Source: Sporosarcina jeotgali (lineage in GTDB: Bacteria; Bacillota; Bacilli; Bacillales_A; Planococcaceae). From it: a stretch of DNA of 64,000 nucleotides. Shown here piece after piece: positions 1 through 64,000 of the stretch. Position numbers and translations under genes: made by a program. The stretch covers positions 1,035,001 through 1,099,000 of the forward strand of contig NZ_CP116341.1 of the NCBI RefSeq assembly GCF_033304595.1, given 5' to 3'. The stretch's first letter is position 1. Every line of letters begins with the position of its first letter. Below the pieces are notes generated by a model that made no database searches, was not told the origin of the DNA, and saw nothing but the letters and a program-made list of their open reading frames with translations.

Positions 1-1953
1 AAGGAAGGGCAACTATTCCATGGAACCATCAAGCAGCTGTATCCTGGTGAAATGGCAGAAGTCCAAATCGGGAGCCAAAAGCTGAATGCAAAATTAGAAG
101 TTCCGCTAAAAGCAGGTGATTCTTATTATTTTCAAGTGAAATCCACTGAACCTGAATTGCAATTGAAACTGGTCTCCGGACCTCATGCGCAAGGAGAAAG
201 TCAAAGTGCGAAAATCGGCAGTCTGCTTGAAACGCTGCAGCTCACGAAGACTCCTGAAATGCGTAAACTTGTAGACTTTTTCATGAAACAGCAAATTCCA
301 ATTACACGAGAATCATTGATTGCTGGTGAAGCACTTCTGAAGCAAACCCTCCCGGCACAACAGCAGGAAGCACTTCAATCGATAGGGAAGTTAGTATCTC
401 TTAAGCTGCCAATAACACCTCAATTGTTTCAAGCGATGATGGGAATTGAAGCAAAGGCAGGACTTCAAGGTGTACTCGATGAACTTCAGCTGGCCGTAAA
501 GGGCGATACTAAAATACCTGTTGCTCAAAAGACGGATATCCAAACAATTCTGCAGCAAATTAAACAGCCTTTAGTGGAAACGAATGGGGGGAAGCTGCTG
601 GCGCAAACGCTATCAGCAGCATTGGACAAATCTGCTCCGCCTGAACTGCGGTTCCAAGCTGTTCAACTTCTGAAGACAGCAGGAATCTTACCTCCGCAAA
701 CGTCACTTGCCAACTTGCCGAAAGTGTTAGCGGAACTTGTCAATTCATCCCAAAAGACGGAAACTCAAAGTCAGGCATTTGAAAAGCAAGCGGCCCAACA
801 GATAAACTCGACTTCTGGTACAACGGGTTCGTCGGAAACTGTGCCTAAAATTGACGCTAAGCAGTTGTTAACGATGCTTCAACAAGCAGCTAGTGGTGTA
901 ACTAAACTGACACGGGGAGCTTCGACAGACCTTCAGCGGAATATTCAACAATCGGACTTGCCTGCAGCTGTGAAGACTCAGTTGATGAATTTATTAACAA
1001 CACATTCACAAACGAGTGAGACTGCAAATACTTTAGTTTCGAAATTTAGTGAGATAGTGTTCAGCGAATCTGCGAAACAGATGCTGCCTGGCCAAAATAC
1101 TGTTCAGACATCAATGAAGTTGACCAATACGGATCAAAATTCAACAGTTGTCCCGAACGCTGCGCCGAACGTAACACAACCGGGCTTGCCGGTTCTGTTG
1201 CAAGGGGTGCTGGATGCTCAAGGAGACCAAGAAAAACTGCCTGCACTCGTTAGACAGGCGATGCAATCGGATTCGCCGGTCATTCAATCTTTCTTAGCAG
1301 CTGCAGAAGCAGCTGTAAGTGACGAACTTTCAGGGAGCACGGTTAAACAAGCCATACAATCTGTATTGGCGAAAATGGGTGTTCACTATGAAGCGGGTCT
1401 CGCAGCAAAAGATCCTCATATTGCACAAATTCAGGACTCCCTGAAACCGCAGCTGGTTGCGCTATTGCAAGAGGGAGCAGCCGGAGCAGCACTTCGGGAT
1501 GCAGCTGAAACAGTCGTTTCAAGACTGAATGGACAACCGCTGCAATCTGCTGAGTCGGGTGTTCAACAGCAAATAATCATGCAAGTCCCGCTTCAGCTGC
1601 AAGGCAGGAAAATTGACGCCACGATTGAATGGAACGGACGAATGAAAGAGAACGGGAAAATTGACCCGGATCATGCGCGTGTTCTGTTTTACTTGGATCT
1701 TGAAACCATCCAGAAAACCGTAGTTGATATGCAAGTTCAGAACAAAGTGGTCACATTGACTATTTTTAACGAAGATCCTGCATTGAAAATGGTTGGAGAG
1801 CTGCTTCAGGATAGGCTGGCAGAAGGGTTGGATACGGAGGGGTATCAGCTTTCGGCTGTTCGGTTCAAGCCGTTTCAAGAAGATGTGAAACCGTCAAATA
1901 AATCGACCTTGTCTGCAGATAACGGAACACAAGGAGTCGATTTCCGGATATGA
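1..1953 (+). CDS. ylqG: YlqG, FliK-like hook-length-control domain protein (5' truncated by window edge)
   Basis: The frame is open from base 1, and the residues before the first internal ATG (base 52) read as a continuation of the domain (EGQLFHGTIKQLYPGE), so the true start lies upstream of the window. The visible part is about 650 residues, rich in Gln, Leu and Ala. The C-terminal ~100 residues (from QVPLQLQGRKIDATIEWNG) resemble the Flg_hook/FliK C-terminal fold. In B. subtilis the same gene, ylqG, lies upstream of ylqH and sucCD. Its stop overlaps the start of ylqH (ATGA), which implies translational coupling. Function is unproven; a link to flagellar-type export substrate switching is inferred from the FliK/FlhB pairing. 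Confidence 0.8.
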   Translation, partial: KEGQLFHGTIKQLYPGEMAEVQIGSQKLNAKLEVPLKAGDSYYFQVKSTEPELQLKLVSGPHAQGESQSAKIGSLLETLQLTKTPEMRKLVDFFMKQQIPITRESLIAGEALLKQTLPAQQQEALQSIGKLVSLKLPITPQLFQAMMGIEAKAGLQGVLDELQLAVKGDTKIPVAQKTDIQTILQQIKQPLVETNGGKLLAQTLSAALDKSAPPELRFQAVQLLKTAGILPPQTSLANLPKVLAELVNSSQKTETQSQAFEKQAAQQINSTSGTTGSSETVPKIDAKQLLTMLQQAASGVTKLTRGASTDLQRNIQQSDLPAAVKTQLMNLLTTHSQTSETANTLVSKFSEIVFSESAKQMLPGQNTVQTSMKLTNTDQNSTVVPNAAPNVTQPGLPVLLQGVLDAQGDQEKLPALVRQAMQSDSPVIQSFLAAAEAAVSDELSGSTVKQAIQSVLAKMGVHYEAGLAAKDPHIAQIQDSLKPQLVALLQEGAAGAALRDAAETVVSRLNGQPLQSAESGVQQQIIMQVPLQLQGRKIDATIEWNGRMKENGKIDPDHARVLFYLDLETIQKTVVDMQVQNKVVTLTIFNEDPALKMVGELLQDRLAEGLDTEGYQLSAVRFKPFQEDVKPSNKSTLSADNGTQGVDFRI

Positions 1954-2231
1954 GTGAAAAACGATACAAACGCCGTGAAGCAGTCGCGTTAACCTATTTG
2001 CCAGAGCTGAATGAGGCACCAAAAGTGACAGCCAAAGGAAAAGGGCAAGTTGCGGAAAATATACTTGAGAAAGCTCGTGAACACGGTGTGCCCATTCAAG
2101 AAGACCCAAGTCTAGTTGAATTGCTCGGTCAGCTGGAAGTGAATGAGACGATTCCTGACCAACTTTATCAAGCAGTGTCGGAAGTTTTGGCATATGTTTA
2201 CAGATTAGACCGTTCTAAGAGTGGAAAGTAA
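1950..2231 (+). CDS. ylqH: YlqH, FlhB cytoplasmic-tail homologue
   Basis: A 93-residue protein that aligns only with the cytoplasmic C-terminal domain of the export-gate protein FlhB. Its end, IPDQLYQAVSEVLAYVYRL, matches IPDQFFKAVAEVLAYVYRI of the full FlhB encoded at 29478-30557. It has no membrane segments. The FlhB autocleavage tetrapeptide NPTH is absent; the equivalent stretch reads VALTYLPELNEAP. It overlaps ylqG by 4 bp. Free FlhB tails of this kind (FlhX-like) are known in many flagellated bacteria; their role here is unproven. Confidence 0.82.
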   Translation: MSEKRYKRREAVALTYLPELNEAPKVTAKGKGQVAENILEKAREHGVPIQEDPSLVELLGQLEVNETIPDQLYQAVSEVLAYVYRLDRSKSGK

Positions 2232-2282
2232 CAGCAAAAATCTGTAATAGAACAGAAATTTCGCGCTTAACGAGTACAAATA

Positions 2283-2311
2283 TGGACATAGTATGACAAG
2301 TTTACTACAAT
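2283..2311 (+). promoter_or_regulatory. SigA-type promoter for sucCD
   Basis: TGGACA (2283-2288), a 17 bp spacer, then TACAAT (2306-2311). Each hexamer matches the SigA consensus at 5 of 6 positions. It lies about 48 bp upstream of the sucC start in the only gap between ylqH and sucC. Confidence 0.6.
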
Positions 2312-2358
2312 AGAATACGCAGTAAAGAATAGTTATCAGTTTGATTGGAGGATATAAG

Positions 2359-3519
2359 ATGAATATCCATGAATATCAAGGGAAACAACTGCTTCGTGAT
2401 TATGGAGTTGCAGCTTCAAAAGGAATTGCAGCATTTTCTCCGGAAGAGGCAGTAAAAGCAGCGAAAGAACTTGGCACTGAAGTATTTGTCGTGAAAGCGC
2501 AAATTCATGCAGGTGGCCGCGGAAAAGCGGGCGGCGTCAAAATTGCTAAAAATCTTGACGAAGTACGTGCTTACGCAAAAGAACTTCTTGGCAAAACGTT
2601 GGTGACTCACCAAACGGGTCCTGAAGGAAAAGAGGTTAAGCGTTTACTTATCGAAGAAGGCGCTGACATCAAAAAAGAATACTACATCAGTCTTGTTGTA
2701 GACCGTGCTACTGATCGCGTTACGCTAATGGGATCTGAAGAAGGCGGAATGGATATTGAAGAAGTTGCAGAAGCGACTCCTGAAAAGATCTTCCACGAAG
2801 TCATCGATCCAGTATCTGGATTAACTGGATTCCAAGCACGCCGTATGGCATTCAACATGAACATTCCTGCGCATCTAGTGAACAAAGCAGCGAAATTCAT
2901 GACAGGTCTATACCAAGTATTCGTAGAAAAAGATGCATCTATCGTTGAAATCAATCCGCTTGTAGTAACAGGGGATGACCAGGTGCTTGCACTTGATGCG
3001 AAATTCAACTTCGATGACAACGCATTGTTCCGTCACAAGGACATCGTTGAGTTGCGCGACTTCGAAGAAGAAGATGCAAAAGAAATTGAAGCATCCAAGT
3101 ACGACTTGAGCTATATTTCTTTAGACGGAAACATTGGCTGTATGGTCAATGGTGCCGGACTTGCTATGGCTACAATGGATACGATCAATTACTACGGCGG
3201 ATCACCCGCAAACTTCCTTGACGTTGGGGGCGGCGCGACTGCTGAAAAAGTAACTGAAGCGTTCAAAATCATCCTTTCAGATGAGCATGTTAAAGGGATT
3301 TTCGTTAACATCTTTGGCGGAATCATGAAGTGCGACGTTATCGCTGAGGGTGTAATCACTGCAGCGAAAGAAGTCGGCCTTGAAGTACCACTGGTTGTTC
3401 GCCTTGAGGGAACAAATGTGGAAAGAGGTAAAGCTTTGCTGAACGAATCAGGACTTAATATCATTGCAGCTGGCTCAATGGCAGACGGCGCGCAAAAGAT
3501 TGTTGAAATCGTAGGCTAA
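2359..3519 (+). CDS. sucC: Succinyl-CoA synthetase (ADP-forming) beta subunit
   Basis: TCA-cycle enzyme interconverting succinyl-CoA and succinate with substrate-level formation of ATP; works as an alpha/beta complex with SucD. The 386-residue product begins [16 protein letters not shown], the family's usual start, and contains an ATP-grasp fold ([11 protein letters not shown] near residue 50) and the C-terminal CoA-ligase domain ([19 protein letters not shown]). I chose ATG 2359 over the in-frame TTG at 2341 because GGAGGAT at 2347-2353 is correctly spaced for the ATG. sucD follows after an 18 bp gap, so the two are co-transcribed. Confidence 0.97.
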
Positions 3520-3537
3520 GAAAGGCAGGGACAAACG

Positions 3538-4440
3538 ATGAGTATTTATATCGATAAAAATACAAAAGTAGTCGTCCAGGGTATCACTGGCGGGACTGCA
3601 AAATTTCATACCCAGCAAATGCTTGAATACGGAACGAAAATCGTTGCAGGCGTAACACCTGGCAAAGGCGGCACAGAAGTTGATGGCGTTCCTGTATTTA
3701 ATACAATGGAAGAAGCTGTCAAAGAAACAGGCGCTAACGTTTCCGTAATCTACGTTCCAGCACCTTTCGCAGCAGATGCAATCATGGAAGCTGTAGACGC
3801 TGAACTTGATATGGCAATCTGTATTACAGAACATATTCCTGTTCTTGATATGGTGAAAGTAGTGCGTTACATGGACGGCAAAAAGACGCGTCTTGTTGGA
3901 CCAAACTGTCCTGGTGTTATTACACCAGAAGAATGTAAAATCGGTATTATGCCTGGATACATTCACACAAAAGGTCACGTTGGCGTAATTTCACGCTCTG
4001 GTACATTGACTTACGAAGCGGTTCACCAACTTTCTGAAGCGGGTATCGGTCAGACGACAGCTGTTGGTATTGGCGGGGACCCAGTCAATGGAACAAACTT
4101 CATCGACGTATTGAAGGAATTCAATGAAGACGAAGATACGTATGCAGTTGTTATGATTGGTGAAATCGGTGGAACTGCTGAAGAGGAAGCAGCTGAGTGG
4201 ATTAAAGCTAACATGAAGAAACCGGTTGTAGGATTCATCGGCGGACAAACAGCACCTCCAGGAAAGCGTATGGGCCATGCTGGTGCCATCATTTCTGGCG
4301 GTAAAGGTACTGCTGACGAAAAGATCAAAGCCCTCAATAACGCTGGTGTAGAAGTTGCAGAGACACCATCTGTTATCGGAGAAACATTGATTAAAGTAAT
4401 TAAAGAAAAAGGGCTATACGAAAAGTGTAAAACCCACTAA
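3538..4440 (+). CDS. sucD: Succinyl-CoA synthetase alpha subunit
   Basis: 300 residues, the usual length. The N-terminal CoA-binding Rossmann domain ([19 protein letters not shown]) is followed by the ligase domain. The phosphorylated catalytic histidine is His247 in [22 protein letters not shown] is the family signature near residue 121. It partners with SucC in the cytoplasm. Eighteen bases separate it from sucC, and a strong terminator follows directly, closing a two-gene operon. Confidence 0.97.
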
Positions 4441-4448
4441 GATAGAAG

Positions 4449-4483
4449 ATGCAGCGTATTCAATAGATACGCTGCATTTTTTC
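4449..4483 (+). terminator. Rho-independent terminator after sucD
   Basis: Perfect 11 bp stem ATGCAGCGTAT / ATACGCTGCAT with a 7 nt loop, followed by a run of T. It separates sucCD from dprA. Confidence 0.9.
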
Positions 4484-4504
4484 TAAATGCAGAGGAGTTA
4501 TTCT

Positions 4505-5356
4505 ATGAAGCTATCTGAACAAGATCATGAACTTTTAAAACTTCATTATGCATGGCCGGTTCCTTATCCGAAACTAACCAGATTGCTGGGAAGTGAAAAT
4601 GAAAATAATTACTTACCGAATTTATCACAAAAACAACGTACAAACCTGACTGCGAAACTTGCCCAACTATCCCCATTGCCCCTCTTGGATTTATTGCTTG
4701 AAAAAGGAATCATCCCCATCCCTTATACCCATCCTGACTATCCCGAACAACTAAAACAATTAATAGATCCACCTGCGGTCCTCTATACAAAAGGAAATCA
4801 AAACTTATTGAAAAAACAAAGTAAAGTTGCAATTATTGGTTCGCGTAAAGCCGGGAATTATTCGATTTGTGCTATGAATATGATTGTGCCGCCATTAGTT
4901 CAGCATGGCTCTGTCATTGTCTCAGGACTTGCGAAAGGTGCAGATACAATGGCACATCAGGCCGCTATAAAATATGGAGGGCAGACAATCGCGGTCCTTG
5001 GACATGGTTTTCTTCATCTATACCCGAAAGAAAATGAGAAGCTTGCTGCAACTATTGCAAAAGAACACCTATTATTAACCGAATTTCCTCCTTACCATCC
5101 GCCTGCCAAATGGACGTTCCCGATGAGAAATCGGATTATTAGCGGGCTGTCCAGCTCCATTGTCATTACGGAATCGGCAGTCAAGAGCGGAACGATGAGT
5201 ACAATCGAGCATGCCCTCGATCATGGCAAAGAAGTATTCGCAGTGCCAGGACCTATTGACTCGCCGTTGTCACTCGGGCCGAACAAACTATTGGATGAAG
5301 GAGCCCGGCCAATTTGGAGCGGTTTTCAAATTATAGAACCTCTTGTCGAATTTTGA
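4505..5356 (+). CDS. dprA: DNA processing protein DprA
   Basis: DprA binds incoming single-stranded DNA in natural transformation and loads RecA. The 283-residue product carries the Rossmann-like DprA core: KVAIIGSRKAGNYS, SGLAKGADTMAH, LGHGFLHLYPKEN, FPMRNRIISGLSSSIVITES and EVFAVPGPID. ATG 4505 is chosen because AGAGGAG (4491-4497) sits 7 nt upstream; the in-frame ATG at 4487 lies inside the terminator tail. There is no extra C-terminal winged-helix domain. The position between sucD and topA is the same as in B. subtilis (dprA/smf). Confidence 0.94.
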   Translation: MKLSEQDHELLKLHYAWPVPYPKLTRLLGSENENNYLPNLSQKQRTNLTAKLAQLSPLPLLDLLLEKGIIPIPYTHPDYPEQLKQLIDPPAVLYTKGNQNLLKKQSKVAIIGSRKAGNYSICAMNMIVPPLVQHGSVIVSGLAKGADTMAHQAAIKYGGQTIAVLGHGFLHLYPKENEKLAATIAKEHLLLTEFPPYHPPAKWTFPMRNRIISGLSSSIVITESAVKSGTMSTIEHALDHGKEVFAVPGPIDSPLSLGPNKLLDEGARPIWSGFQIIEPLVEF

Positions 5357-5476
5357 CGATAGAAATGTCTTTTTACTAAAATAGTTGCTTTTCCATGAAA
5401 ACTGTTATACATTTTGCAACAGATATTCTTTTAGATGAATAAATACAAAGAACCTCTTTAAGGGGGGCACATTAGA

Positions 5477-7555
5477 ATGGCAGATTACCTAGTAATTGTG
5501 GAATCACCAGCAAAAGCAAAAACCATTGAACGCTATTTAGGAAAGAAATACAAAGTGCGCGCATCCCTTGGCCACTTAAGAGACTTGCCGCGCAGTCAAA
5601 TGGGCGTAGACGTAGAAAATAATTATGAGCCGAAGTATATTACGATTCGCGGCAAAGGCCCGATTTTACAGGACTTGAAAAAAGAAGCCAAAAAAGCAAA
5701 AAAAATCTTTCTCGCAGCTGACCCCGACAGAGAAGGGGAAGCAATCGCCTGGCATCTGGCACATCAACTTGGTGTGGATGAAAACTCAGACTGCCGCGTT
5801 GTGTTTAACGAAATTACAAAAGACGCAATTAACGAGTCGTTTAAAAATCCGCGTCCTATTAATACAGACTTAGTAGACGCTCAACAAGCACGCCGAATTC
5901 TAGATCGGCTTGTCGGCTATAATATCAGTCCGATTCTATGGAAGAAAGTTAAGAAAGGGCTGTCAGCGGGACGGGTTCAATCTGTTGCGCTAAAACTTAT
6001 TATTGATCGCGAAGAAGAAATTAAATCCTTTGAACCAGAAGAGTATTGGTCAATTGGAGCGGGATTCAGTAAAAAAGAAGGGAATTTTGAAGCTTCTTTC
6101 TATGGAACTGCAGGTAAAAAAGTCAAACTGACCGACAAGAAACAAGTAGATGGAATCCTTTCAACCTTGGATGGCGACGATTTTACCGTAAGCCAAGTTG
6201 TAAAGAAAGAACGTAAACGTAATCCTGCAGTACCGTTTACTACATCATCCTTGCAGCAAGAAGCAGCTCGCAAGTTAAACTTCCGCGCTAAGAAAACCAT
6301 GATGGTTGCACAGCAGCTGTACGAAGGAATTACAATCGGCAAAGAAGGAATCGTTGGTCTGATTACGTATATGAGAACAGACTCTACGAGAACTTCTGAG
6401 ACGGCTCAAGCTGAAGCTAAAACTCATATTGAGTCTATGTATGGCGAGGAATTCACACGCAAAACAAAGGCGGCAGGCAAATCTTCAGCTGCGAAAACCC
6501 AAGATGCACACGAAGCAGTACGTCCGACGTCTGTACTTCGCACACCTGAAGCGATGAAAGCGTTTTTATCAAAAGATCAGTTGAAATTATACAAACTTAT
6601 CTGGTCACGTTTCCTTGCAAGTCAAATGGCGCCTGCAATCCTCGATACAGTCACTGTTGATTTACTGAACAACGATGTTCAGTTCAGGGCAACTGGATCA
6701 CAAGTGAAGTTTCAAGGGTTTATGAAAGTATATATTGAAAGTCATGATGATAAGGAAGAAGAGAAGGATAATGTTCTGCCTCCTCTAGCTGAAGGGGAAA
6801 CGGTCACTTGCGCTTCGATTGATCCGAAACAGCATTTCACGCAGCCGCCGCCACGTTTTTCAGAGGCGCGGCTAGTGAAAACGCTTGAAGAACTGGGAAT
6901 AGGGCGGCCGTCGACATATGCCCCTACATTGGATACGATTCAAAAAAGAGGATATGTCACCCTGGATGCAAAGCGATTTGTTCCGACTGAATTAGGCGGA
7001 ATCGTCAATTCAGCAGTCAATCAATACTTCTCTGACATTACTAATGCGGAATTTACAGCTAAAATGGAACAAAGTCTGGACCATATTGAAGTGGGAGAAA
7101 TCCCATGGGTTAAGGTCATAGATGAGTTTTATGTGGATTTTGAAAAGCATTTGAAAGTCGCGGATGAAGAAATGGAAAAGATTGAAATTAAGGATGAGCC
7201 TGCAGGAGAAGACTGCGAAAAGTGCGGATCTCCAATGGTTTATAAAATGGGACGGTATGGTAAGTTCATGGCGTGCTCGAACTTCCCGGATTGCCGGAAT
7301 ACAAAAGCAATCATTAAACCAATCGGCGTAACGTGTCCGCTTTGTAAGGAAGGCGAAGTCGTCGAACGGAAGAGTAAGAAAAACAGAATCTTTTATGGGT
7401 GTGACCGATATCCTGAATGTGAATACATTTCGTGGGATAAACCGATTTCGAGACCGTGTCCGAAGTGTGAAAGTACACTTGTCGAAAAACGCTTGAAAAA
7501 AGGATTGCAAATCCAATGTACGGAATGTGACTATAAAGAAAAACCGCAAGAATAA
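5477..7555 (+). CDS. topA: DNA topoisomerase I (type IA)
   Basis: Relaxes negative supercoils behind RNA polymerase through a 5'-phosphotyrosine intermediate. The 692-residue product has an N-terminal TOPRIM domain ([15 protein letters not shown]; acidic DPDREGEA near residues 82-89) and catalytic Tyr298 in [12 protein letters not shown]. Three C-terminal four-cysteine zinc ribbons are visible, beginning CEKCGSP, CPLCKEG and CPKCEST. The Shine-Dalgarno AAGGGGGG lies just upstream of ATG 5477. The 120 bp gap before it holds only a weak promoter-like pair (TTGCTT 5385, TACATT 5408, 17 bp apart). Confidence 0.97.
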
Positions 7556-7579
7556 CATTGCTAGAGAGAAGGGTTCAAT

Positions 7580-8890
7580 GTGACACCAATTGTAAATGTC
7601 ATCGGTGCAGGACTTGCTGGAAGTGAAGCGGCTTGGCAAATTGCAAGCAGAGGAGTACAGGTTCGATTATACGAAATGCGACCTGTACAGCAAACTCCAG
7701 CTCACCATACAGATAAATTCGCAGAGCTTGTCTGCAGTAACTCATTACGCGCAAACTCACTGACGAATGCTGTAGGCGTCATTAAAGAAGAAATGAGACG
7801 TTTAGACTCTGTCATTATTGCGGCAGCGGATGCTTGCGCTGTTCCTGCAGGAGGGGCGCTTGCTGTGGATCGTCATGAGTTCTCTGCGCATGTAACAGAA
7901 AAAGTACGGAATCACCCACTAGTGGAAGTTATAAATGAAGAAGTGACGGAGATACCCGAGGGCATCACTGTAATTGCAACGGGCCCGCTCACTTCTCCGG
8001 CACTGGCTGAAAAAGTACGCCAGCTTACTGGTGAAGAATACTTATACTTTTACGATGCGGCAGCTCCTATTGTCGAGAAGGACTCCATCGATATGGACAA
8101 AGTCTATTTGAAATCCCGATATGACAAGGGAGAAGCTGCGTATCTCAATTGTCCGATGAATGAAGAAGAGTTTGCTGTCTTTTACAATGCATTAGTAAAC
8201 GCAGAAGTTGCCGAACTGAAAGAATTCGAAAAAGAAGTGTACTTCGAGAGTTGTATGCCTGTCGAAGTTTTAGCGAGCCGCGGAGATAAGACGCTGCTAT
8301 TCGGTCCTATGAAACCTGTAGGGCTGGAAGATCCAAAAACAGGTAAACGTCCAAAAGCTGTCGTACAACTTCGTCAAGATGATGCAGCAGGAACGCTGTA
8401 CAACATTGTTGGATTCCAAACGCACATGAAGTGGGGCGCTCAAAAGGAAGTATTGCGACTCATTCCAGGCCTTGAGAATGTTGAAATCGTACGGTATGGT
8501 GTGATGCATCGCAATACGTTCATCAATTCACCAAGAGTCTTACAACCAACTTATCAGTTGAGAGCCAACCCGAATTTGTTCTTCGCTGGACAGATGACAG
8601 GAGTGGAAGGATATGTTGAGTCTGCCGGTGCTGGTTTAGTTGCGGGGATGAATGCTGCGCGACTGGCTTTAGGAGAAGAACTTTATATCCTGCCGCATCA
8701 GACAGCTTTGGGGAGCATGGCAAGGTACATTACAGAAGCAGATTCAAAGAACTTCCAGCCAATGAATGTGAACTTCGGATTGTTCCCAGATCTAGGCGAG
8801 CGTGTCCGATCTAAACTGGAACGTGCAGAAAGACATGCGAATCGTGCCCTGGAAGCATTGGATGCATTTAAAACTGAACACCAGCTTTAA
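7580..8890 (+). CDS. trmFO: Methylenetetrahydrofolate-tRNA-(uracil-5-)-methyltransferase TrmFO
   Basis: Forms 5-methyluridine at position 54 of tRNA using methylene-THF and FAD. The 436-residue product starts with an FAD-binding Rossmann motif ([18 protein letters not shown]) and carries the TrmFO/GidA-family signatures [20 protein letters not shown] and [20 protein letters not shown]. The start is GTG, preceded by AGAGAAGGG. The gap from topA is 24 bp, so the two are probably co-transcribed. A terminator follows. Confidence 0.96.
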
Positions 8891-8898
8891 GATTGATG

Positions 8899-8932
8899 AG
8901 AAGAAGGGAGATAGCCTTTCTTCTTCTTTTTT
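8899..8932 (+). terminator. Rho-independent terminator after trmFO
   Basis: Stem AGAAGAAGGG (8899-8908) / CCTTTCTTCT (8915-8924) with one G-T pair and a 6 nt loop, then TCTTTTTT. Confidence 0.85.
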
Positions 8933-9017
8933 GTGTGAAAGTACGAAGTAAATGTGAATAATCAATGTCATTTCTCAAAAAGTATTCCACAGAGGTCTGA
9001 CAACCAGATGCTCATAG

Positions 9018-9047
9018 TTGTAGAAATACCTGTCAATCGTGTATAGT
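9018..9047 (+). promoter_or_regulatory. Candidate SigA promoter for xerC-hslVU-codY
   Basis: TTGTAG (9018-9023), an 18 bp spacer, then TATAGT (9042-9047). It lies in the 281 bp gene-free stretch 8891-9171, which otherwise holds the trmFO terminator and, further down, AT-rich sequence with no feature I can name. Confidence 0.4.
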
Positions 9048-9171
9048 AAATCGTGGATGAATTTGAATTTAAGGAGTAGTCGGCATTTTCAATAAGTTAA
9101 GATAATCGTATACGCTATTTGCCGAGCGTTTAAATGCTGATTATTTGTTCGCTTTTCGGGAGGTGTATTAA

Positions 9172-10071
9172 ATGGATGAAAAGACGCTCCGGATTCGTAA
9201 TGAGTATATTGCGTATGTTCGTTTTGAAAAAAACTATTCAGTCCACACTGTAACGGAATATGAAAGAGATGTAGATGAATTCCTTGAGTTCTTAAAAACC
9301 GAAGGCATTCTTACGATAGAGAGCATTACATATCAAGAAGCGCGCCTTTTTGCTTCACGTCTGTATGACCGCGAATTATCAAGAGCCAGTATTTCCAGAA
9401 AGATTTCTTCAGTTCGTTCATTTTTCCGTTTTGCTAATGCTCGTTATGATATTAATGACACAGCATTTCGTTTGCTGCATCATCCTAAAAAGGAAGAGCG
9501 TCTTCCTGCTTTTTTTTATGCGGAGGAACTTGACAAACTTTTTGAAGCGTGCCTTGGAGAAAAGCCAAGAGATCATCGTGATCGTGCGCTGTTAGAACTG
9601 CTCTATGCAACAGGGATTCGTGTAAGTGAACTCACATCGATCTGTTTAGGTGATATTGATAACGATCTTGGTATTGTCCGTGTAATGGGAAAAGGAAGAA
9701 AAGAACGCTACGTCCCATTTGGCAGCTTAGCGCAGTCTGCAATCGAGCAATATATAGAAATAAGCAGGCCATTGTTGATGAAAACTGTTAAACATGATCG
9801 GTTATTTGTGAACTTGCGCGGCGGGCCCCTAACTGAACGCGGTGTCAGGCATATTTTAGATGCCATCGTTGAGCGGGCGTGCATTGAGTCAAATGTTTAT
9901 CCGCATATGCTGCGTCATACATTTGCAACCCATTTACTATCTGCAGGAGCGGATATGCGAACTGTCCAAGAACTTTTAGGGCACAGTGATTTATCATCGA
10001 CACAAATATACACCCATACAACGAAAGAGCATTTAAGAAGAACCTATATGAATACGCATCCGCGTGCTTAG
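9172..10071 (+). CDS. xerC: Site-specific tyrosine recombinase XerC (CodV)
   Basis: Resolves chromosome dimers at dif together with a XerD/RipX partner encoded elsewhere. The 299-residue product has the N-terminal SAM-like core-binding domain (residues ~1-90) and the full catalytic set: Arg150 (TGIRVSEL), Lys174 (VMGKGRKER), His245/Arg248 (HMLRHTFATHLL), His271 (LGHSDL) and nucleophile Tyr280 (STQIYTHT). ATG 9172 follows GGGAGGTG. It heads the B. subtilis-type codV-clpQ-clpY-codY cluster, with 12 bp before hslV. Confidence 0.94.
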   Translation: MDEKTLRIRNEYIAYVRFEKNYSVHTVTEYERDVDEFLEFLKTEGILTIESITYQEARLFASRLYDRELSRASISRKISSVRSFFRFANARYDINDTAFRLLHHPKKEERLPAFFYAEELDKLFEACLGEKPRDHRDRALLELLYATGIRVSELTSICLGDIDNDLGIVRVMGKGRKERYVPFGSLAQSAIEQYIEISRPLLMKTVKHDRLFVNLRGGPLTERGVRHILDAIVERACIESNVYPHMLRHTFATHLLSAGADMRTVQELLGHSDLSSTQIYTHTTKEHLRRTYMNTHPRA

Positions 10072-10083
10072 GAGGAAATTTAA

Positions 10084-10629
10084 ATGGAATTTCATGCAAC
10101 TACGATTTTTGCTATTCGACATAAGGGAGTTTGTGCTATGTCTGGCGATGGTCAAGTGACCATGGGAGAAAGTGTAGTAATGAAACACACCGCTAGAAAA
10201 GTCCGCAGACTATTTAATGGAAATGTGCTTGCTGGTTTTGCAGGATCTGTGGCGGATGCATTTACGTTGTTCGATTTGTTTGAAGACAAACTCACTGAAT
10301 ACAATGGTAACCTTCAGCGGGCATCTGTTGAACTTGCGAAGGAATGGAGAGGCGACCAGATACTTCGTAAACTGGAAGCAATGCTGCTTGTCATGAATGA
10401 GGATACGCTCTTGCTTGTATCAGGGACTGGGGAAGTCATTGAACCGGATGATGGTATTCTTGCGATAGGATCAGGAGGCAACTATGCGTTAGCAGCTGGA
10501 CGTTCATTAGCGAAATATGCTGGCGAGACATTAACAGCCGAACAAATCGCTCGTGCTGCACTTGAAACAGCATCTGAAATTTGTGTATTTACGAATGACA
10601 ACATTATCGTGGAGGTGCTTGGGGAATGA
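10084..10629 (+). CDS. hslV: ATP-dependent protease proteolytic subunit HslV (ClpQ/CodW)
   Basis: Forms the dodecameric peptidase that works with HslU. The 181-residue product starts [15 protein letters not shown] and carries the GDGQVT and [12 protein letters not shown] signatures of the family. AGGAGG at 10071-10076 fixes ATG 10084. The N-terminus is unusual: B. subtilis ClpQ is described as using a Ser directly after the initiator Met, whereas here residue 2 is Glu, which blocks Met removal. The nearest possible N-terminal nucleophile is Thr6 or Thr7, which would need removal of a five- or six-residue leader. It overlaps hslU by 4 bp (ATGA). Confidence 0.95.
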
Positions 10630-12026
10630 ATTCACAACAACTGACACCGAAAGAAATGATTGCGTTTTTAAATCGTTATATTGTTGGGCAAGATAAGGCG
10701 AAACGGGCAGTTGCAGTCGCAATTCGAAATCGCTATAGACGAAACTTGTTAACCGATGAAGAAAAAAATGAAATCATCCCTAAAAACATTTTGATGATTG
10801 GGCCGACAGGAGTCGGTAAAACGGAAATCGCCCGCCGCATAGCAAAACTTGTGGATGCGCCTTTTGTAAAAGTGGAGGCAACGAAGTTTACTGAAGTCGG
10901 TTACGTTGGACGGGATGTTGAGTCCATGGTGCGTGACCTCGTCGAAACGGGGATCCGTATTGTCAAAGAAAAGCAGCGTGCCGAAGTGAAAGACCAAGCA
11001 GCTCTCCAAGCGGAAGAGCGTCTAGTAGAATTACTTGTTCCCACTAAGAAAAAGAAGGGATCTATGCAAAATCCGTTTGAAATGCTGTTTGGCGGGCAAA
11101 AGAATGAGAGTGACACTGATGAACAAGAGGAACTGACAGAAACTGTGCGAAAGCGCAGTGAAATCGCTGATTTGCTTAAGCAAGGTAAACTTGAAGAAGA
11201 GCAAGTGACAGTTGAAGTTACGTCTCAACAGCCTTCTATGTTCGATGCACTTCAAGGTTCTGGTATGGAACAGATGGGGTCGAATATGCAAGACGCTCTT
11301 TCTTCGCTTATGCCAAAAAAAATGACGGAGCGTAAGATGGCTGTAAAAGATGCAAGAAGAGTATTAGAAGCTGAAGAGGCGGACAAACTAATAGATCATG
11401 ACGAAATTGCTCGTCAGGCTGTCCAGCTAACGGAGCAGTCGGGAATTATTTTCATCGACGAAATGGATAAAATCGCAAGCAAGAGTGGCGGTTCTTCCAG
11501 TGCTGACGTTTCCCGCGAAGGGGTTCAGCGTGATATTTTGCCAATTGTAGAAGGATCTACAGTGACTACGAAATATGGTGCTGTGAAAACTGACTATATT
11601 TTATTTATAGCTGCAGGGGCTTTCCATATGGCGAAGCCGTCCGATATAATACCGGAGCTGCAAGGCCGTTTCCCGATTCGTGTTGAATTAGATAAGTTAT
11701 CTAAAGAGGATTTTGTCCGGATTCTGAAAGAACCTGACTTCTCTCTTATACGCCAGTATGAGAAACTTCTTGCAACAGAGGACGTCCTGTTAGAGTTCAC
11801 AGATGATGCAATTGACCGAATCGCAGAAATTGCATTCGAAGTTAATGATAATACCGAAAACATCGGAGCAAGACGACTTCATACAATCGTGGAGCGACTT
11901 CTTGAGGAATTGTCATTTGAAGCATCGGATATTGGACCGACAAGCATTAAAATTACGCCAGCTTATGTTGACGAAAAGCTGCAAGGTATCGTGAAAGACA
12001 AAGATTTGTCACATTTCATCCTTTAA
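10626..12026 (+). CDS. hslU: ATP-dependent protease ATPase subunit HslU (ClpY)
   Basis: AAA+ unfoldase that feeds substrates into HslV. The 466-residue product has Walker [10 protein letters not shown] near residue 59, the pore loop GYVGRD, Walker [10 protein letters not shown], and a C-terminal sensor-2 region ([17 protein letters not shown]). The insertion (I) domain at residues ~105-245 is rich in Gln, Glu and Met, as expected. Translation is coupled to hslV through the ATGA overlap. Confidence 0.97.
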
Positions 12027-12108
12027 TGGAGACAAAATAGTTTATTTAACAATTAAAAACCTTTAGAATATTCTTATCAGTTCTGAAATTAATGAGGAGG
12101 AAAATATA

Positions 12109-12885
12109 ATGACACTGTTAGTCAAAACAAGAAAGATTAATGCTATGCTTCAAGAAACTGCGGGTAAGCAAGTGAACTTTAAACAAATGGCGGAGCAGCT
12201 TAGTGAAGTAATCGACTGTAACGCATTCATCGTTAGCCGAAAAGGAAAGCTTCTTGGTCTTGAAATCCATCACCAGATTGAAAACGAGCGTATGAAGCAA
12301 ATGTTCGAAGATCGTAAATTCCCTGAAGCATATACAAAACAACTATTTGAGATTCGTGAAACTTCACAAAACATTGGAATCGAAAGTGAATACACAGTAT
12401 TCCCGGTTGAGAATCAAGAGTTATTCAAAAACGGCTTAACTACAATTGTTCCAATCATTGGCGGCGGTGAGCGTTTAGGTACACTTATCCTTGCGCGTCT
12501 AAACGATGACTTTAAAGAAGATGATCTAATTCTTGCTGAGTACGGAGCGACAGTAGTTGGGATGGAGATTCTTCGTGAGAAATCTGAAGAAATCGAAACT
12601 GAAGCTCGCAGCAAAGCAGTCGTTCAAATGGCAATCAACTCACTTTCATACAGTGAGCATGAAGCAATTGAGCACATCTTCAATGAGCTGGATGGCAATG
12701 AAGGGCTTCTAGTTGCTTCTAAAATCGCTGACCGCGTTGGGATTACACGTTCCGTTATCGTTAACGCACTTCGTAAGCTTGAAAGTGCTGGTGTAATCGA
12801 ATCACGTTCACTAGGAATGAAAGGCACATATATTAAAGTGTTAAACAGCAAGTTCCTTGAAGAGCTTGAGAAACAAAAATCATAA
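12109..12885 (+). CDS. codY: GTP-sensing global transcriptional regulator CodY
   Basis: Represses nitrogen, amino-acid and stationary-phase genes when GTP and branched-chain amino acids are abundant. The 258-residue product has an N-terminal GAF domain (residues ~1-155) and a C-terminal winged HTH ([22 protein letters not shown] split across residues ~203-224). AGGAGG precedes ATG 12109. The 82 bp leader holds a palindrome AGAATATTCT (12065-12074) and a weak CodY-box-like TTCTGAAATT (12081-12090); autoregulation is possible but unproven. The flagellar operon starts 365 bp downstream. Confidence 0.97.
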
Positions 12886-12899
12886 GACTGTCAAGTTAA

Positions 12900-12948
12900 A
12901 AATGAGTAAAAAGCGTTTTCGCTTTTTGCTCATTTTTTTTTTTTTTTT
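12900..12948 (+). terminator. Very strong terminator after codY
   Basis: 15 bp stem (AAATGAGTAAAAAGC / GCTTTTTGCTCATTT, one T-G pair) with loop GTTTTC, running straight into a 16-base T tract. It isolates the codY operon from the fla/che operon. Confidence 0.93.
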
Positions 12949-13249
12949 ATATAAAAACCACTATACACAATATTATTCCAGAAAAATGGTCTGCAATGGA
13001 TAGAAATTAGATAAAAGTTTTTTAAATAATCAATAATCATTGATTGATTAAATAGAGACGTAAGACCCAGTGAAACTGGTATTTCTTGTGAACAAACACG
13101 CATATGTAAGCAAAGTTTCTAATTTATATATATTATTGGTATAGACAAAATGGTCCATAATCCGATACAATGAGTAGTAATTGTTGACTTTTAGTAAATT
13201 ATGTCGAATTTAATAGATTTCTTAATTATAAACGAAGGAGGGGATTGAT
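12949..13249 (+). promoter_or_regulatory. Gene-free control region upstream of the fla/che operon
   Basis: About 300 bp, AT-rich, with no gene. It holds a CodY-box-like sequence around 12973-12987 (10 of 15 matches), a perfect inverted repeat AATCAAT-AATC-ATTGATT at 13028-13045, a short hairpin CCAGT-GAA-ACTGG near 13067-13079, a SigA-type promoter that overlaps a SigD-like match (13142-13171), and a second weak -35-like TTGACT at 13184. The flgB ribosome-binding site ends the region. Confidence 0.6.
13142..13171 (+). promoter_or_regulatory. Main fla/che promoter: SigA-type, overlapping a SigD-like match
   Basis: TAGACA (13142-13147), 18 bp, TACAAT (13166-13171): 5 of 6 matches in each SigA hexamer. 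The same bases can be read as a SigD-type site, TAGA (13142-13145) plus 16 bp plus CCGATAC (13162-13168), against the consensus TAAA-N15-CCGATAT. B. subtilis also uses SigA and SigD promoters before flgB. Confidence 0.6.
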
Positions 13250-13642
13250 TTGGACCTTTACGGGGGAACAATTTCCGCTTTAGAAAAAGGACTGAATTTT
13301 TCATCTGACAAATCTAAAGCAATTTCGCAAAACGTGGCGAATGTGGATACGCCAAACTATAAAGTTAAGACTGTAGATTTTAAAAGTTACTTGCATGAAG
13401 CGAAGACGGCACAGTTAGAAGCCTACCGTACCGATCAGCGCCATATACAATTTACCCCTGCAACGGCAGGTTCAGGAAACAGAACTTATTCAAACTTCAG
13501 CTATAACCAGAATGGCAACGGGGTAGATATGGATAAAGAACAAGCAGACCTTGCAGCAAATCAAATTTACTATAATGCACTGGCTGATCGTATTAGCAGC
13601 AAGTTTAATTCTCTTAATAACGTCATTAAAGGAGGCCGCTAA
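13250..13642 (+). CDS. flgB: Flagellar basal-body rod protein FlgB
   Basis: Proximal rod component. The 130-residue product has the rod-protein N-terminal motif (AISQNVANVDTPNYKVKTVDF) and a coiled C-terminus (DLAANQIYYNALADRISSKF). The start is TTG at 13250, with GGAGGGG at 13237-13243; no ATG is available nearby. It is the first gene of the operon and lies 2 bp from flgC. Confidence 0.94.
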   Translation: MDLYGGTISALEKGLNFSSDKSKAISQNVANVDTPNYKVKTVDFKSYLHEAKTAQLEAYRTDQRHIQFTPATAGSGNRTYSNFSYNQNGNGVDMDKEQADLAANQIYYNALADRISSKFNSLNNVIKGGR

Positions 13643-13644
13643 AG

Positions 13645-14106
13645 ATGTCAATCTTCCATAGCTTGAATTCTTCTGCTTCGGCATTAACGTCGCAACGTCT
13701 TCGTATGGATGTTATTTCCTCTAATATGGCTAACATCGACACAACACGCGGGAAGATGGTTGACGGGGAGTGGCAGCCATATCGAAGAAAGTCAGTATCA
13801 TTTCAACCAAAACAAGGTCAATTTTCAAACTTTTTGAATGTTGCAATGGGAACTCGAGATAGAGGAAGCATTGGAAACGGCGTTACGGTTTCCAAAATTC
13901 AAGAAGACAATGAAACACCTTTTAAACAAGTTTTTGATCCTGCACACCCAGATGCCAACGCAGAAGGTTATGTAGAAATGCCTAATGTCGATCCGTTACG
14001 TGAAACAATTGATATGATGTCTACTACTCGTTCGTATGAAGCAAATATCACAGTGCTGAATTCCAACAAAGCAATGTTGATGAAAGCACTAGAAATAGGA
14101 AAATAA
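13645..14106 (+). CDS. flgC: Flagellar basal-body rod protein FlgC
   Basis: Rod protein that assembles with FlgB and FliE. The 153-residue product has the N-terminal rod signature (LRMDVISSNMANIDTTRG) and the C-terminal helix ETIDMMSTTRSYEANITVLNS split around residue 125. It is preceded by AAAGGAGG inside the flgB end, so translation is coupled to flgB. Confidence 0.95.
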   Translation: MSIFHSLNSSASALTSQRLRMDVISSNMANIDTTRGKMVDGEWQPYRRKSVSFQPKQGQFSNFLNVAMGTRDRGSIGNGVTVSKIQEDNETPFKQVFDPAHPDANAEGYVEMPNVDPLRETIDMMSTTRSYEANITVLNSNKAMLMKALEIGK

Positions 14107-14128
14107 AAGGAAGAAAGGATGAGTTCAA

Positions 14129-14431
14129 ATGGCAATATCCTCAATTATGGCGATGGGTCCAGTCATTTCGCCTGATGCAACAAAATCGTCTCCTACAACA
14201 TTTGAATCACAGCAAAAGTTTGGCAGCTTTCTGAAAGATGCAATCCAAGACGTGAATGCAGCACAAGTGCAATCCGATGTGATGACCGAAAAGTTAGTTC
14301 GCGGCGACAATGTAGATCTACATAATGTAATGATTACAGCACAGAAAGCTTCAATAGCATTGAATGCCACGATGGAAATACGCAATAAAGTAGTCGAAGC
14401 GTATCAAGAAATTATGCGTATGCCAGTGTAA
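14129..14431 (+). CDS. fliE: Flagellar hook-basal body complex protein FliE
   Basis: Adaptor between the MS-ring and the rod. The 100-residue product has the FliE C-terminal motif (DNVDLHNVMITAQKASIAL, VVEAYQEIMRMPV). It lies 22 bp after flgC. Confidence 0.93.
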   Translation: MAISSIMAMGPVISPDATKSSPTTFESQQKFGSFLKDAIQDVNAAQVQSDVMTEKLVRGDNVDLHNVMITAQKASIALNATMEIRNKVVEAYQEIMRMPV

Positions 14432-14493
14432 GAAAAATATAGCGTTATTCATCAGAGCTAGTACGGATGACGTTCGCCGACCGGAGGATCAGA

Positions 14494-16092
14494 ATGAAAG
14501 AAAGATTAACAAAGATCAAAAACGATTTACAAGCGTTTTGGTCAAACCGGACAAAAAAACAAAAAGTCTTATATATAAGTGTGGCTGCTTCCATTATTAT
14601 TGCTGCAGCGCTACTAACTTTCTTCCTATCTCGCACAACTTATGTACCGCTCTATAAAGATTTATCCAGATCGGATATTGGAAGAATAAAAGAAGAATTG
14701 GATGCACAGGCTGTGCCTAGTAAAATTGCCCCTGGGGGTACTTCTATATTAGTACCTAAGGAACAAGTCGATAATTTACTAGTATCCATAGAATCACAAG
14801 GCCTTGCGAATTCAGGAAGAATAGATTACTCATTCTTCTCCGAAAATGCTGGATTTGGAACAACAGATAATGAATTTAATATGATTAAACTCGCAACTAT
14901 GCAAAATGAACTTGCTAAATTGATTACAGGAATTGAAGGTGTGCAGGACGCAAAGGTAATGATTACCCTTCCGACTCAAGGGGTATTTGTTAATGAAGAC
15001 GTTCAAGCAGCTAGCGCATCTATTGTCCTAAAGACCGAGCCGGGACAACAATTCAGCGAACCGCAGATAAAAGGATTATATAACTTAATTTCAAAAAGCA
15101 TTCCGAACTTAGCACCTGAAGATATCGTTGTGATGAATCAGTATTTCGAATACTATGATTTGAATCATGAAAACAACCAGTTCGGATCTAATGTTGCTGA
15201 CCAAATGACCATAAAGAAATCAATCGAACGCGATCTGCAGCGTCAAGTTCAAATGATGTTAGGTTCTATGATGGGACAGGACAAAGTAGTTGTTTCTGTA
15301 ACAACAGATATTGATTTCCAACAAGAAAATCGTGAAGAGAATCTGGTAACTCCAGTTGATGAAGAAAGTATGGAAGGAATCGCACTTAGCGTTCAGCGAA
15401 TTACAGAAACATTTACTGGAGACGGTGCGGTGCCAGGCGGAGTTCCTGAAGGAGAAGATCCAACTGACAATCGCACAACAATTGTTGAGGGTTCTACAAG
15501 TAATGGAGATTATGAGCGTGTAGAAGAGACGATCAATAACGAAGTGAATCGAATTCGTAAAAATATCGTTGAAAGTCCTTATAAAATCCGGGACATAGGT
15601 CTGCAGGTAATGGTGGAACCGCCAACTGCCGATGATCCTGGATCTTTAGAACCGGGTGTGGAAGACGATATCAAACAAATTCTTGAAACGATTGTTCGAA
15701 CTTCAATCGACAAAGTATCTGCAGGCGAATTAACAGAAGAACAATTAGCTGAGAAAATCGCTGTTTCCATTCAGCCGATCCGTGGCAAACAAGCTGATTT
15801 CGATGCAGAACGTACAGTAATTCCTTGGTGGGTTTATGTAATAGGCGGAGTACTTCTATTAGTAATTATTGCGTTAGTAATTCTTTACGTTCGCAAGCGC
15901 CGTAAAGATGAAGCGCTGGCACTTGAAGAGGCACGCGCATTGGAAGAACAGCTGGAAGCGATTGAAGTAAGCGATATAAATGGTGAAGTTGAAACAGAAG
16001 CAACATTACGCAGAAAACAACTCGAAAAAATGGCGAAAGAGAAACCGGAAGAATTCGCTAAATTGCTACGCACATGGATAGCAGAGGACTAA
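14494..16092 (+). CDS. fliF: Flagellar MS-ring protein FliF
   Basis: Forms the membrane MS-ring that seats the rotor and export gate. The 532-residue product has an N-terminal membrane helix (residues ~26-44, VLYISVAASIIIAAALLTFF), the YscJ/FliF ring-building domains, a periplasmic-side Glu/Pro-rich loop, a second membrane helix (WWVYVIGGVLLLVIIALVIL), and a charged C-terminus that docks on FliG. ATG 14494 is chosen because CGGAGGATC lies 5 nt upstream; the in-frame ATG at 14467 has no ribosome-binding site. Confidence 0.96.
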   Translation: MKERLTKIKNDLQAFWSNRTKKQKVLYISVAASIIIAAALLTFFLSRTTYVPLYKDLSRSDIGRIKEELDAQAVPSKIAPGGTSILVPKEQVDNLLVSIESQGLANSGRIDYSFFSENAGFGTTDNEFNMIKLATMQNELAKLITGIEGVQDAKVMITLPTQGVFVNEDVQAASASIVLKTEPGQQFSEPQIKGLYNLISKSIPNLAPEDIVVMNQYFEYYDLNHENNQFGSNVADQMTIKKSIERDLQRQVQMMLGSMMGQDKVVVSVTTDIDFQQENREENLVTPVDEESMEGIALSVQRITETFTGDGAVPGGVPEGEDPTDNRTTIVEGSTSNGDYERVEETINNEVNRIRKNIVESPYKIRDIGLQVMVEPPTADDPGSLEPGVEDDIKQILETIVRTSIDKVSAGELTEEQLAEKIAVSIQPIRGKQADFDAERTVIPWWVYVIGGVLLLVIIALVILYVRKRRKDEALALEEARALEEQLEAIEVSDINGEVETEATLRRKQLEKMAKEKPEEFAKLLRTWIAED

Positions 16093-16105
16093 GGAGAGGT
16101 CAAAC

Positions 16106-17119
16106 GTGGTAAAAAAAGATAAAGATATGTCCGGGAAACAGAAGGCGGCTCTCCTTTTGATTTCTCTCGGTCCTGAGGTGTCCGCAGCAATCTATAAACA
16201 TTTAACGGAAGAGGAAATTGAGCGCTTAACACTTGAGATATCCGGTGTTCGTAAAGTGGAGTCTTCAGTTAAAGAAGAAATTATTGAAGAGTTTCACAAC
16301 ATTGCACTTGCGCAAGATTACATTTCGCAGGGCGGTATCGGTTATGCGAAAACAGTCCTTGAAAAAGCTTTGGGTAAAGAACACGCACAAGCAGTCATTA
16401 ATCGCTTAACGTCTTCTCTTCAAGTTCGGCCGTTCGATTTTGCCAGAAGAACTGAACCGAGCCAGATTTTGAACTTCATTCAAAATGAGCATCCACAAAC
16501 AATTGCACTTATTTTGTCCTACTTGGAACCAGAACAAGCAGGTATGATCCTTTCGTCATTACCGCAAGAAGTTCAAGCAGATATCGCGAAGCGAATTGCA
16601 ACGATGGAATCAACATCTCCTGAAGTCATCAGCGAAATTGAAGCAGTTCTGGAGCGAAAACTTTCCTCCACTGTTACTCAAGATTATTCAGATACAGGCG
16701 GTGTCGATGCAGTGGTTGAAGTTCTTAATGGCGTGGATCGTGCTACAGAGAAAACAATTCTCGATGCGCTTGAAATTCAAGATCCCGAACTTGCTGAAGA
16801 AATCAAGAAGCGGATGTTTGTCTTCGAAGATATTATTACGCTCGACAACCGTTCGATTCAACGTGTTATCCGTGATTGTGAAAATGAAGATCTCATCCTC
16901 TCTATGAAAGTATCCAGTGAGGAAGTTAAAGATATTCTATTCAAAAACATGTCCCAGCGTATGGCGGAATCTTTCAAAGAAGAGATGGATGTTATGGGGC
17001 CAGTCAGGTTGCGTGACGTTGAAGAAGCACAATCAAGAATTGTTGCTACAATACGACGTCTGGAAGATGCAGGGGAAATTATTATTGCACGCGGCGGAGG
17101 AGATGATGTGATTGTCTAA
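16106..17119 (+). CDS. fliG: Flagellar motor switch protein FliG
   Basis: Rotor protein that couples stator force to rotation and switching. The 337-residue product has the three FliG domains, including the EHPQTIALILSYLEP motif in the middle domain and the torque-generating C-terminal helix (KEEMDVMGPVRLRDVEEAQ). The start is GTG, preceded by AAGGAGAGG. Its end overlaps the fliH start. Confidence 0.96.
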   Translation: MVKKDKDMSGKQKAALLLISLGPEVSAAIYKHLTEEEIERLTLEISGVRKVESSVKEEIIEEFHNIALAQDYISQGGIGYAKTVLEKALGKEHAQAVINRLTSSLQVRPFDFARRTEPSQILNFIQNEHPQTIALILSYLEPEQAGMILSSLPQEVQADIAKRIATMESTSPEVISEIEAVLERKLSSTVTQDYSDTGGVDAVVEVLNGVDRATEKTILDALEIQDPELAEEIKKRMFVFEDIITLDNRSIQRVIRDCENEDLILSMKVSSEEVKDILFKNMSQRMAESFKEEMDVMGPVRLRDVEEAQSRIVATIRRLEDAGEIIIARGGGDDVIV

Positions 17120-17888
17120 TATCTACAGACCTGGCACGAACCAAATGGCAGGTGTGAAGAAGATTGGAATTCGCAATCTCCGAACAATATCGGAGCCTGA
17201 GACAGAAACATCAGCGCCTTCTCAACTGAACTTAGCGGAAGTCATAATGGAACGGGATCGTTTAATGACTGAGGCGCGAACCCAAGCGGGGATTGAAAAG
17301 GCTGCGATCGAGCATATGCGGGAAACTGCGCATGATGACATCGATGCAATGAGGAACGCATGGGAATCTGAAAAGGCAGAACTTCAACAACGTGCTTATG
17401 AAGAAGCATTCCAAGTGGGTTTTGAAGAAGGTACAAAAAAAAGCATTTCGGATATGCAAGAAACAATAACACAAGCAAATGCAACCATAGAAACTGCACA
17501 AAAAAATGGACAATCCTACTTGGACCATCAAGAACGGTTAATCTTAGAGATTGCAATGAAATCCGCGGAACGAATTCTTGGCCATGCCCTGGAAGAAAAT
17601 AACGAGTTATATTTATCTATTGTTAAACGCGGCTTGAAAGAAGCACGTGAAATGCGTGAAGTGAAAGTCTATGTATCTCCAGAGTACTATAAGCTAGTAT
17701 CGGATAGTCGAGAAGAGCTGGCTTCGATTTTCCCGCCAGATGTTCCGATGCTGCTTTTTGTTAACGATGAGTTTGAAGATACGGAATGCTACATTGAAAC
17801 AAACCACGGAAGAATCGTTGTCAGTATCGATGAACAGTTAAATGAGATGAAAGAGCGCCTTGTGGAACTATTGGAAAGCGAGGGCTGA
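17112..17888 (+). CDS. fliH: Flagellar export ATPase regulator FliH
   Basis: Stator-like regulator of the export ATPase FliI. The 258-residue product has a long charged coiled coil (residues ~35-140) and a FliH/YscL C-terminal domain (NELYLSIVKRGLKEAREM, HGRIVVSIDEQLNEMKERL). The start appears to be TTG 17112, with GGAGGAG 17096-17102 upstream; this overlaps fliG by 8 bp. ATG 17142 is an alternative but would drop the conserved N-terminus (MSNIYRPG). Confidence 0.88.
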   Translation: MSNIYRPGTNQMAGVKKIGIRNLRTISEPETETSAPSQLNLAEVIMERDRLMTEARTQAGIEKAAIEHMRETAHDDIDAMRNAWESEKAELQQRAYEEAFQVGFEEGTKKSISDMQETITQANATIETAQKNGQSYLDHQERLILEIAMKSAERILGHALEENNELYLSIVKRGLKEAREMREVKVYVSPEYYKLVSDSREELASIFPPDVPMLLFVNDEFEDTECYIETNHGRIVVSIDEQLNEMKERLVELLESEG

Positions 17889-17890
17889 TC

Positions 17891-19222
17891 ATGAAAAAAG
17901 CTGAAGAACTATCGAATAAAATAGCGAACGTCAATACATTTAAAAAATATGGCCGTGTAGCACGAGTTGTAGGTCTTATGATTGAATCCAAAGGTCCTGA
18001 GAGTTCAATTGGTGATTTGTGTATTATCCACTTGAATCCAACGAGTACCTCCGAGTCTAAAATATTAGCGGAAGTTGTCGGTTTTCGCGAAGAAATCGTC
18101 ATGCTGATGCCTTTTACGAATGTAACCGAAATTTCAAGCGGCTGTTTGGTCGAAGGAACCGGAAAACCGCTGGAAGTGAAAGTAGGCATGAACTTAATTG
18201 GCAAAGTGCTAGACTCGATGGGCAATCCGATTGACCATTCTGCTTTACCGAAGGGACTTGCTACTGTCCGGACTGAACAAAACCCGCCGAATGTTTTGAC
18301 GCGTCCCACTATCAATGACAAATTAGCGGTTGGCGTGAAAGCGATCGATGGCATGCTGACGGTCGGAAGCGGGCAGCGAGTAGGAATTTTTGCCGGTTCT
18401 GGTGTAGGAAAAAGTACTCTGTTAGGAATGATTGCGCGAAATACAACCGCTGATATAAATGTCATAGCTTTGATTGGTGAGCGTGGTCGGGAAGTTCGGG
18501 AATTCATCGATAGAGACTTAGGTCCTGAAGGGCTAAGCCGTACAATCGTTGTTGCTGCTACTTCAGATCAGCCGGCACTTATGCGGATTAAGGGTGCATT
18601 TACAGCAACAGCAATTGCAGAGTACTTCAGAAATAAAGGCATGAATGTCATGCTGATGATGGATTCCGTGACGCGGGTCGCGATGGCGCAGCGGGAAATC
18701 GGGCTGGCTGTTGGTGAACCGCCTGCGACTCGCGGATATACTCCATCGGTGTTTGCGATATTACCGAAACTGCTGGAACGGAGCGGAACGAATGAGTTCG
18801 GTGCAATTACAGCGTTCTATACTGTTCTGGTCGACGGCGATGATATGAACGAACCGATCGCCGATGCAGTTCGTGGTATCTTGGATGGGCATATTGTATT
18901 GGACAGAACGCTTGCGAACAAAGGACAGTACCCAGCCATCAACGTACTGAAAAGTGTTAGCCGGCTAATGAATCATATTGCGGATCCTGAACATGTCAAA
19001 GCTGCGGAGAAACTGCGTGAATTGTACTATACGTATGATAAGTCGGAAGACCTGATTAATATCGGTGCATACAAGCGTGGGACTTCCAAGGAAATTGACC
19101 AAGCGATTGAATACGAACCGCTCATTACTAAATTCCTGAAACAAGGATATAAAGACAATATCTCGATGGAAGAAAGTATTGAAGAATTAATTGCGCTCGC
19201 TTCTGGGGGCGGTCAAACATGA
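17891..19222 (+). CDS. fliI: Flagellum-specific export ATPase FliI
   Basis: Rotary ATPase-like hexamer energising flagellar export. The 443-residue product contains Walker A GSGVGKST near residue 169, Walker B VMLMMDSVTR, and the FliI/YscN family signature (GEPPATRGYTPSVFAILPKL). It lies 2 bp after fliH and overlaps fliJ by 4 bp (ATGA). Confidence 0.97.
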   Translation: MKKAEELSNKIANVNTFKKYGRVARVVGLMIESKGPESSIGDLCIIHLNPTSTSESKILAEVVGFREEIVMLMPFTNVTEISSGCLVEGTGKPLEVKVGMNLIGKVLDSMGNPIDHSALPKGLATVRTEQNPPNVLTRPTINDKLAVGVKAIDGMLTVGSGQRVGIFAGSGVGKSTLLGMIARNTTADINVIALIGERGREVREFIDRDLGPEGLSRTIVVAATSDQPALMRIKGAFTATAIAEYFRNKGMNVMLMMDSVTRVAMAQREIGLAVGEPPATRGYTPSVFAILPKLLERSGTNEFGAITAFYTVLVDGDDMNEPIADAVRGILDGHIVLDRTLANKGQYPAINVLKSVSRLMNHIADPEHVKAAEKLRELYYTYDKSEDLINIGAYKRGTSKEIDQAIEYEPLITKFLKQGYKDNISMEESIEELIALASGGGQT

Positions 19223-19671
19223 AATCCTACCATTATCGATTTGACAAAGTCTTAACCTTTCGGGAACAGGAAAAGAATGAGACGGAATCTGCATATAAGG
19301 AATCCATCGAGTCATTTGAAACGATTGCGACTCAACTTTATGATCTTTTGAAAAAGAAAGAAGATATCTTAGTCGTGCAGCAAGAGAAAATGACTAGAGG
19401 ATTCGCAGTGAATGAAATCCATCATTATGCAAGGTTCATAGAAAGCATTGAAGCTAAAATCACTTCTGTCCAACAGCAAGTAATTCAGGCACGAAGTAAG
19501 ATGAATTGGTACGAAGAACGGTTGCTTGATAAAACAATTGAAGTGAAAAAATACGAAAAAATGCGGGAGAAAGATCGTGAAGCTTTTCAAGTAGACATGG
19601 AACATAAAGAAGCAGAGCGATTGGATGAACTTTCTACTTTGAAATTCCGCAAAAATGAAAATGGGTGGTAA
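19219..19671 (+). CDS. fliJ: Flagellar export chaperone-like protein FliJ
   Basis: Central coiled-coil stalk of the export ATPase. The 150-residue product is almost entirely charged helix, starting MKSYHYRFDKVLTFREQEK as typical FliJ does, with a heptad pattern throughout. It overlaps fliI by 4 bp. Confidence 0.92.
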   Translation: MKSYHYRFDKVLTFREQEKNETESAYKESIESFETIATQLYDLLKKKEDILVVQQEKMTRGFAVNEIHHYARFIESIEAKITSVQQQVIQARSKMNWYEERLLDKTIEVKKYEKMREKDREAFQVDMEHKEAERLDELSTLKFRKNENGW

Positions 19672-19675
19672 GCCG

Positions 19676-20281
19676 GTGAAACGTAAAAAGAATAAGACGC
19701 CAGACTCCTATAAAGAAGAGCGCAAGGCAGGAAGTTTCTTTCAGATGTTACTCGCATGGTTTGTGATTCCGCTTGTTTTTGCGATTGCCGTCTTGCTTAT
19801 TATTGCAAAAGTTGCTGATGTTAATGTTATTGAAAAAGCAAAAGAATGGACTGCCTCAGTTCCTGTGCTTGAACAGAAGAAAGAAAGTTCTTCGACAAAA
19901 AAAGATAAAAAAGTCCTTGAAGAACGTGTTGTGGCAATGAAAGAAGAATTGAAACAAAAAGAACAGCAGCTCATGGATATTCAAGAGGACTTGAAAAAAT
20001 CCAATGCAAAAAATGAAGAGCTGACATTAGCTCAAGAAAAGCTTCAAGCAGAAATTTTAGTATTGCAAAGAACGAATGATGACTCGAAAAAGGAATTAGG
20101 ACAGCTGGTGTCAACTTTTGAACAGATGTCTGCAAAATCTGCAGCTCCTGTGATTACAAAGATGGAAGATGCTCAGGCACTGCAGCTTTTATCGCAAATG
20201 AAAGCAAATACACTGGCATCTGTTCTGGAAAAAATGTCACCAGAAGATGCAGCTAAATATACTGCTCTTTTAGCAAAATGA
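19676..20281 (+). CDS. ylxF: YlxF, MotE-like coiled-coil flagellar protein
   Basis: About 201 residues from a GTG at 19676 (VKRKKNKTPDSYKEERK). An in-frame ATG at 19661 inside the fliJ end is an alternative; neither has a strong ribosome-binding site. It has one N-terminal membrane helix (MLLAWFVIPLVFAIAVLLII), a Lys/Glu-rich coiled coil, and a C-terminal MgtE_N-like/MotE segment (LLSQMKANTLASVLEKMSPE). It occupies the B. subtilis ylxF position between fliJ and fliK; an export or stator-placement role is inferred. Confidence 0.82.
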   Translation: MKRKKNKTPDSYKEERKAGSFFQMLLAWFVIPLVFAIAVLLIIAKVADVNVIEKAKEWTASVPVLEQKKESSSTKKDKKVLEERVVAMKEELKQKEQQLMDIQEDLKKSNAKNEELTLAQEKLQAEILVLQRTNDDSKKELGQLVSTFEQMSAKSAAPVITKMEDAQALQLLSQMKANTLASVLEKMSPEDAAKYTALLAK

Positions 20282-20326
20282 TGATATAATCATAAAGTAA
20301 TAGATTTTGACTTAGGAGGTGAAAAA

Positions 20327-21691
20327 ATGAATATAGGTTCAGTTCCATTAGCTATGATTGCCCCAGCAGCTGTACCCGGAGATGCAGTCCAAACATCGGG
20401 AACTTCAGGGGGAGTATTCGGCTCAGTGCTTGCAGGAATGACGAAAAATGCAGAAATAGCAAAAACTGCTGGATCAGTTGAACAACTTGGCTCTTTAACA
20501 GAAACAATCAGTGATATTTTTTCTGCTGCGAATGCCGAAGAACTTGCGGCTTCTTTAGAAGAGTTAACGCAAATCCCGCAAGATGACATCTTAATCAGTC
20601 TGGGCAAACTGGGACAAGCAAGTCAGCTTGAGGATTGGGCAAAGGCTTTAGAGATGGATCCAGCAGAATTAATGGAAACCATCAGCGCAATGTTAGAAGA
20701 AGCCGGCGTTTCAAAAGAAGAACTGGCGGAGGTTATGTATTCCAACGATCTATGGACACTTTTAAGCGCTGTAGACGAGCACGCGTCAAAACTATCTAAG
20801 GTACTAGAAGAAATGCTGAATAGTAAGGATCAAAAAACCCAGCAGCAAGCAACAAACGTTTTAGCGCTGTTGAAGACTGTTGAAACAACACTGCCGACAA
20901 AAGATTTACTTGGCTGGCAGCAAGCTAGTTTGACACAATTGAGTGGACAGTTAGAAGCACTTCAAAAAGTTGTTGGAATTAAAGATGCTGGTACAGAAGT
21001 CAAGTTCTCAAATATTTTAACTGCTACAGTTTCACAGTTAGTTACAATTCCCCAAACTGCACAAAATGAAACACGAATCGGAAATCAATCAACACAAAAT
21101 CAAACTATTTTCGATCAAGTTCTCTCACATGTGACAAATAGTAGCACAGAACAAGGTTCACAAGAAGGAAAAAGCGAGCAAAATCAGTCGCAGATTCTTC
21201 AAAATTCGAGTGTTCAACCGATAGTATCTAGGAACGTTTTTTCTTTAGAGACACCTGAAACGAAACCGAACAGTCAATCTGAAGCATTGCTTGCAAAGTT
21301 ACAAGGGCTATTTAAACAGACGAATTTTGGTCAACAGGGTGGCACAAATCGTTTGTTAGTCAAGCTGAATCCAGAACAACTTGGTCAAATCCGAATTGAG
21401 CTTATTCAGATTAATGGGGTTATGACTGCAAGGATACTTGCTTCAACAGCTCTTGGAAAAGAGATGCTCGATAGCCAACTGCATCAGTTAAGACAGTCGT
21501 TTAATCAGCAAAACATTCAAGTGGATCGAATTGACGTAACCCAAGCTGTTCAAGATCCTTCGAGAAATGATCGCAGTCAGAACTTTAATCATCAACAGTT
21601 TAAAGGGAATGACGATCAGCAGGGAACTCAGGAGCACGAACAGGATGAACAGCAATCATTCCAAGAATATCTGCTAGATGTGGAGGTGTAA
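20327..21691 (+). CDS. fliK: Flagellar hook-length control protein FliK
   Basis: Secreted ruler protein that triggers the FlhB specificity switch. The 454-residue product is Gln/Ser-rich and poorly conserved except for the C-terminal Flg_hook domain (NRLLVKLNPEQLGQIRIELI, residues ~339-358), followed by a Gln/Asn/Asp-rich tail. ATG 20327 follows TAGGAGGTG. Confidence 0.92.
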   Translation: MNIGSVPLAMIAPAAVPGDAVQTSGTSGGVFGSVLAGMTKNAEIAKTAGSVEQLGSLTETISDIFSAANAEELAASLEELTQIPQDDILISLGKLGQASQLEDWAKALEMDPAELMETISAMLEEAGVSKEELAEVMYSNDLWTLLSAVDEHASKLSKVLEEMLNSKDQKTQQQATNVLALLKTVETTLPTKDLLGWQQASLTQLSGQLEALQKVVGIKDAGTEVKFSNILTATVSQLVTIPQTAQNETRIGNQSTQNQTIFDQVLSHVTNSSTEQGSQEGKSEQNQSQILQNSSVQPIVSRNVFSLETPETKPNSQSEALLAKLQGLFKQTNFGQQGGTNRLLVKLNPEQLGQIRIELIQINGVMTARILASTALGKEMLDSQLHQLRQSFNQQNIQVDRIDVTQAVQDPSRNDRSQNFNHQQFKGNDDQQGTQEHEQDEQQSFQEYLLDVEV

Positions 21692-21695
21692 CCGG

Positions 21696-22343
21696 ATGGT
21701 AGATGGACAAAAAGCGATAACGGATTCAATGTATCTGGTGAATAAGCAAAGGGACGAACGAAAAACAGGTCAAGGAACGTTGGGGAAAGATGACTTCATG
21801 AAACTGCTGATTGCGCAGTTGCAAAATCAGGATCCTACGAACCCGATGAAAGATAATGAGTTCATTGCACAGATGGCTCAGTTCTCTGCACTTGAACAGA
21901 CTATGAATCTAACGAAGGCTTTTGAGAAGTTTGCAGAATCACAAAATCAGAGCCAATTGATCCAATACAATTCATTTGTAGGCAAAGAAATTAAGTGGCA
22001 CCAAGTAGCTGAAAAACCTGATGAAGATGGAAAACCTGTGATAACGGAAGGCATTGGTAAAATTGCATCTGTGAAATATGTAAATGGTTCTGTAGTTTTC
22101 ACAATGGATGACGGTCAAGAATTATCTCCGGGAAATATTTCAGAAGTGCTCTCAGGCGGAGTGAGTTCTAATAGCCTAGTAGAAGCCAGCATGCTCATCG
22201 GCAAAACAGTGGGTTATCTAGATGGTGAAACTGAAAAAACAGGAACTGTCGCATCAGTTTCGAACAAAGATGGCAAGCTTATGTACATTCTTGAAAATGG
22301 TGAAAAGATTGAAGGAAACAAATTCATTTCAATTAGCAAATAA
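21696..22343 (+). CDS. flgD: Flagellar hook assembly scaffold protein FlgD
   Basis: Hook cap. The 215-residue product has the FlgD N-terminal signature (LGKDDFMKLLIAQLQNQDP, PMKDNEFIAQMAQFSALEQ) and a C-terminal beta domain. ATG 21696 is set by GGAGGTG (21682-21688) inside the end of fliK, implying coupled translation. Confidence 0.95.
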   Translation: MVDGQKAITDSMYLVNKQRDERKTGQGTLGKDDFMKLLIAQLQNQDPTNPMKDNEFIAQMAQFSALEQTMNLTKAFEKFAESQNQSQLIQYNSFVGKEIKWHQVAEKPDEDGKPVITEGIGKIASVKYVNGSVVFTMDDGQELSPGNISEVLSGGVSSNSLVEASMLIGKTVGYLDGETEKTGTVASVSNKDGKLMYILENGEKIEGNKFISISK

Positions 22344-22365
22344 CTAATCAGGACGGAGCGATTGT

Positions 22366-22740
22366 ATGGAACAGCTCAACATTCAGCGTCTCCAATCGCA
22401 GCCGCAACTACGACCCGGACAACTGAAACAGTCTGTACCGAAACAGTCATTCGTCGAGCAGCTGAACCACGCGCTTGCACCGCAGCCGCTGAAAGTCAGC
22501 AAGCATGCGACAGAACGTCTGACGGAACGGAATATCACGATTTCTGAAGCCGAATGGGCTCATGTCACGGACAAAGTAAACGAGGCAAAAGCGAAAGGAA
22601 TTCGCGACTCACTCGTACTGATGGACCAAGCTGCACTTATCATCAGCGCTAAAAACTCCACAGTCATCACAGCGATGGATCGTACAGAAGCTAAAGATCA
22701 GCTCTTCACGAACATTGATGGAACGATTATCTTAAGTTAA
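22366..22740 (+). CDS. Conserved flagellar operon protein (TIGR02530 family)
   Basis: A 124-residue protein of a family found between flgD and the hook gene in many Firmicutes flagellar operons. The conserved core KHATERLTERNITISEAEW and the end FTNIDGTIIL are visible. It has no membrane segment or signal peptide. Its precise function is not known to me; position and conservation suggest a hook or rod assembly factor. ATG 22366 follows GGACGGAG. Confidence 0.82.
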   Translation: MEQLNIQRLQSQPQLRPGQLKQSVPKQSFVEQLNHALAPQPLKVSKHATERLTERNITISEAEWAHVTDKVNEAKAKGIRDSLVLMDQAALIISAKNSTVITAMDRTEAKDQLFTNIDGTIILS

Positions 22741-22840
22741 AAAATGAACAACCGGCAGGACCTCGTGAAATGAGGATGCCGCCGCACTGCCGACCGACAG
22801 AGGCAGATGCACTTTACAATCCGAGAGGGGAAAACACATT
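22741..22840 (+). other. 100 bp intercistronic leader with a hairpin, before the hook gene
   Basis: No gene. An imperfect hairpin is visible: CGGCA (22753-22757) plus CCTC (22761-22764) pair with GAGG (22772-22775) and TGCCG (22777-22781), with a 7 nt loop. No T tract follows, so it is not a simple terminator. The segment is GC-richer than the flanking hook gene. Confidence 0.45.
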
Positions 22841-23743
22841 ATGTTACGCTCAATGTATGCAGGAATTTCAGGACTTAAAAACTTTCAAACGAAGTTGGAT
22901 GTAATTGGTAACAACATTTCTAACGTTAATACGTATGGCTTTAAAAAGGGTCGTACAGTGTTTAGTGATTTATATTCACAAACTGTATCAGGAGCATCTG
23001 CAGCAACTAATACGAGGGGTGGAGTCAACCCTAAACAGGTGGGATTAGGAGCTCAGATGGCAGCAATTGATACTCTACATGCTCAAGGTTCAACTCAATT
23101 CACTGGAAATACTTTAGATTTAGCTATTGCAGGAGATGGTTTTTTTGTATTGAAGGACAGCGGGGAAAATCAGAATTTTACTTATACTAGAGCAGGTAAT
23201 TTTTATATGGATAAAAACGGAAGTTTGGTAGATAGTAACGGTAAGTATCTACATGGTGCAGCTTCTACACCTGCAACTCCACCTTCATTTATAGATGCCG
23301 AAAATAGTCCTACGATTACTTATGGACCAACTGGGAATCCCATAGCTGGTGCGGGATCAGATTTAGTTTCTCCTATCAGAATTCCCACTGACGCTCAATC
23401 TGTATCTGTAGGTAATGATGGTAAAGTCCTATTTGTAGATGCAGCAGGTGATCTAAAATACGCTGGTCAGCTGATTATGGCTAAATTCCCAAATGCAGGT
23501 GGACTTCAAAAACAAGGTGAAAATTATTTCGTAAATAGTTCGAACTCTGGAGACCCTTTGTATTCTACAGCGACAGAAAAAGGAACAGGAGCAGTAAAAT
23601 CAGGCTCCCTAGAAATGTCCAACGTCGACCTTTCTGAAGAATTCACAGAAATGATCGTCGCTCAACGTGGTTTCCAAGCCAACACTCGTATCATCACAAC
23701 ATCCGATGAAATTCTTCAAGAACTCGTTAACTTGAAGCGCTAA
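22841..23743 (+). CDS. flgE: Flagellar hook protein FlgE (short Bacillus type)
   Basis: The 300-residue product has the hook/rod N-terminal motif (MYAGISGLKNFQTKLDVIGN, NISNVNTYGFKKGR), the central DGFFVL signature, and the C-terminal D0 helix (LSEEFTEMIVAQRGFQANTR, TTSDEILQELVNLKR). B. subtilis uses a short hook protein of this class, once called FlgG. The start ATG 22841 follows GAGAGGGGA. Codons in bases ~22860-23590 favour A/T endings, while the last 150 bp and the flanking genes favour C endings. Confidence 0.9.
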   Translation: MLRSMYAGISGLKNFQTKLDVIGNNISNVNTYGFKKGRTVFSDLYSQTVSGASAATNTRGGVNPKQVGLGAQMAAIDTLHAQGSTQFTGNTLDLAIAGDGFFVLKDSGENQNFTYTRAGNFYMDKNGSLVDSNGKYLHGAASTPATPPSFIDAENSPTITYGPTGNPIAGAGSDLVSPIRIPTDAQSVSVGNDGKVLFVDAAGDLKYAGQLIMAKFPNAGGLQKQGENYFVNSSNSGDPLYSTATEKGTGAVKSGSLEMSNVDLSEEFTEMIVAQRGFQANTRIITTSDEILQELVNLKR

Positions 23744-23793
23744 TCCATATAGCATAATACTGTACCAAATAATCTGCTCGTTAAAGGAGGGTC

Positions 23794-23816
23794 GGGCCGG
23801 CTCTTGTGCCTGGCCC
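23794..23816 (+). other. Hairpin between the Shine-Dalgarno and ATG of flbD/swrD
   Basis: GGGCCGG (23794-23800) pairs with CTGGCCC (23810-23816), 7 bp with one G-T, loop 9 nt. It lies between AAAGGAGG (23783-23790) and ATG 23824. Folding it would shorten the effective spacing from 33 nt to 10 nt. Confidence 0.6.
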
Positions 23817-23823
23817 TTTACAT

Positions 23824-24045
23824 ATGATTCAATTGACACGCTTAAACGGAGCAGCATTCCAGTTGAATGCACTCTACATAGAAAAAGTAGAATCGTTTCC
23901 TGATACGACCATCACGTTGACGACGGGGACGAAATATGTCGTTCTTGATCCAATCGAAACGGTGAACGAACGTATCCTGAACTTCTATCAATCTGTTCAA
24001 CTGCTGTCGAACCCACATTTGCGAGGTGAAGAAGATGAAGAATAA
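23824..24045 (+). CDS. swrD: FlbD-family protein SwrD (YlzI)
   Basis: A 73-residue protein of the FlbD family; B. subtilis SwrD raises flagellar motor power for swarming. The motif MIQLTRLNGAAFQLNALYIEKVESFPDTTI is split around residue 20, and the family always begins MI.LTRLNG, which supports ATG 23824. An in-frame GTG at 23806 is also possible but lies in the loop of the upstream hairpin. The only good ribosome-binding site is 33 nt upstream, beyond that hairpin. It overlaps fliL by 11 bp. Confidence 0.88.
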   Translation: MIQLTRLNGAAFQLNALYIEKVESFPDTTITLTTGTKYVVLDPIETVNERILNFYQSVQLLSNPHLRGEEDEE

Positions 24046-24463
24046 AGTATTAACCGTCTCTTTAATTATTTTGGTTTGTATCACGCTCGTTGGTGTTGTG
24101 GGACTGATACTCATGCTGCAGCTGAACAAAGGCGAAGCGAAAGATAAAGAACCGTCCATTGATGAAATTCTTGAATCCTCTGTAGACGTTCCTGAAATCA
24201 CAACCAATTTAAGCGGACGTCAATTTATCCGGATTTCACTTAAGATCCAAACCAGCACTAAAAAAGCAGCTGAGGAACTTACGAAACGTGATTTCCAAGT
24301 GAATAACATCGTCATCCAGGAACTGTCCGAGAAGACAGCGAAAGATTTCGAAGGGAAAACAGGGAAGCAAGCGTTTGAAGATGCCATAAAAGCTCAATTG
24401 AACCCTCTTATGAAAGACGGAAAGATTGAGAAAGTCTATATCGTTTCTTATATTATTCAATAA
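24035..24463 (+). CDS. fliL: Flagellar basal body-associated protein FliL
   Basis: Membrane protein near the stators. The 142-residue product has one N-terminal membrane helix (VSLIILVCITLVGVVGLILM) and an outward stomatin-like FliL domain ending KVYIVSYIIQ. ATG 24035 is preceded by GAGGTGA within the end of swrD. Confidence 0.93.
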   Translation: MKNKVLTVSLIILVCITLVGVVGLILMLQLNKGEAKDKEPSIDEILESSVDVPEITTNLSGRQFIRISLKIQTSTKKAAEELTKRDFQVNNIVIQELSEKTAKDFEGKTGKQAFEDAIKAQLNPLMKDGKIEKVYIVSYIIQ

Positions 24464-24500
24464 TGGTTCAACCAATTCAGAGTGAAAAGGAGGTGGCCTA

Positions 24501-25502
24501 ATGTCGGGAGATATTTTATCTCAAAATGAGATAGATGCACTGCTGTCCGCCATTTCAACAGGGGAAATGACTGCGGACGAAATCAAAAAAGAAGACGAAA
24601 CGAAGAAAGTGAAAGTCTATGACTTTAAACGCGCATTGCGGTTTTCAAAAGATCAAATCCGCAGTTTGACGAGAATTCATGAAAACTTCGCTCGACTGCT
24701 TACTACTTATTTTTCAGCAAAATTACGTACTTATATTCAAATTAATGTGGCATCCGTTGACCAAATTCCGTTCGAGGAATTCATTCGGTCCATCCCGAAC
24801 ATGACGCTCCTCAATATTTTTGAAGTCCCGCCGCTAGAAGGCAACATCATCATGGAAGTCAATCCGAATGTCGCGTATTCCATGCTGGAGCGGCTGATGG
24901 GCGGATATGGTGAGAGTTCAGGCAAAATTGACAACATGACCGAGATTGAAACCAAAATTCTAACAGGATTGTTTGAACGGTCCTTTGACAACTTGCGGGA
25001 AGCATGGGCAAATATCGCGGACATCGACCCGTTTCTTGCGGAGATGGAAGTGAATCCCCAATTTCTGCAGATGATTTCGCCAAATGAGACGGTTGTCGTG
25101 ATTTCATTCAACATTGTTATTGGCGAATCCAGCGGGATGATTAACATTTGTATTCCTCACGTTGTGTTAGAGCCGATTGTGCCAAACCTTTCTGTCAGGT
25201 ACTGGATGCAAACGAATAAAAAAGAGCCGACGCCTGAGCAAAGTGTTGTCTTAGAAAAAAGAATTAAAAAAGCAGATTTGCCAGTTGTCGCTAACCTGGG
25301 AGAAGGCTCATTGACAGTCGAAGATTTACTGTATCTTCAACTAGGAGATGTACTTCAACTGGATACGGCTTATGATGCCCCGCTGACTATAGAAGTGAGC
25401 GGCATTCCCAAATTCACTGCTCAACCAGGTCATTTAAGAAATCATATGGCTGTTCAAATACTAGATACCCTGATTGGAGGGGATGACGAAGATGATGAGT
25501 GA
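24501..25502 (+). CDS. fliM: Flagellar motor switch protein FliM
   Basis: C-ring protein that binds CheY-P. The 333-residue product has the N-terminal CheY-binding peptide (DILSQNEIDALLSAIS), the CheC-like middle domain (GYGESSG near residue 135) and the C-terminal SpoA/FliN-like domain. AAGGAGGTG precedes ATG 24501. Its end overlaps fliY by 11 bp. Confidence 0.97.
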   Translation: MSGDILSQNEIDALLSAISTGEMTADEIKKEDETKKVKVYDFKRALRFSKDQIRSLTRIHENFARLLTTYFSAKLRTYIQINVASVDQIPFEEFIRSIPNMTLLNIFEVPPLEGNIIMEVNPNVAYSMLERLMGGYGESSGKIDNMTEIETKILTGLFERSFDNLREAWANIADIDPFLAEMEVNPQFLQMISPNETVVVISFNIVIGESSGMINICIPHVVLEPIVPNLSVRYWMQTNKKEPTPEQSVVLEKRIKKADLPVVANLGEGSLTVEDLLYLQLGDVLQLDTAYDAPLTIEVSGIPKFTAQPGHLRNHMAVQILDTLIGGDDEDDE

Positions 25503-26688
25503 CAATATCCTTTCACAGGAAGAAATAGAAGCACTGTTACGCGGGGAGTCCATCGATACTGGAGCTGAAGCGGAGCCGGCGCAACCAGGTATTTCAACAG
25601 ATGACTATCTGGATGAAATGGAGCAGGACGCCCTAGGAGAAATCGGCAACATTTCATTCGGAAGTTCAGCAACAGCGTTGTCTGGATTATTAGGTCAAAA
25701 AGTCGAAATTACGACACCGACAATCTCAGTGATTGATCGGAACGACCTTGAAACAGAATTTGTTCATCCTTACGTAGCAGTCGGCGTTGAATACACAGTC
25801 GGCTTAAGCGGAACAAATTTGCTCGTAATCAAGCAAAGTGATGCAGCAATTATTGCGGATCTCATGCTTGGCGGAGACGGGCTTTCACCAAATGCAGACT
25901 TAGGGGAAATTCACTTAAGTGCCGTACAAGAAGCGATGAACCAAATGATGGGTTCGGCTGCGACTTCAATGTCCACTGTATTCAACAAAAAAGTCGATAT
26001 TTCACCGCCGACAATCGAGTTATTAGACGTTCAAGAAGATAAAGGCACAGACAGTATTCCACAAGAAGATTTACTGATCCGTGTTTCATTCAACTTGAAA
26101 GTCGGAACACTCATCGATTCAAATATTATGCAGCTATTCCCGCTAAGACTGGGGAAAGAGCTTGTATCTTCATTAGTTGGAGATACAGCTGCAGAAGCGG
26201 CACCAACTGTTGCAGAACCAGCACCTCAAGCTGCACCGCAACAAGAACAGCGTCAAGAGGTTCATCAACAGCAACCGCCTGCACAGCAATATTCTCAAGA
26301 AGAGCAGCCATATGCTCCTTATAATGAGCCGCAGTCATTACCGCCAAGACAGCAGCAAAACCAGTATGCGAATGTACAGCAAGCGCAGTTTGCAAGCTTT
26401 GAATCACCATCCTTAAGTCAATCCGAAACGTCTAACTTAAACTTGCTTTTAGATATTCCGTTGAAAGTTACAGTGGAGCTTGGCCGCACGAAGCGATCTG
26501 TTAAGGAAATTTTAGAAATGTCGAGCGGCTCAATTATTGAACTCGACAAATTAGCAGGTGAGCCCGTAGACATTCTCGTAAATAACAGACACATTGCAAA
26601 AGGCGAAGTTGTCGTTATCGATGAGAATTTCGGTGTTCGGATTACGGATATTTTAAGTCAAACAGAACGACTAAATAATTTACGATAA
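25492..26688 (+). CDS. fliY: Flagellar motor switch phosphatase FliY
   Basis: C-ring protein that dephosphorylates CheY-P. The ~398-residue product has an N-terminal CheY-binding peptide (NILSQEEIEALLRGE), a CheC-type domain with both D/S-x3-E-x2-N active sites (DALGEIGN and SAVQEAMN), a Gln/Pro-rich linker (residues ~245-305), and a C-terminal FliN domain (LLLDIPLKVTVELGRTKRSV). ATG 25492 or 25495 follows GGAGGGG in the fliM end. This CheC-FliN fusion is the Firmicutes form of FliN. Confidence 0.95.
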   Translation: MMSDNILSQEEIEALLRGESIDTGAEAEPAQPGISTDDYLDEMEQDALGEIGNISFGSSATALSGLLGQKVEITTPTISVIDRNDLETEFVHPYVAVGVEYTVGLSGTNLLVIKQSDAAIIADLMLGGDGLSPNADLGEIHLSAVQEAMNQMMGSAATSMSTVFNKKVDISPPTIELLDVQEDKGTDSIPQEDLLIRVSFNLKVGTLIDSNIMQLFPLRLGKELVSSLVGDTAAEAAPTVAEPAPQAAPQQEQRQEVHQQQPPAQQYSQEEQPYAPYNEPQSLPPRQQQNQYANVQQAQFASFESPSLSQSETSNLNLLLDIPLKVTVELGRTKRSVKEILEMSSGSIIELDKLAGEPVDILVNNRHIAKGEVVVIDENFGVRITDILSQTERLNNLR

Positions 26689-26706
26689 ACCTTGGAGGTC
26701 ATGGAA

Positions 26707-27069
26707 ATGTCAAAACGTATTCTAATAGTGGACGATGCTGCATTTATGCGAATGATGGTAAAGGATATTTTATCAAAAAACAACTTTGAAGTAGTTGGAG
26801 AAGCTGCGGATGGCGCGCAAGCAGTTGAAAAGTATTTCGAATTAAAACCAGATCTCGTAACAATGGATATTACAATGCCAGAAATGGACGGCATCGCAGC
26901 ATTAAAGGCGATTAAAGAAAAAGATCCGAATGCGACAATCATCATGTGTTCAGCAATGGGACAGCAAGCAATGGTAATTGATGCAATTCAAGCAGGTGCA
27001 AAAGACTTCATTGTGAAGCCATTCCAGGCAGACCGGGTTGTTGAAGCAATTGAAAAAGCACTTAGCTAA
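26707..27069 (+). CDS. cheY: Chemotaxis response regulator CheY
   Basis: Single receiver domain that carries phosphate from CheA to FliM/FliY. The 120-residue product has acidic Asp9/Asp10, phosphoacceptor Asp54 (VTMDITMPEMDG), Ser82 and Lys104 (IVKPF). TTGGAGGTC (26692-26700) is best spaced for ATG 26707 rather than ATG 26701. Confidence 0.96.
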   Translation: MSKRILIVDDAAFMRMMVKDILSKNNFEVVGEAADGAQAVEKYFELKPDLVTMDITMPEMDGIAALKAIKEKDPNATIIMCSAMGQQAMVIDAIQAGAKDFIVKPFQADRVVEAIEKALS

Positions 27070-27751
27070 GATTCGAAAATATGCACTCGTAAGTATGCTA
27101 TTAATCTTTGCTGTTGGCGTATTTGCAAGTGCAATTCCTTTGAATGCCCAGGCAGAAACGGATTCATCGGTCACAGACTTTCTAGAGAAAAATAATAAAA
27201 AAGACGAAGCGCCTTCTGATGAAAGCAAGACACCTGAAAAGTCGGACTTGAATCAAGATGCTTCACCCGTTGGTTTGACTGCATGGGATTATATTAAAAC
27301 TCTTTTAGCACTGGGTTTTGTCATTGCTCTGATCTATGGAATGGTCAAATTCATCAACACCCGCAACCGTGTGACTCAACATGGTAAACTCATGCAAAAT
27401 ATGGGAGGCTTGTCACTTGGACAGCAGAAGTCGGTTCAATTAGTGAAAATTGGTGAGCAATACTTCCTGATTGGTGTTGGCGATGATGTCCGTCTGTTAA
27501 AAGAACTTTCGAATCCAGAGGAAATTGCCCAGCTTTCGGCTTATTACTCAGAAGAAGATGAAGTCCTGCAGCAAAGTCTTGTAATGAAACTTGTGAACGG
27601 ATTGAAAAATCGAAAGACCAATCCTTATCAGAAACAAGAAGAACCAGACGATTTCGGGAATCTATTTAAAGATAAGCTGACTGAAATCGAGAACGAGAGG
27701 AAACGCCAGCTCAATAAGCTGACGGAGAAGGAGCGCAATCGGAATGAATGA
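27050..27751 (+). CDS. fliO: Flagellar biosynthesis protein FliO (FliZ in B. subtilis)
   Basis: Membrane protein that helps assemble FliP. It has a cleavable signal peptide (basic start, then LLIFAVGVFASAIPLNAQA), an acidic Lys/Asp linker, a membrane helix (TLLALGFVIALIYGMVKFI) and a FliO domain (MGGLSLGQQKSVQLVKIGEQ). The start is unclear: TTG 27050 or 27038, both inside the end of cheY, or ATG 27095, which would remove the basic signal-peptide start. None has a strong ribosome-binding site. It overlaps fliP by 8 bp. Confidence 0.86.
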   Translation: MKKHLAKIRKYALVSMLLIFAVGVFASAIPLNAQAETDSSVTDFLEKNNKKDEAPSDESKTPEKSDLNQDASPVGLTAWDYIKTLLALGFVIALIYGMVKFINTRNRVTQHGKLMQNMGGLSLGQQKSVQLVKIGEQYFLIGVGDDVRLLKELSNPEEIAQLSAYYSEEDEVLQQSLVMKLVNGLKNRKTNPYQKQEEPDDFGNLFKDKLTEIENERKRQLNKLTEKERNRNE

Positions 27752-28409
27752 CTTTATGCAATTTTTTTCGGATAGTGATCCGGGTGCAGTATCGACATCC
27801 GTAAAGATGCTTCTTCTATTGACCGTTCTATCCCTAGCTCCAGCGATTCTGATCCTGATGACATCGTTCGCCAGGATCATTATTGTTTTATCGTTTGTTC
27901 GTTCTGCATTGGCGACTCAGCAGATGCCGCCGAACCAAGTTCTGGTGGGACTTGCGTTATTCCTAACATTTTTCATTATGGCGCCTACGTTCCAGCAAGT
28001 GAACGATGAAGCATTGAAACCGTTGTTTGCAGAAGAAATCTCATTGGATGATGCTTATGAAAAAGCAAGTGTCCCTTTTAAAGAATTTATGGGGAAACAT
28101 ACACGTCAAAAAGATTTGGAATTATTTTTAAGATATAATAATGCGGAACGACCTGAAACGATGGAAGATATTCCATTGACGATGATGGTTCCTGCATATG
28201 CGTTAAGTGAAATAAAGACAGCCTTCCAAATGGGGTTCATGATTTTTATTCCATTTCTGGTCATTGACATGATTGTGGCCAGTATTCTCATGTCGATGGG
28301 TATGATGATGCTTCCGCCGGTCATGATTTCACTGCCATTTAAAATTTTATTATTTGTACTGGTGGACGGCTGGTACTTAATCGTTAAATCACTGCTGCAA
28401 AGCTTTTAG
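27744..28409 (+). CDS. fliP: Flagellar export gate protein FliP
   Basis: Core of the export channel. The 221-residue product has four membrane helices and the FliP signatures (LAPAILILMTSFARIIIVLS, ATQQMPPNQVLVGLALFLT). It lacks a long cleavable signal peptide, as usual in Bacillus. It overlaps fliO. Confidence 0.96.
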   Translation: MNDFMQFFSDSDPGAVSTSVKMLLLLTVLSLAPAILILMTSFARIIIVLSFVRSALATQQMPPNQVLVGLALFLTFFIMAPTFQQVNDEALKPLFAEEISLDDAYEKASVPFKEFMGKHTRQKDLELFLRYNNAERPETMEDIPLTMMVPAYALSEIKTAFQMGFMIFIPFLVIDMIVASILMSMGMMMLPPVMISLPFKILLFVLVDGWYLIVKSLLQSF

Positions 28410-28421
28410 GAGGGGTTCAGT

Positions 28422-28691
28422 TTGACAAGTGAAATGATCATTGCAGTTGCCGAGCGATCGGTATGGGTGATTTTAGTGACAGCAGGACCTCTTCTAATCG
28501 TTGCATTAGTGACCGGGTTAGCGGTAAGTATTTTTCAAGCAACAACTCAAATTCAAGAACAAACCCTTGCATTTGTGCCTAAAATTGTTGCGGTGCTTGT
28601 CGCCATCGTCTTTTTTGGGCCGTGGATGTTATCCAAAGTAACAGCGTATGCAGCTGATATTTTTGATAACTTATCACGGTATATAGGGTAG
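28422..28691 (+). CDS. fliQ: Flagellar export gate protein FliQ
   Basis: An 89-residue two-helix membrane protein with the FliQ motif (FQATTQIQEQTLAFVPKI). The start is TTG 28422, preceded by TAGGAGGGG. It lies 12 bp after fliP. Confidence 0.95.
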   Translation: MTSEMIIAVAERSVWVILVTAGPLLIVALVTGLAVSIFQATTQIQEQTLAFVPKIVAVLVAIVFFGPWMLSKVTAYAADIFDNLSRYIG

Positions 28692-28696
28692 CTCTA

Positions 28697-29473
28697 ATGG
28701 AAGCATTCATGCCGTTTGTTGCAGCCTATTTATTAGTTTTGACCAGGATTTCCGCATTTTTTGTAACACTGCCGTTATTTTCTTATCGGGCAATTCCTCC
28801 TGTAATGAGAATTGTATTTGCAGCGTTACTTGCTTGGGTGCTCGTATTTACGTTGAACGTACCTGATCTTGAAATCAATGGAGCTTATATCATGCTTGTG
28901 CTAAAAGAGGCATTGATTGGATTAACCATTGGGATTATTGCCTTCATCGTAATGGCGGCAATTCAAGTGGCAGGGGGTCTCATTGACTTTCAAATGGGAT
29001 TTGCCATCGCTAACGTTATTGACCCTCAAACGGGTACACAATCTCCTTTGATGGGACAGTTTTTCAACTCATTGGCTCTGCTGCTGCTTCTCGCAGTAAA
29101 TGGGCATCACGTTTTACTGGACGGAGTGTTTTATAGTTATCAGTTCCTTCCTATAGATCAGTTATGGCCATCATTCGGAAGTGAGCGAGTCGCTGAACAT
29201 GTTTTAAAAACGATGGCTGCTGTATTCGGAATTTCCTTTCAAATGGCCATACCTATTGTCGCCACATTGTTTCTTGTAGACTTAGCTCTTGGTATTACAG
29301 CTCGAACAGTGCCGCAGCTGAACATTTTCGTAATTGGTTTCCCGATAAAAATCGGGGTGGGATTCCTTGTACTCTTCATCATGGGGGGCGTCATTGTCGC
29401 GATGATGCAAAAGATATTTGAAGTGATGGCGGTTAGTATGAGGGACTTAATGGTGTTGTTAGGAGGGGGATAA
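28697..29473 (+). CDS. fliR: Flagellar export gate protein FliR
   Basis: A 258-residue polytopic protein (about six helices) completing the FliPQR gate, with the family motif GGLIDFQMGFAIANVIDPQ. It starts 5 bp after fliQ. Confidence 0.96.
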   Translation: MEAFMPFVAAYLLVLTRISAFFVTLPLFSYRAIPPVMRIVFAALLAWVLVFTLNVPDLEINGAYIMLVLKEALIGLTIGIIAFIVMAAIQVAGGLIDFQMGFAIANVIDPQTGTQSPLMGQFFNSLALLLLLAVNGHHVLLDGVFYSYQFLPIDQLWPSFGSERVAEHVLKTMAAVFGISFQMAIPIVATLFLVDLALGITARTVPQLNIFVIGFPIKIGVGFLVLFIMGGVIVAMMQKIFEVMAVSMRDLMVLLGGG

Positions 29474-29477
29474 GTAC

Positions 29478-30557
29478 ATGCTGCGCTTGGATCTTCAATT
29501 TTTTGCGGGGGAGAAAACTGAAAAAGCCACACCGAAAAAACGAGAAGACTCTCGAAAAAAAGGTCAAGTCTTAAAGAGTCAAGACGTGACCAGCGCCATT
29601 GTACTGCTTTCAGTATTCCTTTTTTTGTTTTTTGCAGCAGGATATATGAAAGATCATTTTTATAAGTTTTTCAAGGAAACATTTCATACATACATAATGA
29701 TGGGGAAGTTAGACATCGATCAGACGATGATGATTTACATGGAAGTGATCAAGGAAATGGCATTCATCATGCTTCCTGTCATGCTGATTGCGATGGTCGC
29801 AGCAATTGCGGGAAATCTGATACAGTTCGGATTGTTATTTACCGGAGAACCATTAAAATTCGATTTAAAAAAGATAGACCCGATGAAAGGCTTAAAACGT
29901 ATTTTTTCGATAAAAGCAATTGTTGAATTACTAAAATCGCTGTTAAAGATTTCGTTTATCGGCGGGGTCACATCAATTATCCTGTATTTAAATATTGATA
30001 AAGTATTGAATTTAGCTTTTAAAACACCGTCAGCGGTCATGAAGACTGTTGGTGAATTGGTTGCATTAATGGGAATAACGGCCTCTTTTGTACTTTTGTT
30101 CATTTCCATACTCGACTTTCTCTACCAGAAATTTGACTACGAAAAAAACTTGAAGATGTCCAAACAGGATATCAAAGATGAATATAAAAATTCAGAGGGT
30201 GACCCGCTGATCAAATCCAAGATCAAGCAGCGTCAGCGTGAAATGGCTATGCGAAGAATGATGCAAGAAGTTCCGCAGGCTGATGTAGTCATTACAAACC
30301 CGACGCACTATGCAATCGCGATAAAGTATACTGACGGAGAAATGGATGCCCCTGTTGTTGTTGCAAAAGGAGTAGATTTCATTGCCCAGAAGATTAAACT
30401 GATAGCAAAGGAGAACGATATTGTGACGGTCGAAAATCGGCCGCTTGCCCGTGCTCTTTATTCAGATACCGAGATTGGGGACCGGATTCCTGATCAATTT
30501 TTTAAAGCAGTTGCTGAAGTACTGGCGTATGTCTATCGGATTCAGCGCAAAATTTAA
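29478..30557 (+). CDS. flhB: Flagellar export switch protein FlhB
   Basis: Switches export from hook to filament substrates after autocleavage. The 359-residue product starts with a charged cytoplasmic segment (GEKTEKATPKKREDSRKKGQ), has four membrane helices, and has the autocleavage site NPTH at residues 274-277. Its C-terminal domain resembles the free tail protein at 1950-2231. ATG 29478 follows AGGAGGGGG. Confidence 0.97.
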   Translation: MLRLDLQFFAGEKTEKATPKKREDSRKKGQVLKSQDVTSAIVLLSVFLFLFFAAGYMKDHFYKFFKETFHTYIMMGKLDIDQTMMIYMEVIKEMAFIMLPVMLIAMVAAIAGNLIQFGLLFTGEPLKFDLKKIDPMKGLKRIFSIKAIVELLKSLLKISFIGGVTSIILYLNIDKVLNLAFKTPSAVMKTVGELVALMGITASFVLLFISILDFLYQKFDYEKNLKMSKQDIKDEYKNSEGDPLIKSKIKQRQREMAMRRMMQEVPQADVVITNPTHYAIAIKYTDGEMDAPVVVAKGVDFIAQKIKLIAKENDIVTVENRPLARALYSDTEIGDRIPDQFFKAVAEVLAYVYRIQRKI

Positions 30558-30582
30558 ATGAACGACAGAAAGTGGGGATGAC

Positions 30583-32616
30583 ATGCAGTTTAAAGATATC
30601 GGTGTACTCGCATCCGTAATTATGATTGTTGCGATGCTTGTCATTCCTTTGCCTCACTGGTTACTCAGTTTCCTGATTATCATTAATATCACACTCGCTC
30701 TGTTAGTGCTTCTGACAGCTATGAATATGCAAGAAGCTTTGCAGTTTTCAATCTTTCCTTCACTTCTCCTTTTACTGACACTCTTTCGTCTCGGTCTTAA
30801 CGTATCAACTACCCGTGCGATTTTGAGTGATGGAAGTGCAGGCGGGGTCGTTGACACGTTCGGTTCGTTCGTAACCGGCGGCAATGTCATAGTCGGACTT
30901 GTTGTATTCGTGATTTTGATCATTATTCAATTTATCGTTATTACAAAAGGGTCTGAGCGTGTTTCTGAAGTAGCCGCTCGATTTACATTGGATGCAATGC
31001 CAGGTAAGCAAATGAGTATTGACGCAGATTTGAATGCAGGAATGATTTCTGACACACAAGCACGAGAACGCCGAGAAAAAGTAAGTAATGAAGCGGACTT
31101 TTATGGTGCGATGGATGGTGCCACAAAGTTCGTTAAAGGAGATGCGATTGCTGGAATTATCATCGTTATGATCAACTTGCTCGTTGGTATGATCATCGGG
31201 GTTGTCCAGCTCGGTCTTCCGTTTGCAGAAGCCGCTTCTCAGTTTTCAAAACTGACGGTAGGTGACGGAATTGTATCTCAAATTCCAGCATTGCTTATTT
31301 CCACTGCAACTGGAATCGTGGTTACACGGGCTGCATCAGAAGGAAACTTAGGAACTGACATTACGAGTCAGTTGCTCGGTCAGCCGAAGCTATTATACGT
31401 AGCAGCGGCAACAATTCTCTTGCTGGGGCTAGCAACGCCCATCAATGACATTCTGACAATTCCAGTCGCAATCGCACTTGCTGTAAGTGCATTCATGATG
31501 TCACGCCCTAAAGACGAGGATCCCGATGAGTTACTCGAACTTGAGGAAAGCGAACAGACAGAAGGCTTGAAGAGTCCGGAAAACGTGGTCAATCTATTGA
31601 ATGTCGATCCCGTGGAGTTCGAATTCGGCTACGGACTCATTCCTCTGGTTGATGCCTCCCAAGGCGGGGACTTACTCGATCGGGTAGTTATGATTCGAAG
31701 ACAGCTTGCATTAGAACTGGGGCTGGTTATTCCTGTTGTTCGGATTCGTGACAATATCCAGCTCCAGCCGAATGAATACCGCATAAAAATTAAAGGCAGT
31801 GAAATGGCTAGAGGAGAGCTGCTGCTGGATCATTATTTAGCAATGAGTCCCGGCGGCGAGGATTCAATACCGGGTATAGACACGGTAGAACCTTCTTTCG
31901 GCCTTCCTGCAAAATGGATTACCGAGGAAGTCAAAGAGGATGCAGAAATTATGGGGTATACCGTAGTCGATCCTCCGAGTGTTGTCTCTACTCATTTGAC
32001 TGAAATTATTCGAGCGAATGCTGCAGATTTGATTGGCCGTCAAGAAACAAAACAGCTGATCGATCATGTGCATGAGTCTTATCCGATTCTTGTGGATGAA
32101 CTGACACCAACACCGCTTTCTGTCGGTGAAATTCAAAAAGTACTGGCTAAACTGTTAAGTGAGCATGTGTCTATTCGAAACTTGCCAATTATCTTTGAAA
32201 CTCTTGCAGATTCTTCAAAGTACACGTCTGACGTGGATCTGCTGACAGAGTATTCCAGACAGTCATTAGCCCGTCAAATTACAGAACAATATACACCTCA
32301 AGGACAAGCGTTAAAAGTCATGACGGTTTCTGGAAAGGTTGAAAAAATGATTGCAGATAGTGTTCAGCAGACAGAACAGGGGAATTATTTAACCATTGAT
32401 CCTCAAAACTCGCAAGCTATTTTAGAATCGATTGCGAGCGAAGTGGAACGCGTTGCACTGCTTGACCAATCGCCAGTTATTCTCTGTTCGCCTGCTGTCA
32501 GAATGTACTTGAGACAAATTACGGAACGCTATTTCCCGCAAATCCCAATCTTGTCTTATAATGAGTTGGAAGCATCTGTGGAAGTACAGAGTGTAGGGGT
32601 GGTGGATGTCGCATGA
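30583..32616 (+). CDS. flhA: Flagellar export gate protein FlhA
   Basis: Largest export-gate subunit; docks FliI, FliH and chaperones. The 677-residue product has about eight N-terminal membrane helices, the conserved FHIPEP region (MPGKQMSIDADLNAGMI) and a large cytoplasmic domain. It overlaps flhF by 4 bp (ATGA). Confidence 0.97.
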   Translation: MQFKDIGVLASVIMIVAMLVIPLPHWLLSFLIIINITLALLVLLTAMNMQEALQFSIFPSLLLLLTLFRLGLNVSTTRAILSDGSAGGVVDTFGSFVTGGNVIVGLVVFVILIIIQFIVITKGSERVSEVAARFTLDAMPGKQMSIDADLNAGMISDTQARERREKVSNEADFYGAMDGATKFVKGDAIAGIIIVMINLLVGMIIGVVQLGLPFAEAASQFSKLTVGDGIVSQIPALLISTATGIVVTRAASEGNLGTDITSQLLGQPKLLYVAAATILLLGLATPINDILTIPVAIALAVSAFMMSRPKDEDPDELLELEESEQTEGLKSPENVVNLLNVDPVEFEFGYGLIPLVDASQGGDLLDRVVMIRRQLALELGLVIPVVRIRDNIQLQPNEYRIKIKGSEMARGELLLDHYLAMSPGGEDSIPGIDTVEPSFGLPAKWITEEVKEDAEIMGYTVVDPPSVVSTHLTEIIRANAADLIGRQETKQLIDHVHESYPILVDELTPTPLSVGEIQKVLAKLLSEHVSIRNLPIIFETLADSSKYTSDVDLLTEYSRQSLARQITEQYTPQGQALKVMTVSGKVEKMIADSVQQTEQGNYLTIDPQNSQAILESIASEVERVALLDQSPVILCSPAVRMYLRQITERYFPQIPILSYNELEASVEVQSVGVVDVA

Positions 32617-33731
32617 AGATGAAAAAGTATACAGCAGATACTATGGTCCAAGCGATGGAAAAAGTCCGTCAAGACTTTGGTGAGGATTCAGTAATACTAA
32701 GTTCCACCATTGTTCAGTCAAAAGGGTTTCTAGGACTATTTAAAAAGAAGAGCGTGGAAGTCGTTGCAGGATATGATGAACCAATCTTAATCATAGAAAA
32801 ACCAGAACCGTCTTTTAGTACACAACAAAAGCCGGATCTTTCGCAAGATGCAGTGATCCATGAATTGAAAAAAGAAATGAAAGAAATGAAACAGCTTCTT
32901 AAGACCAATCATGCTCCACTGGAATTTAACCAATACCCTGAAGAAATGCAGGCACTGTTGACAAGATTGAGTGCTCAAGAGCTGAACAATGAAACCATCC
33001 AAAAGATTGCAAGTGAGATTTTTGCGCGCATGAAAGCTGAAAAAGTGGACTATACAGTTGATGAACAGAAGAAAATCGCCCGTGAAATTTTGAAGGAAGA
33101 ACTGGCAGATTTACCGTTCGGAGGCGTTCATTTTAAAAAGAAGTATGTGAATGTCCTTGGCCCGACCGGTGTCGGCAAAACGACGACAATCGCCAAAATT
33201 GCTGCGCGTTCTCTTATTGAAAATAAGCGTAAAGTAGGATTCATAACGACAGATACGTATAGAATCGCTGCAATCGAACAATTACGCACCTATGCGAATC
33301 TGCTTCAAGCACCTGTTGAAGTTGTCTATAATGAAGCCGACTTTAATAAGTCTCTGGAAAGCTTGGCTGCAAAAGATGTTGTGTTCATCGACACAGCCGG
33401 CAGGAATTATAAAGAGAAGAAATTTGTAGATGACTTGAAGCAGCTCATCGATTTTGAACTGGAAATGGAATCTTATTTAGTCCTTTCTACTACTACGAAA
33501 GAGTCTGATATGCGGTCCATCGTTGACCAATTTCTTGAATTTCCGATTTCCCAATTTATTTTTACTAAATTGGATGAAACAGAAACTATCGGGCCTGTCA
33601 TTAATTTGCTGAAAGATTACAATATGGGAATCGCGTACGTGACAGATGGACAAGAAGTGCCTGAAGACTTGGAAGAGGCCACGGTTGAAAAGATATTGAC
33701 TCTCTTACTTGAGGAGGGGGCACATGCGTGA
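32613..33731 (+). CDS. flhF: Flagellar placement GTPase FlhF
   Basis: SRP-family GTPase that sets flagellar position and number. The 372-residue product has a basic N-terminal domain (MKMKKYTADTMVQAMEKVRQ), a linker, and an NG domain with G1 GPTGVGKTT near residue 184, DTAGRNYKE and FTKLDET. It overlaps flhG by 8 bp. Confidence 0.96.
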   Translation: MKMKKYTADTMVQAMEKVRQDFGEDSVILSSTIVQSKGFLGLFKKKSVEVVAGYDEPILIIEKPEPSFSTQQKPDLSQDAVIHELKKEMKEMKQLLKTNHAPLEFNQYPEEMQALLTRLSAQELNNETIQKIASEIFARMKAEKVDYTVDEQKKIAREILKEELADLPFGGVHFKKKYVNVLGPTGVGKTTTIAKIAARSLIENKRKVGFITTDTYRIAAIEQLRTYANLLQAPVEVVYNEADFNKSLESLAAKDVVFIDTAGRNYKEKKFVDDLKQLIDFELEMESYLVLSTTTKESDMRSIVDQFLEFPISQFIFTKLDETETIGPVINLLKDYNMGIAYVTDGQEVPEDLEEATVEKILTLLLEEGAHA

Positions 33732-34590
33732 TCAGGCAGAGGCGTTACGATTGAAGATGATGAAAGAGGAAGGAACGGCAGCCCGTTCCATCGCTGTGAT
33801 AAGCGGTAAAGGCGGCGTTGGAAAAACAAATTTCACAACGAACTTTGCCAGCAGTCTGCTTGCTCAAGGAAAAAGTGTCATCATCGTAGACATGGATATC
33901 GGTATGGGCAATGTCCATATCTTACTAGGCGCATCAGCACCCTATGGATTGAAAGAATATTTAACGGGTGACCGCACTTTGGAAGAAGTCATAACAGTAA
34001 GTCCAGACGGGTTAAGTTTCATTTCTGGCGGATCTGGTTTAGAAACGGTTCTGGAATGGACAGATGGACGTTTTGAACGGCTTATTCAAGCTTTTGAAGC
34101 ACTTCAACAGCAGTTTGATTATATTTTGTTCGATATGGGAGCCGGCGCTTCCGAAAGTGCCATTGAACTAATTGTTGCAGTAGATGAAATCATCGTCATT
34201 GCGACATCCGAGCCGACATCGATTACAGATGCCTATTCGATGATGAAATTCATTTGTTTAAGAGATCCTGAAAAGAAGTTCTTCATTGTGAATAATCGAG
34301 TACAGCCTAAAGAAGACGGAAATGAGGCCGTCACCCGTTTGCAGTTTGCAATGAGAAAGTTTTTAAACAAAGAAACTGCACTGCTAGGGACGCTTCCAGA
34401 AGATTCAGCCGTCCATAAATCGGTTGTTGCACAGCAGCCTTTCACAAAGCTTTATCCGAATGCTCCAATTTCTCGAAGAATGAATGCGATTGCCGCTAAC
34501 TATATTTCATCAGGAACCGATATAGATAGTAAAGAAGGCAGTACGTTTCTTGGACAACTCAAAAAAATATTTGCGAGGGGACGGGGATGA
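33724..34590 (+). CDS. flhG: MinD-like ATPase FlhG (YlxH)
   Basis: Partner of FlhF that activates its GTPase and limits flagellar number. The 288-residue product has the deviant Walker A GKGGVGKTN near residue 28, the MinD switch motifs (VDMDIGMGNVHILLG, DYILFDMGAGASE), and an N-terminal Gln-containing FlhF-activating peptide (RDQAEALRLKM). GAGGAGGGGG precedes ATG 33724. Confidence 0.95.
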   Translation: MRDQAEALRLKMMKEEGTAARSIAVISGKGGVGKTNFTTNFASSLLAQGKSVIIVDMDIGMGNVHILLGASAPYGLKEYLTGDRTLEEVITVSPDGLSFISGGSGLETVLEWTDGRFERLIQAFEALQQQFDYILFDMGAGASESAIELIVAVDEIIVIATSEPTSITDAYSMMKFICLRDPEKKFFIVNNRVQPKEDGNEAVTRLQFAMRKFLNKETALLGTLPEDSAVHKSVVAQQPFTKLYPNAPISRRMNAIAANYISSGTDIDSKEGSTFLGQLKKIFARGRG

Positions 34591-35717
34591 CTTTGGACGT
34601 GAATGTTTCCAAGAGGGTACTGATTGCAGATGACTCTGCATTTATGCGTAAATTGATATCTGAAATTATCTCATCTCATCCCTCTCTAGAGGTAGTCGAT
34701 ACGGCAAGAAATGGACAGGAAGCAGTCGACAAAGCTCGTCTATTAAAGCCGGATGTGATGACACTTGATATTGAAATGCCAGTCTTAGATGGTTTAGGGG
34801 CACTTCAACTTATTATGAAAGACAACCCGCTGCCGGTCGTTATGCTGTCGAGCACAACGAAAGAAGGCGCTGAAAATACCATACGTGCTATGGAATATGG
34901 AGCAGTTGACTTCATTACAAAGCCTGGCGGTGCAATTTCACTGAACTTACGTGATAGTGAGAAGGTCATTATTGAAAAAGTACTGGATGCATCAAAAATC
35001 GATATGTTGAAAATTTTCCCCCGCAGAGCGGCTGCAGCACCATCTATACCTTCTGTGACAACAACTGGAACAAAATTGACGAGTTCATCTAAACGTTCAA
35101 TTGTCCCTCCTACTGAAGGAGCACTCCCACGCTCTGCGGTAAAGCAATTCATGGTTATAGGTACATCGACAGGGGGTCCAAGAGCCCTTCAACAAGTGCT
35201 TGTCTCACTTCCGAAAGACATCGGTGTACCGATACTTATCGTTCAGCACATGCCTGCTGGCTTTACGAAATCACTTGCGGATCGATTAAACAGTTTGTGT
35301 GAAATTTCAGTGAAAGAAGCTGAAAATGGAGAGCTTATTGAGAAAAATACAGCGTATATTGCTCCGGGCGGAAAGCATTTGAAAGTAGCTCGTGTAGGTG
35401 TAAGTTATGCCATACGCCTGGATGATCAAGATGCTCCGCGAATGGGCCACCGCCCCGCCGTAGATGTATTACTTGAGTCAGTTTCAGAGTTACCTGAACT
35501 GCAATTTGCAACCGCCATTATGACAGGAATGGGTCACGATGGTCTGCAGGGGATGAAAATACTGAAAGAAAAATGCAAGGTGTTTACGATCGCTGAGTCA
35601 GAAGAAACGGCCGTCGTATACGGCATGCCCAGAGCCATTCAAGAAGCGGGACTGGCGGACATATCAGCAAATGTACAAGATATCGGTAAGTTACTTACAG
35701 AACATGTAAAGTACTAA
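34587..35717 (+). CDS. cheB: Chemotaxis protein-glutamate methylesterase CheB
   Basis: Demethylates and deamidates chemoreceptors for adaptation. The 376-residue product has an N-terminal receiver domain (ADDSAFMRKL; phosphoacceptor Asp61 in TLDIEMPVLDG) and a C-terminal esterase domain with catalytic Ser (GTSTGGPRALQ), His (VQHMPAGFTKSLADRLN) and Asp (TGMGHDGLQGM). It overlaps flhG by 4 bp. Confidence 0.97.
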   Translation: MTLDVNVSKRVLIADDSAFMRKLISEIISSHPSLEVVDTARNGQEAVDKARLLKPDVMTLDIEMPVLDGLGALQLIMKDNPLPVVMLSSTTKEGAENTIRAMEYGAVDFITKPGGAISLNLRDSEKVIIEKVLDASKIDMLKIFPRRAAAAPSIPSVTTTGTKLTSSSKRSIVPPTEGALPRSAVKQFMVIGTSTGGPRALQQVLVSLPKDIGVPILIVQHMPAGFTKSLADRLNSLCEISVKEAENGELIEKNTAYIAPGGKHLKVARVGVSYAIRLDDQDAPRMGHRPAVDVLLESVSELPELQFATAIMTGMGHDGLQGMKILKEKCKVFTIAESEETAVVYGMPRAIQEAGLADISANVQDIGKLLTEHVKY

Positions 35718-35729
35718 GGAGGCTTTTTG

Positions 35730-37775
35730 ATGGATACAAATCAGTATTTGGAAATGTTCCTGGAAGAGAGTAAAGAACATCTCCAGGCGTGTAATGAACA
35801 ACTGCTAGAACTTGAAAAAAATCCTGATGATCTTGCGATTGTCAACGAGATATTCAGAGCCGCGCATACCCTTAAAGGGATGTCTGCAACTATGGGCTAT
35901 GAAGATATTGCCAATTTGACACATAAGATGGAAAACGTACTTGATGCAATCCGGAATGCTAAAATCCGGGTTACTTCTGAAATTTTAGATGTCGTGTTTG
36001 AGTCTTCTGATGCGCTGGAAGAGATGGTTATCGATATCGAACAAGGCGGAAGCGGGAAAAAAGATGTTGAGAAATTAGTGACGATGCTAAACCAGATTGA
36101 AGCTGGGAAGTCCCCGCTTGAAGCTGTTCATGAAAAAATGGAAGAGGTACAAACTGCAGATGATTCAGAAGGTCTCGTTTACGATGACTTTGAACAAACT
36201 GTAGTTTCACAGTCTATTGAACAAGGTTTTCATGCATTCGAACTAAAAGTCATTCTTCGTGATGACTGTTTGCTTAAAGCGGCGCGTGTGTTTATGGTGT
36301 TTGAGATTCTTGAAAAAGCAGGGGAAATCATTAAGACATACCCGACTGTTGAGCGATTGGAAAATGAAGAATTCGACAATCAATTTACTGTTGTGATTGT
36401 CACAAAAGAAGATGCAGACGAGCTGCAAGCGAAAGTTCAGAAAGTATCCGAACTTGAAAAAGCTGAAATCCGTCCGGTGCAATTTCAGTCAGCTGCTATT
36501 GAAACTGCGGCTACAACTGAAGCAGCTATTACTCCTCCTGTTAGTGAGACTGCAAAACAGCCGGCAAAAAAAGAGCCGGCTAAAACAGAAAATGGAGCAG
36601 CGAAACGTTCAACTAATGCCCATTCTGCGAATAAGACGATCCGCGTCAATATTGACCGGCTGGATGTCCTGATGAATCTATTCGAAGAATTGGTCATTGA
36701 CAGAGGGCGTCTCCAATCCATCGCAGCAGAGTTGCAAAATGCAGAACTGAATGAAACGACTGAGCGCATGACGAGGATTTCAGGAGACCTGCAAAATATC
36801 ATTCTCAATATGCGAATGGTTCCTGTAGAGACTGTTTTCAATCGTTTCCCTAAAATGGTCCGTCAGTTAGCACGCGACCTTGATAAAAAAATAAATTTAG
36901 AGATCATCGGTGCAGAAACAGAATTAGACCGTACTGTAATTGATGAAATTGGTGATCCGCTGGTTCATCTAATTCGAAATGCTTTAGATCATGGAGTGGA
37001 AAGCCCTGCAGAACGTATTGCGGCAGGTAAACCTGAAGAAGGAACAGTAACGCTGCGTGCCTATCATTCCGGGAATCATGTGTTCATCGAATTAGAAGAT
37101 GATGGTGCGGGAGTGAATCGTGCCCGTGTTCTTAAGAAGGCAATTGAGCGCGATATTGTTACCGAAGAGATTGCAGAGACCTTGACAGATAAGCAAGTCG
37201 CAGAACTTATTTTGTCATCAGGCTTTTCAACTGCTGAAAAACTGACGGACGTTTCTGGTCGCGGTGTAGGTCTGGACGTTGTGAAAAGTACGATTGAATC
37301 ACTTGGCGGTCACATTTCAATTGAGTCTAAAGAAGGTCAAGGTTCGTTATTCCAAGTACAGCTGCCACTAACACTTTCGATCATTTCAGTTATGCTTGTA
37401 CAAATGCAAAAAGAAATCTTTGCTGTTCCGCTGTCATCCATTATTGAAACAGCGATCATTCAAAATGCTGATATTTTGAATGCGCACAACCAGCGCGTCA
37501 TCGATTTCCGAGGTAAAATTGTTCCGCTTGTGGATCTTCGTGAGATTTTCGATACAGGACTTCCTGAAGAACCTGAAGAGTTGAAGTCAGTCGTAATTGT
37601 TCGTAAAGGTGAGAACTTGGCTGCATTAGTCGTTGACTCATTTATCGGTCAACAAGAAATTGTACTGAAATCACTCGGTAACTACTTACAGAGCGTTTTC
37701 GCACTATCAGGTGCTACAATCCTAGGAAACGGTCAAGTTGCACTTATTGTAGACTGCAACGCGCTCATTAAATAA
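35730..37775 (+). CDS. cheA: Chemotaxis histidine kinase CheA
   Basis: Receptor-coupled kinase that phosphorylates CheY and CheB. The 681-residue product has an Hpt domain with His46 (FRAAHTLKGMSATMG), a P2 response-regulator-binding domain, an Ala/Pro/Lys-rich linker, a dimerisation domain (VNIDRLDVLMNLFEELVI), an HATPase (NALDHGVESPAER, GRGVGLDVVKSTIE) and a C-terminal CheW-like domain. AAGGAGG sets ATG 35730. Confidence 0.97.
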   Translation: MDTNQYLEMFLEESKEHLQACNEQLLELEKNPDDLAIVNEIFRAAHTLKGMSATMGYEDIANLTHKMENVLDAIRNAKIRVTSEILDVVFESSDALEEMVIDIEQGGSGKKDVEKLVTMLNQIEAGKSPLEAVHEKMEEVQTADDSEGLVYDDFEQTVVSQSIEQGFHAFELKVILRDDCLLKAARVFMVFEILEKAGEIIKTYPTVERLENEEFDNQFTVVIVTKEDADELQAKVQKVSELEKAEIRPVQFQSAAIETAATTEAAITPPVSETAKQPAKKEPAKTENGAAKRSTNAHSANKTIRVNIDRLDVLMNLFEELVIDRGRLQSIAAELQNAELNETTERMTRISGDLQNIILNMRMVPVETVFNRFPKMVRQLARDLDKKINLEIIGAETELDRTVIDEIGDPLVHLIRNALDHGVESPAERIAAGKPEEGTVTLRAYHSGNHVFIELEDDGAGVNRARVLKKAIERDIVTEEIAETLTDKQVAELILSSGFSTAEKLTDVSGRGVGLDVVKSTIESLGGHISIESKEGQGSLFQVQLPLTLSIISVMLVQMQKEIFAVPLSSIIETAIIQNADILNAHNQRVIDFRGKIVPLVDLREIFDTGLPEEPEELKSVVIVRKGENLAALVVDSFIGQQEIVLKSLGNYLQSVFALSGATILGNGQVALIVDCNALIK

Positions 37776-37792
37776 GTGGGAGGGGAAATCCA

Positions 37793-38266
37793 ATGACAAC
37801 AGAAGTAGAAAATAAAGTAATGAAAACGATTGTTTTTCAATTGCTTGATAAAGAATATGCTATCGAAGTGGACGTCGTTCAGTCCATTGAAAAGTTATTA
37901 CTCATGACCATTACGCGAATTCCGGGCGTACCTTCGTATGTTAAAGGGGTTATTAATCTCCGTGGAATGGTGACACCTATCGTTGATTTGAGAAATCGTT
38001 TTGACTTGCCTGAAATGGAGTATAATGACAACACACGCATTATTATTGTCAATCTTGAAAACTTCGATGTTGGTCTTATTGTAGACGATGCAAACGATGT
38101 AATTGATATTCCCGCCAACGCGCTTGAATCACAGCCAGAAGTCGTCGGTTCAGTAGAATCTGAATTTGTAGCAGGAGTTGCGAAAATTGAGAAGCGGCTG
38201 CTCGTAATGCTCAATTTGGACAATGTGCTGCGTCCAATTAGAAACGTGAATGCAGATGAAAACTGA
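37793..38266 (+). CDS. cheW: Chemotaxis coupling protein CheW
   Basis: Bridges chemoreceptors to CheA. The 157-residue single-domain protein has the signature GVINLRGMVTPIVDLRNRF. GGGAGGGGA precedes ATG 37793. Its end overlaps cheC. Confidence 0.95.
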   Translation: MTTEVENKVMKTIVFQLLDKEYAIEVDVVQSIEKLLLMTITRIPGVPSYVKGVINLRGMVTPIVDLRNRFDLPEMEYNDNTRIIIVNLENFDVGLIVDDANDVIDIPANALESQPEVVGSVESEFVAGVAKIEKRLLVMLNLDNVLRPIRNVNADEN

Positions 38267-38888
38267 ACTTAACATTTCAGATATGCATTTAGATGTCCTT
38301 AAAGAAATTGGCAACATTGGTGCAGCTCATGCGGCAACCTCTCTTTCTGAATTACTTCAGCGTAAAATCGATATGCATGTCCCGAAAGTAGCACTTGTTT
38401 CATTTGATGACATGTTCGAACTTGCGGGAGGCAGTGAAAATGTTGTCGTAGGGATTTTCTTAAGGATTGAGGGTGACCTGTCCGGAAGCATGTTCTTTGT
38501 ACTTCCAATCGATTCTGCCAACCGTTTCATACGGCGTTTAATTGGAGATCCGCATTTTGACTTTTTAACTCCAGAGTCAATTGGTGAAATTGGAGTCTCT
38601 GCTATGCAAGAATTAGGCAATATTTTGTCAGGCTCTTACTTGTCTGCTTTGTCTGATTTCACTGGACTGAAAATTTTCCCTACAGTCCCTTCGCTAAGTG
38701 TGGATATGGTTGGCGCAATCGTAAGCTTCGGCCTAATCGAAGTGTCACACTATAGCGACGAGGTCATTGTTATCGATACGAAAATTATTGAAGAAGATGG
38801 AAATGATAAGAGTGTAGATGGGCACTTCTTTTTACTACCGGATCCACCTTCATATATCACAATCTTCAAATCACTAGGTGTGATGTAA
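38250..38888 (+). CDS. cheC: CheY-P phosphatase CheC
   Basis: Dephosphorylates CheY-P and controls CheD. The 212-residue product has both active-site motifs: DVLKEIGN near the N-terminus and SAMQELGN in the second half. The start is ATG 38250 or 38256, inside the end of cheW, with no clear ribosome-binding site, so coupled translation is likely. Confidence 0.94.
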   Translation: MQMKTELNISDMHLDVLKEIGNIGAAHAATSLSELLQRKIDMHVPKVALVSFDDMFELAGGSENVVVGIFLRIEGDLSGSMFFVLPIDSANRFIRRLIGDPHFDFLTPESIGEIGVSAMQELGNILSGSYLSALSDFTGLKIFPTVPSLSVDMVGAIVSFGLIEVSHYSDEVIVIDTKIIEEDGNDKSVDGHFFLLPDPPSYITIFKSLGVM

Positions 38889-38889
38889 T

Positions 38890-39384
38890 ATGGAAATGGT
38901 GAAAACAGTTGTACGAGTTGGAATTGCAGACATGAATATTGTTAGGGAGCCGGACACAATACGTACATCAGGTCTTGGTTCCTGTGTTGGTGTTGTGTTG
39001 TATGATGAACGCCGGAAGGTTGCGGGGATGGTTCATGTCATGCTGCCGGACAGTTCACTAGGCAAAGGAGATTCCATTAATGTTGCGAAATTTGCAGATA
39101 CGGGAATTTATTCTTTAATGGAACAACTGAAAGCAGAGGGCGTCCGACCGCTGTCTTTGAAAGCGAAAATTGCAGGCGGATCACAGATGTTTCAATTCGG
39201 TTCCAGTGATACCGTTCGTATCGGTCCCCGTAATGTAGAGGCTGTGAAAAATGAACTTGCCAGACTTTCCATCCCTTTGATGGCAGAAGATACCGGTGGA
39301 TCTAACGGACGTACCATCGAGTTCGATCCCGCCAGTTCCATATTGCAAGTACGAACGGTGAATGCCGGGACGAATGGGATTTAA
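38890..39384 (+). CDS. cheD: Chemoreceptor glutamine deamidase CheD
   Basis: Deamidates receptor glutamines and works with CheC. The 164-residue product has catalytic Cys in GLGSCVGVVLYD and His in GMVHVMLPDS. It starts 1 bp after cheC. A terminator follows, which ends the fla/che operon as I see it. Confidence 0.95.
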   Translation: MEMVKTVVRVGIADMNIVREPDTIRTSGLGSCVGVVLYDERRKVAGMVHVMLPDSSLGKGDSINVAKFADTGIYSLMEQLKAEGVRPLSLKAKIAGGSQMFQFGSSDTVRIGPRNVEAVKNELARLSIPLMAEDTGGSNGRTIEFDPASSILQVRTVNAGTNGI

Positions 39385-39393
39385 ACTGAGTGG

Positions 39394-39428
39394 CAGTGGT
39401 TTCAGTAAGTGAAACTACTGTTTTTTTT
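39394..39428 (+). terminator. Terminator between cheD and sigD
   Basis: 11 bp stem CAGTGGTTTCA (39394-39404) / TGAAACTACTG (39410-39420) with one G-T pair and loop GTAAG, followed directly by eight T. It starts 10 bp after the cheD stop. Confidence 0.85.
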
Positions 39429-39453
39429 GTATGAAAAAATAATAGATGTTCAC

Positions 39454-39482
39454 TGTCTTTACTACCTGTACTTTGATATAAT
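39454..39482 (+). promoter_or_regulatory. Extended -10 promoter for sigD
   Basis: TGATATAAT at 39474-39482 is a perfect extended -10 (TGnTATAAT). The -35 position 17 bp upstream (TGTCTT, 39454-39459) is poor, as is common with extended -10 sites. It lies between the cheD terminator and sigD. Confidence 0.6.
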
Positions 39483-39535
39483 AACTAGTATGATAGTGTC
39501 GAAATATATATTGTTGCACGGAAGCGAGGGATTCT

Positions 39536-40315
39536 ATGTCGAAAAAAGACATGTCGGAGGAGACATACTGGGATTTGTGGTTAAACAAACGAGATCCTGA
39601 CGCAGGAGATGCGCTCGTCCGAAAATATATGCCGCTCGTAAATTATCACGTCCAGCGCATAGGTTCTGGATTACCGCGTAATGTTTCCAGAGATGACGTT
39701 AAAAGTCTTGGATACCAAGGATTATTTGACGCGCTTACTAAATTTGATCCAAGCAGAGATTTGAAATTTGATACATACGCTTCGTTTCGGATCCGCGGAA
39801 GCATCCTTGATGGATTACGAAAGGAAGACTGGCTTCCGCGTTCTTCAAGGGAAAAGTCGAAAAAATTAGAAGAACATATTAGTCATCTGGAACAGAAACT
39901 GATGCGGACAGCTTCACCTGAAGAAATCGCCGAACATACGGGTTTAAATGTGAATGAAGTGTATCAGACAGTGCAAGAACATTATTTCTCAAGTGTCCTT
40001 TCAATTGATGAACGAATGAATGATGATGAAGAAGATTCAGGGAAAAGTTTTGTTTTAAAAGATGAAAAAACAGTGACTCCTGAACAGCACTCAGTAAAAC
40101 GTGAACTATTAGGTGAGATGGTTCAGAAGATTAAAGACTTGAATGACAATGAACAGCTTGTGCTAAGTCTGTTTTATTCCGATGAAATGACGCTTACTGA
40201 AATTGGAGAGATTCTCAACTTATCAACATCGCGTATTTCACAAATTCATTCCAAAGCACTTTTTAAGCTGAGAAAGTTATTGCTGCCTGAAGTGCTGGAT
40301 CGAGGCGTATTATGA
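39536..40315 (+). CDS. sigD: RNA polymerase sigma factor SigD (FliA type)
   Basis: Directs late flagellar, autolysin and chemoreceptor gene transcription. The 259-residue product has region 2 (DDVKSLGYQGLFDALTKFDP, YASFRIRGSILDGLR), region 3 (SPEEIAEHTGLNVNEV) and region 4 HTH (LTEIGEILNLSTSRISQIHS). It is preceded by a terminator and an apparent promoter of its own, unlike the co-transcribed sigD of B. subtilis. Its stop overlaps the next gene by 4 bp (ATGA). Confidence 0.96.
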   Translation: MSKKDMSEETYWDLWLNKRDPDAGDALVRKYMPLVNYHVQRIGSGLPRNVSRDDVKSLGYQGLFDALTKFDPSRDLKFDTYASFRIRGSILDGLRKEDWLPRSSREKSKKLEEHISHLEQKLMRTASPEEIAEHTGLNVNEVYQTVQEHYFSSVLSIDERMNDDEEDSGKSFVLKDEKTVTPEQHSVKRELLGEMVQKIKDLNDNEQLVLSLFYSDEMTLTEIGEILNLSTSRISQIHSKALFKLRKLLLPEVLDRGVL

Positions 40316-40623
40316 GTTTAAAGTCGATAGAACTTCAAATAGCCATCCCTAAAACGTTTGATGCAGGAAAACTGACAGAACAAAAGAACCAGCAGTCGAT
40401 GCTGAACCATCAGACAGCAGCAGCTCAAACGGATCAACAAGTGATGAAACAGCGAAATACAGTAATAGAATCAGCTGAGTCCGAAAAAACGAAGAACGCT
40501 GGAAATTTTTCGGAAGAAGAATCGGCAGGAGATAATGAACAAAAAGATGAAAGTTCTTCGCAAAAAGAACTTAAACACGCAAGCCATCCATATAAAGGCG
40601 GCTTCGTAGACTATACAGGGTGA
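40312..40623 (+). CDS. Small acidic protein of unknown function between sigD and swrB
   Basis: 103 residues, hydrophilic, rich in Gln, Ser, Lys and Glu, with no signal peptide or membrane segment. The N-terminus SLKSIELQIAIPKTFDAGKL and the C-terminal motif HPYKGGFVDYTG look like conserved ends around a variable middle. It is coupled to sigD by a 4 bp overlap and lies 4 bp before swrB. I do not recognise a function; position suggests a motility or export accessory. Confidence 0.75.
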   Translation: MSLKSIELQIAIPKTFDAGKLTEQKNQQSMLNHQTAAAQTDQQVMKQRNTVIESAESEKTKNAGNFSEEESAGDNEQKDESSSQKELKHASHPYKGGFVDYTG

Positions 40624-40627
40624 TGAA

Positions 40628-41143
40628 ATGACAGCATTTTGGATTGCAGCTCTTTTTGTATTGCAGATTGGCGGGTTTTATCTGATCGCTTTGCTGTACA
40701 TGAGAATTTCAAAATTGGATAAAACCGAAAAGAAACAGCAGCGGATCATGACAGAAATGGAAGATAGTCTGGCGCTCTATATTACTGAAGTTAAGGAAGA
40801 AAATGCTCGCTTAATCGAACAGATTACAAAAATACAGCAAAAACCTCGAAATGCTGTAAGCAAGGCGGAAACAACTAGCACTCCGGCTTCGCAAAAAGAT
40901 GAGACGGCAGCAGCTGTTTACTTTAATCCTAAGCCGCCTGCTGCGAAAGTTTTAAATTCATATCGATCACAGCAGCAATCCAGTGCAGCAAACACTGAAG
41001 AACTTATCACTGAGCCAAAACAAGAAACTGAGTTTGAAACGGTGTACAGGCTGTATGACGAAGGATTATCGATGGATGAAATCGCAAGCCGCCTTGAAAA
41101 GGGGAAAACAGAAGTAGAACTCATCTTGAAATTCAAAAGATAA
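40628..41143 (+). CDS. swrB: Swarming motility protein SwrB (YlxL)
   Basis: Single-pass membrane protein that promotes flagellar export-gate maturation in B. subtilis. The 171-residue product has an N-terminal helix (FWIAALFVLQIGGFYLIALL), a coiled coil, a variable linker and a C-terminal HTH-like segment (LYDEGLSMDEIASRLEKGKTEVELIL split across residues ~145-169). It sits directly upstream of rpsB, as in B. subtilis. Confidence 0.87.
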   Translation: MTAFWIAALFVLQIGGFYLIALLYMRISKLDKTEKKQQRIMTEMEDSLALYITEVKEENARLIEQITKIQQKPRNAVSKAETTSTPASQKDETAAAVYFNPKPPAAKVLNSYRSQQQSSAANTEELITEPKQETEFETVYRLYDEGLSMDEIASRLEKGKTEVELILKFKR

Positions 41144-41146
41144 TTG

Positions 41147-41176
41147 TTGCATAAGGAATTAGGCTTGTGTTATATT
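41147..41176 (+). promoter_or_regulatory. SigA promoter for rpsB
   Basis: TTGCAT (41147-41152), 18 bp, TATATT (41171-41176), with an extended TG-T immediately before the -10. It leaves a leader of about 100 nt before the rpsB start. Confidence 0.6.
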
Positions 41177-41284
41177 AGAAAGCGGTATTACTACACACGT
41201 GTATGGACGTTTTGAGATGGTGCCGGAAGGTCGCTCTGCGGATGAAGTATACGGAGGAATCCAACCAAACAGGAGGAAATAATT

Positions 41285-42019
41285 ATGTCAGTAATTTCAA
41301 TGAAGCAATTGCTTGAAGCTGGTGTGCACTTCGGACACCAAACACGTCGCTGGAACCCTAAAATGAAGAAATTCATTTTTGTTGAGCGTAACGGAATTTA
41401 CATCATCGATCTTCAAAAAACAGTTAAAAAGCTTGAAGAAGCTTATAACTTCATGCGCCAAGTCGGTGCTGACGGCGGAAAAGTACTTTTCGTTGGTACA
41501 AAGAAGCAAGCACAAGATGCGATTAAAGAAGAAGCAGAACGTGCAGGCATGTACTACATCAACCAACGCTGGTTGGGCGGTACATTGACTAACTTCGGTA
41601 CTATCCAGAAGCGAATCAGCCGTATGAAGCAAATTGAGAAAATGGAAGAGGACGGTACTTTTGCTGTACTTCCTAAGAAAGAAGTTTCTCAACTTAAAAA
41701 AGAACACGAACGTCTTGTCAAGTTCCTTGGCGGTATTCGTGATATGAAATCAATCCCAGACGTAATCTACGTAGTAGATCCGCGTAAAGAGCGCATCGCT
41801 GTTGCGGAAGCTCATAAATTGAATATTCCACTCGTTGGTATCGTTGATACAAACTGCGATCCAGATGAGATTGACTACGTCATCCCTGCAAACGACGATG
41901 CAATCCGTGCGGTACGCCTTTTGACAAGCAAAATGGCAGACGCATTGCTTGAATCTAGACAAGGTGAAGACGAAGAAGCTGCTCAAGCAGAACAAACAGA
42001 AGCAGTTACTGCAGAGTAA
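41285..42019 (+). CDS. rpsB: 30S ribosomal protein S2
   Basis: The 244-residue product has both S2 signatures: the N-terminal [20 protein letters not shown] and [26 protein letters not shown] precedes ATG 41285. The C-terminus is an acidic Glu/Ala tail. A terminator separates it from tsf. Confidence 0.98.
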
Positions 42020-42029
42020 CTGGAAAATC

Positions 42030-42067
42030 AAAGACGATAAGCGGCCAATCCCCTTATCGTCTTTTTT
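42030..42067 (+). terminator. Terminator between rpsB and tsf
   Basis: 12 bp perfect stem AAAGACGATAAG / CTTATCGTCTTT with an 11 nt loop, followed by T residues. It may act as a partial attenuator between rpsB and tsf. Confidence 0.88.
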
Positions 42068-42111
42068 AGAGAAAGAATCCAAAAACAATAGTTTTATAGG
42101 AGGAATACAAC

Positions 42112-42996
42112 ATGGCAGTTACAGCACAAATGGTAAAAGAACTTCGTGAAAAAACAGGCGCAGGTATGATGGATTGTAAAAAAGCACTTACAGAAGTTAA
42201 TGGTGATATGGATGCAGCACTAGACTTCTTGCGTGAAAAAGGTCTTTCTAGCGCGGCTAAAAAGGCAGATCGCATTGCTGCTGAAGGAACGACAACAATT
42301 GAAGTTTCTGGAAACGAAGCAATTATCCTTGAAATCAATGCTGAAACTGACTTCGTTGCTAAAAACGAAGGGTTCCAAACATTGGTTAAAGAAATCTCAG
42401 CTCACCTATTAAAAACTAAGCCTGAATCTGTAGAAGCGGCATTGACTACAACTATGGACAATGGACTTGTTGTAGCGGATTATATTTCAAACGCTATCGC
42501 TAAAATCGGTGAAAAGATCAGTCTTCGCCGTTTTGAAATCCGTACTAAAACAGATAATGACGCTTTCGGCGCATACCTTCACATGGGTGGACGTATTTCT
42601 GTTCTTACAGTACTTGAAGGTTCTACAGATGACGAAGCAGCTAAAGACGTAGCAATGCACATCGCTGCTATGAATCCTAAATACGTTTCACATGACCAAA
42701 TTTCTGAAGAAGAAGTTGAGCATGAGCGTAAAATCCTTACTGAACAAGCTCTTAACGAAGGCAAGCCGGAAAACATCGTTGCTAAAATGGTTGAAGGTCG
42801 TCTTCGCAAGTATTTCGAAGAGATCTGTGTACTGGACCAGCCATTCGTTAAGAACTCTGACCAAAAGGTTGGAGAATTCGTAACTTCTACTGGTGGAAAG
42901 CTTACGGAATTCATTCGTTATGAAGTAGGCGAAGGAATTGAAAAGCGTGAAGATAACTTTGCTGATGAAGTAATGAGCCAAGTTAACAAAGGATAA
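42112..42996 (+). CDS. tsf: Translation elongation factor Ts
   Basis: Nucleotide-exchange factor for EF-Tu. The 294-residue product has both EF-Ts signatures, [18 protein letters not shown] and [11 protein letters not shown], and the N-terminal UBA domain. AGGAGG precedes ATG 42112. Confidence 0.98.
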
Positions 42997-43019
42997 TTGT
43001 TTTAACTCATACTAATGGT

Positions 43020-43048
43020 AGGGGACACATTTTGTGTTCCCTATTTTT
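43020..43048 (+). terminator. Terminator between tsf and pyrH
   Basis: 10 bp stem AGGGGACACA / TGTGTTCCCT with one G-T pair and a 3 nt loop, followed by ATTTTTAA. Confidence 0.75.
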
Positions 43049-43076
43049 AAGAAAACCAAGAAGATGGGGGATACAT

Positions 43077-43799
43077 ATGAACACACCTACTTATAAACGG
43101 ATCGTGTTAAAACTAAGCGGTGAAGCTCTCGCTGGAGAACAAGGATTTGGTCTTTCCCCGGAAATTATTAAATCTGTTGCGATTCAAGTGAAAGAAGTGC
43201 TGGATCTTGGCGTTGAAGTAACTGTTGTTGTCGGTGGCGGAAATATTTGGCGCGGCAAGGTCGGCAGTGAAATGGGAATGGATCGAACCACTGCAGACTA
43301 TATGGGTATGCTGGCAACGGTCATGAACGCATTAGCACTTCAAGACGCGATTGAAAAGTTAGGTGCAGAGTCTCGTGTCATGTCCTCAATCGACATGCGT
43401 CAAGTAGCAGAACCTTACATTCGTCGAAAAGCTATACGACACCTCGAAAAAAAACGTGTAGTCATTTTTGCAGCAGGTACCGGAAATCCATATTTCTCAA
43501 CGGATACAACAGCAGCACTTCGTGCAGCTGAAATCGAAGCAGATGTCATTTTGATGGGGAAAAACAATGTGGATGGCGTTTATTCCGCTGACCCAATGCT
43601 GGATACAACTGCAGTGAAATATGATCAGTTGACCTACCTGGATGTAATTAGCAAAGGGCTTCAAGTGATGGATGCAACTGCTTCAACACTCTGTATGGAC
43701 AATGATATCCCACTCGTAGTATTCTCGATTATGGAAGAAGGAAATATAAAAAAGGCTGTATGTGGAGAAACTATCGGTACAGTCGTCGGGAGGAACTAA
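43077..43799 (+). CDS. pyrH: UMP kinase
   Basis: Phosphorylates UMP to UDP in pyrimidine nucleotide synthesis. The 240-residue product is an amino-acid-kinase fold with [19 protein letters not shown] and [14 protein letters not shown] 43077 is chosen because ATGGGGGA lies 6 nt upstream. It lies 2 bp before frr. Confidence 0.97.
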
Positions 43800-43801
43800 A
43801 C

Positions 43802-44359
43802 ATGCCAAAAGCAGTAATGGGTCAGACAACCGAAAGAATGGAAAAAGCAATCAGTTCACTTGGACGTGATTTAGCTTCAATTCGTGCAGGACGGGCAAAC
43901 GCTTCGTTATTAGATCGTATTACAGTTGAATATTACGGTGCACCAACGCCTCTTAATCAGATGGCGGGAGTCTCTGTGCCAGAAGCGCGTCTTATGGTTA
44001 TTCAGCCGTATGATAAAACAACGCTGGGCGATATCGAAAAAGCGATTTTGAAGTCGGATATTGGTATTACACCTTCTAACGACGGAAATGTTATTCGCTT
44101 AGCAGTTCCTGCTTTAACTGAAGAACGCCGTAAAGATCTAGTTAAAGAAGTGAAAAAAGCCGCTGAAGAATCTAAAATAGCAATCCGCAATATTCGTCGT
44201 GATGCCAATGAAGAGTTGAAAAAACTCGAGAAAGATGGCGAGATTACAGAAGATGAATTACGTCGTAATAATGACGATGTCCAAAAGCTAACCGATACGT
44301 ACATCTCTAAAATCGATAGCATTGCAGGGGACAAAGAAAACGAAATTATGGAAATCTAA
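43802..44359 (+). CDS. frr: Ribosome recycling factor
   Basis: Splits post-termination ribosomes with EF-G. The 185-residue product has the RRF fold ([39 protein letters not shown]). GGGAGGAA, within the pyrH end, sets ATG 43802, so translation is coupled. Confidence 0.97.
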
Positions 44360-44379
44360 ACATGAACTTTCTTTTTCGC

Positions 44380-44410
44380 AGGACGTCCTAACGTTAGGAC
44401 GTCCTTTTTA
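44380..44410 (+). terminator. Terminator after frr built from a nested palindrome
   Basis: A 26 bp perfect dyad: AGGACGTCCT (44380-44389), AACGTT (44390-44395), AGGACGTCCT (44396-44405). Each 10-mer is itself a palindrome. TTTTTAA follows, and the upstream side carries CTTTTT, so it could also end antisense transcripts. Confidence 0.85.
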
Positions 44411-44486
44411 ACATGCAAGTTTTCCTTTATTTTGTTAGGATAAAGAGGATGAATGATTTGAAACGTCGTCGAGTGGAGGAAAAATG

Positions 44487-45281
44487 ATGTTCGATAAACT
44501 ACTGCGAAAGAAGACGACGGCTGTTCCGTCGACATTACAAGAGAGGCTCGCCATTGTGAAAGAAAAGCCGGTGCCTACACATGTCGCCATTATTATGGAT
44601 GGGAATGGAAGGTGGGCGAAGCAGCGCAAACTTCCGAGAATTGCAGGTCATCATGAAGGCATGAAAACGGTACGCAAAACCACTCTTTTTGCCAATGAAC
44701 TAGGTATCCAAGTATTGACGTTATATGCATTCTCAACAGAAAATTGGAAACGGCCTAAACTTGAAATTGATTTTCTGATGAAACTCCCAGGTGAATTCTT
44801 AAGTACATATTTACCGGAGTTAGTTGAAAACAACGTTAAAGTTGAAATGATTGGAAGTTCCGATTTATTACCTTCTCATACAAAAGAAGCCATCCAAAAA
44901 GCGATGGAAGCTACAGCACATAATGATGGAATGATTCTAAACTTTGCAATGAACTATGGAAGTCGTTTCGAAGTCGTCGAAGCTGTTAAAACCTTAGCCC
45001 TCCAACTTTCAGAAAACACGATTCAACTTGAAGAACTTACTGAAGAGACCGTATCCGGCGCAATGATGACATCGCATCTTCCGGATCCAGATCTTCTCAT
45101 CAGAACAAGCGGGGAAGTTCGTTTATCCAATTTCATGCTCTGGCAGTTAGCGTACGCAGAACTTGCATTTACGGAAGTGCTCTGGCCGGATTTTAATGAA
45201 GAGAGTATGCTTAGTATTATAGAGGACTATCAAAAACGAAGCAGACGGTTTGGAAGTCTTGAAGGGGATGAAATCAAGTGA
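44487..45281 (+). CDS. uppS: Undecaprenyl diphosphate synthase (isoprenyl transferase)
   Basis: Makes the C55 lipid carrier for wall synthesis. The 264-residue product has the cis-prenyltransferase motifs HVAIIMDGNGRWAKQR and LIRTSGEVRLSNFMLWQLAY. GGAGG at 44475-44479 fits ATG 44487 best; ATG 44484 is adjacent. It overlaps cdsA by 4 bp. Confidence 0.96.
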   Translation: MFDKLLRKKTTAVPSTLQERLAIVKEKPVPTHVAIIMDGNGRWAKQRKLPRIAGHHEGMKTVRKTTLFANELGIQVLTLYAFSTENWKRPKLEIDFLMKLPGEFLSTYLPELVENNVKVEMIGSSDLLPSHTKEAIQKAMEATAHNDGMILNFAMNYGSRFEVVEAVKTLALQLSENTIQLEELTEETVSGAMMTSHLPDPDLLIRTSGEVRLSNFMLWQLAYAELAFTEVLWPDFNEESMLSIIEDYQKRSRRFGSLEGDEIK

Positions 45282-46072
45282 AACAACGGATACTAACTGC
45301 TATTGTAGCAGCTGCAGTATTCATTCCATTTGTTGTTGTTGGAGGGATTCCATTCACCATTTTGGTCTATGCAATCGCAACAATCGGACTGTATGAACTG
45401 TTGAAAATGCAATCCATTAAATTACTTTCTATCGAAGGCGTACTCGCATGGTTATTGTCAGCCATTCTATTATTGCCTGACCAGCTGGCACTCAAATGGT
45501 TAGGAGCAGTCGGTTATACGAAATTAGAAGCCGCTTTTATCATTATCTTGCTCTTATTGATCTATACTGTACTTGTGAAGAACCGTTTTACGTTTGCCCA
45601 CGCATCCTTTTTAGTGATGTCTGCCTTTTATGTAGGGATGGGATTCTATTATCTCACTGCTACACGGGATGCCGGTTTAGTCTTTATCATTTATGCACTG
45701 GTCATTGTATGGACAACAGATTCCGGCGCTTACTTTATTGGTCGCAAACTAGGCAAGAATAAGCTGTGGCCGGATATTTCGCCAAACAAAACAGTAGAAG
45801 GTTTTGTTGGAGGTATTTTGAGTGCAGTTATTTTTGCGGTCCTATTTCAACTAATACAACCTGTCGCATCTACCTTCCTGGTTTTAATTGGTGTAACAAT
45901 CATCGCATCTATTATTGGTCAACTAGGGGATCTAGTTGAATCTGCGTTAAAAAGAAATTATAACGTGAAGGATTCAGGGAAGATCTTGCCTGGGCACGGA
46001 GGTATATTAGACAGGTTTGACAGTTTGTTATTTGTTTTGCCGCTTCTGCATTTATTGCACTTTGTTAGTTAA
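45278..46072 (+). CDS. cdsA: Phosphatidate cytidylyltransferase
   Basis: Makes CDP-diacylglycerol for phospholipid synthesis. The 264-residue product has about eight membrane helices and the C-terminal CDS signature (GQLGDLVESALKRNYNVKDS, GHGGILDRFDSL). The start is GTG overlapping the uppS stop (GTGA). Confidence 0.96.
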   Translation: MKQRILTAIVAAAVFIPFVVVGGIPFTILVYAIATIGLYELLKMQSIKLLSIEGVLAWLLSAILLLPDQLALKWLGAVGYTKLEAAFIIILLLLIYTVLVKNRFTFAHASFLVMSAFYVGMGFYYLTATRDAGLVFIIYALVIVWTTDSGAYFIGRKLGKNKLWPDISPNKTVEGFVGGILSAVIFAVLFQLIQPVASTFLVLIGVTIIASIIGQLGDLVESALKRNYNVKDSGKILPGHGGILDRFDSLLFVLPLLHLLHFVS

Positions 46073-46090
46073 TTGAAAGGGATGTTTTTG

Positions 46091-47239
46091 ATGAAGAAAA
46101 AGATCAGCCTTCTTGGTGCTACAGGTTCTATTGGGTTACAAACACTTGAAGTAATTGCAGCACACCCCAATCAGTTTGAACTTGTAGCGCTTTCTGCTGG
46201 GCGTAATATTGAGAAAGTACGAGAGATTGCTGCTTTCCATAATCCGCCTCTTATTTCCGTAATGGAAAAAATGGACGCGGAAACTCTGCAAATAGAATTT
46301 CCGGCGATACGATTCCTTTATGGAGCAGAGGGCTTGGAGGAAGTTGCAGCCAATACAGGTGCAGACGTCCTTTTAAATTCTGTAATTGGAAGTGTAGGTT
46401 TAAAACCGACACTTGCAGCCATTCGTCAAGGAATTACAATTGCCATTGCAAACAAAGAAACTCTTGTAGCGGCCGGCGATATTGTAATGGCTGAAGCGAA
46501 GCGGTACGGTGTGTCTATTTTGCCAGTAGACAGCGAACATTCCGCTATATTTCAAGCGCTGAATGGTGAGCAAACCAAATCGATCAGCCGCCTGATCTTG
46601 ACGGCCTCAGGAGGAAGCTTTAGAGATTTAACTCGAGATCAGCTGACTAATGTTACATTGGAACAAGCACTTGCTCATCCGAATTGGTCGATGGGGAATA
46701 AATTGACGATTGACTCAGCAACGATGTTTAACAAAGGTCTTGAAGTAATTGAGGCCCACCACCTTTTCAATATGCCTTATGATCAGATTGATTGTCTTTT
46801 ACACAAAGAAAGTATTATCCACTCCATGATTGAGTTTGAGGATACAAGTGTTATGGCACAATTAGGTTCGCCAGATATGCGTGTTCCAATTCAGTACGCA
46901 CTTTCTTATCCGGACCGTATTCCTATGAAAGATCCTCAGCGTCTTAAGCTTGAAGATATCGGCACATTACATTTTGAAAAGATGGATTTAACGCGTTTCA
47001 AGGCTCTTGCACTTGCGTACGAAGCAGGACGAATCGGCGGCACAATGCCTACAGCAATGAATGCTGCAAATGAAATGGCGGTTAGTCAATTTATGGCAGG
47101 ACATATCCCATTCGTTCAAATCGATGAATTTGTTGAACGTGCTATGGAACAGCATCAACCAGTTCTGGAACCTAATCTGGAAGCAATCCTTGAGACGGAT
47201 ATGCAAACTCGTAAAATCGTCTATTCCATGATAAAATAA
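46091..47239 (+). CDS. dxr: 1-deoxy-D-xylulose-5-phosphate reductoisomerase
   Basis: Second committed step of the MEP isoprenoid pathway, feeding UppS. The 382-residue product begins with an NADPH-binding motif ([20 protein letters not shown]) and has the family motifs [26 protein letters not shown] and [14 protein letters not shown] 46091 is preferred over the in-frame ATG at 46082 and TTG at 46073 by fit to the family start. Confidence 0.97.
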
Positions 47240-47283
47240 GGTATTTAGTACAATAGCCAAGTAAGCTGAAAAGGTGGGTATAA

Positions 47284-48546
47284 ATGGCGACGACAGTTAT
47301 CTCGTTTATAATTATTTTTGGCTCATTAGTCTTTTTCCATGAGTTTGGACACTTCCTATTTGCAAAGAGAGCGGGCATTATGGTTCGTGAGTTTGCAATT
47401 GGAATGGGACCGAAAATAATCGGTATTCAAAAAGGTGAAACACTTTATACGGTTCGGTTGCTTCCGCTTGGCGGATATGTACGGATGGCAGGCGAAGATT
47501 TTGACACCGTCGAATTGCTGCCAGGCTATCGTGTCGGATTGATTTTAAATGCGCAAGACGAAGTTACTAAGATTTATTTGAATTCAAATGTGTCGAATCC
47601 GGATGTGCTTTTTCTAGAAACAGAAGAAGCTGATTTAAATGATAAATTATTTATTAAAGGATACGACGATGAAGGGAATTTGGTTCGTCTGTCCGTGTCA
47701 AGAACTGCTGTTATCCACGAGAAGGGGCAGAAGACACTCATCGCGCCGAAAGATCGTCAATTCGATTCAAAACCATTAATGGGAAGATTTCTAACGATTC
47801 TCGCAGGGCCGGTCTTTAACTTCATTCTTGCGTTCTTCATCTTTATTGCACTTGGTTTATTGAATGGTGTTCCGACAAATGAACCGATAATTACAGAAGT
47901 CCAAGATAATAGTCCAGCGGAAGCAGCTGGTGTTCAAAAAGGTGACTTTGTAAAATCTTCAAATGGCGTAGAAATGAAGACGTGGAATGAATTCACAGAA
48001 ACCATACAGGATAACGCTGGTAAGTCGATTGATTTAGAAGTTGAACGTGACGGCGAACTGGTCGCACTGCAAGTAACTCCTAAAGAAACGGAAGAAGCTG
48101 GAGTTAAACAAGGTCAGATTGGTGTATTCTATACAAGTCCAGTCGAAAAGAACCCTTTGAAAGCCATAGCGTATGGCGCGCAGCAAACCTGGTTCTGGAT
48201 TGCAAAAATATTTGAGTTGCTCGGATTGCTTGCAACCGGTCATTTTACTTTGGATGCATTGTCCGGGCCAGTAGGAATATACAAAGCAACAGAAGAAGTC
48301 GCACAGTACGGTATATTCAATCTTATGAATTGGGCAGCTGTATTGAGCATTAACTTAGGAATCATGAACCTTCTGCCGCTGCCTGCATTGGATGGCGGAA
48401 GATTGCTGTTCTTCTTATTTGAAGCGGTCCGCGGTAAACCGATTGATCGTCAAAAAGAAGGTATGGTTCACTTTGTAGGAATAATGCTGCTTATGTTACT
48501 TATGCTGGTTGTTACATGGAACGATATTCAAAAGTTCTTTTTCTAG
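47284..48546 (+). CDS. rseP: RseP/RasP site-2 intramembrane zinc metalloprotease
   Basis: Cleaves membrane-bound anti-sigma factors and signal-peptide remnants. The 420-residue product has zinc-site HEFGH at residues 19-23, a PDZ domain in the middle (NSPAEAAGVQKGDFVKS), and the second active-site motif NLLPLPALDGGRL. Four membrane helices are visible. AAGGTGGG precedes ATG 47284. Confidence 0.96.
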   Translation: MATTVISFIIIFGSLVFFHEFGHFLFAKRAGIMVREFAIGMGPKIIGIQKGETLYTVRLLPLGGYVRMAGEDFDTVELLPGYRVGLILNAQDEVTKIYLNSNVSNPDVLFLETEEADLNDKLFIKGYDDEGNLVRLSVSRTAVIHEKGQKTLIAPKDRQFDSKPLMGRFLTILAGPVFNFILAFFIFIALGLLNGVPTNEPIITEVQDNSPAEAAGVQKGDFVKSSNGVEMKTWNEFTETIQDNAGKSIDLEVERDGELVALQVTPKETEEAGVKQGQIGVFYTSPVEKNPLKAIAYGAQQTWFWIAKIFELLGLLATGHFTLDALSGPVGIYKATEEVAQYGIFNLMNWAAVLSINLGIMNLLPLPALDGGRLLFFLFEAVRGKPIDRQKEGMVHFVGIMLLMLLMLVVTWNDIQKFFF

Positions 48547-48590
48547 AAATGATAATCGTATTGATCAGAGGGTAATGGAGGCGACGCACG

Positions 48591-50192
48591 ATGAAACAAT
48601 CAGGGGTATTCATACCTGCTGCTGAAACTTCAAATAACTGTCTGGCAGATCAGCTTCTCACTCAATCTGGTTATGTTCAAGAAACATCTGAAGGCATGTA
48701 TGCGTATTTTCCGTTAGCTGGAAAAGTTTTAGAGAATATAAAGCGTGTGATCCGTGAGGAGATGGAGTCAGCGCGTGTCCTCGAACTGGATCTTCCATAT
48801 GAACAATTTGAACATGCGACAGGAAAATCAGATGAAATGATTTTGCTGTCGTTCATTGCAAAAGAAGTTATCAGCTCCGAGCAGCTTCCGATATCTGTAT
48901 TTCACATCAAACAGAATGTCAGAGAGACCTTGCATTCTATCCAGGAATCCAGTCTTCTGTATGCAAAAGAATATTCATTAGTGAGTGGCTATTCTTTTCA
49001 TACCGATACGGATGAAGCAAAAGAGAATGGAGAGACGTTATTTTCTGTCTTTTCAACAATTGCAAATAGAATCGGACTCCCATACCGCGTAATTGAATCA
49101 CAAAACGCTAATGGGAGAACTGAATACGAATTTATTGCATTTTCCGAATGCGGAAAAGAATCTTATGCGCAAAGTACTGATTCATCGTATACGTCAAAAG
49201 CTGTGCTTGCGGAAGCTTTCCAAGAAGAACCTCTGGAATCCAAAAAGCTTAAAAAGGCTGAAAAAATAAGCGGACATGGCAAAGAAATTGCCCCGCTGGC
49301 TGAATCGCTTGGATTAGACAGCTCTCAAACAGTTCAAGCATTTTTGTATGACATTGATTCGAAACCTGCACTCATTCTTCTTCGTGGAGATCATGAGCTG
49401 AATGAGATGAAGTTAGCTAAAGCTTTTGAGGGTTCAACAATCCGTTTATTGACCCCAAGTGAGGTAAAGAAAGAGTTAGGTGTTGAACTGAACACGATTG
49501 GTCCTGTGCAACTGCCATTCGGTTTACCGGTTTATGCTGACTACGGTGTCTCCGCTATTGTGAATGGGATTTGCGGCGCAAATGAAAAGGATACATTCCT
49601 GCTGAATGTTAACCCGGAACGTGATTTTACAGTTGACCGTTACGTAGATATCCGTCTTGTGAAAGAAGGAGAGCCATCCCCTGATGGAAATGGAACGTTA
49701 ACGTTTCGTCAAGGAGTCACATTCGCCCGCATTATTGAACCAGAACCCGTTTTCAGTACAATTAACGTTGCAAACAAGGAATCCCTTGAAATTTTAACTG
49801 GATATTATTATATAGATTTGACCCGTTTGTTTGCAGTGACGGCTGAACATTTTAGTGACTCACTGGGATTGAAATGGCCAATTCAACTTGCTCCGTATGA
49901 TATACATTTACTGATTGAGGATATTCAAAATGAAAGTCAGCAGCAGTTAGCAGAAGAGATTCACTCTGTCATGAATGGATACCGATATCGTGTGCTGTTT
50001 GATGATCGAAATGTAAGCCCTGATAGTAAACGTAAAACTTCCAACCAGTTAGGCGTCCCGGTAAAAATAGTAGTTGGTGATGACGCGGAAGCTGGAATGG
50101 TCCAAGTGACGTACCGAATGATGGGTGAGCCGGTTAGCATGCGGAAAGAAGAAGTGACAGAAAAACTTCAGGAATTTTTCAGAACAGAGTAA
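48591..50192 (+). CDS. proS: Prolyl-tRNA synthetase homologue with degenerate catalytic motifs
   Basis: The 533-residue frame is intact, starts with a proper ribosome-binding site (TGGAGGCGA) and sits in the B. subtilis proS position. It aligns end to end with bacterial ProRS: N-terminal SGYVQETSEGMYAYFPLAGKV, insertion domain (residues ~225-370, with RGDHELNEMK, GANEKD, NVNPERDFT) and C-terminal anticodon domain. The active site has eroded. The GPTHEE loop is missing (residues ~80-92, about 25 residues shorter). Motif 2 RGREF.MKD reads YAKEYSLVSG (124-133). GHIFQLGTKYS reads ARIIEPEPVFS. Motif 3 GYGIGVSR reads YYYIDLTR. The editing-domain lysine of the usual TVK(T/S)L reads TVQAFL. Aminoacylation activity is doubtful. 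Confidence 0.85.
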   Translation: MKQSGVFIPAAETSNNCLADQLLTQSGYVQETSEGMYAYFPLAGKVLENIKRVIREEMESARVLELDLPYEQFEHATGKSDEMILLSFIAKEVISSEQLPISVFHIKQNVRETLHSIQESSLLYAKEYSLVSGYSFHTDTDEAKENGETLFSVFSTIANRIGLPYRVIESQNANGRTEYEFIAFSECGKESYAQSTDSSYTSKAVLAEAFQEEPLESKKLKKAEKISGHGKEIAPLAESLGLDSSQTVQAFLYDIDSKPALILLRGDHELNEMKLAKAFEGSTIRLLTPSEVKKELGVELNTIGPVQLPFGLPVYADYGVSAIVNGICGANEKDTFLLNVNPERDFTVDRYVDIRLVKEGEPSPDGNGTLTFRQGVTFARIIEPEPVFSTINVANKESLEILTGYYYIDLTRLFAVTAEHFSDSLGLKWPIQLAPYDIHLLIEDIQNESQQQLAEEIHSVMNGYRYRVLFDDRNVSPDSKRKTSNQLGVPVKIVVGDDAEAGMVQVTYRMMGEPVSMRKEEVTEKLQEFFRTE

Positions 50193-50198
50193 AGACAT

Positions 50199-50232
50199 GG
50201 GAAGGCCGACTCGCGGTCCTTCCCTTCTTTTT
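50199..50232 (+). terminator. Terminator between the proS homologue and polC
   Basis: Stem GGGAAGGCCG (50199-50208) / CGG-T-CCTTCCC (50214-50224) with a single bulged T and loop ACTCG, followed by TTCTTTTT. Confidence 0.85.
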
Positions 50233-50249
50233 ACGGAAAGGAGAACTAT

Positions 50250-53200
50250 ATGGACGCTAAAAGAAAGATGTCAATGCTGCTCCAGCAAATCGAACTGACG
50301 GAAGACGCGTTTGTTATTCATTTTCAAGACGCTGAATTAGAGCGGGTGGATATCTTTAAAAAGTCGAGGGTTTGGCAATTTACTGCAACCCTGGAAAAGC
50401 CGTTACCGTTTGATGTGTTCCAACTATTCCGTAAGCGTGTGGAACAGACTTTTGCCAATATCGCTGCGATTCGTTTGAAAATCAGTACGAAGACGGAAGT
50501 GCATGAGGCGGAAACTATTCTATCCTACTGGCCTGCAATCATGGATGAGCTGGGTGAAGTTTCGCCGCCGATTCGTGAAGCATTGACATCGCAAAAACCA
50601 ACTATTGCTGGAGATAAAATTACAGTTTGCTGTCTGAATGATGTCCAGCAGCAGACGTTGAAAAATAAGTATGGTCATCTCATTTCAAATGCATATGAGT
50701 CCTTTGGCTTCCAGCGAATCTACCCGGAGTTCACAATTTCAGAAGCACCGGTGGAAGAGGAACAAGCCCGCGCTGCATTTTTTGAAGAACGAAAAGCTGA
50801 GGAAGTCGCTTATGCTCAAAAAGCATTGGAAGCAATGCAGCAGCGTGAAACGACTAAGAAAGATGGAGGTGCTGCGCCTACAGGTCCTATTTCTTTCGGA
50901 ACACCAATTCGCGGCGATGAACCGTTAATGGAAATCCAGCAGATCCAAGACGAAGAGCGCCGTGTGACAATCGAAGGCTTTGTTTTCGATGCCGAAGTGA
51001 GAGAGCTAAGAAGCGGCCGATCATTATTAACCTTAAAAGTGACGGATTATACCGACTCTATTCTTGTGAAGATGTTCTCCCGTGATAATGAGGATGCAGA
51101 CCTCATGAAAGCACTCACGAAAGGTAAATGGGTAAGAGCTCGCGGAAGTATTCAAAATGATACATTCGTTCGTGACTTAATCATGATGGCACAAGATATT
51201 ATGGAAGTTGCACCAGTTGTCAAAAAAGACACAGCACCTGAAGGGCGTAAACGTGTTGAATTACATACACATACAAAGCTAAGTCAAATGGACGGGGTCT
51301 CTTCTGCGGGTGCACTTGTTGCACAGGCAGCAAAATGGGGTCACCCTGCAATTGCCATTACAGATCATGCAAACGTGCAGGCTTTTCCGGATGCCTATAA
51401 TGCAGGGAAGAAGCACGGCATTAAAGTGTTGTTTGGTTTAGAAGCGAACCTTGTGGATGATGGTGTTCCAATCGTTTATGACGAGCAGCATCGGTTACTC
51501 GAAGAAGATACGTTTGTCGTCTTTGACGTAGAGACCACAGGGTTGTCCGCTGTGTACGATACCGTAATTGAACTTGCTGCAGTCCGTGTTAAAAACGGAG
51601 AAATCATCGATACATTTGAACGTTTTTCAAATCCTCATCACCCTTTGTCTTCTACCACAACCGAATTGACAGGGATTACAGATGATATGGTGAAAGATGC
51701 ACCTGAAGTTTCTGAAGTGATGGTCGATTTCATAGAGTTCATAGGTGACTCCATTTTAGTCGCGCACAATGCTTCGTTTGATATGGGCTTCTTTTATGAA
51801 TCCTGCAAAAAGGCAGGAATTGAAACCGCAGATTATCCAACAATTGACACATTAGAATTAGCTCGTTTGCTGTACCCGGATCTCAGAAATCATCGTCTGA
51901 ATACATTAGCTAAAAAGTTCGACATCGATTTGACTCAGCATCACCGTGCCATATACGATACGGAAGCGACTGCGCATCTATTTGTAAGATTGATGAAAGA
52001 CGCCTCTGAAAAAGGGATTGCCTGGTTAGATGACTTTAACAAAAACGTCGGTGAAGGGGATGCGTACAAGCGTTCACGACCTAACCATTGCACGCTGCTT
52101 GCTACCAGCGATGAAGGATTGAAGAATTTATTTAAACTGGTTTCGTTCTCTCACATGGATTATTTCTATCGAGTGCCGAGAATTCCGCGGTCGCTGCTCG
52201 TGAAATACAGAAAAGGGCTGCTCGTCGGCTCAGGCTGTGACAAAGGCGAAGTGTTTGAAGCGCTTATGCAAAAGTCGATTGAAGAAGCAGAAGAAGTTGC
52301 AGGTTTTTATGATTACTTGGAGCTTCATCCAAAGCCGGTTTACAATCATTTGATTGAGCTGGATCTCATTCGCGATGAATGGAACTTGGAAGATATCATG
52401 CGTAAAATGATTAAACTGGGGAAAAAGAAAGGTCTCCCAGTAGTGGCAACAGGAAACGTACATTATATTGAGGAAACGGACGCTGCGTATCGTCAGGTAC
52501 TTGTCCGTTCTCAAGGTGGAGCGAATCCGATGAACCGTCACGAATTGCCAGCTGTCCATTTCAGGACAACGGATGAAATGCTGGAAGAGTTCGCGTTCTT
52601 AGGACCTGAAACAGCAGAGCAGATCGTCATAGATAATCCACAGGGTATTGTCGATCGGGTCGGAGATGTTAAACCGATCAAAGATGATCTTTATCCTCCT
52701 GAAATTGAAGGGGCTGACGAAGAAGTACGCCAGTTGACGTATACGATGGCCCATGACATCTATGGGGAGACATTGCCGGATATAATTGAAGCCCGTATTG
52801 ATAAGGAATTAAAGTCGATTATCGGAAACGGGTTTGCGGTTATTTATTTAATCTCACATAAGTTGGTTAAAAAATCATTGGATGATGGTTATTTGGTTGG
52901 TTCTCGCGGTTCAGTTGGTTCTTCTCTTGTTGCGACGATGATGGAGATTACTGAAGTGAATCCAATGCCGCCGCATTATGTTTGTCCAACATGCAAGCAA
53001 TCGGAGTTCTTCTCCGATGGTTCAGTCAGTTCCGGTTTCGACTTACCGAACAAAAATTGCCCGGCTTGCGACATCCCGTATACAAAAGACGGTCATGACA
53101 TTCCATTTGAAACGTTCCTTGGATTTAACGGTGATAAGGTACCGGATATCGACTTGAACTTCAGCGGTGAATATCAGGCAAACGCCCACAACTATACGAA

Positions 53201-54563
53201 AGAACTTTTCGGTGAAGATTATGTGTACAGAGCAGGAACTATTGGAACTGTTGCTGAGAAAACAGCTTACGGATATGTTCGCGGCTATATGAACGATAAC
53301 GGCATCAATTTGCGCGGAGCCGAAATCGATCGGCTCGTTCAAGGGTGTACAGGTGTTAAACGAAACACCGGACAGCACCCGGGCGGTATCATTGTAGTAC
53401 CGGATAATATGGAAATCTACGACTTTACGCCGATTCAATTCCCGGCGGATGACGTTGGTTCTAGCTGGAAGACGACTCACTTTGACTTCCACTCCATTGA
53501 TAACAACTTGCTCAAGCTCGATATTTTGGGTCATGATGATCCGACGATGATTAAAATGCTGGAAGACTTGTCAGGAATGGATCCTAAAACGATTCCGCCT
53601 GACGATCCTGGTGTTATGGCGCTGTTCAGCGGGACAGAATCGCTTGGTGTAACAGAAGAGCAGATTAACTGTAAAACCGGAACGCTCGGGGTGCCGGAGT
53701 TCGGTACCCGATTTGTTCGCCAGATGCTTGAAGAAACGAAGCCTTCCACGTTTTCCGAGCTCATACAAATTTCAGGATTGTCTCACGGAACGGATGTATG
53801 GCTCGGCAACGCACAGGAATTGATTCAGAATAAAACGTGTGTACTGGCAGAAGTAATCGGCTGTCGTGACGATATTATGGTGTATTTAATCTATCAAGGT
53901 CTGGAACCAGCCATTGCCTTTAAAATAATGGAGTCTGTGCGTAAAGGTAAGGGACTGACACCTGAATTTGAAGAGGAAATGAAGAAAAACAAAGTCCCGG
54001 CATGGTACATTGCTTCCTGTAAGAAAATTAAGTACATGTTCCCGAAAGCACACGCCGCTGCTTATGTTCTCATGGCACTCCGGATCGCTTATTTCAAAGT
54101 GCATCATCCGATAATGTATTATGCAACGTATTTTACAGTGCGTGCGACGGACTACGATTTGGCAACGATGATTAAAGGTCCAGCGTCTATTAGAGTAAAA
54201 GCGAAAGAAATCTATGACAAAGGCTTAGACGCTTCGCCGAAAGAAAAAAGTTTAGTCACGGTACTTGAAATCGCTTTAGAGATGTGTGAACGAGGGTTTT
54301 CATTTGCTAAACCTGATTTATATAAATCATCGGCTACTGAATTCATCATCGAGGGCAATACATTGATTCCGCCATTTAATGCTATCCCTTCACTAGGTAC
54401 AAACGTTGCGAGAACAATTGTAGAAGTTAGAGATGACGGGGAATTCCTTTCTAAGGAAGATCTTCAGCGCCGCGGACGTGTTTCCAAAACAATTACAGAA
54501 TACATGGATTCGCTCGGCTGCCTGGAAGGATTGCCGGAAATGAATCAGCTGTCATTGTTCTAA
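50250..54563 (+). CDS. polC: DNA polymerase III alpha subunit, PolC type
   Basis: Main replicative polymerase of low-GC Gram-positives. The 1437-residue product has the same length as B. subtilis PolC. In order: N-terminal domain, OB fold (~235-330), split PHP domain ([13 protein letters not shown] near 337; [13 protein letters not shown]), DEDDh 3'-5' exonuclease (VFDVETTGL near 427), palm with catalytic PDIDLNFSG near 965, a four-cysteine zinc site (CPTCKQ, CPACDI), and a C-terminal clamp-binding peptide QLSLF. No frameshift or motif loss is visible. Confidence 0.98.
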
Positions 54564-54599
54564 GCAAGGAAGTAATACGACACCGCGCATTTGGATAAT

Positions 54600-54628
54600 T
54601 TGCGCAAGGGTTGAACGTATGGTATAAT
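54600..54628 (+). promoter_or_regulatory. SigA promoter for the rimP-nusA-infB operon
   Basis: TTGCGC (54600-54605), 17 bp, TATAAT (54623-54628), with TGG directly before the -10 (extended -10). It leaves a leader of about 100 nt. Confidence 0.7.
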
Positions 54629-54656
54629 TGAAACAACTTTTGCTATAGTCTTACGC

Positions 54657-54684
54657 GAAAAGAGTGGGATTCCCCGCTCTTTTC
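54657..54684 (+). promoter_or_regulatory. Strong hairpin in the rimP-nusA leader
   Basis: 12 bp stem GAAAAGAGTGGG (54657-54668) / CCCGCTCTTTTC (54673-54684), one T-G pair, 4 nt loop. The descending arm carries TTTTC and is followed by TGTTGTCTG, so it may work as a weak terminator or attenuator at the head of the operon that encodes NusA itself. Confidence 0.6.
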
Positions 54685-54737
54685 TGTTGTCTGCCATTAT
54701 TATGCAAGCAAATTACAACCTGCAAGGGAGGGGTAAG

Positions 54738-55214
54738 ATGAGTAAAATTACAGAAGAAGTAGAAATGTTAGCACTCCCGATTGTCAATGAGTTATCGCTT
54801 GAACTAGTCGACATTGAGTTTTTGAAAGAAGGAAGAGATTGGTTTTTGCGCGTCTACATTGATACGCAGGAAGGGAATATCGACATACTTCAATGTGCAC
54901 AAGTAAGTGAACGTCTGAGTGAAGAACTGGACCGTACAGATCCGATTCCGCAAAACTACTTCTTGGAAGTTTCATCTCCAGGGGCAGAGCGTCCGCTTAA
55001 AAAAGAGCAGGATTACGAAAAAGCGGTTGGCCAGTATATTTATGTGAAAACTTATGAGCCAGTTAAAGATATGAAAGAATTCGAAGGGCACCTTTTAGTC
55101 AATGAACCAGATGCTATAGAACTTCAAATTCGTATTAAAACCCGTACATTGACAGTCAGAATCGATAAGCAAAAGATTGCTGTTGCAAGATATGCAATCG
55201 ACTTTTCTGCATAA
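54738..55214 (+). CDS. rimP: Ribosome maturation factor RimP
   Basis: Helps assemble the 30S subunit. The 158-residue product has the RimP motifs (LVDIEFLKEGRDWFLRVYID, YFLEVSSPGAERPLK). ATG 54738 follows GGGAGGGG. It heads the rimP-nusA-rnpM-ylxQ-infB operon. Confidence 0.95.
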   Translation: MSKITEEVEMLALPIVNELSLELVDIEFLKEGRDWFLRVYIDTQEGNIDILQCAQVSERLSEELDRTDPIPQNYFLEVSSPGAERPLKKEQDYEKAVGQYIYVKTYEPVKDMKEFEGHLLVNEPDAIELQIRIKTRTLTVRIDKQKIAVARYAIDFSA

Positions 55215-55237
55215 TTGAATATTCAGGAGTGATGAAC

Positions 55238-56437
55238 ATGAGTAGCGATCTTCTCGATGCATTAACAGCATTAGAAAAGCAAAAAGGCATATCTAGAGAG
55301 GTACTAGTGGATGCGATTGAAGCGGCACTCGTAACTGCGTACAAACGAAACTTTAATCAAGCTCAAAACGTGCGCGTGGATTTGAACTTAGGAGTAGGAA
55401 CTATTAAAGTGTTTTCACGTAAAGATGTCGTTGGAGAAGAAGTGGAAGATGACCGTCTGCAAATTACGCTTGAAGATGCTTTGCTTATAAACCCAGCGTA
55501 TGAAGTCGGCGACATTGTGGAGCAAGAAGTGACACCTCGCGACTTTGGACGAATTGCTGCTCAAACAGCGAAGCAAGTCGTTACCCAGCGTGTCCGTGAA
55601 GCTGAACGCGGTCTTATCTATGAAGAATATATCGACCGTGAAGACGATATTGTCAATGGAATTGTAGAGCGCTTTGACGCGCGCAACTTGTATGTAGGGT
55701 TAGGGAAAGTAGAAGCTGTACTTCCTATGACCGAGCAAATCGCTTCTGAAACATACAACCCGCATGAACGTATCAAAGTGTACATTACAAAAGTGGAACG
55801 CACTTCACGCGGACCGCAAGTGTTTGTATCTCGAACACACCCTGGACTTTTGCGCCGTCTATTTGAAATGGAAGTTCCTGAAATCTTTGAAGGAATTGTA
55901 GAAATCAAATCGATCGCCAGAGAAGCGGGCGACCGTTCAAAAATCTCTGTCTTTACAACGAACGAAGAAGTGGATCCTGTAGGTTCTTGTGTGGGTGCAC
56001 GCGGAGCACGCGTTCAATCGATTTCAAATGAACTTAATGGTGAAAAAGTCGATATTGTGGAATGGTCAGAAGATCCAGTAATCTTTGTTGCAAACGCATT
56101 AAGCCCTTCTAAAGTATTGGACGTTCATGTTGAAGAAGAAGATCGTTCGACAACGGTAGTGGTTCCGGATTATCAATTATCACTGGCAATCGGTAAGCGT
56201 GGTCAAAATGCACGATTAGCTGCCAAGTTGACGGGCTGGAAAATTGACATTAAAAGTGAAACAGATGCGCGTGAACTAGGAATCTATCCTCGATTTGAAG
56301 AAGAATTCCAAGCTGATGAAGCAGACGTTGATGAAGCAGATGTTTATTCTGATGAAGAGACTGCGCTTGATTCGACTGAAGAAACAGAAGAAGTCGAGAC
56401 AGATTCGATCGACTTGTATCAAGACGAACATCAATAA
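55238..56437 (+). CDS. nusA: Transcription termination/antitermination factor NusA
   Basis: RNA polymerase-bound pausing and termination factor. The 399-residue product has the N-terminal RNAP-binding domain, an S1 domain (~135-200), two KH domains (VGSCVGARGARVQSI; LAIGKRGQNARLAAKL), and an acidic C-terminal tail of Asp/Glu repeats (FQADEADVDEADVYSDEE) in place of the enterobacterial repeats. ATG 55238 fits AGGAG at 55225-55229. Confidence 0.96.
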   Translation: MSSDLLDALTALEKQKGISREVLVDAIEAALVTAYKRNFNQAQNVRVDLNLGVGTIKVFSRKDVVGEEVEDDRLQITLEDALLINPAYEVGDIVEQEVTPRDFGRIAAQTAKQVVTQRVREAERGLIYEEYIDREDDIVNGIVERFDARNLYVGLGKVEAVLPMTEQIASETYNPHERIKVYITKVERTSRGPQVFVSRTHPGLLRRLFEMEVPEIFEGIVEIKSIAREAGDRSKISVFTTNEEVDPVGSCVGARGARVQSISNELNGEKVDIVEWSEDPVIFVANALSPSKVLDVHVEEEDRSTTVVVPDYQLSLAIGKRGQNARLAAKLTGWKIDIKSETDARELGIYPRFEEEFQADEADVDEADVYSDEETALDSTEETEEVETDSIDLYQDEHQ

Positions 56438-56461
56438 GAAGTAACGAGAGGGTGCATACGC

Positions 56462-56743
56462 ATGGCAGTCAATAATCGAAAAGTGCCGTTGCGCAAGTGT
56501 GCAGCTACCGGCCAAATGTTTCCTAAGAAAGACATGATCCGGATTGTCCGCACAAAAGAAGGAGAAATATCCGTCGATTTGACAGGTAAAAAATCCGGAC
56601 GCGGAACGTATGTATCAAAATCTGAAGCAGCCGTAGAAAAAGCGCAATCGACTCGTGCAATTGAGAGTCAATTGGGCAGCGCTGTTCCGGAACAAGTGTA
56701 TGCAGATTTATTACATGCGATTCGGAGAGAGGCAATTAAATGA
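56462..56743 (+). CDS. rnpM: RNase P modulator RnpM (YlxR)
   Basis: A 93-residue protein with the YlxR signature (RKCAATGQMFPKKDMIRIV, GKKSGRGTYVSKS). B. subtilis YlxR binds the RNase P RNA and lowers its activity. It overlaps ylxQ by 4 bp. Confidence 0.93.
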   Translation: MAVNNRKVPLRKCAATGQMFPKKDMIRIVRTKEGEISVDLTGKKSGRGTYVSKSEAAVEKAQSTRAIESQLGSAVPEQVYADLLHAIRREAIK

Positions 56744-57054
56744 TTTCTACAGAAACTAAGATTTTTCAATTACTAGGTTTAGCAGCTCGGGCAAGAATGC
56801 TGACGACAGGCGAAGAGCTTGTCGTCTCTGAAGTTCGAGCACAGAAAGCAAAACTTGTTATACTATCAGAAGACGCATCTGACAATACGAAAAAGAAACT
56901 GTCGGATAAATGTAATAGCTACAACGTTGAGAAGCATGTTTTTGGGAGCCGCGAAGCACTCGGGCATGCAATCGGAAAAGAGTCGCGGGTCGTCCTCGCG
57001 GTAACGGACAGCGGTTTTGCTAAAAAGCTGTCTTCGCTCCTCAACGAATTATAA
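56740..57054 (+). CDS. ylxQ: L7Ae-family K-turn RNA-binding protein YlxQ
   Basis: A 104-residue protein of the L7Ae/L30e fold ([33 protein letters not shown]). Its RNA target in the cell is not settled. It lies between rnpM and infB, as in other Bacilli. Confidence 0.92.
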
Positions 57055-57067
57055 CGGGGGTGGGCTA

Positions 57068-59542
57068 ATGACGAAAATACGTGTACATGAATACGCGAAG
57101 AAGGTTAACAAATCAAGCAAAGAGGTCATTGAGGAACTAGGTAAAATGAATGTGGATGTTTCGAACCATATGTCAATGATCGATACAAGTTCTGCAGAAA
57201 AATTGGATAAGAAGTTTTCAGCTTCGAAAAGTACTTCATCCAACAATCAAAGTGCGTCTCGTCCGCAAGGTCAAAATACGAGTCGTCCACAAAGCCAAAC
57301 GGGCAGCCGTCCGCAGGGACAAAGCAATAGCCGCCCGCAAGGTCAAACAGGCAGCCGTCCGCAGGGACAAAGCAATAGCCGTCCGCAAGGCCAAACAGGC
57401 AACCGTCCGCAGGGACAAGGCAATAACCGTCCGCAAGGCCAAGGCAGCAATCGCCCAGCGGGTCAAACGGGTAACCGTCCTCAAGGACAAAACACGAATC
57501 GTCCGCAGAGCCAAGGCGGCAATAGCCGTCCACAAGGGCAGTCTGCTAATCGTCCTCAGGGACAAACAAGCAGCCGTCCATCAAGCGGCGGTCAGGGTAC
57601 TCCATCAACTGGAGGACAAAATCGTCCTAACCAAGGGCCATCTTCACAAAACCGACAAGGCGGCGGAGGCAATCGCCGTGGCGGACGTCCGCCAGCACGC
57701 GGTATAAACCAGGGCCGCCGCAGACATCGTCCGGCGAACCCAATGCCAAAAGTGGAAAAGCCGTTACCGGAAAAAATCACATTTTACGAATCTGCCTCTG
57801 TTGGGGAACTTGCAAACAAGCTCGGCCGGGAACCTTCAGAAATCATTAAAAAGTTATTCCTTCTTGGTGTAATGGCTACCATTAACCAAGAGCTTGATAA
57901 AGATGCGATTGAACTAATCTGTGCAGAGTATGATGTAGAAGTTGAAGAGGAAATCCGCATTGATGTAACGGATCTTGAAATCTATTTCGAAGATCCAGAT
58001 ACAGATGATGAGGCAGTTGAATCGAATACAGAAGCTATCGAACGACCTCCTGTCGTTACAATCATGGGACACGTTGACCATGGTAAAACGACATTACTTG
58101 ATTCAATTAGAGACACGAAAGTCACTCAAGGCGAAGCTGGCGGAATCACTCAGCACATCGGAGCATACCAAATTAATTCCAATGGAAAAAAGATCACGTT
58201 CCTTGATACACCAGGACACGCAGCATTTACAACTATGCGTGCGCGCGGTGCCAAAGTAACTGACCTGACTATCCTTGTTGTTGCTGCGGATGACGGTGTT
58301 ATGCCACAAACGGTTGAAGCGATTAACCATGCGAAAGCTGCAGAAGTTCCTATTATTGTTGCAGTCAACAAAATGGATAAACCATCTGCTAATCCAGATC
58401 GTGTTATGCAAGAATTAACTGAACACGGTTTAGTTTCTGAGGCTTGGGGCGGAGATACAATCTTTGTTGAAATTTCTGCGCTTAAAGGTGAAGGAATTGA
58501 CCAGTTGATTGAAATGATTCTTCTTGTTGCAGAAGTTGCTGAATTGAAAGCCGATCCAAGCGTTCGTGCTAAAGGAACAGTTATTGAAGCTCAACTCGAT
58601 CGCGGCCGCGGTGCAGTTGCATCCTTGCTCGTTCAAGATGGTACACTTCGCGTCGGTGATCCTGTTGTTGTCGGAAACACATTTGGCCGTGTACGAGCTA
58701 TGATCAATGACGTTGGCCGCCGTGTTAAAGAAGCCGGTCCATCTGCTCCTGTAGAAATCACAGGTCTTAGCAATGTGCCTCAAGCAGGTGACCGTTTTGT
58801 AGTCTTCAAAGATGAGAAAACAGCCCGTCAAATTGGTGAAAGCCGTGCTGGCGAAGCGATTCAGGAACAGCGTACTGAAAAAACGCGTGTTACTTTGGAT
58901 AACTTGTTTGATCAGATGAAAGAAGGCGAAATGAAGGAATTGAACCTGATTGTTAAGGCAGACGTTCAAGGTACTGTCGAGGCAATGGCAGCTTCATTAA
59001 TGAAGATTGATGTAGAAGGCGTCAATGTTAAAATCATTCATACAGGTGCCGGAGCAATCAACGAATCTGATATTTCCTTAGCAGCTGCATCAAATGCAAT
59101 TGTCATTGGTTTCAACGTACGCCCAGATGTCAATGCTAAACGTGCCGCTGATGAAGAAGGCGTCGACATTCGTCTGCACCGTGTAATTTATAAAGTTGTA
59201 GAGGAAATCGAATCTGCAATGAAAGGTATGCTTGACCCTGAATTCGAAGAAAAAATTATCGGTCAAGTTGAAGTCCGTGAAACATTCAAAGTTTCTAAAA
59301 TCGGTACTATCGCCGGAAGTTATGTAACTGACGGTAAAATAACAAGAGACTCCGGGGTTCGCATTTACCGGGACAACATCGTTATTTTTGAAGGGGAACT
59401 CGATACATTGAAACGCTTCAAAGATGATGCAAAAGAAGTCGCAAAAGGATACGAATGCGGTATCACGATTAAGAACTTTAACGATGTTAAAGAAGGCGAC
59501 ATCATCGAACCATTCATCATGCAGGAAATTAAGCGCGTGTGA
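57068..59542 (+). CDS. infB: Translation initiation factor IF-2
   Basis: GTPase that delivers fMet-tRNA to the ribosome. The 824-residue product has an N-terminal IF2-N domain ([21 protein letters not shown] split near residue 10), a 13-unit octad repeat (residues ~65-168), a Gly/Arg-rich basic patch, a second IF2-N domain, and the G domain (G1 GHVDHGKTT near residue 334, DTPGH, NKMD), followed by domains II-IV. ATG 57068 follows ACGGGGGTGGG. Confidence 0.97.
57260..57574 (+). repeat. 24 bp in-frame tandem repeat in infB
   Basis: Thirteen consecutive units with consensus RPQGQxxS/N, most exactly 8 codons (one has 9). Variants RPQSQ and RPAGQ occur. Adjacent units 3-6 are nearly identical pairs (QSNS/QTGS alternating), which points to recent duplication. 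Confidence 0.9.
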
Positions 59543-59820
59543 TTGTTTACGCAGAGTGTTCGTTCATCATTCCAATGGCGGCTTCTCTAAAAGATAAACG
59601 TTCCGTGCTGAAACGTATGATCGATCGTGTGAAAAATGGGTATAATGTTTCTATAGCTGAATTGGATCACCAAGATCTCTGGCAGCGTACAACACTTGGG
59701 GTTGTCGCAATTGCTTCTTCAACCGAAGCTGCTGAACGTGAAATTCATCGCGTTCAGCGATTTCTTGAGTCCAATCCAGATTGGGAACTAACTGAAATAC
59801 AGATTGACTATCCAGGATAG
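59539..59820 (+). CDS. ylxP: YlxP, DUF503 family protein
   Basis: A 93-residue protein conserved between infB and rbfA in Bacilli ([35 protein letters not shown]). Its function is unknown; position suggests a role in translation or ribosome maturation. The start is GTG overlapping the infB stop (GTGA). Confidence 0.92.
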
Positions 59821-59839
59821 TGAAGCGGGGTGAAACTCC

Positions 59840-60193
59840 ATGTCAATGCGTGTTAATCGAGTAGCAGAACAAATGAAAAAAGAACTCGGTGATATTATAG
59901 GTCAGCGTTTGAAAGATCCTCGCATTGGTTTCGTCACAGTAACCGATGTGGAAGTAACAGGGGACCTTCAACAAGCAACTATCTATATTTCTGTTCTTGG
60001 AAAAGATTCTGAGAAAGAAGCGTCACTAGAAGGGCTTAAGAAAGCAAAAGGATTCATCCGTTCTGAAATCGGAAAACGGATCCGTTTGAGAAAAACACCA
60101 GAAATCGATTTCGCGTTTGATGAATCCGTCGCATACGGCAACCGAATCGAATCACTTCTACGTGATGTGAAGGAAGACGAGTCGGACAATTAA
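59840..60193 (+). CDS. rbfA: Ribosome-binding factor A
   Basis: Late 30S maturation and cold-adaptation factor. The 117-residue product is a KH-like fold with [20 protein letters not shown] and [22 protein letters not shown] 59840 follows GCGGGGTGA. Confidence 0.95.
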
Positions 60194-60199
60194 ACAAAT

Positions 60200-60235
60200 G
60201 GGATCGGTATCCAATTGGATTTCCGGTCCCTTTTT
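60200..60235 (+). terminator. Terminator after rbfA
   Basis: 8 bp stem GGGATCGG / CCGGTCCC with one T-G pair; the loop itself contains the palindrome ATCCAATTGGAT. TTTTT follows. Confidence 0.8.
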
Positions 60236-60280
60236 CATTTTACATAGTGCTTGAACTAACCTATAGAAGGAGGCGATGAT

Positions 60281-61228
60281 ATGGACGGAATCCTGCCCCT
60301 ATGGAAAGAAAAAGGGATGACCTCACATGATTGTGTATTTAAATTACGGAAAATCCTTCGTACGAAAAAAGTCGGGCACACTGGAACTCTTGACCCGAGT
60401 GTAGAGGGCGTCCTGCCGATTTGCATCGGGTCTGCCACAAAAGTCGCATCTTACATCACAGATTCAGGAAAAGAATACATTGCTGAGGTATCTATTGGAA
60501 CTGCGACTGAAACTGAAGATGCTGATGGAGATGTCGTCAAGAATGATGCATCGGACAAGGTCATTACTCGTGTACAAGTACTGCAGGCTCTAGATACTTT
60601 GACTGGACATATTACACAAATTCCTCCTATGTATTCAGCTGTTAAAGTGAACGGAAGAAAACTTTATGAGTATGCAAGGAAAGGAATAGAAGTTGAGCGT
60701 CCAGAACGCAAAGTACACATCCATAAAATCGAGTTATTAAGTGAAGATGAACAATTCGAAGGAATCGAACCCCGCTTTACGATTAAGGTATCCTGCGGGA
60801 AAGGGACATATATTCGTACGCTTGCAGTTCAAATTGGAGAACAGCTTGGGTATCCTGCACATATGTCCCATTTAGTAAGGACGGCTTCAGGAACATATAA
60901 GCAAACCGACTGCCGTACGCTAGATGAAGTCCGGGAGCTTCAGGAAACTGGAAGCCTGAAATCATTCTTAAGACCGCTGGAGTCTGCTTTAGAGGGAATT
61001 GTTCAAGTACAATTAGATGACAATGAAGAATTGCTGACCAAAGTTCTAAATGGCCAAGTTCTTCCTCTTCACCCGATACTCGAAACAGAGGACGAAGCAG
61101 TATTTACGGAACACGGCAGAGCTCTCGCTGTGTATGCGCCGCATCCAGAAAAAACAGGGCTGATGAAACCTGTCAAGATGTTTCTTGCGAATCGAGAAGA
61201 GGAGAGGACAAACGATGGAAACTATTGA
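60281..61228 (+). CDS. truB: tRNA pseudouridine(55) synthase TruB
   Basis: Makes pseudouridine 55 in the T-loop of tRNA. The 315-residue product has catalytic Asp38 in GHTGTLDPSVEGVLP, plus KGTYIRTLA. GAAGGAGGCGATG precedes ATG 60281. Its end overlaps ribF by 14 bp. Confidence 0.97.
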   Translation: MDGILPLWKEKGMTSHDCVFKLRKILRTKKVGHTGTLDPSVEGVLPICIGSATKVASYITDSGKEYIAEVSIGTATETEDADGDVVKNDASDKVITRVQVLQALDTLTGHITQIPPMYSAVKVNGRKLYEYARKGIEVERPERKVHIHKIELLSEDEQFEGIEPRFTIKVSCGKGTYIRTLAVQIGEQLGYPAHMSHLVRTASGTYKQTDCRTLDEVRELQETGSLKSFLRPLESALEGIVQVQLDDNEELLTKVLNGQVLPLHPILETEDEAVFTEHGRALAVYAPHPEKTGLMKPVKMFLANREEERTNDGNY

Positions 61229-62162
61229 GTTGCGAATTGATCGTGGTATTACTAAGATCATTGAAAAAGAATTCTCGTTAGCCATCGGTTTTTTCGATGG
61301 ACTGCACAAAGGTCATCAGACAGTTATACAACAAGCAATTGATACCTCAAAGAACCTTGGAATTGCTTCCGCCGTAATGACGTTTAATCCTCATCCATCC
61401 CATCTATTTGCAGGTGAACATGAAAAAATTGGCTACATTACTCCTTTGGAGGAAAAACAGCGGATCTTAAGCGAAATGGGAATCGACACGTTATTTATCG
61501 TAGCATTCGATCAAAGTCTCGCTAGCTTGACTCCTGAGGAATTTGTTGATCAAGTGTTAAGAAATTTGAATGTTCGTCATGTAACAGCTGGATTTGACTT
61601 CACATTCGGCGCGAAAGGAAAAGGTACAATGGAACAGATGGAATCGTTAGCAAATGGAGATTTCGGCACGACAAGCGTCGAAAAAGTAGCTGAGGAAGAG
61701 GAGAAGGTTTCATCCACACGCATTCGTAAATTACTGTCAGACGGAGAAGTAGCAAAAACTGCATCGCTTCTTGGCCGTCCTTTTCGTTCAATCGGTACAG
61801 TGGTTGACGGGGACAAACGCGGACGGCAACTAGGTTTTCCAACTGCTAATATTATTCCAGGCGCTGAACTTATAGTCCCTCAAAACGGCGTCTATGCAGT
61901 ACGGTTCACAGCAGATGGAATTACTTATGATGGCGTCTGTAATATTGGCGTTAAGCCGACTTTTGATCATCCGGATGAAGCACGTAAAACGATTGAAGTG
62001 AATGTCTTTGATTTCGACGGGGATCTATATGGCAAAAAGGTGATAGTTGACTGGATAGATCATATCAGATCTGAACAGAAATTCGATTCAATCGATATGC
62101 TGATCAAACAGATTGCAGAAGACAAGGAAACAGCAAAAAAAATCCTTTCAAAAAAAGACTGA
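61215..62162 (+). CDS. ribF: Bifunctional riboflavin kinase/FAD synthetase RibF (RibC)
   Basis: Makes FMN and FAD. The 315-residue product has an N-terminal FMN adenylyltransferase domain (AIGFFDGLHKGHQTVI) and a C-terminal flavokinase domain (RQLGFPTANIIP). ATG 61215 follows GAGGAGAGG within the end of truB. Confidence 0.97.
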   Translation: METIELRIDRGITKIIEKEFSLAIGFFDGLHKGHQTVIQQAIDTSKNLGIASAVMTFNPHPSHLFAGEHEKIGYITPLEEKQRILSEMGIDTLFIVAFDQSLASLTPEEFVDQVLRNLNVRHVTAGFDFTFGAKGKGTMEQMESLANGDFGTTSVEKVAEEEEKVSSTRIRKLLSDGEVAKTASLLGRPFRSIGTVVDGDKRGRQLGFPTANIIPGAELIVPQNGVYAVRFTADGITYDGVCNIGVKPTFDHPDEARKTIEVNVFDFDGDLYGKKVIVDWIDHIRSEQKFDSIDMLIKQIAEDKETAKKILSKKD

Positions 62163-62165
62163 AGG

Positions 62166-62194
62166 TTGCAGTCGTAAGATGTGCATGCTATGAT
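62166..62194 (+). promoter_or_regulatory. SigA promoter for rpsO
   Basis: TTGCAG (62166-62171), 17 bp, TATGAT (62189-62194), with an extended TGC before the -10. Confidence 0.72.
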
Positions 62195-62200
62195 AGTCAA

Positions 62201-62291
62201 GTGTACAGTGTACACGAACCTTTCCTTGGCATTACGATTCACCAACGGCTGCTTGGGACTTGGGGATATTAAAGAATGGGAGGTGACTAGG
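62201..62291 (+). promoter_or_regulatory. Structured rpsO leader, possible S15 autoregulatory element
   Basis: The leader of about 90 nt opens with a perfect hairpin GTGTAC-AGT-GTACAC (62201-62215) and ends at the strong GGGAGGTGA ribosome-binding site of rpsO. S15 regulates its own mRNA in several bacteria, including Geobacillus; function here is inference. Confidence 0.4.
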
Positions 62292-62561
62292 ATGGCTATT
62301 ACACAAGAGCGTAAACATGAATTGATCAACGAATTCAAAACTCATGAAAACGACACAGGGTCTGCAGATGTTCAGATCGCTATCCTTACTGAAGAGATCA
62401 ACAACTTGAACGAGCACTTGCGTTCACACAAGAAGGATAACCACTCACGCCGCGGTCTTTATAAGATGGTCGGTACACGTCGTCGTCTTTTGAAGTACTT
62501 GCGTGAAACAGAAGTTGCACGTTACCGTGATCTAATTGCTAAACTCGGCCTGCGCCGTTAA
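62292..62561 (+). CDS. rpsO: 30S ribosomal protein S15
   Basis: The 89-residue product has the S15 signature ([20 protein letters not shown]). ATG 62292 follows GGGAGGTGA; in-frame starts further upstream would lie in the promoter and leader. A terminator follows. Confidence 0.98.
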
Positions 62562-62574
62562 TATTGACAACCGA

Positions 62575-62599
62575 AAAAGCGGGCTCTGCCCGCTTTTTT
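62575..62599 (+). terminator. Terminator after rpsO
   Basis: 9 bp perfect stem AAAAGCGGG / CCCGCTTTT with loop CTCTG, then T residues. Confidence 0.92.
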
Positions 62600-62673
62600 C
62601 TATGCAAACGAATGGTTTTTCAACCTTCTTTGCTTCCTAAATCCCATTACTTAACGATATATTTCGCAAACCA

Positions 62674-62702
62674 TTGCTTAATTTGATACACTATTATGTA
62701 AT
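62674..62702 (+). promoter_or_regulatory. Candidate SigA promoter for pnp
   Basis: TTGCTT (62674-62679), 17 bp, TGTAAT (62697-62702), 44 bp before the pnp start. Confidence 0.4.
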
Positions 62703-62746
62703 ACATACTTCGTATTCAAAGGATGTAAACCGAGAGGAGATCAATC

Positions 62747-64000
62747 ATGACAGAACACAAAAAGTTTACAATGGATTGGGCTGGCAGAGAGCTTACAATC
62801 GAAACAGGACAACTTGCTAAGCAAGCAAACGGGGCGGTTTTCGTACGCTACGGAGAAACAACAGTCCTCTCTACTGCAACAGCTTCTAAAAAGCCGAAAG
62901 CACTGGATTTCTTCCCCCTTACTGTGAATTATGAAGAACGACTATATGCAGTTGGTAAAATCCCAGGAGGATTCATCAAGCGTGAAGGACGTCCTTCTGA
63001 AAAAGCGATTTTGACGAGCCGTTTAATTGACCGTCCAATCCGACCGCTATTCCCAGAAGGATTCCGAAATGACTTGCAAGTCATTTCGCTAGTAATGTCA
63101 GTGGACCAGGACTGTTCGTCAGAAATGGCAGCAATGATCGGTTCATCACTTGCAATTTCCATTTCAGATATTCCATTTGATGGTCCGATTGCAGGCGTTC
63201 AAATCGGTCGTTTGAATGGCGAATTCATCGTCAATCCTACACCGGCACAGCTTGAAGCGAGCGAGCTTGACCTCGTAGTAGCTGGAACAAAAGATGCAAT
63301 CAACATGGTGGAAGCAGGCGCGAAAGAAGTGTCTGAAGATATTATGCTGGAGGCAATCATGTTCGGCCATGAAGAGATCAAAAAACTCGTTGCCTTCCAA
63401 GAGAAAATCATTGCAGAAGTAGGCAAAGAAAAGATGGAGATCGAATTATTCCAACTCGATCAGGATCTCGTTACTGCGATTAAAGAGAGCTGTAACAGCG
63501 ACTTGGTACAAGCAATCCAGACAGAAGAAAAGCATGCCCGTGAAGAAGCAATCACTGCTGTGAAAAACGAAGTGATTGCTCGTTACGAAGAGAACGAAGC
63601 GGATGACGCGACTATGAAACAAGTCCGCAACGTATTGGAAAAGCTTGTGAAAGATGAAGTCCGTCGTCTGATTACAGATGAAAAGGTCCGTCCGGATGGA
63701 CGTGGACTTGAAGAAATCCGTCCACTTTCTTCTGAAACAGGCATTCTTCCTAGAGCGCACGGTTCAGGTCTATTTACACGCGGACAAACTCAAGCGCTTA
63801 GCGTATGTACATTAGGTGCTCTTGGTGAAGTACAAATTATTGATGGGCTGGGGCTGGAAGAAACAAAACGCTTCATGCACCACTATAACTTCCCGAACTT
63901 CAGTGTGGGTGAAACAGGCCCAATCCGTGCTCCAGGACGTCGTGAAATTGGTCACGGTGCACTGGGAGAGCGCGCACTCTCAACAATTATTCCAGATGAA
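62747..64000 (+). CDS. pnp: Polyribonucleotide nucleotidyltransferase (3' end beyond window)
   Basis: Phosphorolytic 3'-5' exoribonuclease and degradosome component. The frame is open to the last base, giving 418 codons of an expected ~700. Visible parts: first RNase PH-like domain ([40 protein letters not shown] split), the helical linker, and the start of the second RNase PH domain ([31 protein letters not shown]). GAGAGGAGA precedes ATG 62747. The KH and S1 domains lie outside the window. Confidence 0.97.

Follow-up and report, generated by a model that had tools for sequence, protein, structure and literature searches.

Gene and Locus

The window, a stretch of 64,000 nucleotides of Sporosarcina jeotgali (contig NZ_CP116341.1, positions 1,035,001 to 1,099,000), carries a gene related to that of bacterial-type prolyl-tRNA synthetase (ProRS), here called proS2. 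It is located between genes which we take to be rseP and polC. The features of the locus are listed in Table 1. A full-length frame with a good ribosome-binding site had been reported in a first-pass annotation of this DNA, and both were found as described.

Table 1. Features of the proS2 gene, its neighbors, and the leader of the second ProRS gene. Positions refer to the window unless another locus is named.
Feature	Position	Strand	Remarks
rseP, upstream neighbor	47284..48546	+	Marks native proS locus
GGAGG ribosome-binding site	48577..48581	+	9 bases 5' of ATG, read from sequence
ProS2-derived pseudo-synthetase	48591..50192	+	533 aa, ATG start, intact frame
Junction of 26-residue deletion, approximate	48807..48815	+	Reference positions 77-102, absent in 10/10 clade members
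GKSDEM replacing GPTHEE (proline-binding segment)	48822..48839	+	Alignment
Arg111 = motif 2 arginine (reference Arg140)	48921..48923	+	Kept in 10/10
LLYAKEYSLVSGYSFH replacing LLRGREFIMKDAYSFH (motif 2)	48954..49001	+	Alignment
Editing (INS) domain core, PF04073 match	49281..49616	+	67.2 bits, cut-off 25.5
Gln249 at editing lysine site (reference Lys279)	49335..49337	+	Clade: Q6/R2/H1/K1
Phe336 at INS histidine site (reference His366)	49596..49598	+	Phe in 10/10 clade members
ARIIEPEPVFS replacing GHIFKLGTTYS	49725..49757	+	Alignment
GYYYIDLTR replacing GCYGIGVSR (motif 3)	49800..49826	+	Alignment; arginine kept
Anticodon-binding domain, PF03129 match	49932..50174	+	39.0 bits, cut-off 21
Rebuilt anticodon-domain loop NVSPDSKRKTSNQ	50010..50048	+	Alignment
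polC, downstream neighbor	50250..54563	+	Marks native proS locus
T-box leader upstream of ProS1, window genome (C1)	L044, 3006-3228	-	T-box scan

Of 121 genomes checked, 119 showed the gene order rseP-proS2-polC; in the remaining two the contig ended there. A clade of ten genomes including that of the window (the window clade) shares this form, its ProS2 proteins being 62–100% identical, full length and free of stops in all ten cases; GGAGGCGA precedes the proS2 ATG in every member. Eight named relatives were obtained, seven from Sporosarcina (65–97% identity) and one from Shewanella (27%). The Shewanella locus contains a ProRS frame in which GPTHEE and motif 3 have the usual form.

The window protein was homologous over stretches 1–69 and 76–527 (E = 4.7e-86) to 2j3l, which we take to be the solved structure of Enterococcus faecalis ProRS. 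Its scores against the profiles for bacterial ProRS, NF006625 and TIGR00409, were 312.8 and 255.9 bits, below the respective cut-offs of 558 and 306.7, so that by score it falls outside the bacterial ProRS equivalog. The class II core profile PF00587 likewise remained below its cut-off (24.2 bits against 29.3). An AlphaFold2 model built from eight input sequences had a mean pLDDT of 38.4, and no conclusion rests on it.

Residue Changes in the Window Protein

Residues are numbered according to the intact reference G190 unless a window number is given. The substitutions quoted in the first-pass annotation (YAKEY/LVSG, ARIIEPEPVFS, YYYIDLTR, TVQAFL, and NVSPDSKRKTSNQ) were all present, and the segments RGDHELNEMK and NVNPERDFT persisted as it had stated. 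The GPTHEE loop, described there as deleted, is replaced by GKSDEM, and the main deletion lies just N-terminal to it.

The statement that nearly every catalytic signature had been lost proved too strong. Changes were present at 22 of the 37 charging-site positions scored, and the proline-binding and class II motifs are thus no longer intact; nevertheless, Arg140 of motif 2, Arg447 of motif 3, Glu111, His164, and Glu209 were kept in all ten members of the window clade. Glu142, Arg151, Arg153, and two motif 3 glycines were replaced in most or all of them. New residues in the former pocket included T109S, H208Y, G442Y, and G444D. Invariance within the clade was found at 19 of 25 former pocket positions compared with 115 of 215 positions elsewhere in the core (p = 0.035, a weak test on positions chosen by the analysts).

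The editing site was affected as well. Glutamine in place of the editing lysine, as previously noted, was confirmed for the window protein, but the residue varies within the clade, lysine being lost in nine of ten members; the INS histidine was lost in all ten. The window protein has a PF04073 domain but lacks the lysine K279 expected of a trans-editing factor of the INS superfamily. Taken together, these replacements suggest that both prolylation and Ala-editing have been lost in the window protein, which is unlikely to retain ordinary charging or editing.

The Second Prolyl-tRNA Synthetase

A second complete ProRS, which the first-pass annotation had supposed to charge the tRNA, was found by searching the window genome. 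This protein of 479 aa, ProS1, is of the archaeal/eukaryal type (TIGR00408, 581.8 bits; cut-off 437), and it was present in all ten window-clade genomes. No PF04073 match was found at the place of ProS1; the two matches in the window genome were ProS2 and a protein resembling YbaK, whose own score of 151.2 bits fell slightly short of a cut-off of 153.25.

A T-box leader above the gathering score was detected upstream of ProS1 at 12 of 17 loci scanned. By clade, it was found in eight of ten window-clade genomes (the misses being L050 and L053), in four of four of clade A, and in none of three of clade D, the last two being clades with changed ProS2 described below. A T-box search across 31 genomes was too unspecific to be informative. 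At the expected specifier position of the leader in the window genome, a CCU proline triplet was read by eye.

ProS2 was not found in genera g4 (4/4 genomes) and g14 (19/19), in which ProS1 was present, so ProS1 can evidently serve alone. Two of 25 genomes of genus g18 were also without ProS2. In the window clade, tRNAPro is probably loaded by ProS1. As a separate observation, genus g4 gave no PF04073 match at all.

Recurrence across the Family

The survey comprised 261 genomes of one bacterial family, 235 of which had a ProS2 match; a search at the level of the order gave these same 261 genomes, and the recurrence described here refers to the family. After setting aside G214 (contig end), G224 (stops in frame, in an assembly of 83% completeness and 9% contamination), and G249 (divided between two contigs), 232 remained scorable, with 173 scoring at E < 1e-242 and 59 worse than 1e-240. 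All 59 low-scoring genomes carried ProS1. By elimination, 82 genomes were without a ProS1 match; they comprised 80 with a high-scoring ProS2, one in which it was cut by the contig end (G214), and one with neither protein (G010). Among the 80 scorable ProS1-negative genomes, no low-scoring ProS2 was found.

An alignment of 119 ProS2 sequences, from which G224, G214, and G249 were left out, separated the same groups. The 59 low-scoring forms had at least 4 of the 37 charging sites changed and the other 60 at most 2, the 37-site score and the cut at 4 being our own choice and the cut arbitrary. ProS1 was present with 42 of the 60 intact forms and absent with 18 (Fisher p = 1.7e-6, a value that ignores relatedness). 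Since all changed forms but also many intact ones are ProS1-positive, ProS1 appears necessary but not sufficient for the change. Ten or more changes were observed in 36 of the 119 forms, namely in the window clade (W), clades A, B, and C, much of clade E, and two members of clade D; forms with four to nine changed sites may still charge tRNA.

In a tree of RseP and the N-terminal part of PolC (117 genomes, leaving out G214, G237, G238, and G247), the changed forms fell into eight clades separated by intact genomes. A tree of the ProS2 editing and anticodon domains yielded seven changed clades, with the window clade joining clade A and the root state ambiguous. Both trees were calculated by FastTree and midpoint-rooted. 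By parsimony, the changed ProS2 would have arisen seven to eight times within the family. The window form, which had been presented as the event of one lineage, is accordingly the extreme end of a recurrent change.

A parallel replacement of GPTHEE by xxSDEx (T109S and H110D) was observed in the window clade, in most of clade D, and in part of clade A.

Selection on proS2

Codon-model omega for window-clade ProS2 was 0.096 overall, with 0.083 for the core, 0.128 for INS, and 0.060 for the anticodon domain. In the same genomes, rseP and the N-terminal part of polC gave 0.046 and 0.047, respectively. Fixing omega at 1 cost 715 lnL and fixing it at 0.25 cost 114. For the pair of the window genome and G212, dN/dS was 0.078 in the core and 0.147 in INS, with zero nonsynonymous changes in the anticodon domain, and the near-identical pair G225–G226 showed a core dN/dS of 0.59 on very few changes. 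The first-pass annotation had named dN/dS near 1 together with broken frames in close relatives as evidence against its reading; the opposite was observed. Simple decay is rejected for the window clade as a whole.

Neither relaxed selection nor a broken frame, which would mark a pseudogene, was found. Loss of charging residues under purifying selection, with another prolyl synthetase in the same genome, is instead expected of a pseudo-synthetase, a synthetase-derived protein with a function other than charging. The combination of lost charging and editing residues, strong selection, and a conserved pocket points to a non-charging, putative binding protein, which probably binds something through its core and anticodon domain.

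INS was the loosest domain in the window clade, in clade D, and in the intact groups g1-near and g1-other, and the core was the loosest in clades A, C, E1, and E2b. For this comparison, 11 of 15 genomes of clade D and 7 of 18 of E2b were sampled, and clades B, G171, and G062 were left out. That INS is the loosest domain in the window clade points to a core that is once more, or still, notably constrained; since INS is looser than the core in intact forms too, the pattern taken alone does not signal that the core has acquired a new function.

In clade D, 4 to 11 of the 37 charging sites were changed, and the core omega of 0.047 was within the range of intact groups (0.016–0.054). The ProS2 of this clade may be an enzyme of another kind that remains active.

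Domains Retained in the Changed Lineages

Near-invariant positions were defined on the 60 intact forms, and the background was determined on held-out intact genomes in 50 random halves; for core, INS, and anticodon domain it came to 0.8, 1.8, and 1.6% of positions changed, respectively. In lineages A, B, C, D, E, G171, and G062, core loss reached 36, 28, 36, 24, 34, 10, and 17%, respectively. The corresponding losses were 12, 13, 21, 10, 15, 9, and 22% in INS, which was looser than background in all seven, and 1.4, 0, 3.6, 1.9, 8.8, 0, and 0% in the anticodon domain. Core loss exceeded that in the anticodon domain in all eight lineages, the window clade included, and that in INS in seven of eight, by a small margin in G171 and not in G062.

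The editing residues were largely kept in the 49 changed forms outside the window clade: K279 in 46, G331 in 42, G334, P335, and D347 in 49 each, and H366 in 42. In the work on E. coli ProRS cited here, editing by INS is described as requiring that the anticodon be recognized by the anticodon-binding domain, and the K279A variant served as an editing-defective enzyme (PMC3973320). An anticodon domain and editing lysine retained beside a degenerate charging core form the pattern expected of a trans-editing ProRS, and from this pattern we infer such a role for the non-window changed lineages; plain tRNAPro binding would fit it too. The tRNA-binding role suggested in the first-pass annotation agrees with the related lineages, whose anticodon domain is nearly unchanged, but is uncertain for the window clade itself, where the loop has been rebuilt.

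The window clade had lost 67% of near-invariant sites in the core, 35% in INS, and 38% in the anticodon domain. Given the loss of the editing lysine and histidine and of these anticodon-domain sites, the trans-editing reading is not transferable to the window protein.

A free-standing editing protein was considered as the cause of the editing loss in the window clade and rejected, a third PF04073 match being present in only five of the ten clade genomes. The YbaK-like protein was also dismissed as a clade-specific feature: 67 of 68 members of the genus have a PF04073 match beyond one, and only G187 has a single match. At an E value of 0.001, the sole match in G187 comes from its own changed ProS2, and YbaK was not found.

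Proposed History of ProS2

With moderate confidence, we favor an account in which ProS1 displaced ProS2 in charging, and ProS2 was kept first as a trans-editing or tRNAPro-binding partner and later, in the window clade, as a non-catalytic factor. Proline charging would have been taken over by ProS1, of archaeal/eukaryal type and without an editing domain, after which the bacterial-type ProS2 would have lost charging-site residues and remained under selection at the protein level. In a first stage, represented by the other lineages, the anticodon domain and the Ala-tRNAPro editing site would have been kept, with the full-length protein serving ProS1 as a partner that edits in trans or binds tRNAPro. 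In a second stage, reached in the window clade, the editing residues and the anticodon-domain loop would have been altered and the old active-site pocket conserved with new residues. The window protein of today would most likely be a non-catalytic factor binding tRNA or ProS1.

The retention of both class II arginines in all ten members means that ligand binding or an altered enzyme may also be considered. According to one such alternative, which we regard as unlikely, ProS2 still works as an enzyme but on another substrate; in it, the arginines would bind ATP and the redecorated pocket would activate another acid in a PoxA-like manner. The conservation of Glu111, His164, and Glu209 beside the arginines, the invariant pocket positions, several of them with new residues, and the low core omega would be in line with such an enzyme, but the replacement of Glu142, Arg151, Arg153, and the motif 3 glycines and the deletion of 26 residues before the proline-binding segment argue against it.

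We attach a similarly low probability to the idea of a subunit for sensing or regulation, resembling HisZ or GCN2, that would bind uncharged tRNA, proline, or adenylate and regulate ProS1 or translation. The same five conserved residues, together with a strongly constrained anticodon domain carrying a rebuilt loop, would be consistent with this role; the linked genes considered were the native neighbors.

Slow pseudogene decay, with ProS2 made redundant by ProS1 and drifting while its frames happened to stay open or were kept so by the operon, would agree with the confinement of low-scoring forms to ProS1-positive genomes and with the complete loss in g4, g14, and part of g18, but it is highly improbable given the omega values and open frames of the window clade, an anticodon domain near background in clades A–D where decay should hit all domains, and a synonymous excess that the need for polC expression, unlike the open frame, could not explain.

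A broader form of the favored account is put forward tentatively, as a possibility that we would not yet bet on: displacement by an editing-less ProRS may repeatedly convert the native enzyme into a protein devoted to proofreading tRNAPro, and one Sporosarcina clade may have re-recruited this proofreader, the old pocket and rebuilt anticodon domain recognizing a different ligand or RNA.

Significance and Comparison with Known Systems

Within the family, ProS2 forms a natural gradation that begins with intact proteins, passes through partly degenerate ones, and ends with strongly diverged ones. Along it, the parts of a single synthetase that serve charging and editing have separated several times, always at one gene position. 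This series makes it testable whether proofreading alone suffices to keep a whole synthetase, and also what a synthetase becomes once proofreading is given up. The occurrence of similar changes several times in the family suggests that an old enzyme was reused for another job, for example tRNA quality control. In practical terms, the label "proline--tRNA ligase", when given from similarity alone, may be wrong for such proteins.

Compared with bacterial-type ProRS carrying INS (NF006625/TIGR00409; 2j3l), the window protein is alike in length-wide homology, domain order, and native locus, but differs in scoring below the cut-offs and in having the proline-binding segment, motifs 2 and 3, and the editing lysine and histidine replaced. 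YbaK and ProXp-ala are presented in PMC11295145 as free-standing trans-editing factors of the INS superfamily and described there as single-domain. As far as that description goes, the other changed lineages resemble them in having a related editing domain, with the editing lysine kept and charging residues lost; they are unlike them in that the protein here has the build of an entire synthetase, anticodon domain included, and the window protein is without the lysine.

Non-charging or repurposed relatives of synthetases are already known. LeuRS-I of Sulfolobaceae is reported in PMC9437257 as a relative of synthetases that has been kept but does not carry out aminoacylation, and HisZ in PMC7373986 as a HisRS paralogue with another job; by these accounts both belong to other families and are extra copies, whereas ProS2 is a displaced native gene. 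ProRSx of Streptomyces, like ProS2 a divergent relative of bacterial ProRS, is described as catalytically active and as having a tRNA of its own (PMC9437257), whereas in the present case charging residues were lost from the native copy. No report of a ProRS undergoing such a change was found by title or abstract in the open-licence literature searched.

The nearest functional precedent, as portrayed in PMC7373986 and PMC11295145, is the archaeal ThrRS-ed, which as a protein of its own, equipped with an anticodon-binding domain, edits in trans beside a charging synthetase without editing. The two cases differ in that ThrRS-ed belongs to a threonine system, whereas in ProS2 the core is present but degenerate, and the change is placed seven to eight times in one bacterial family.
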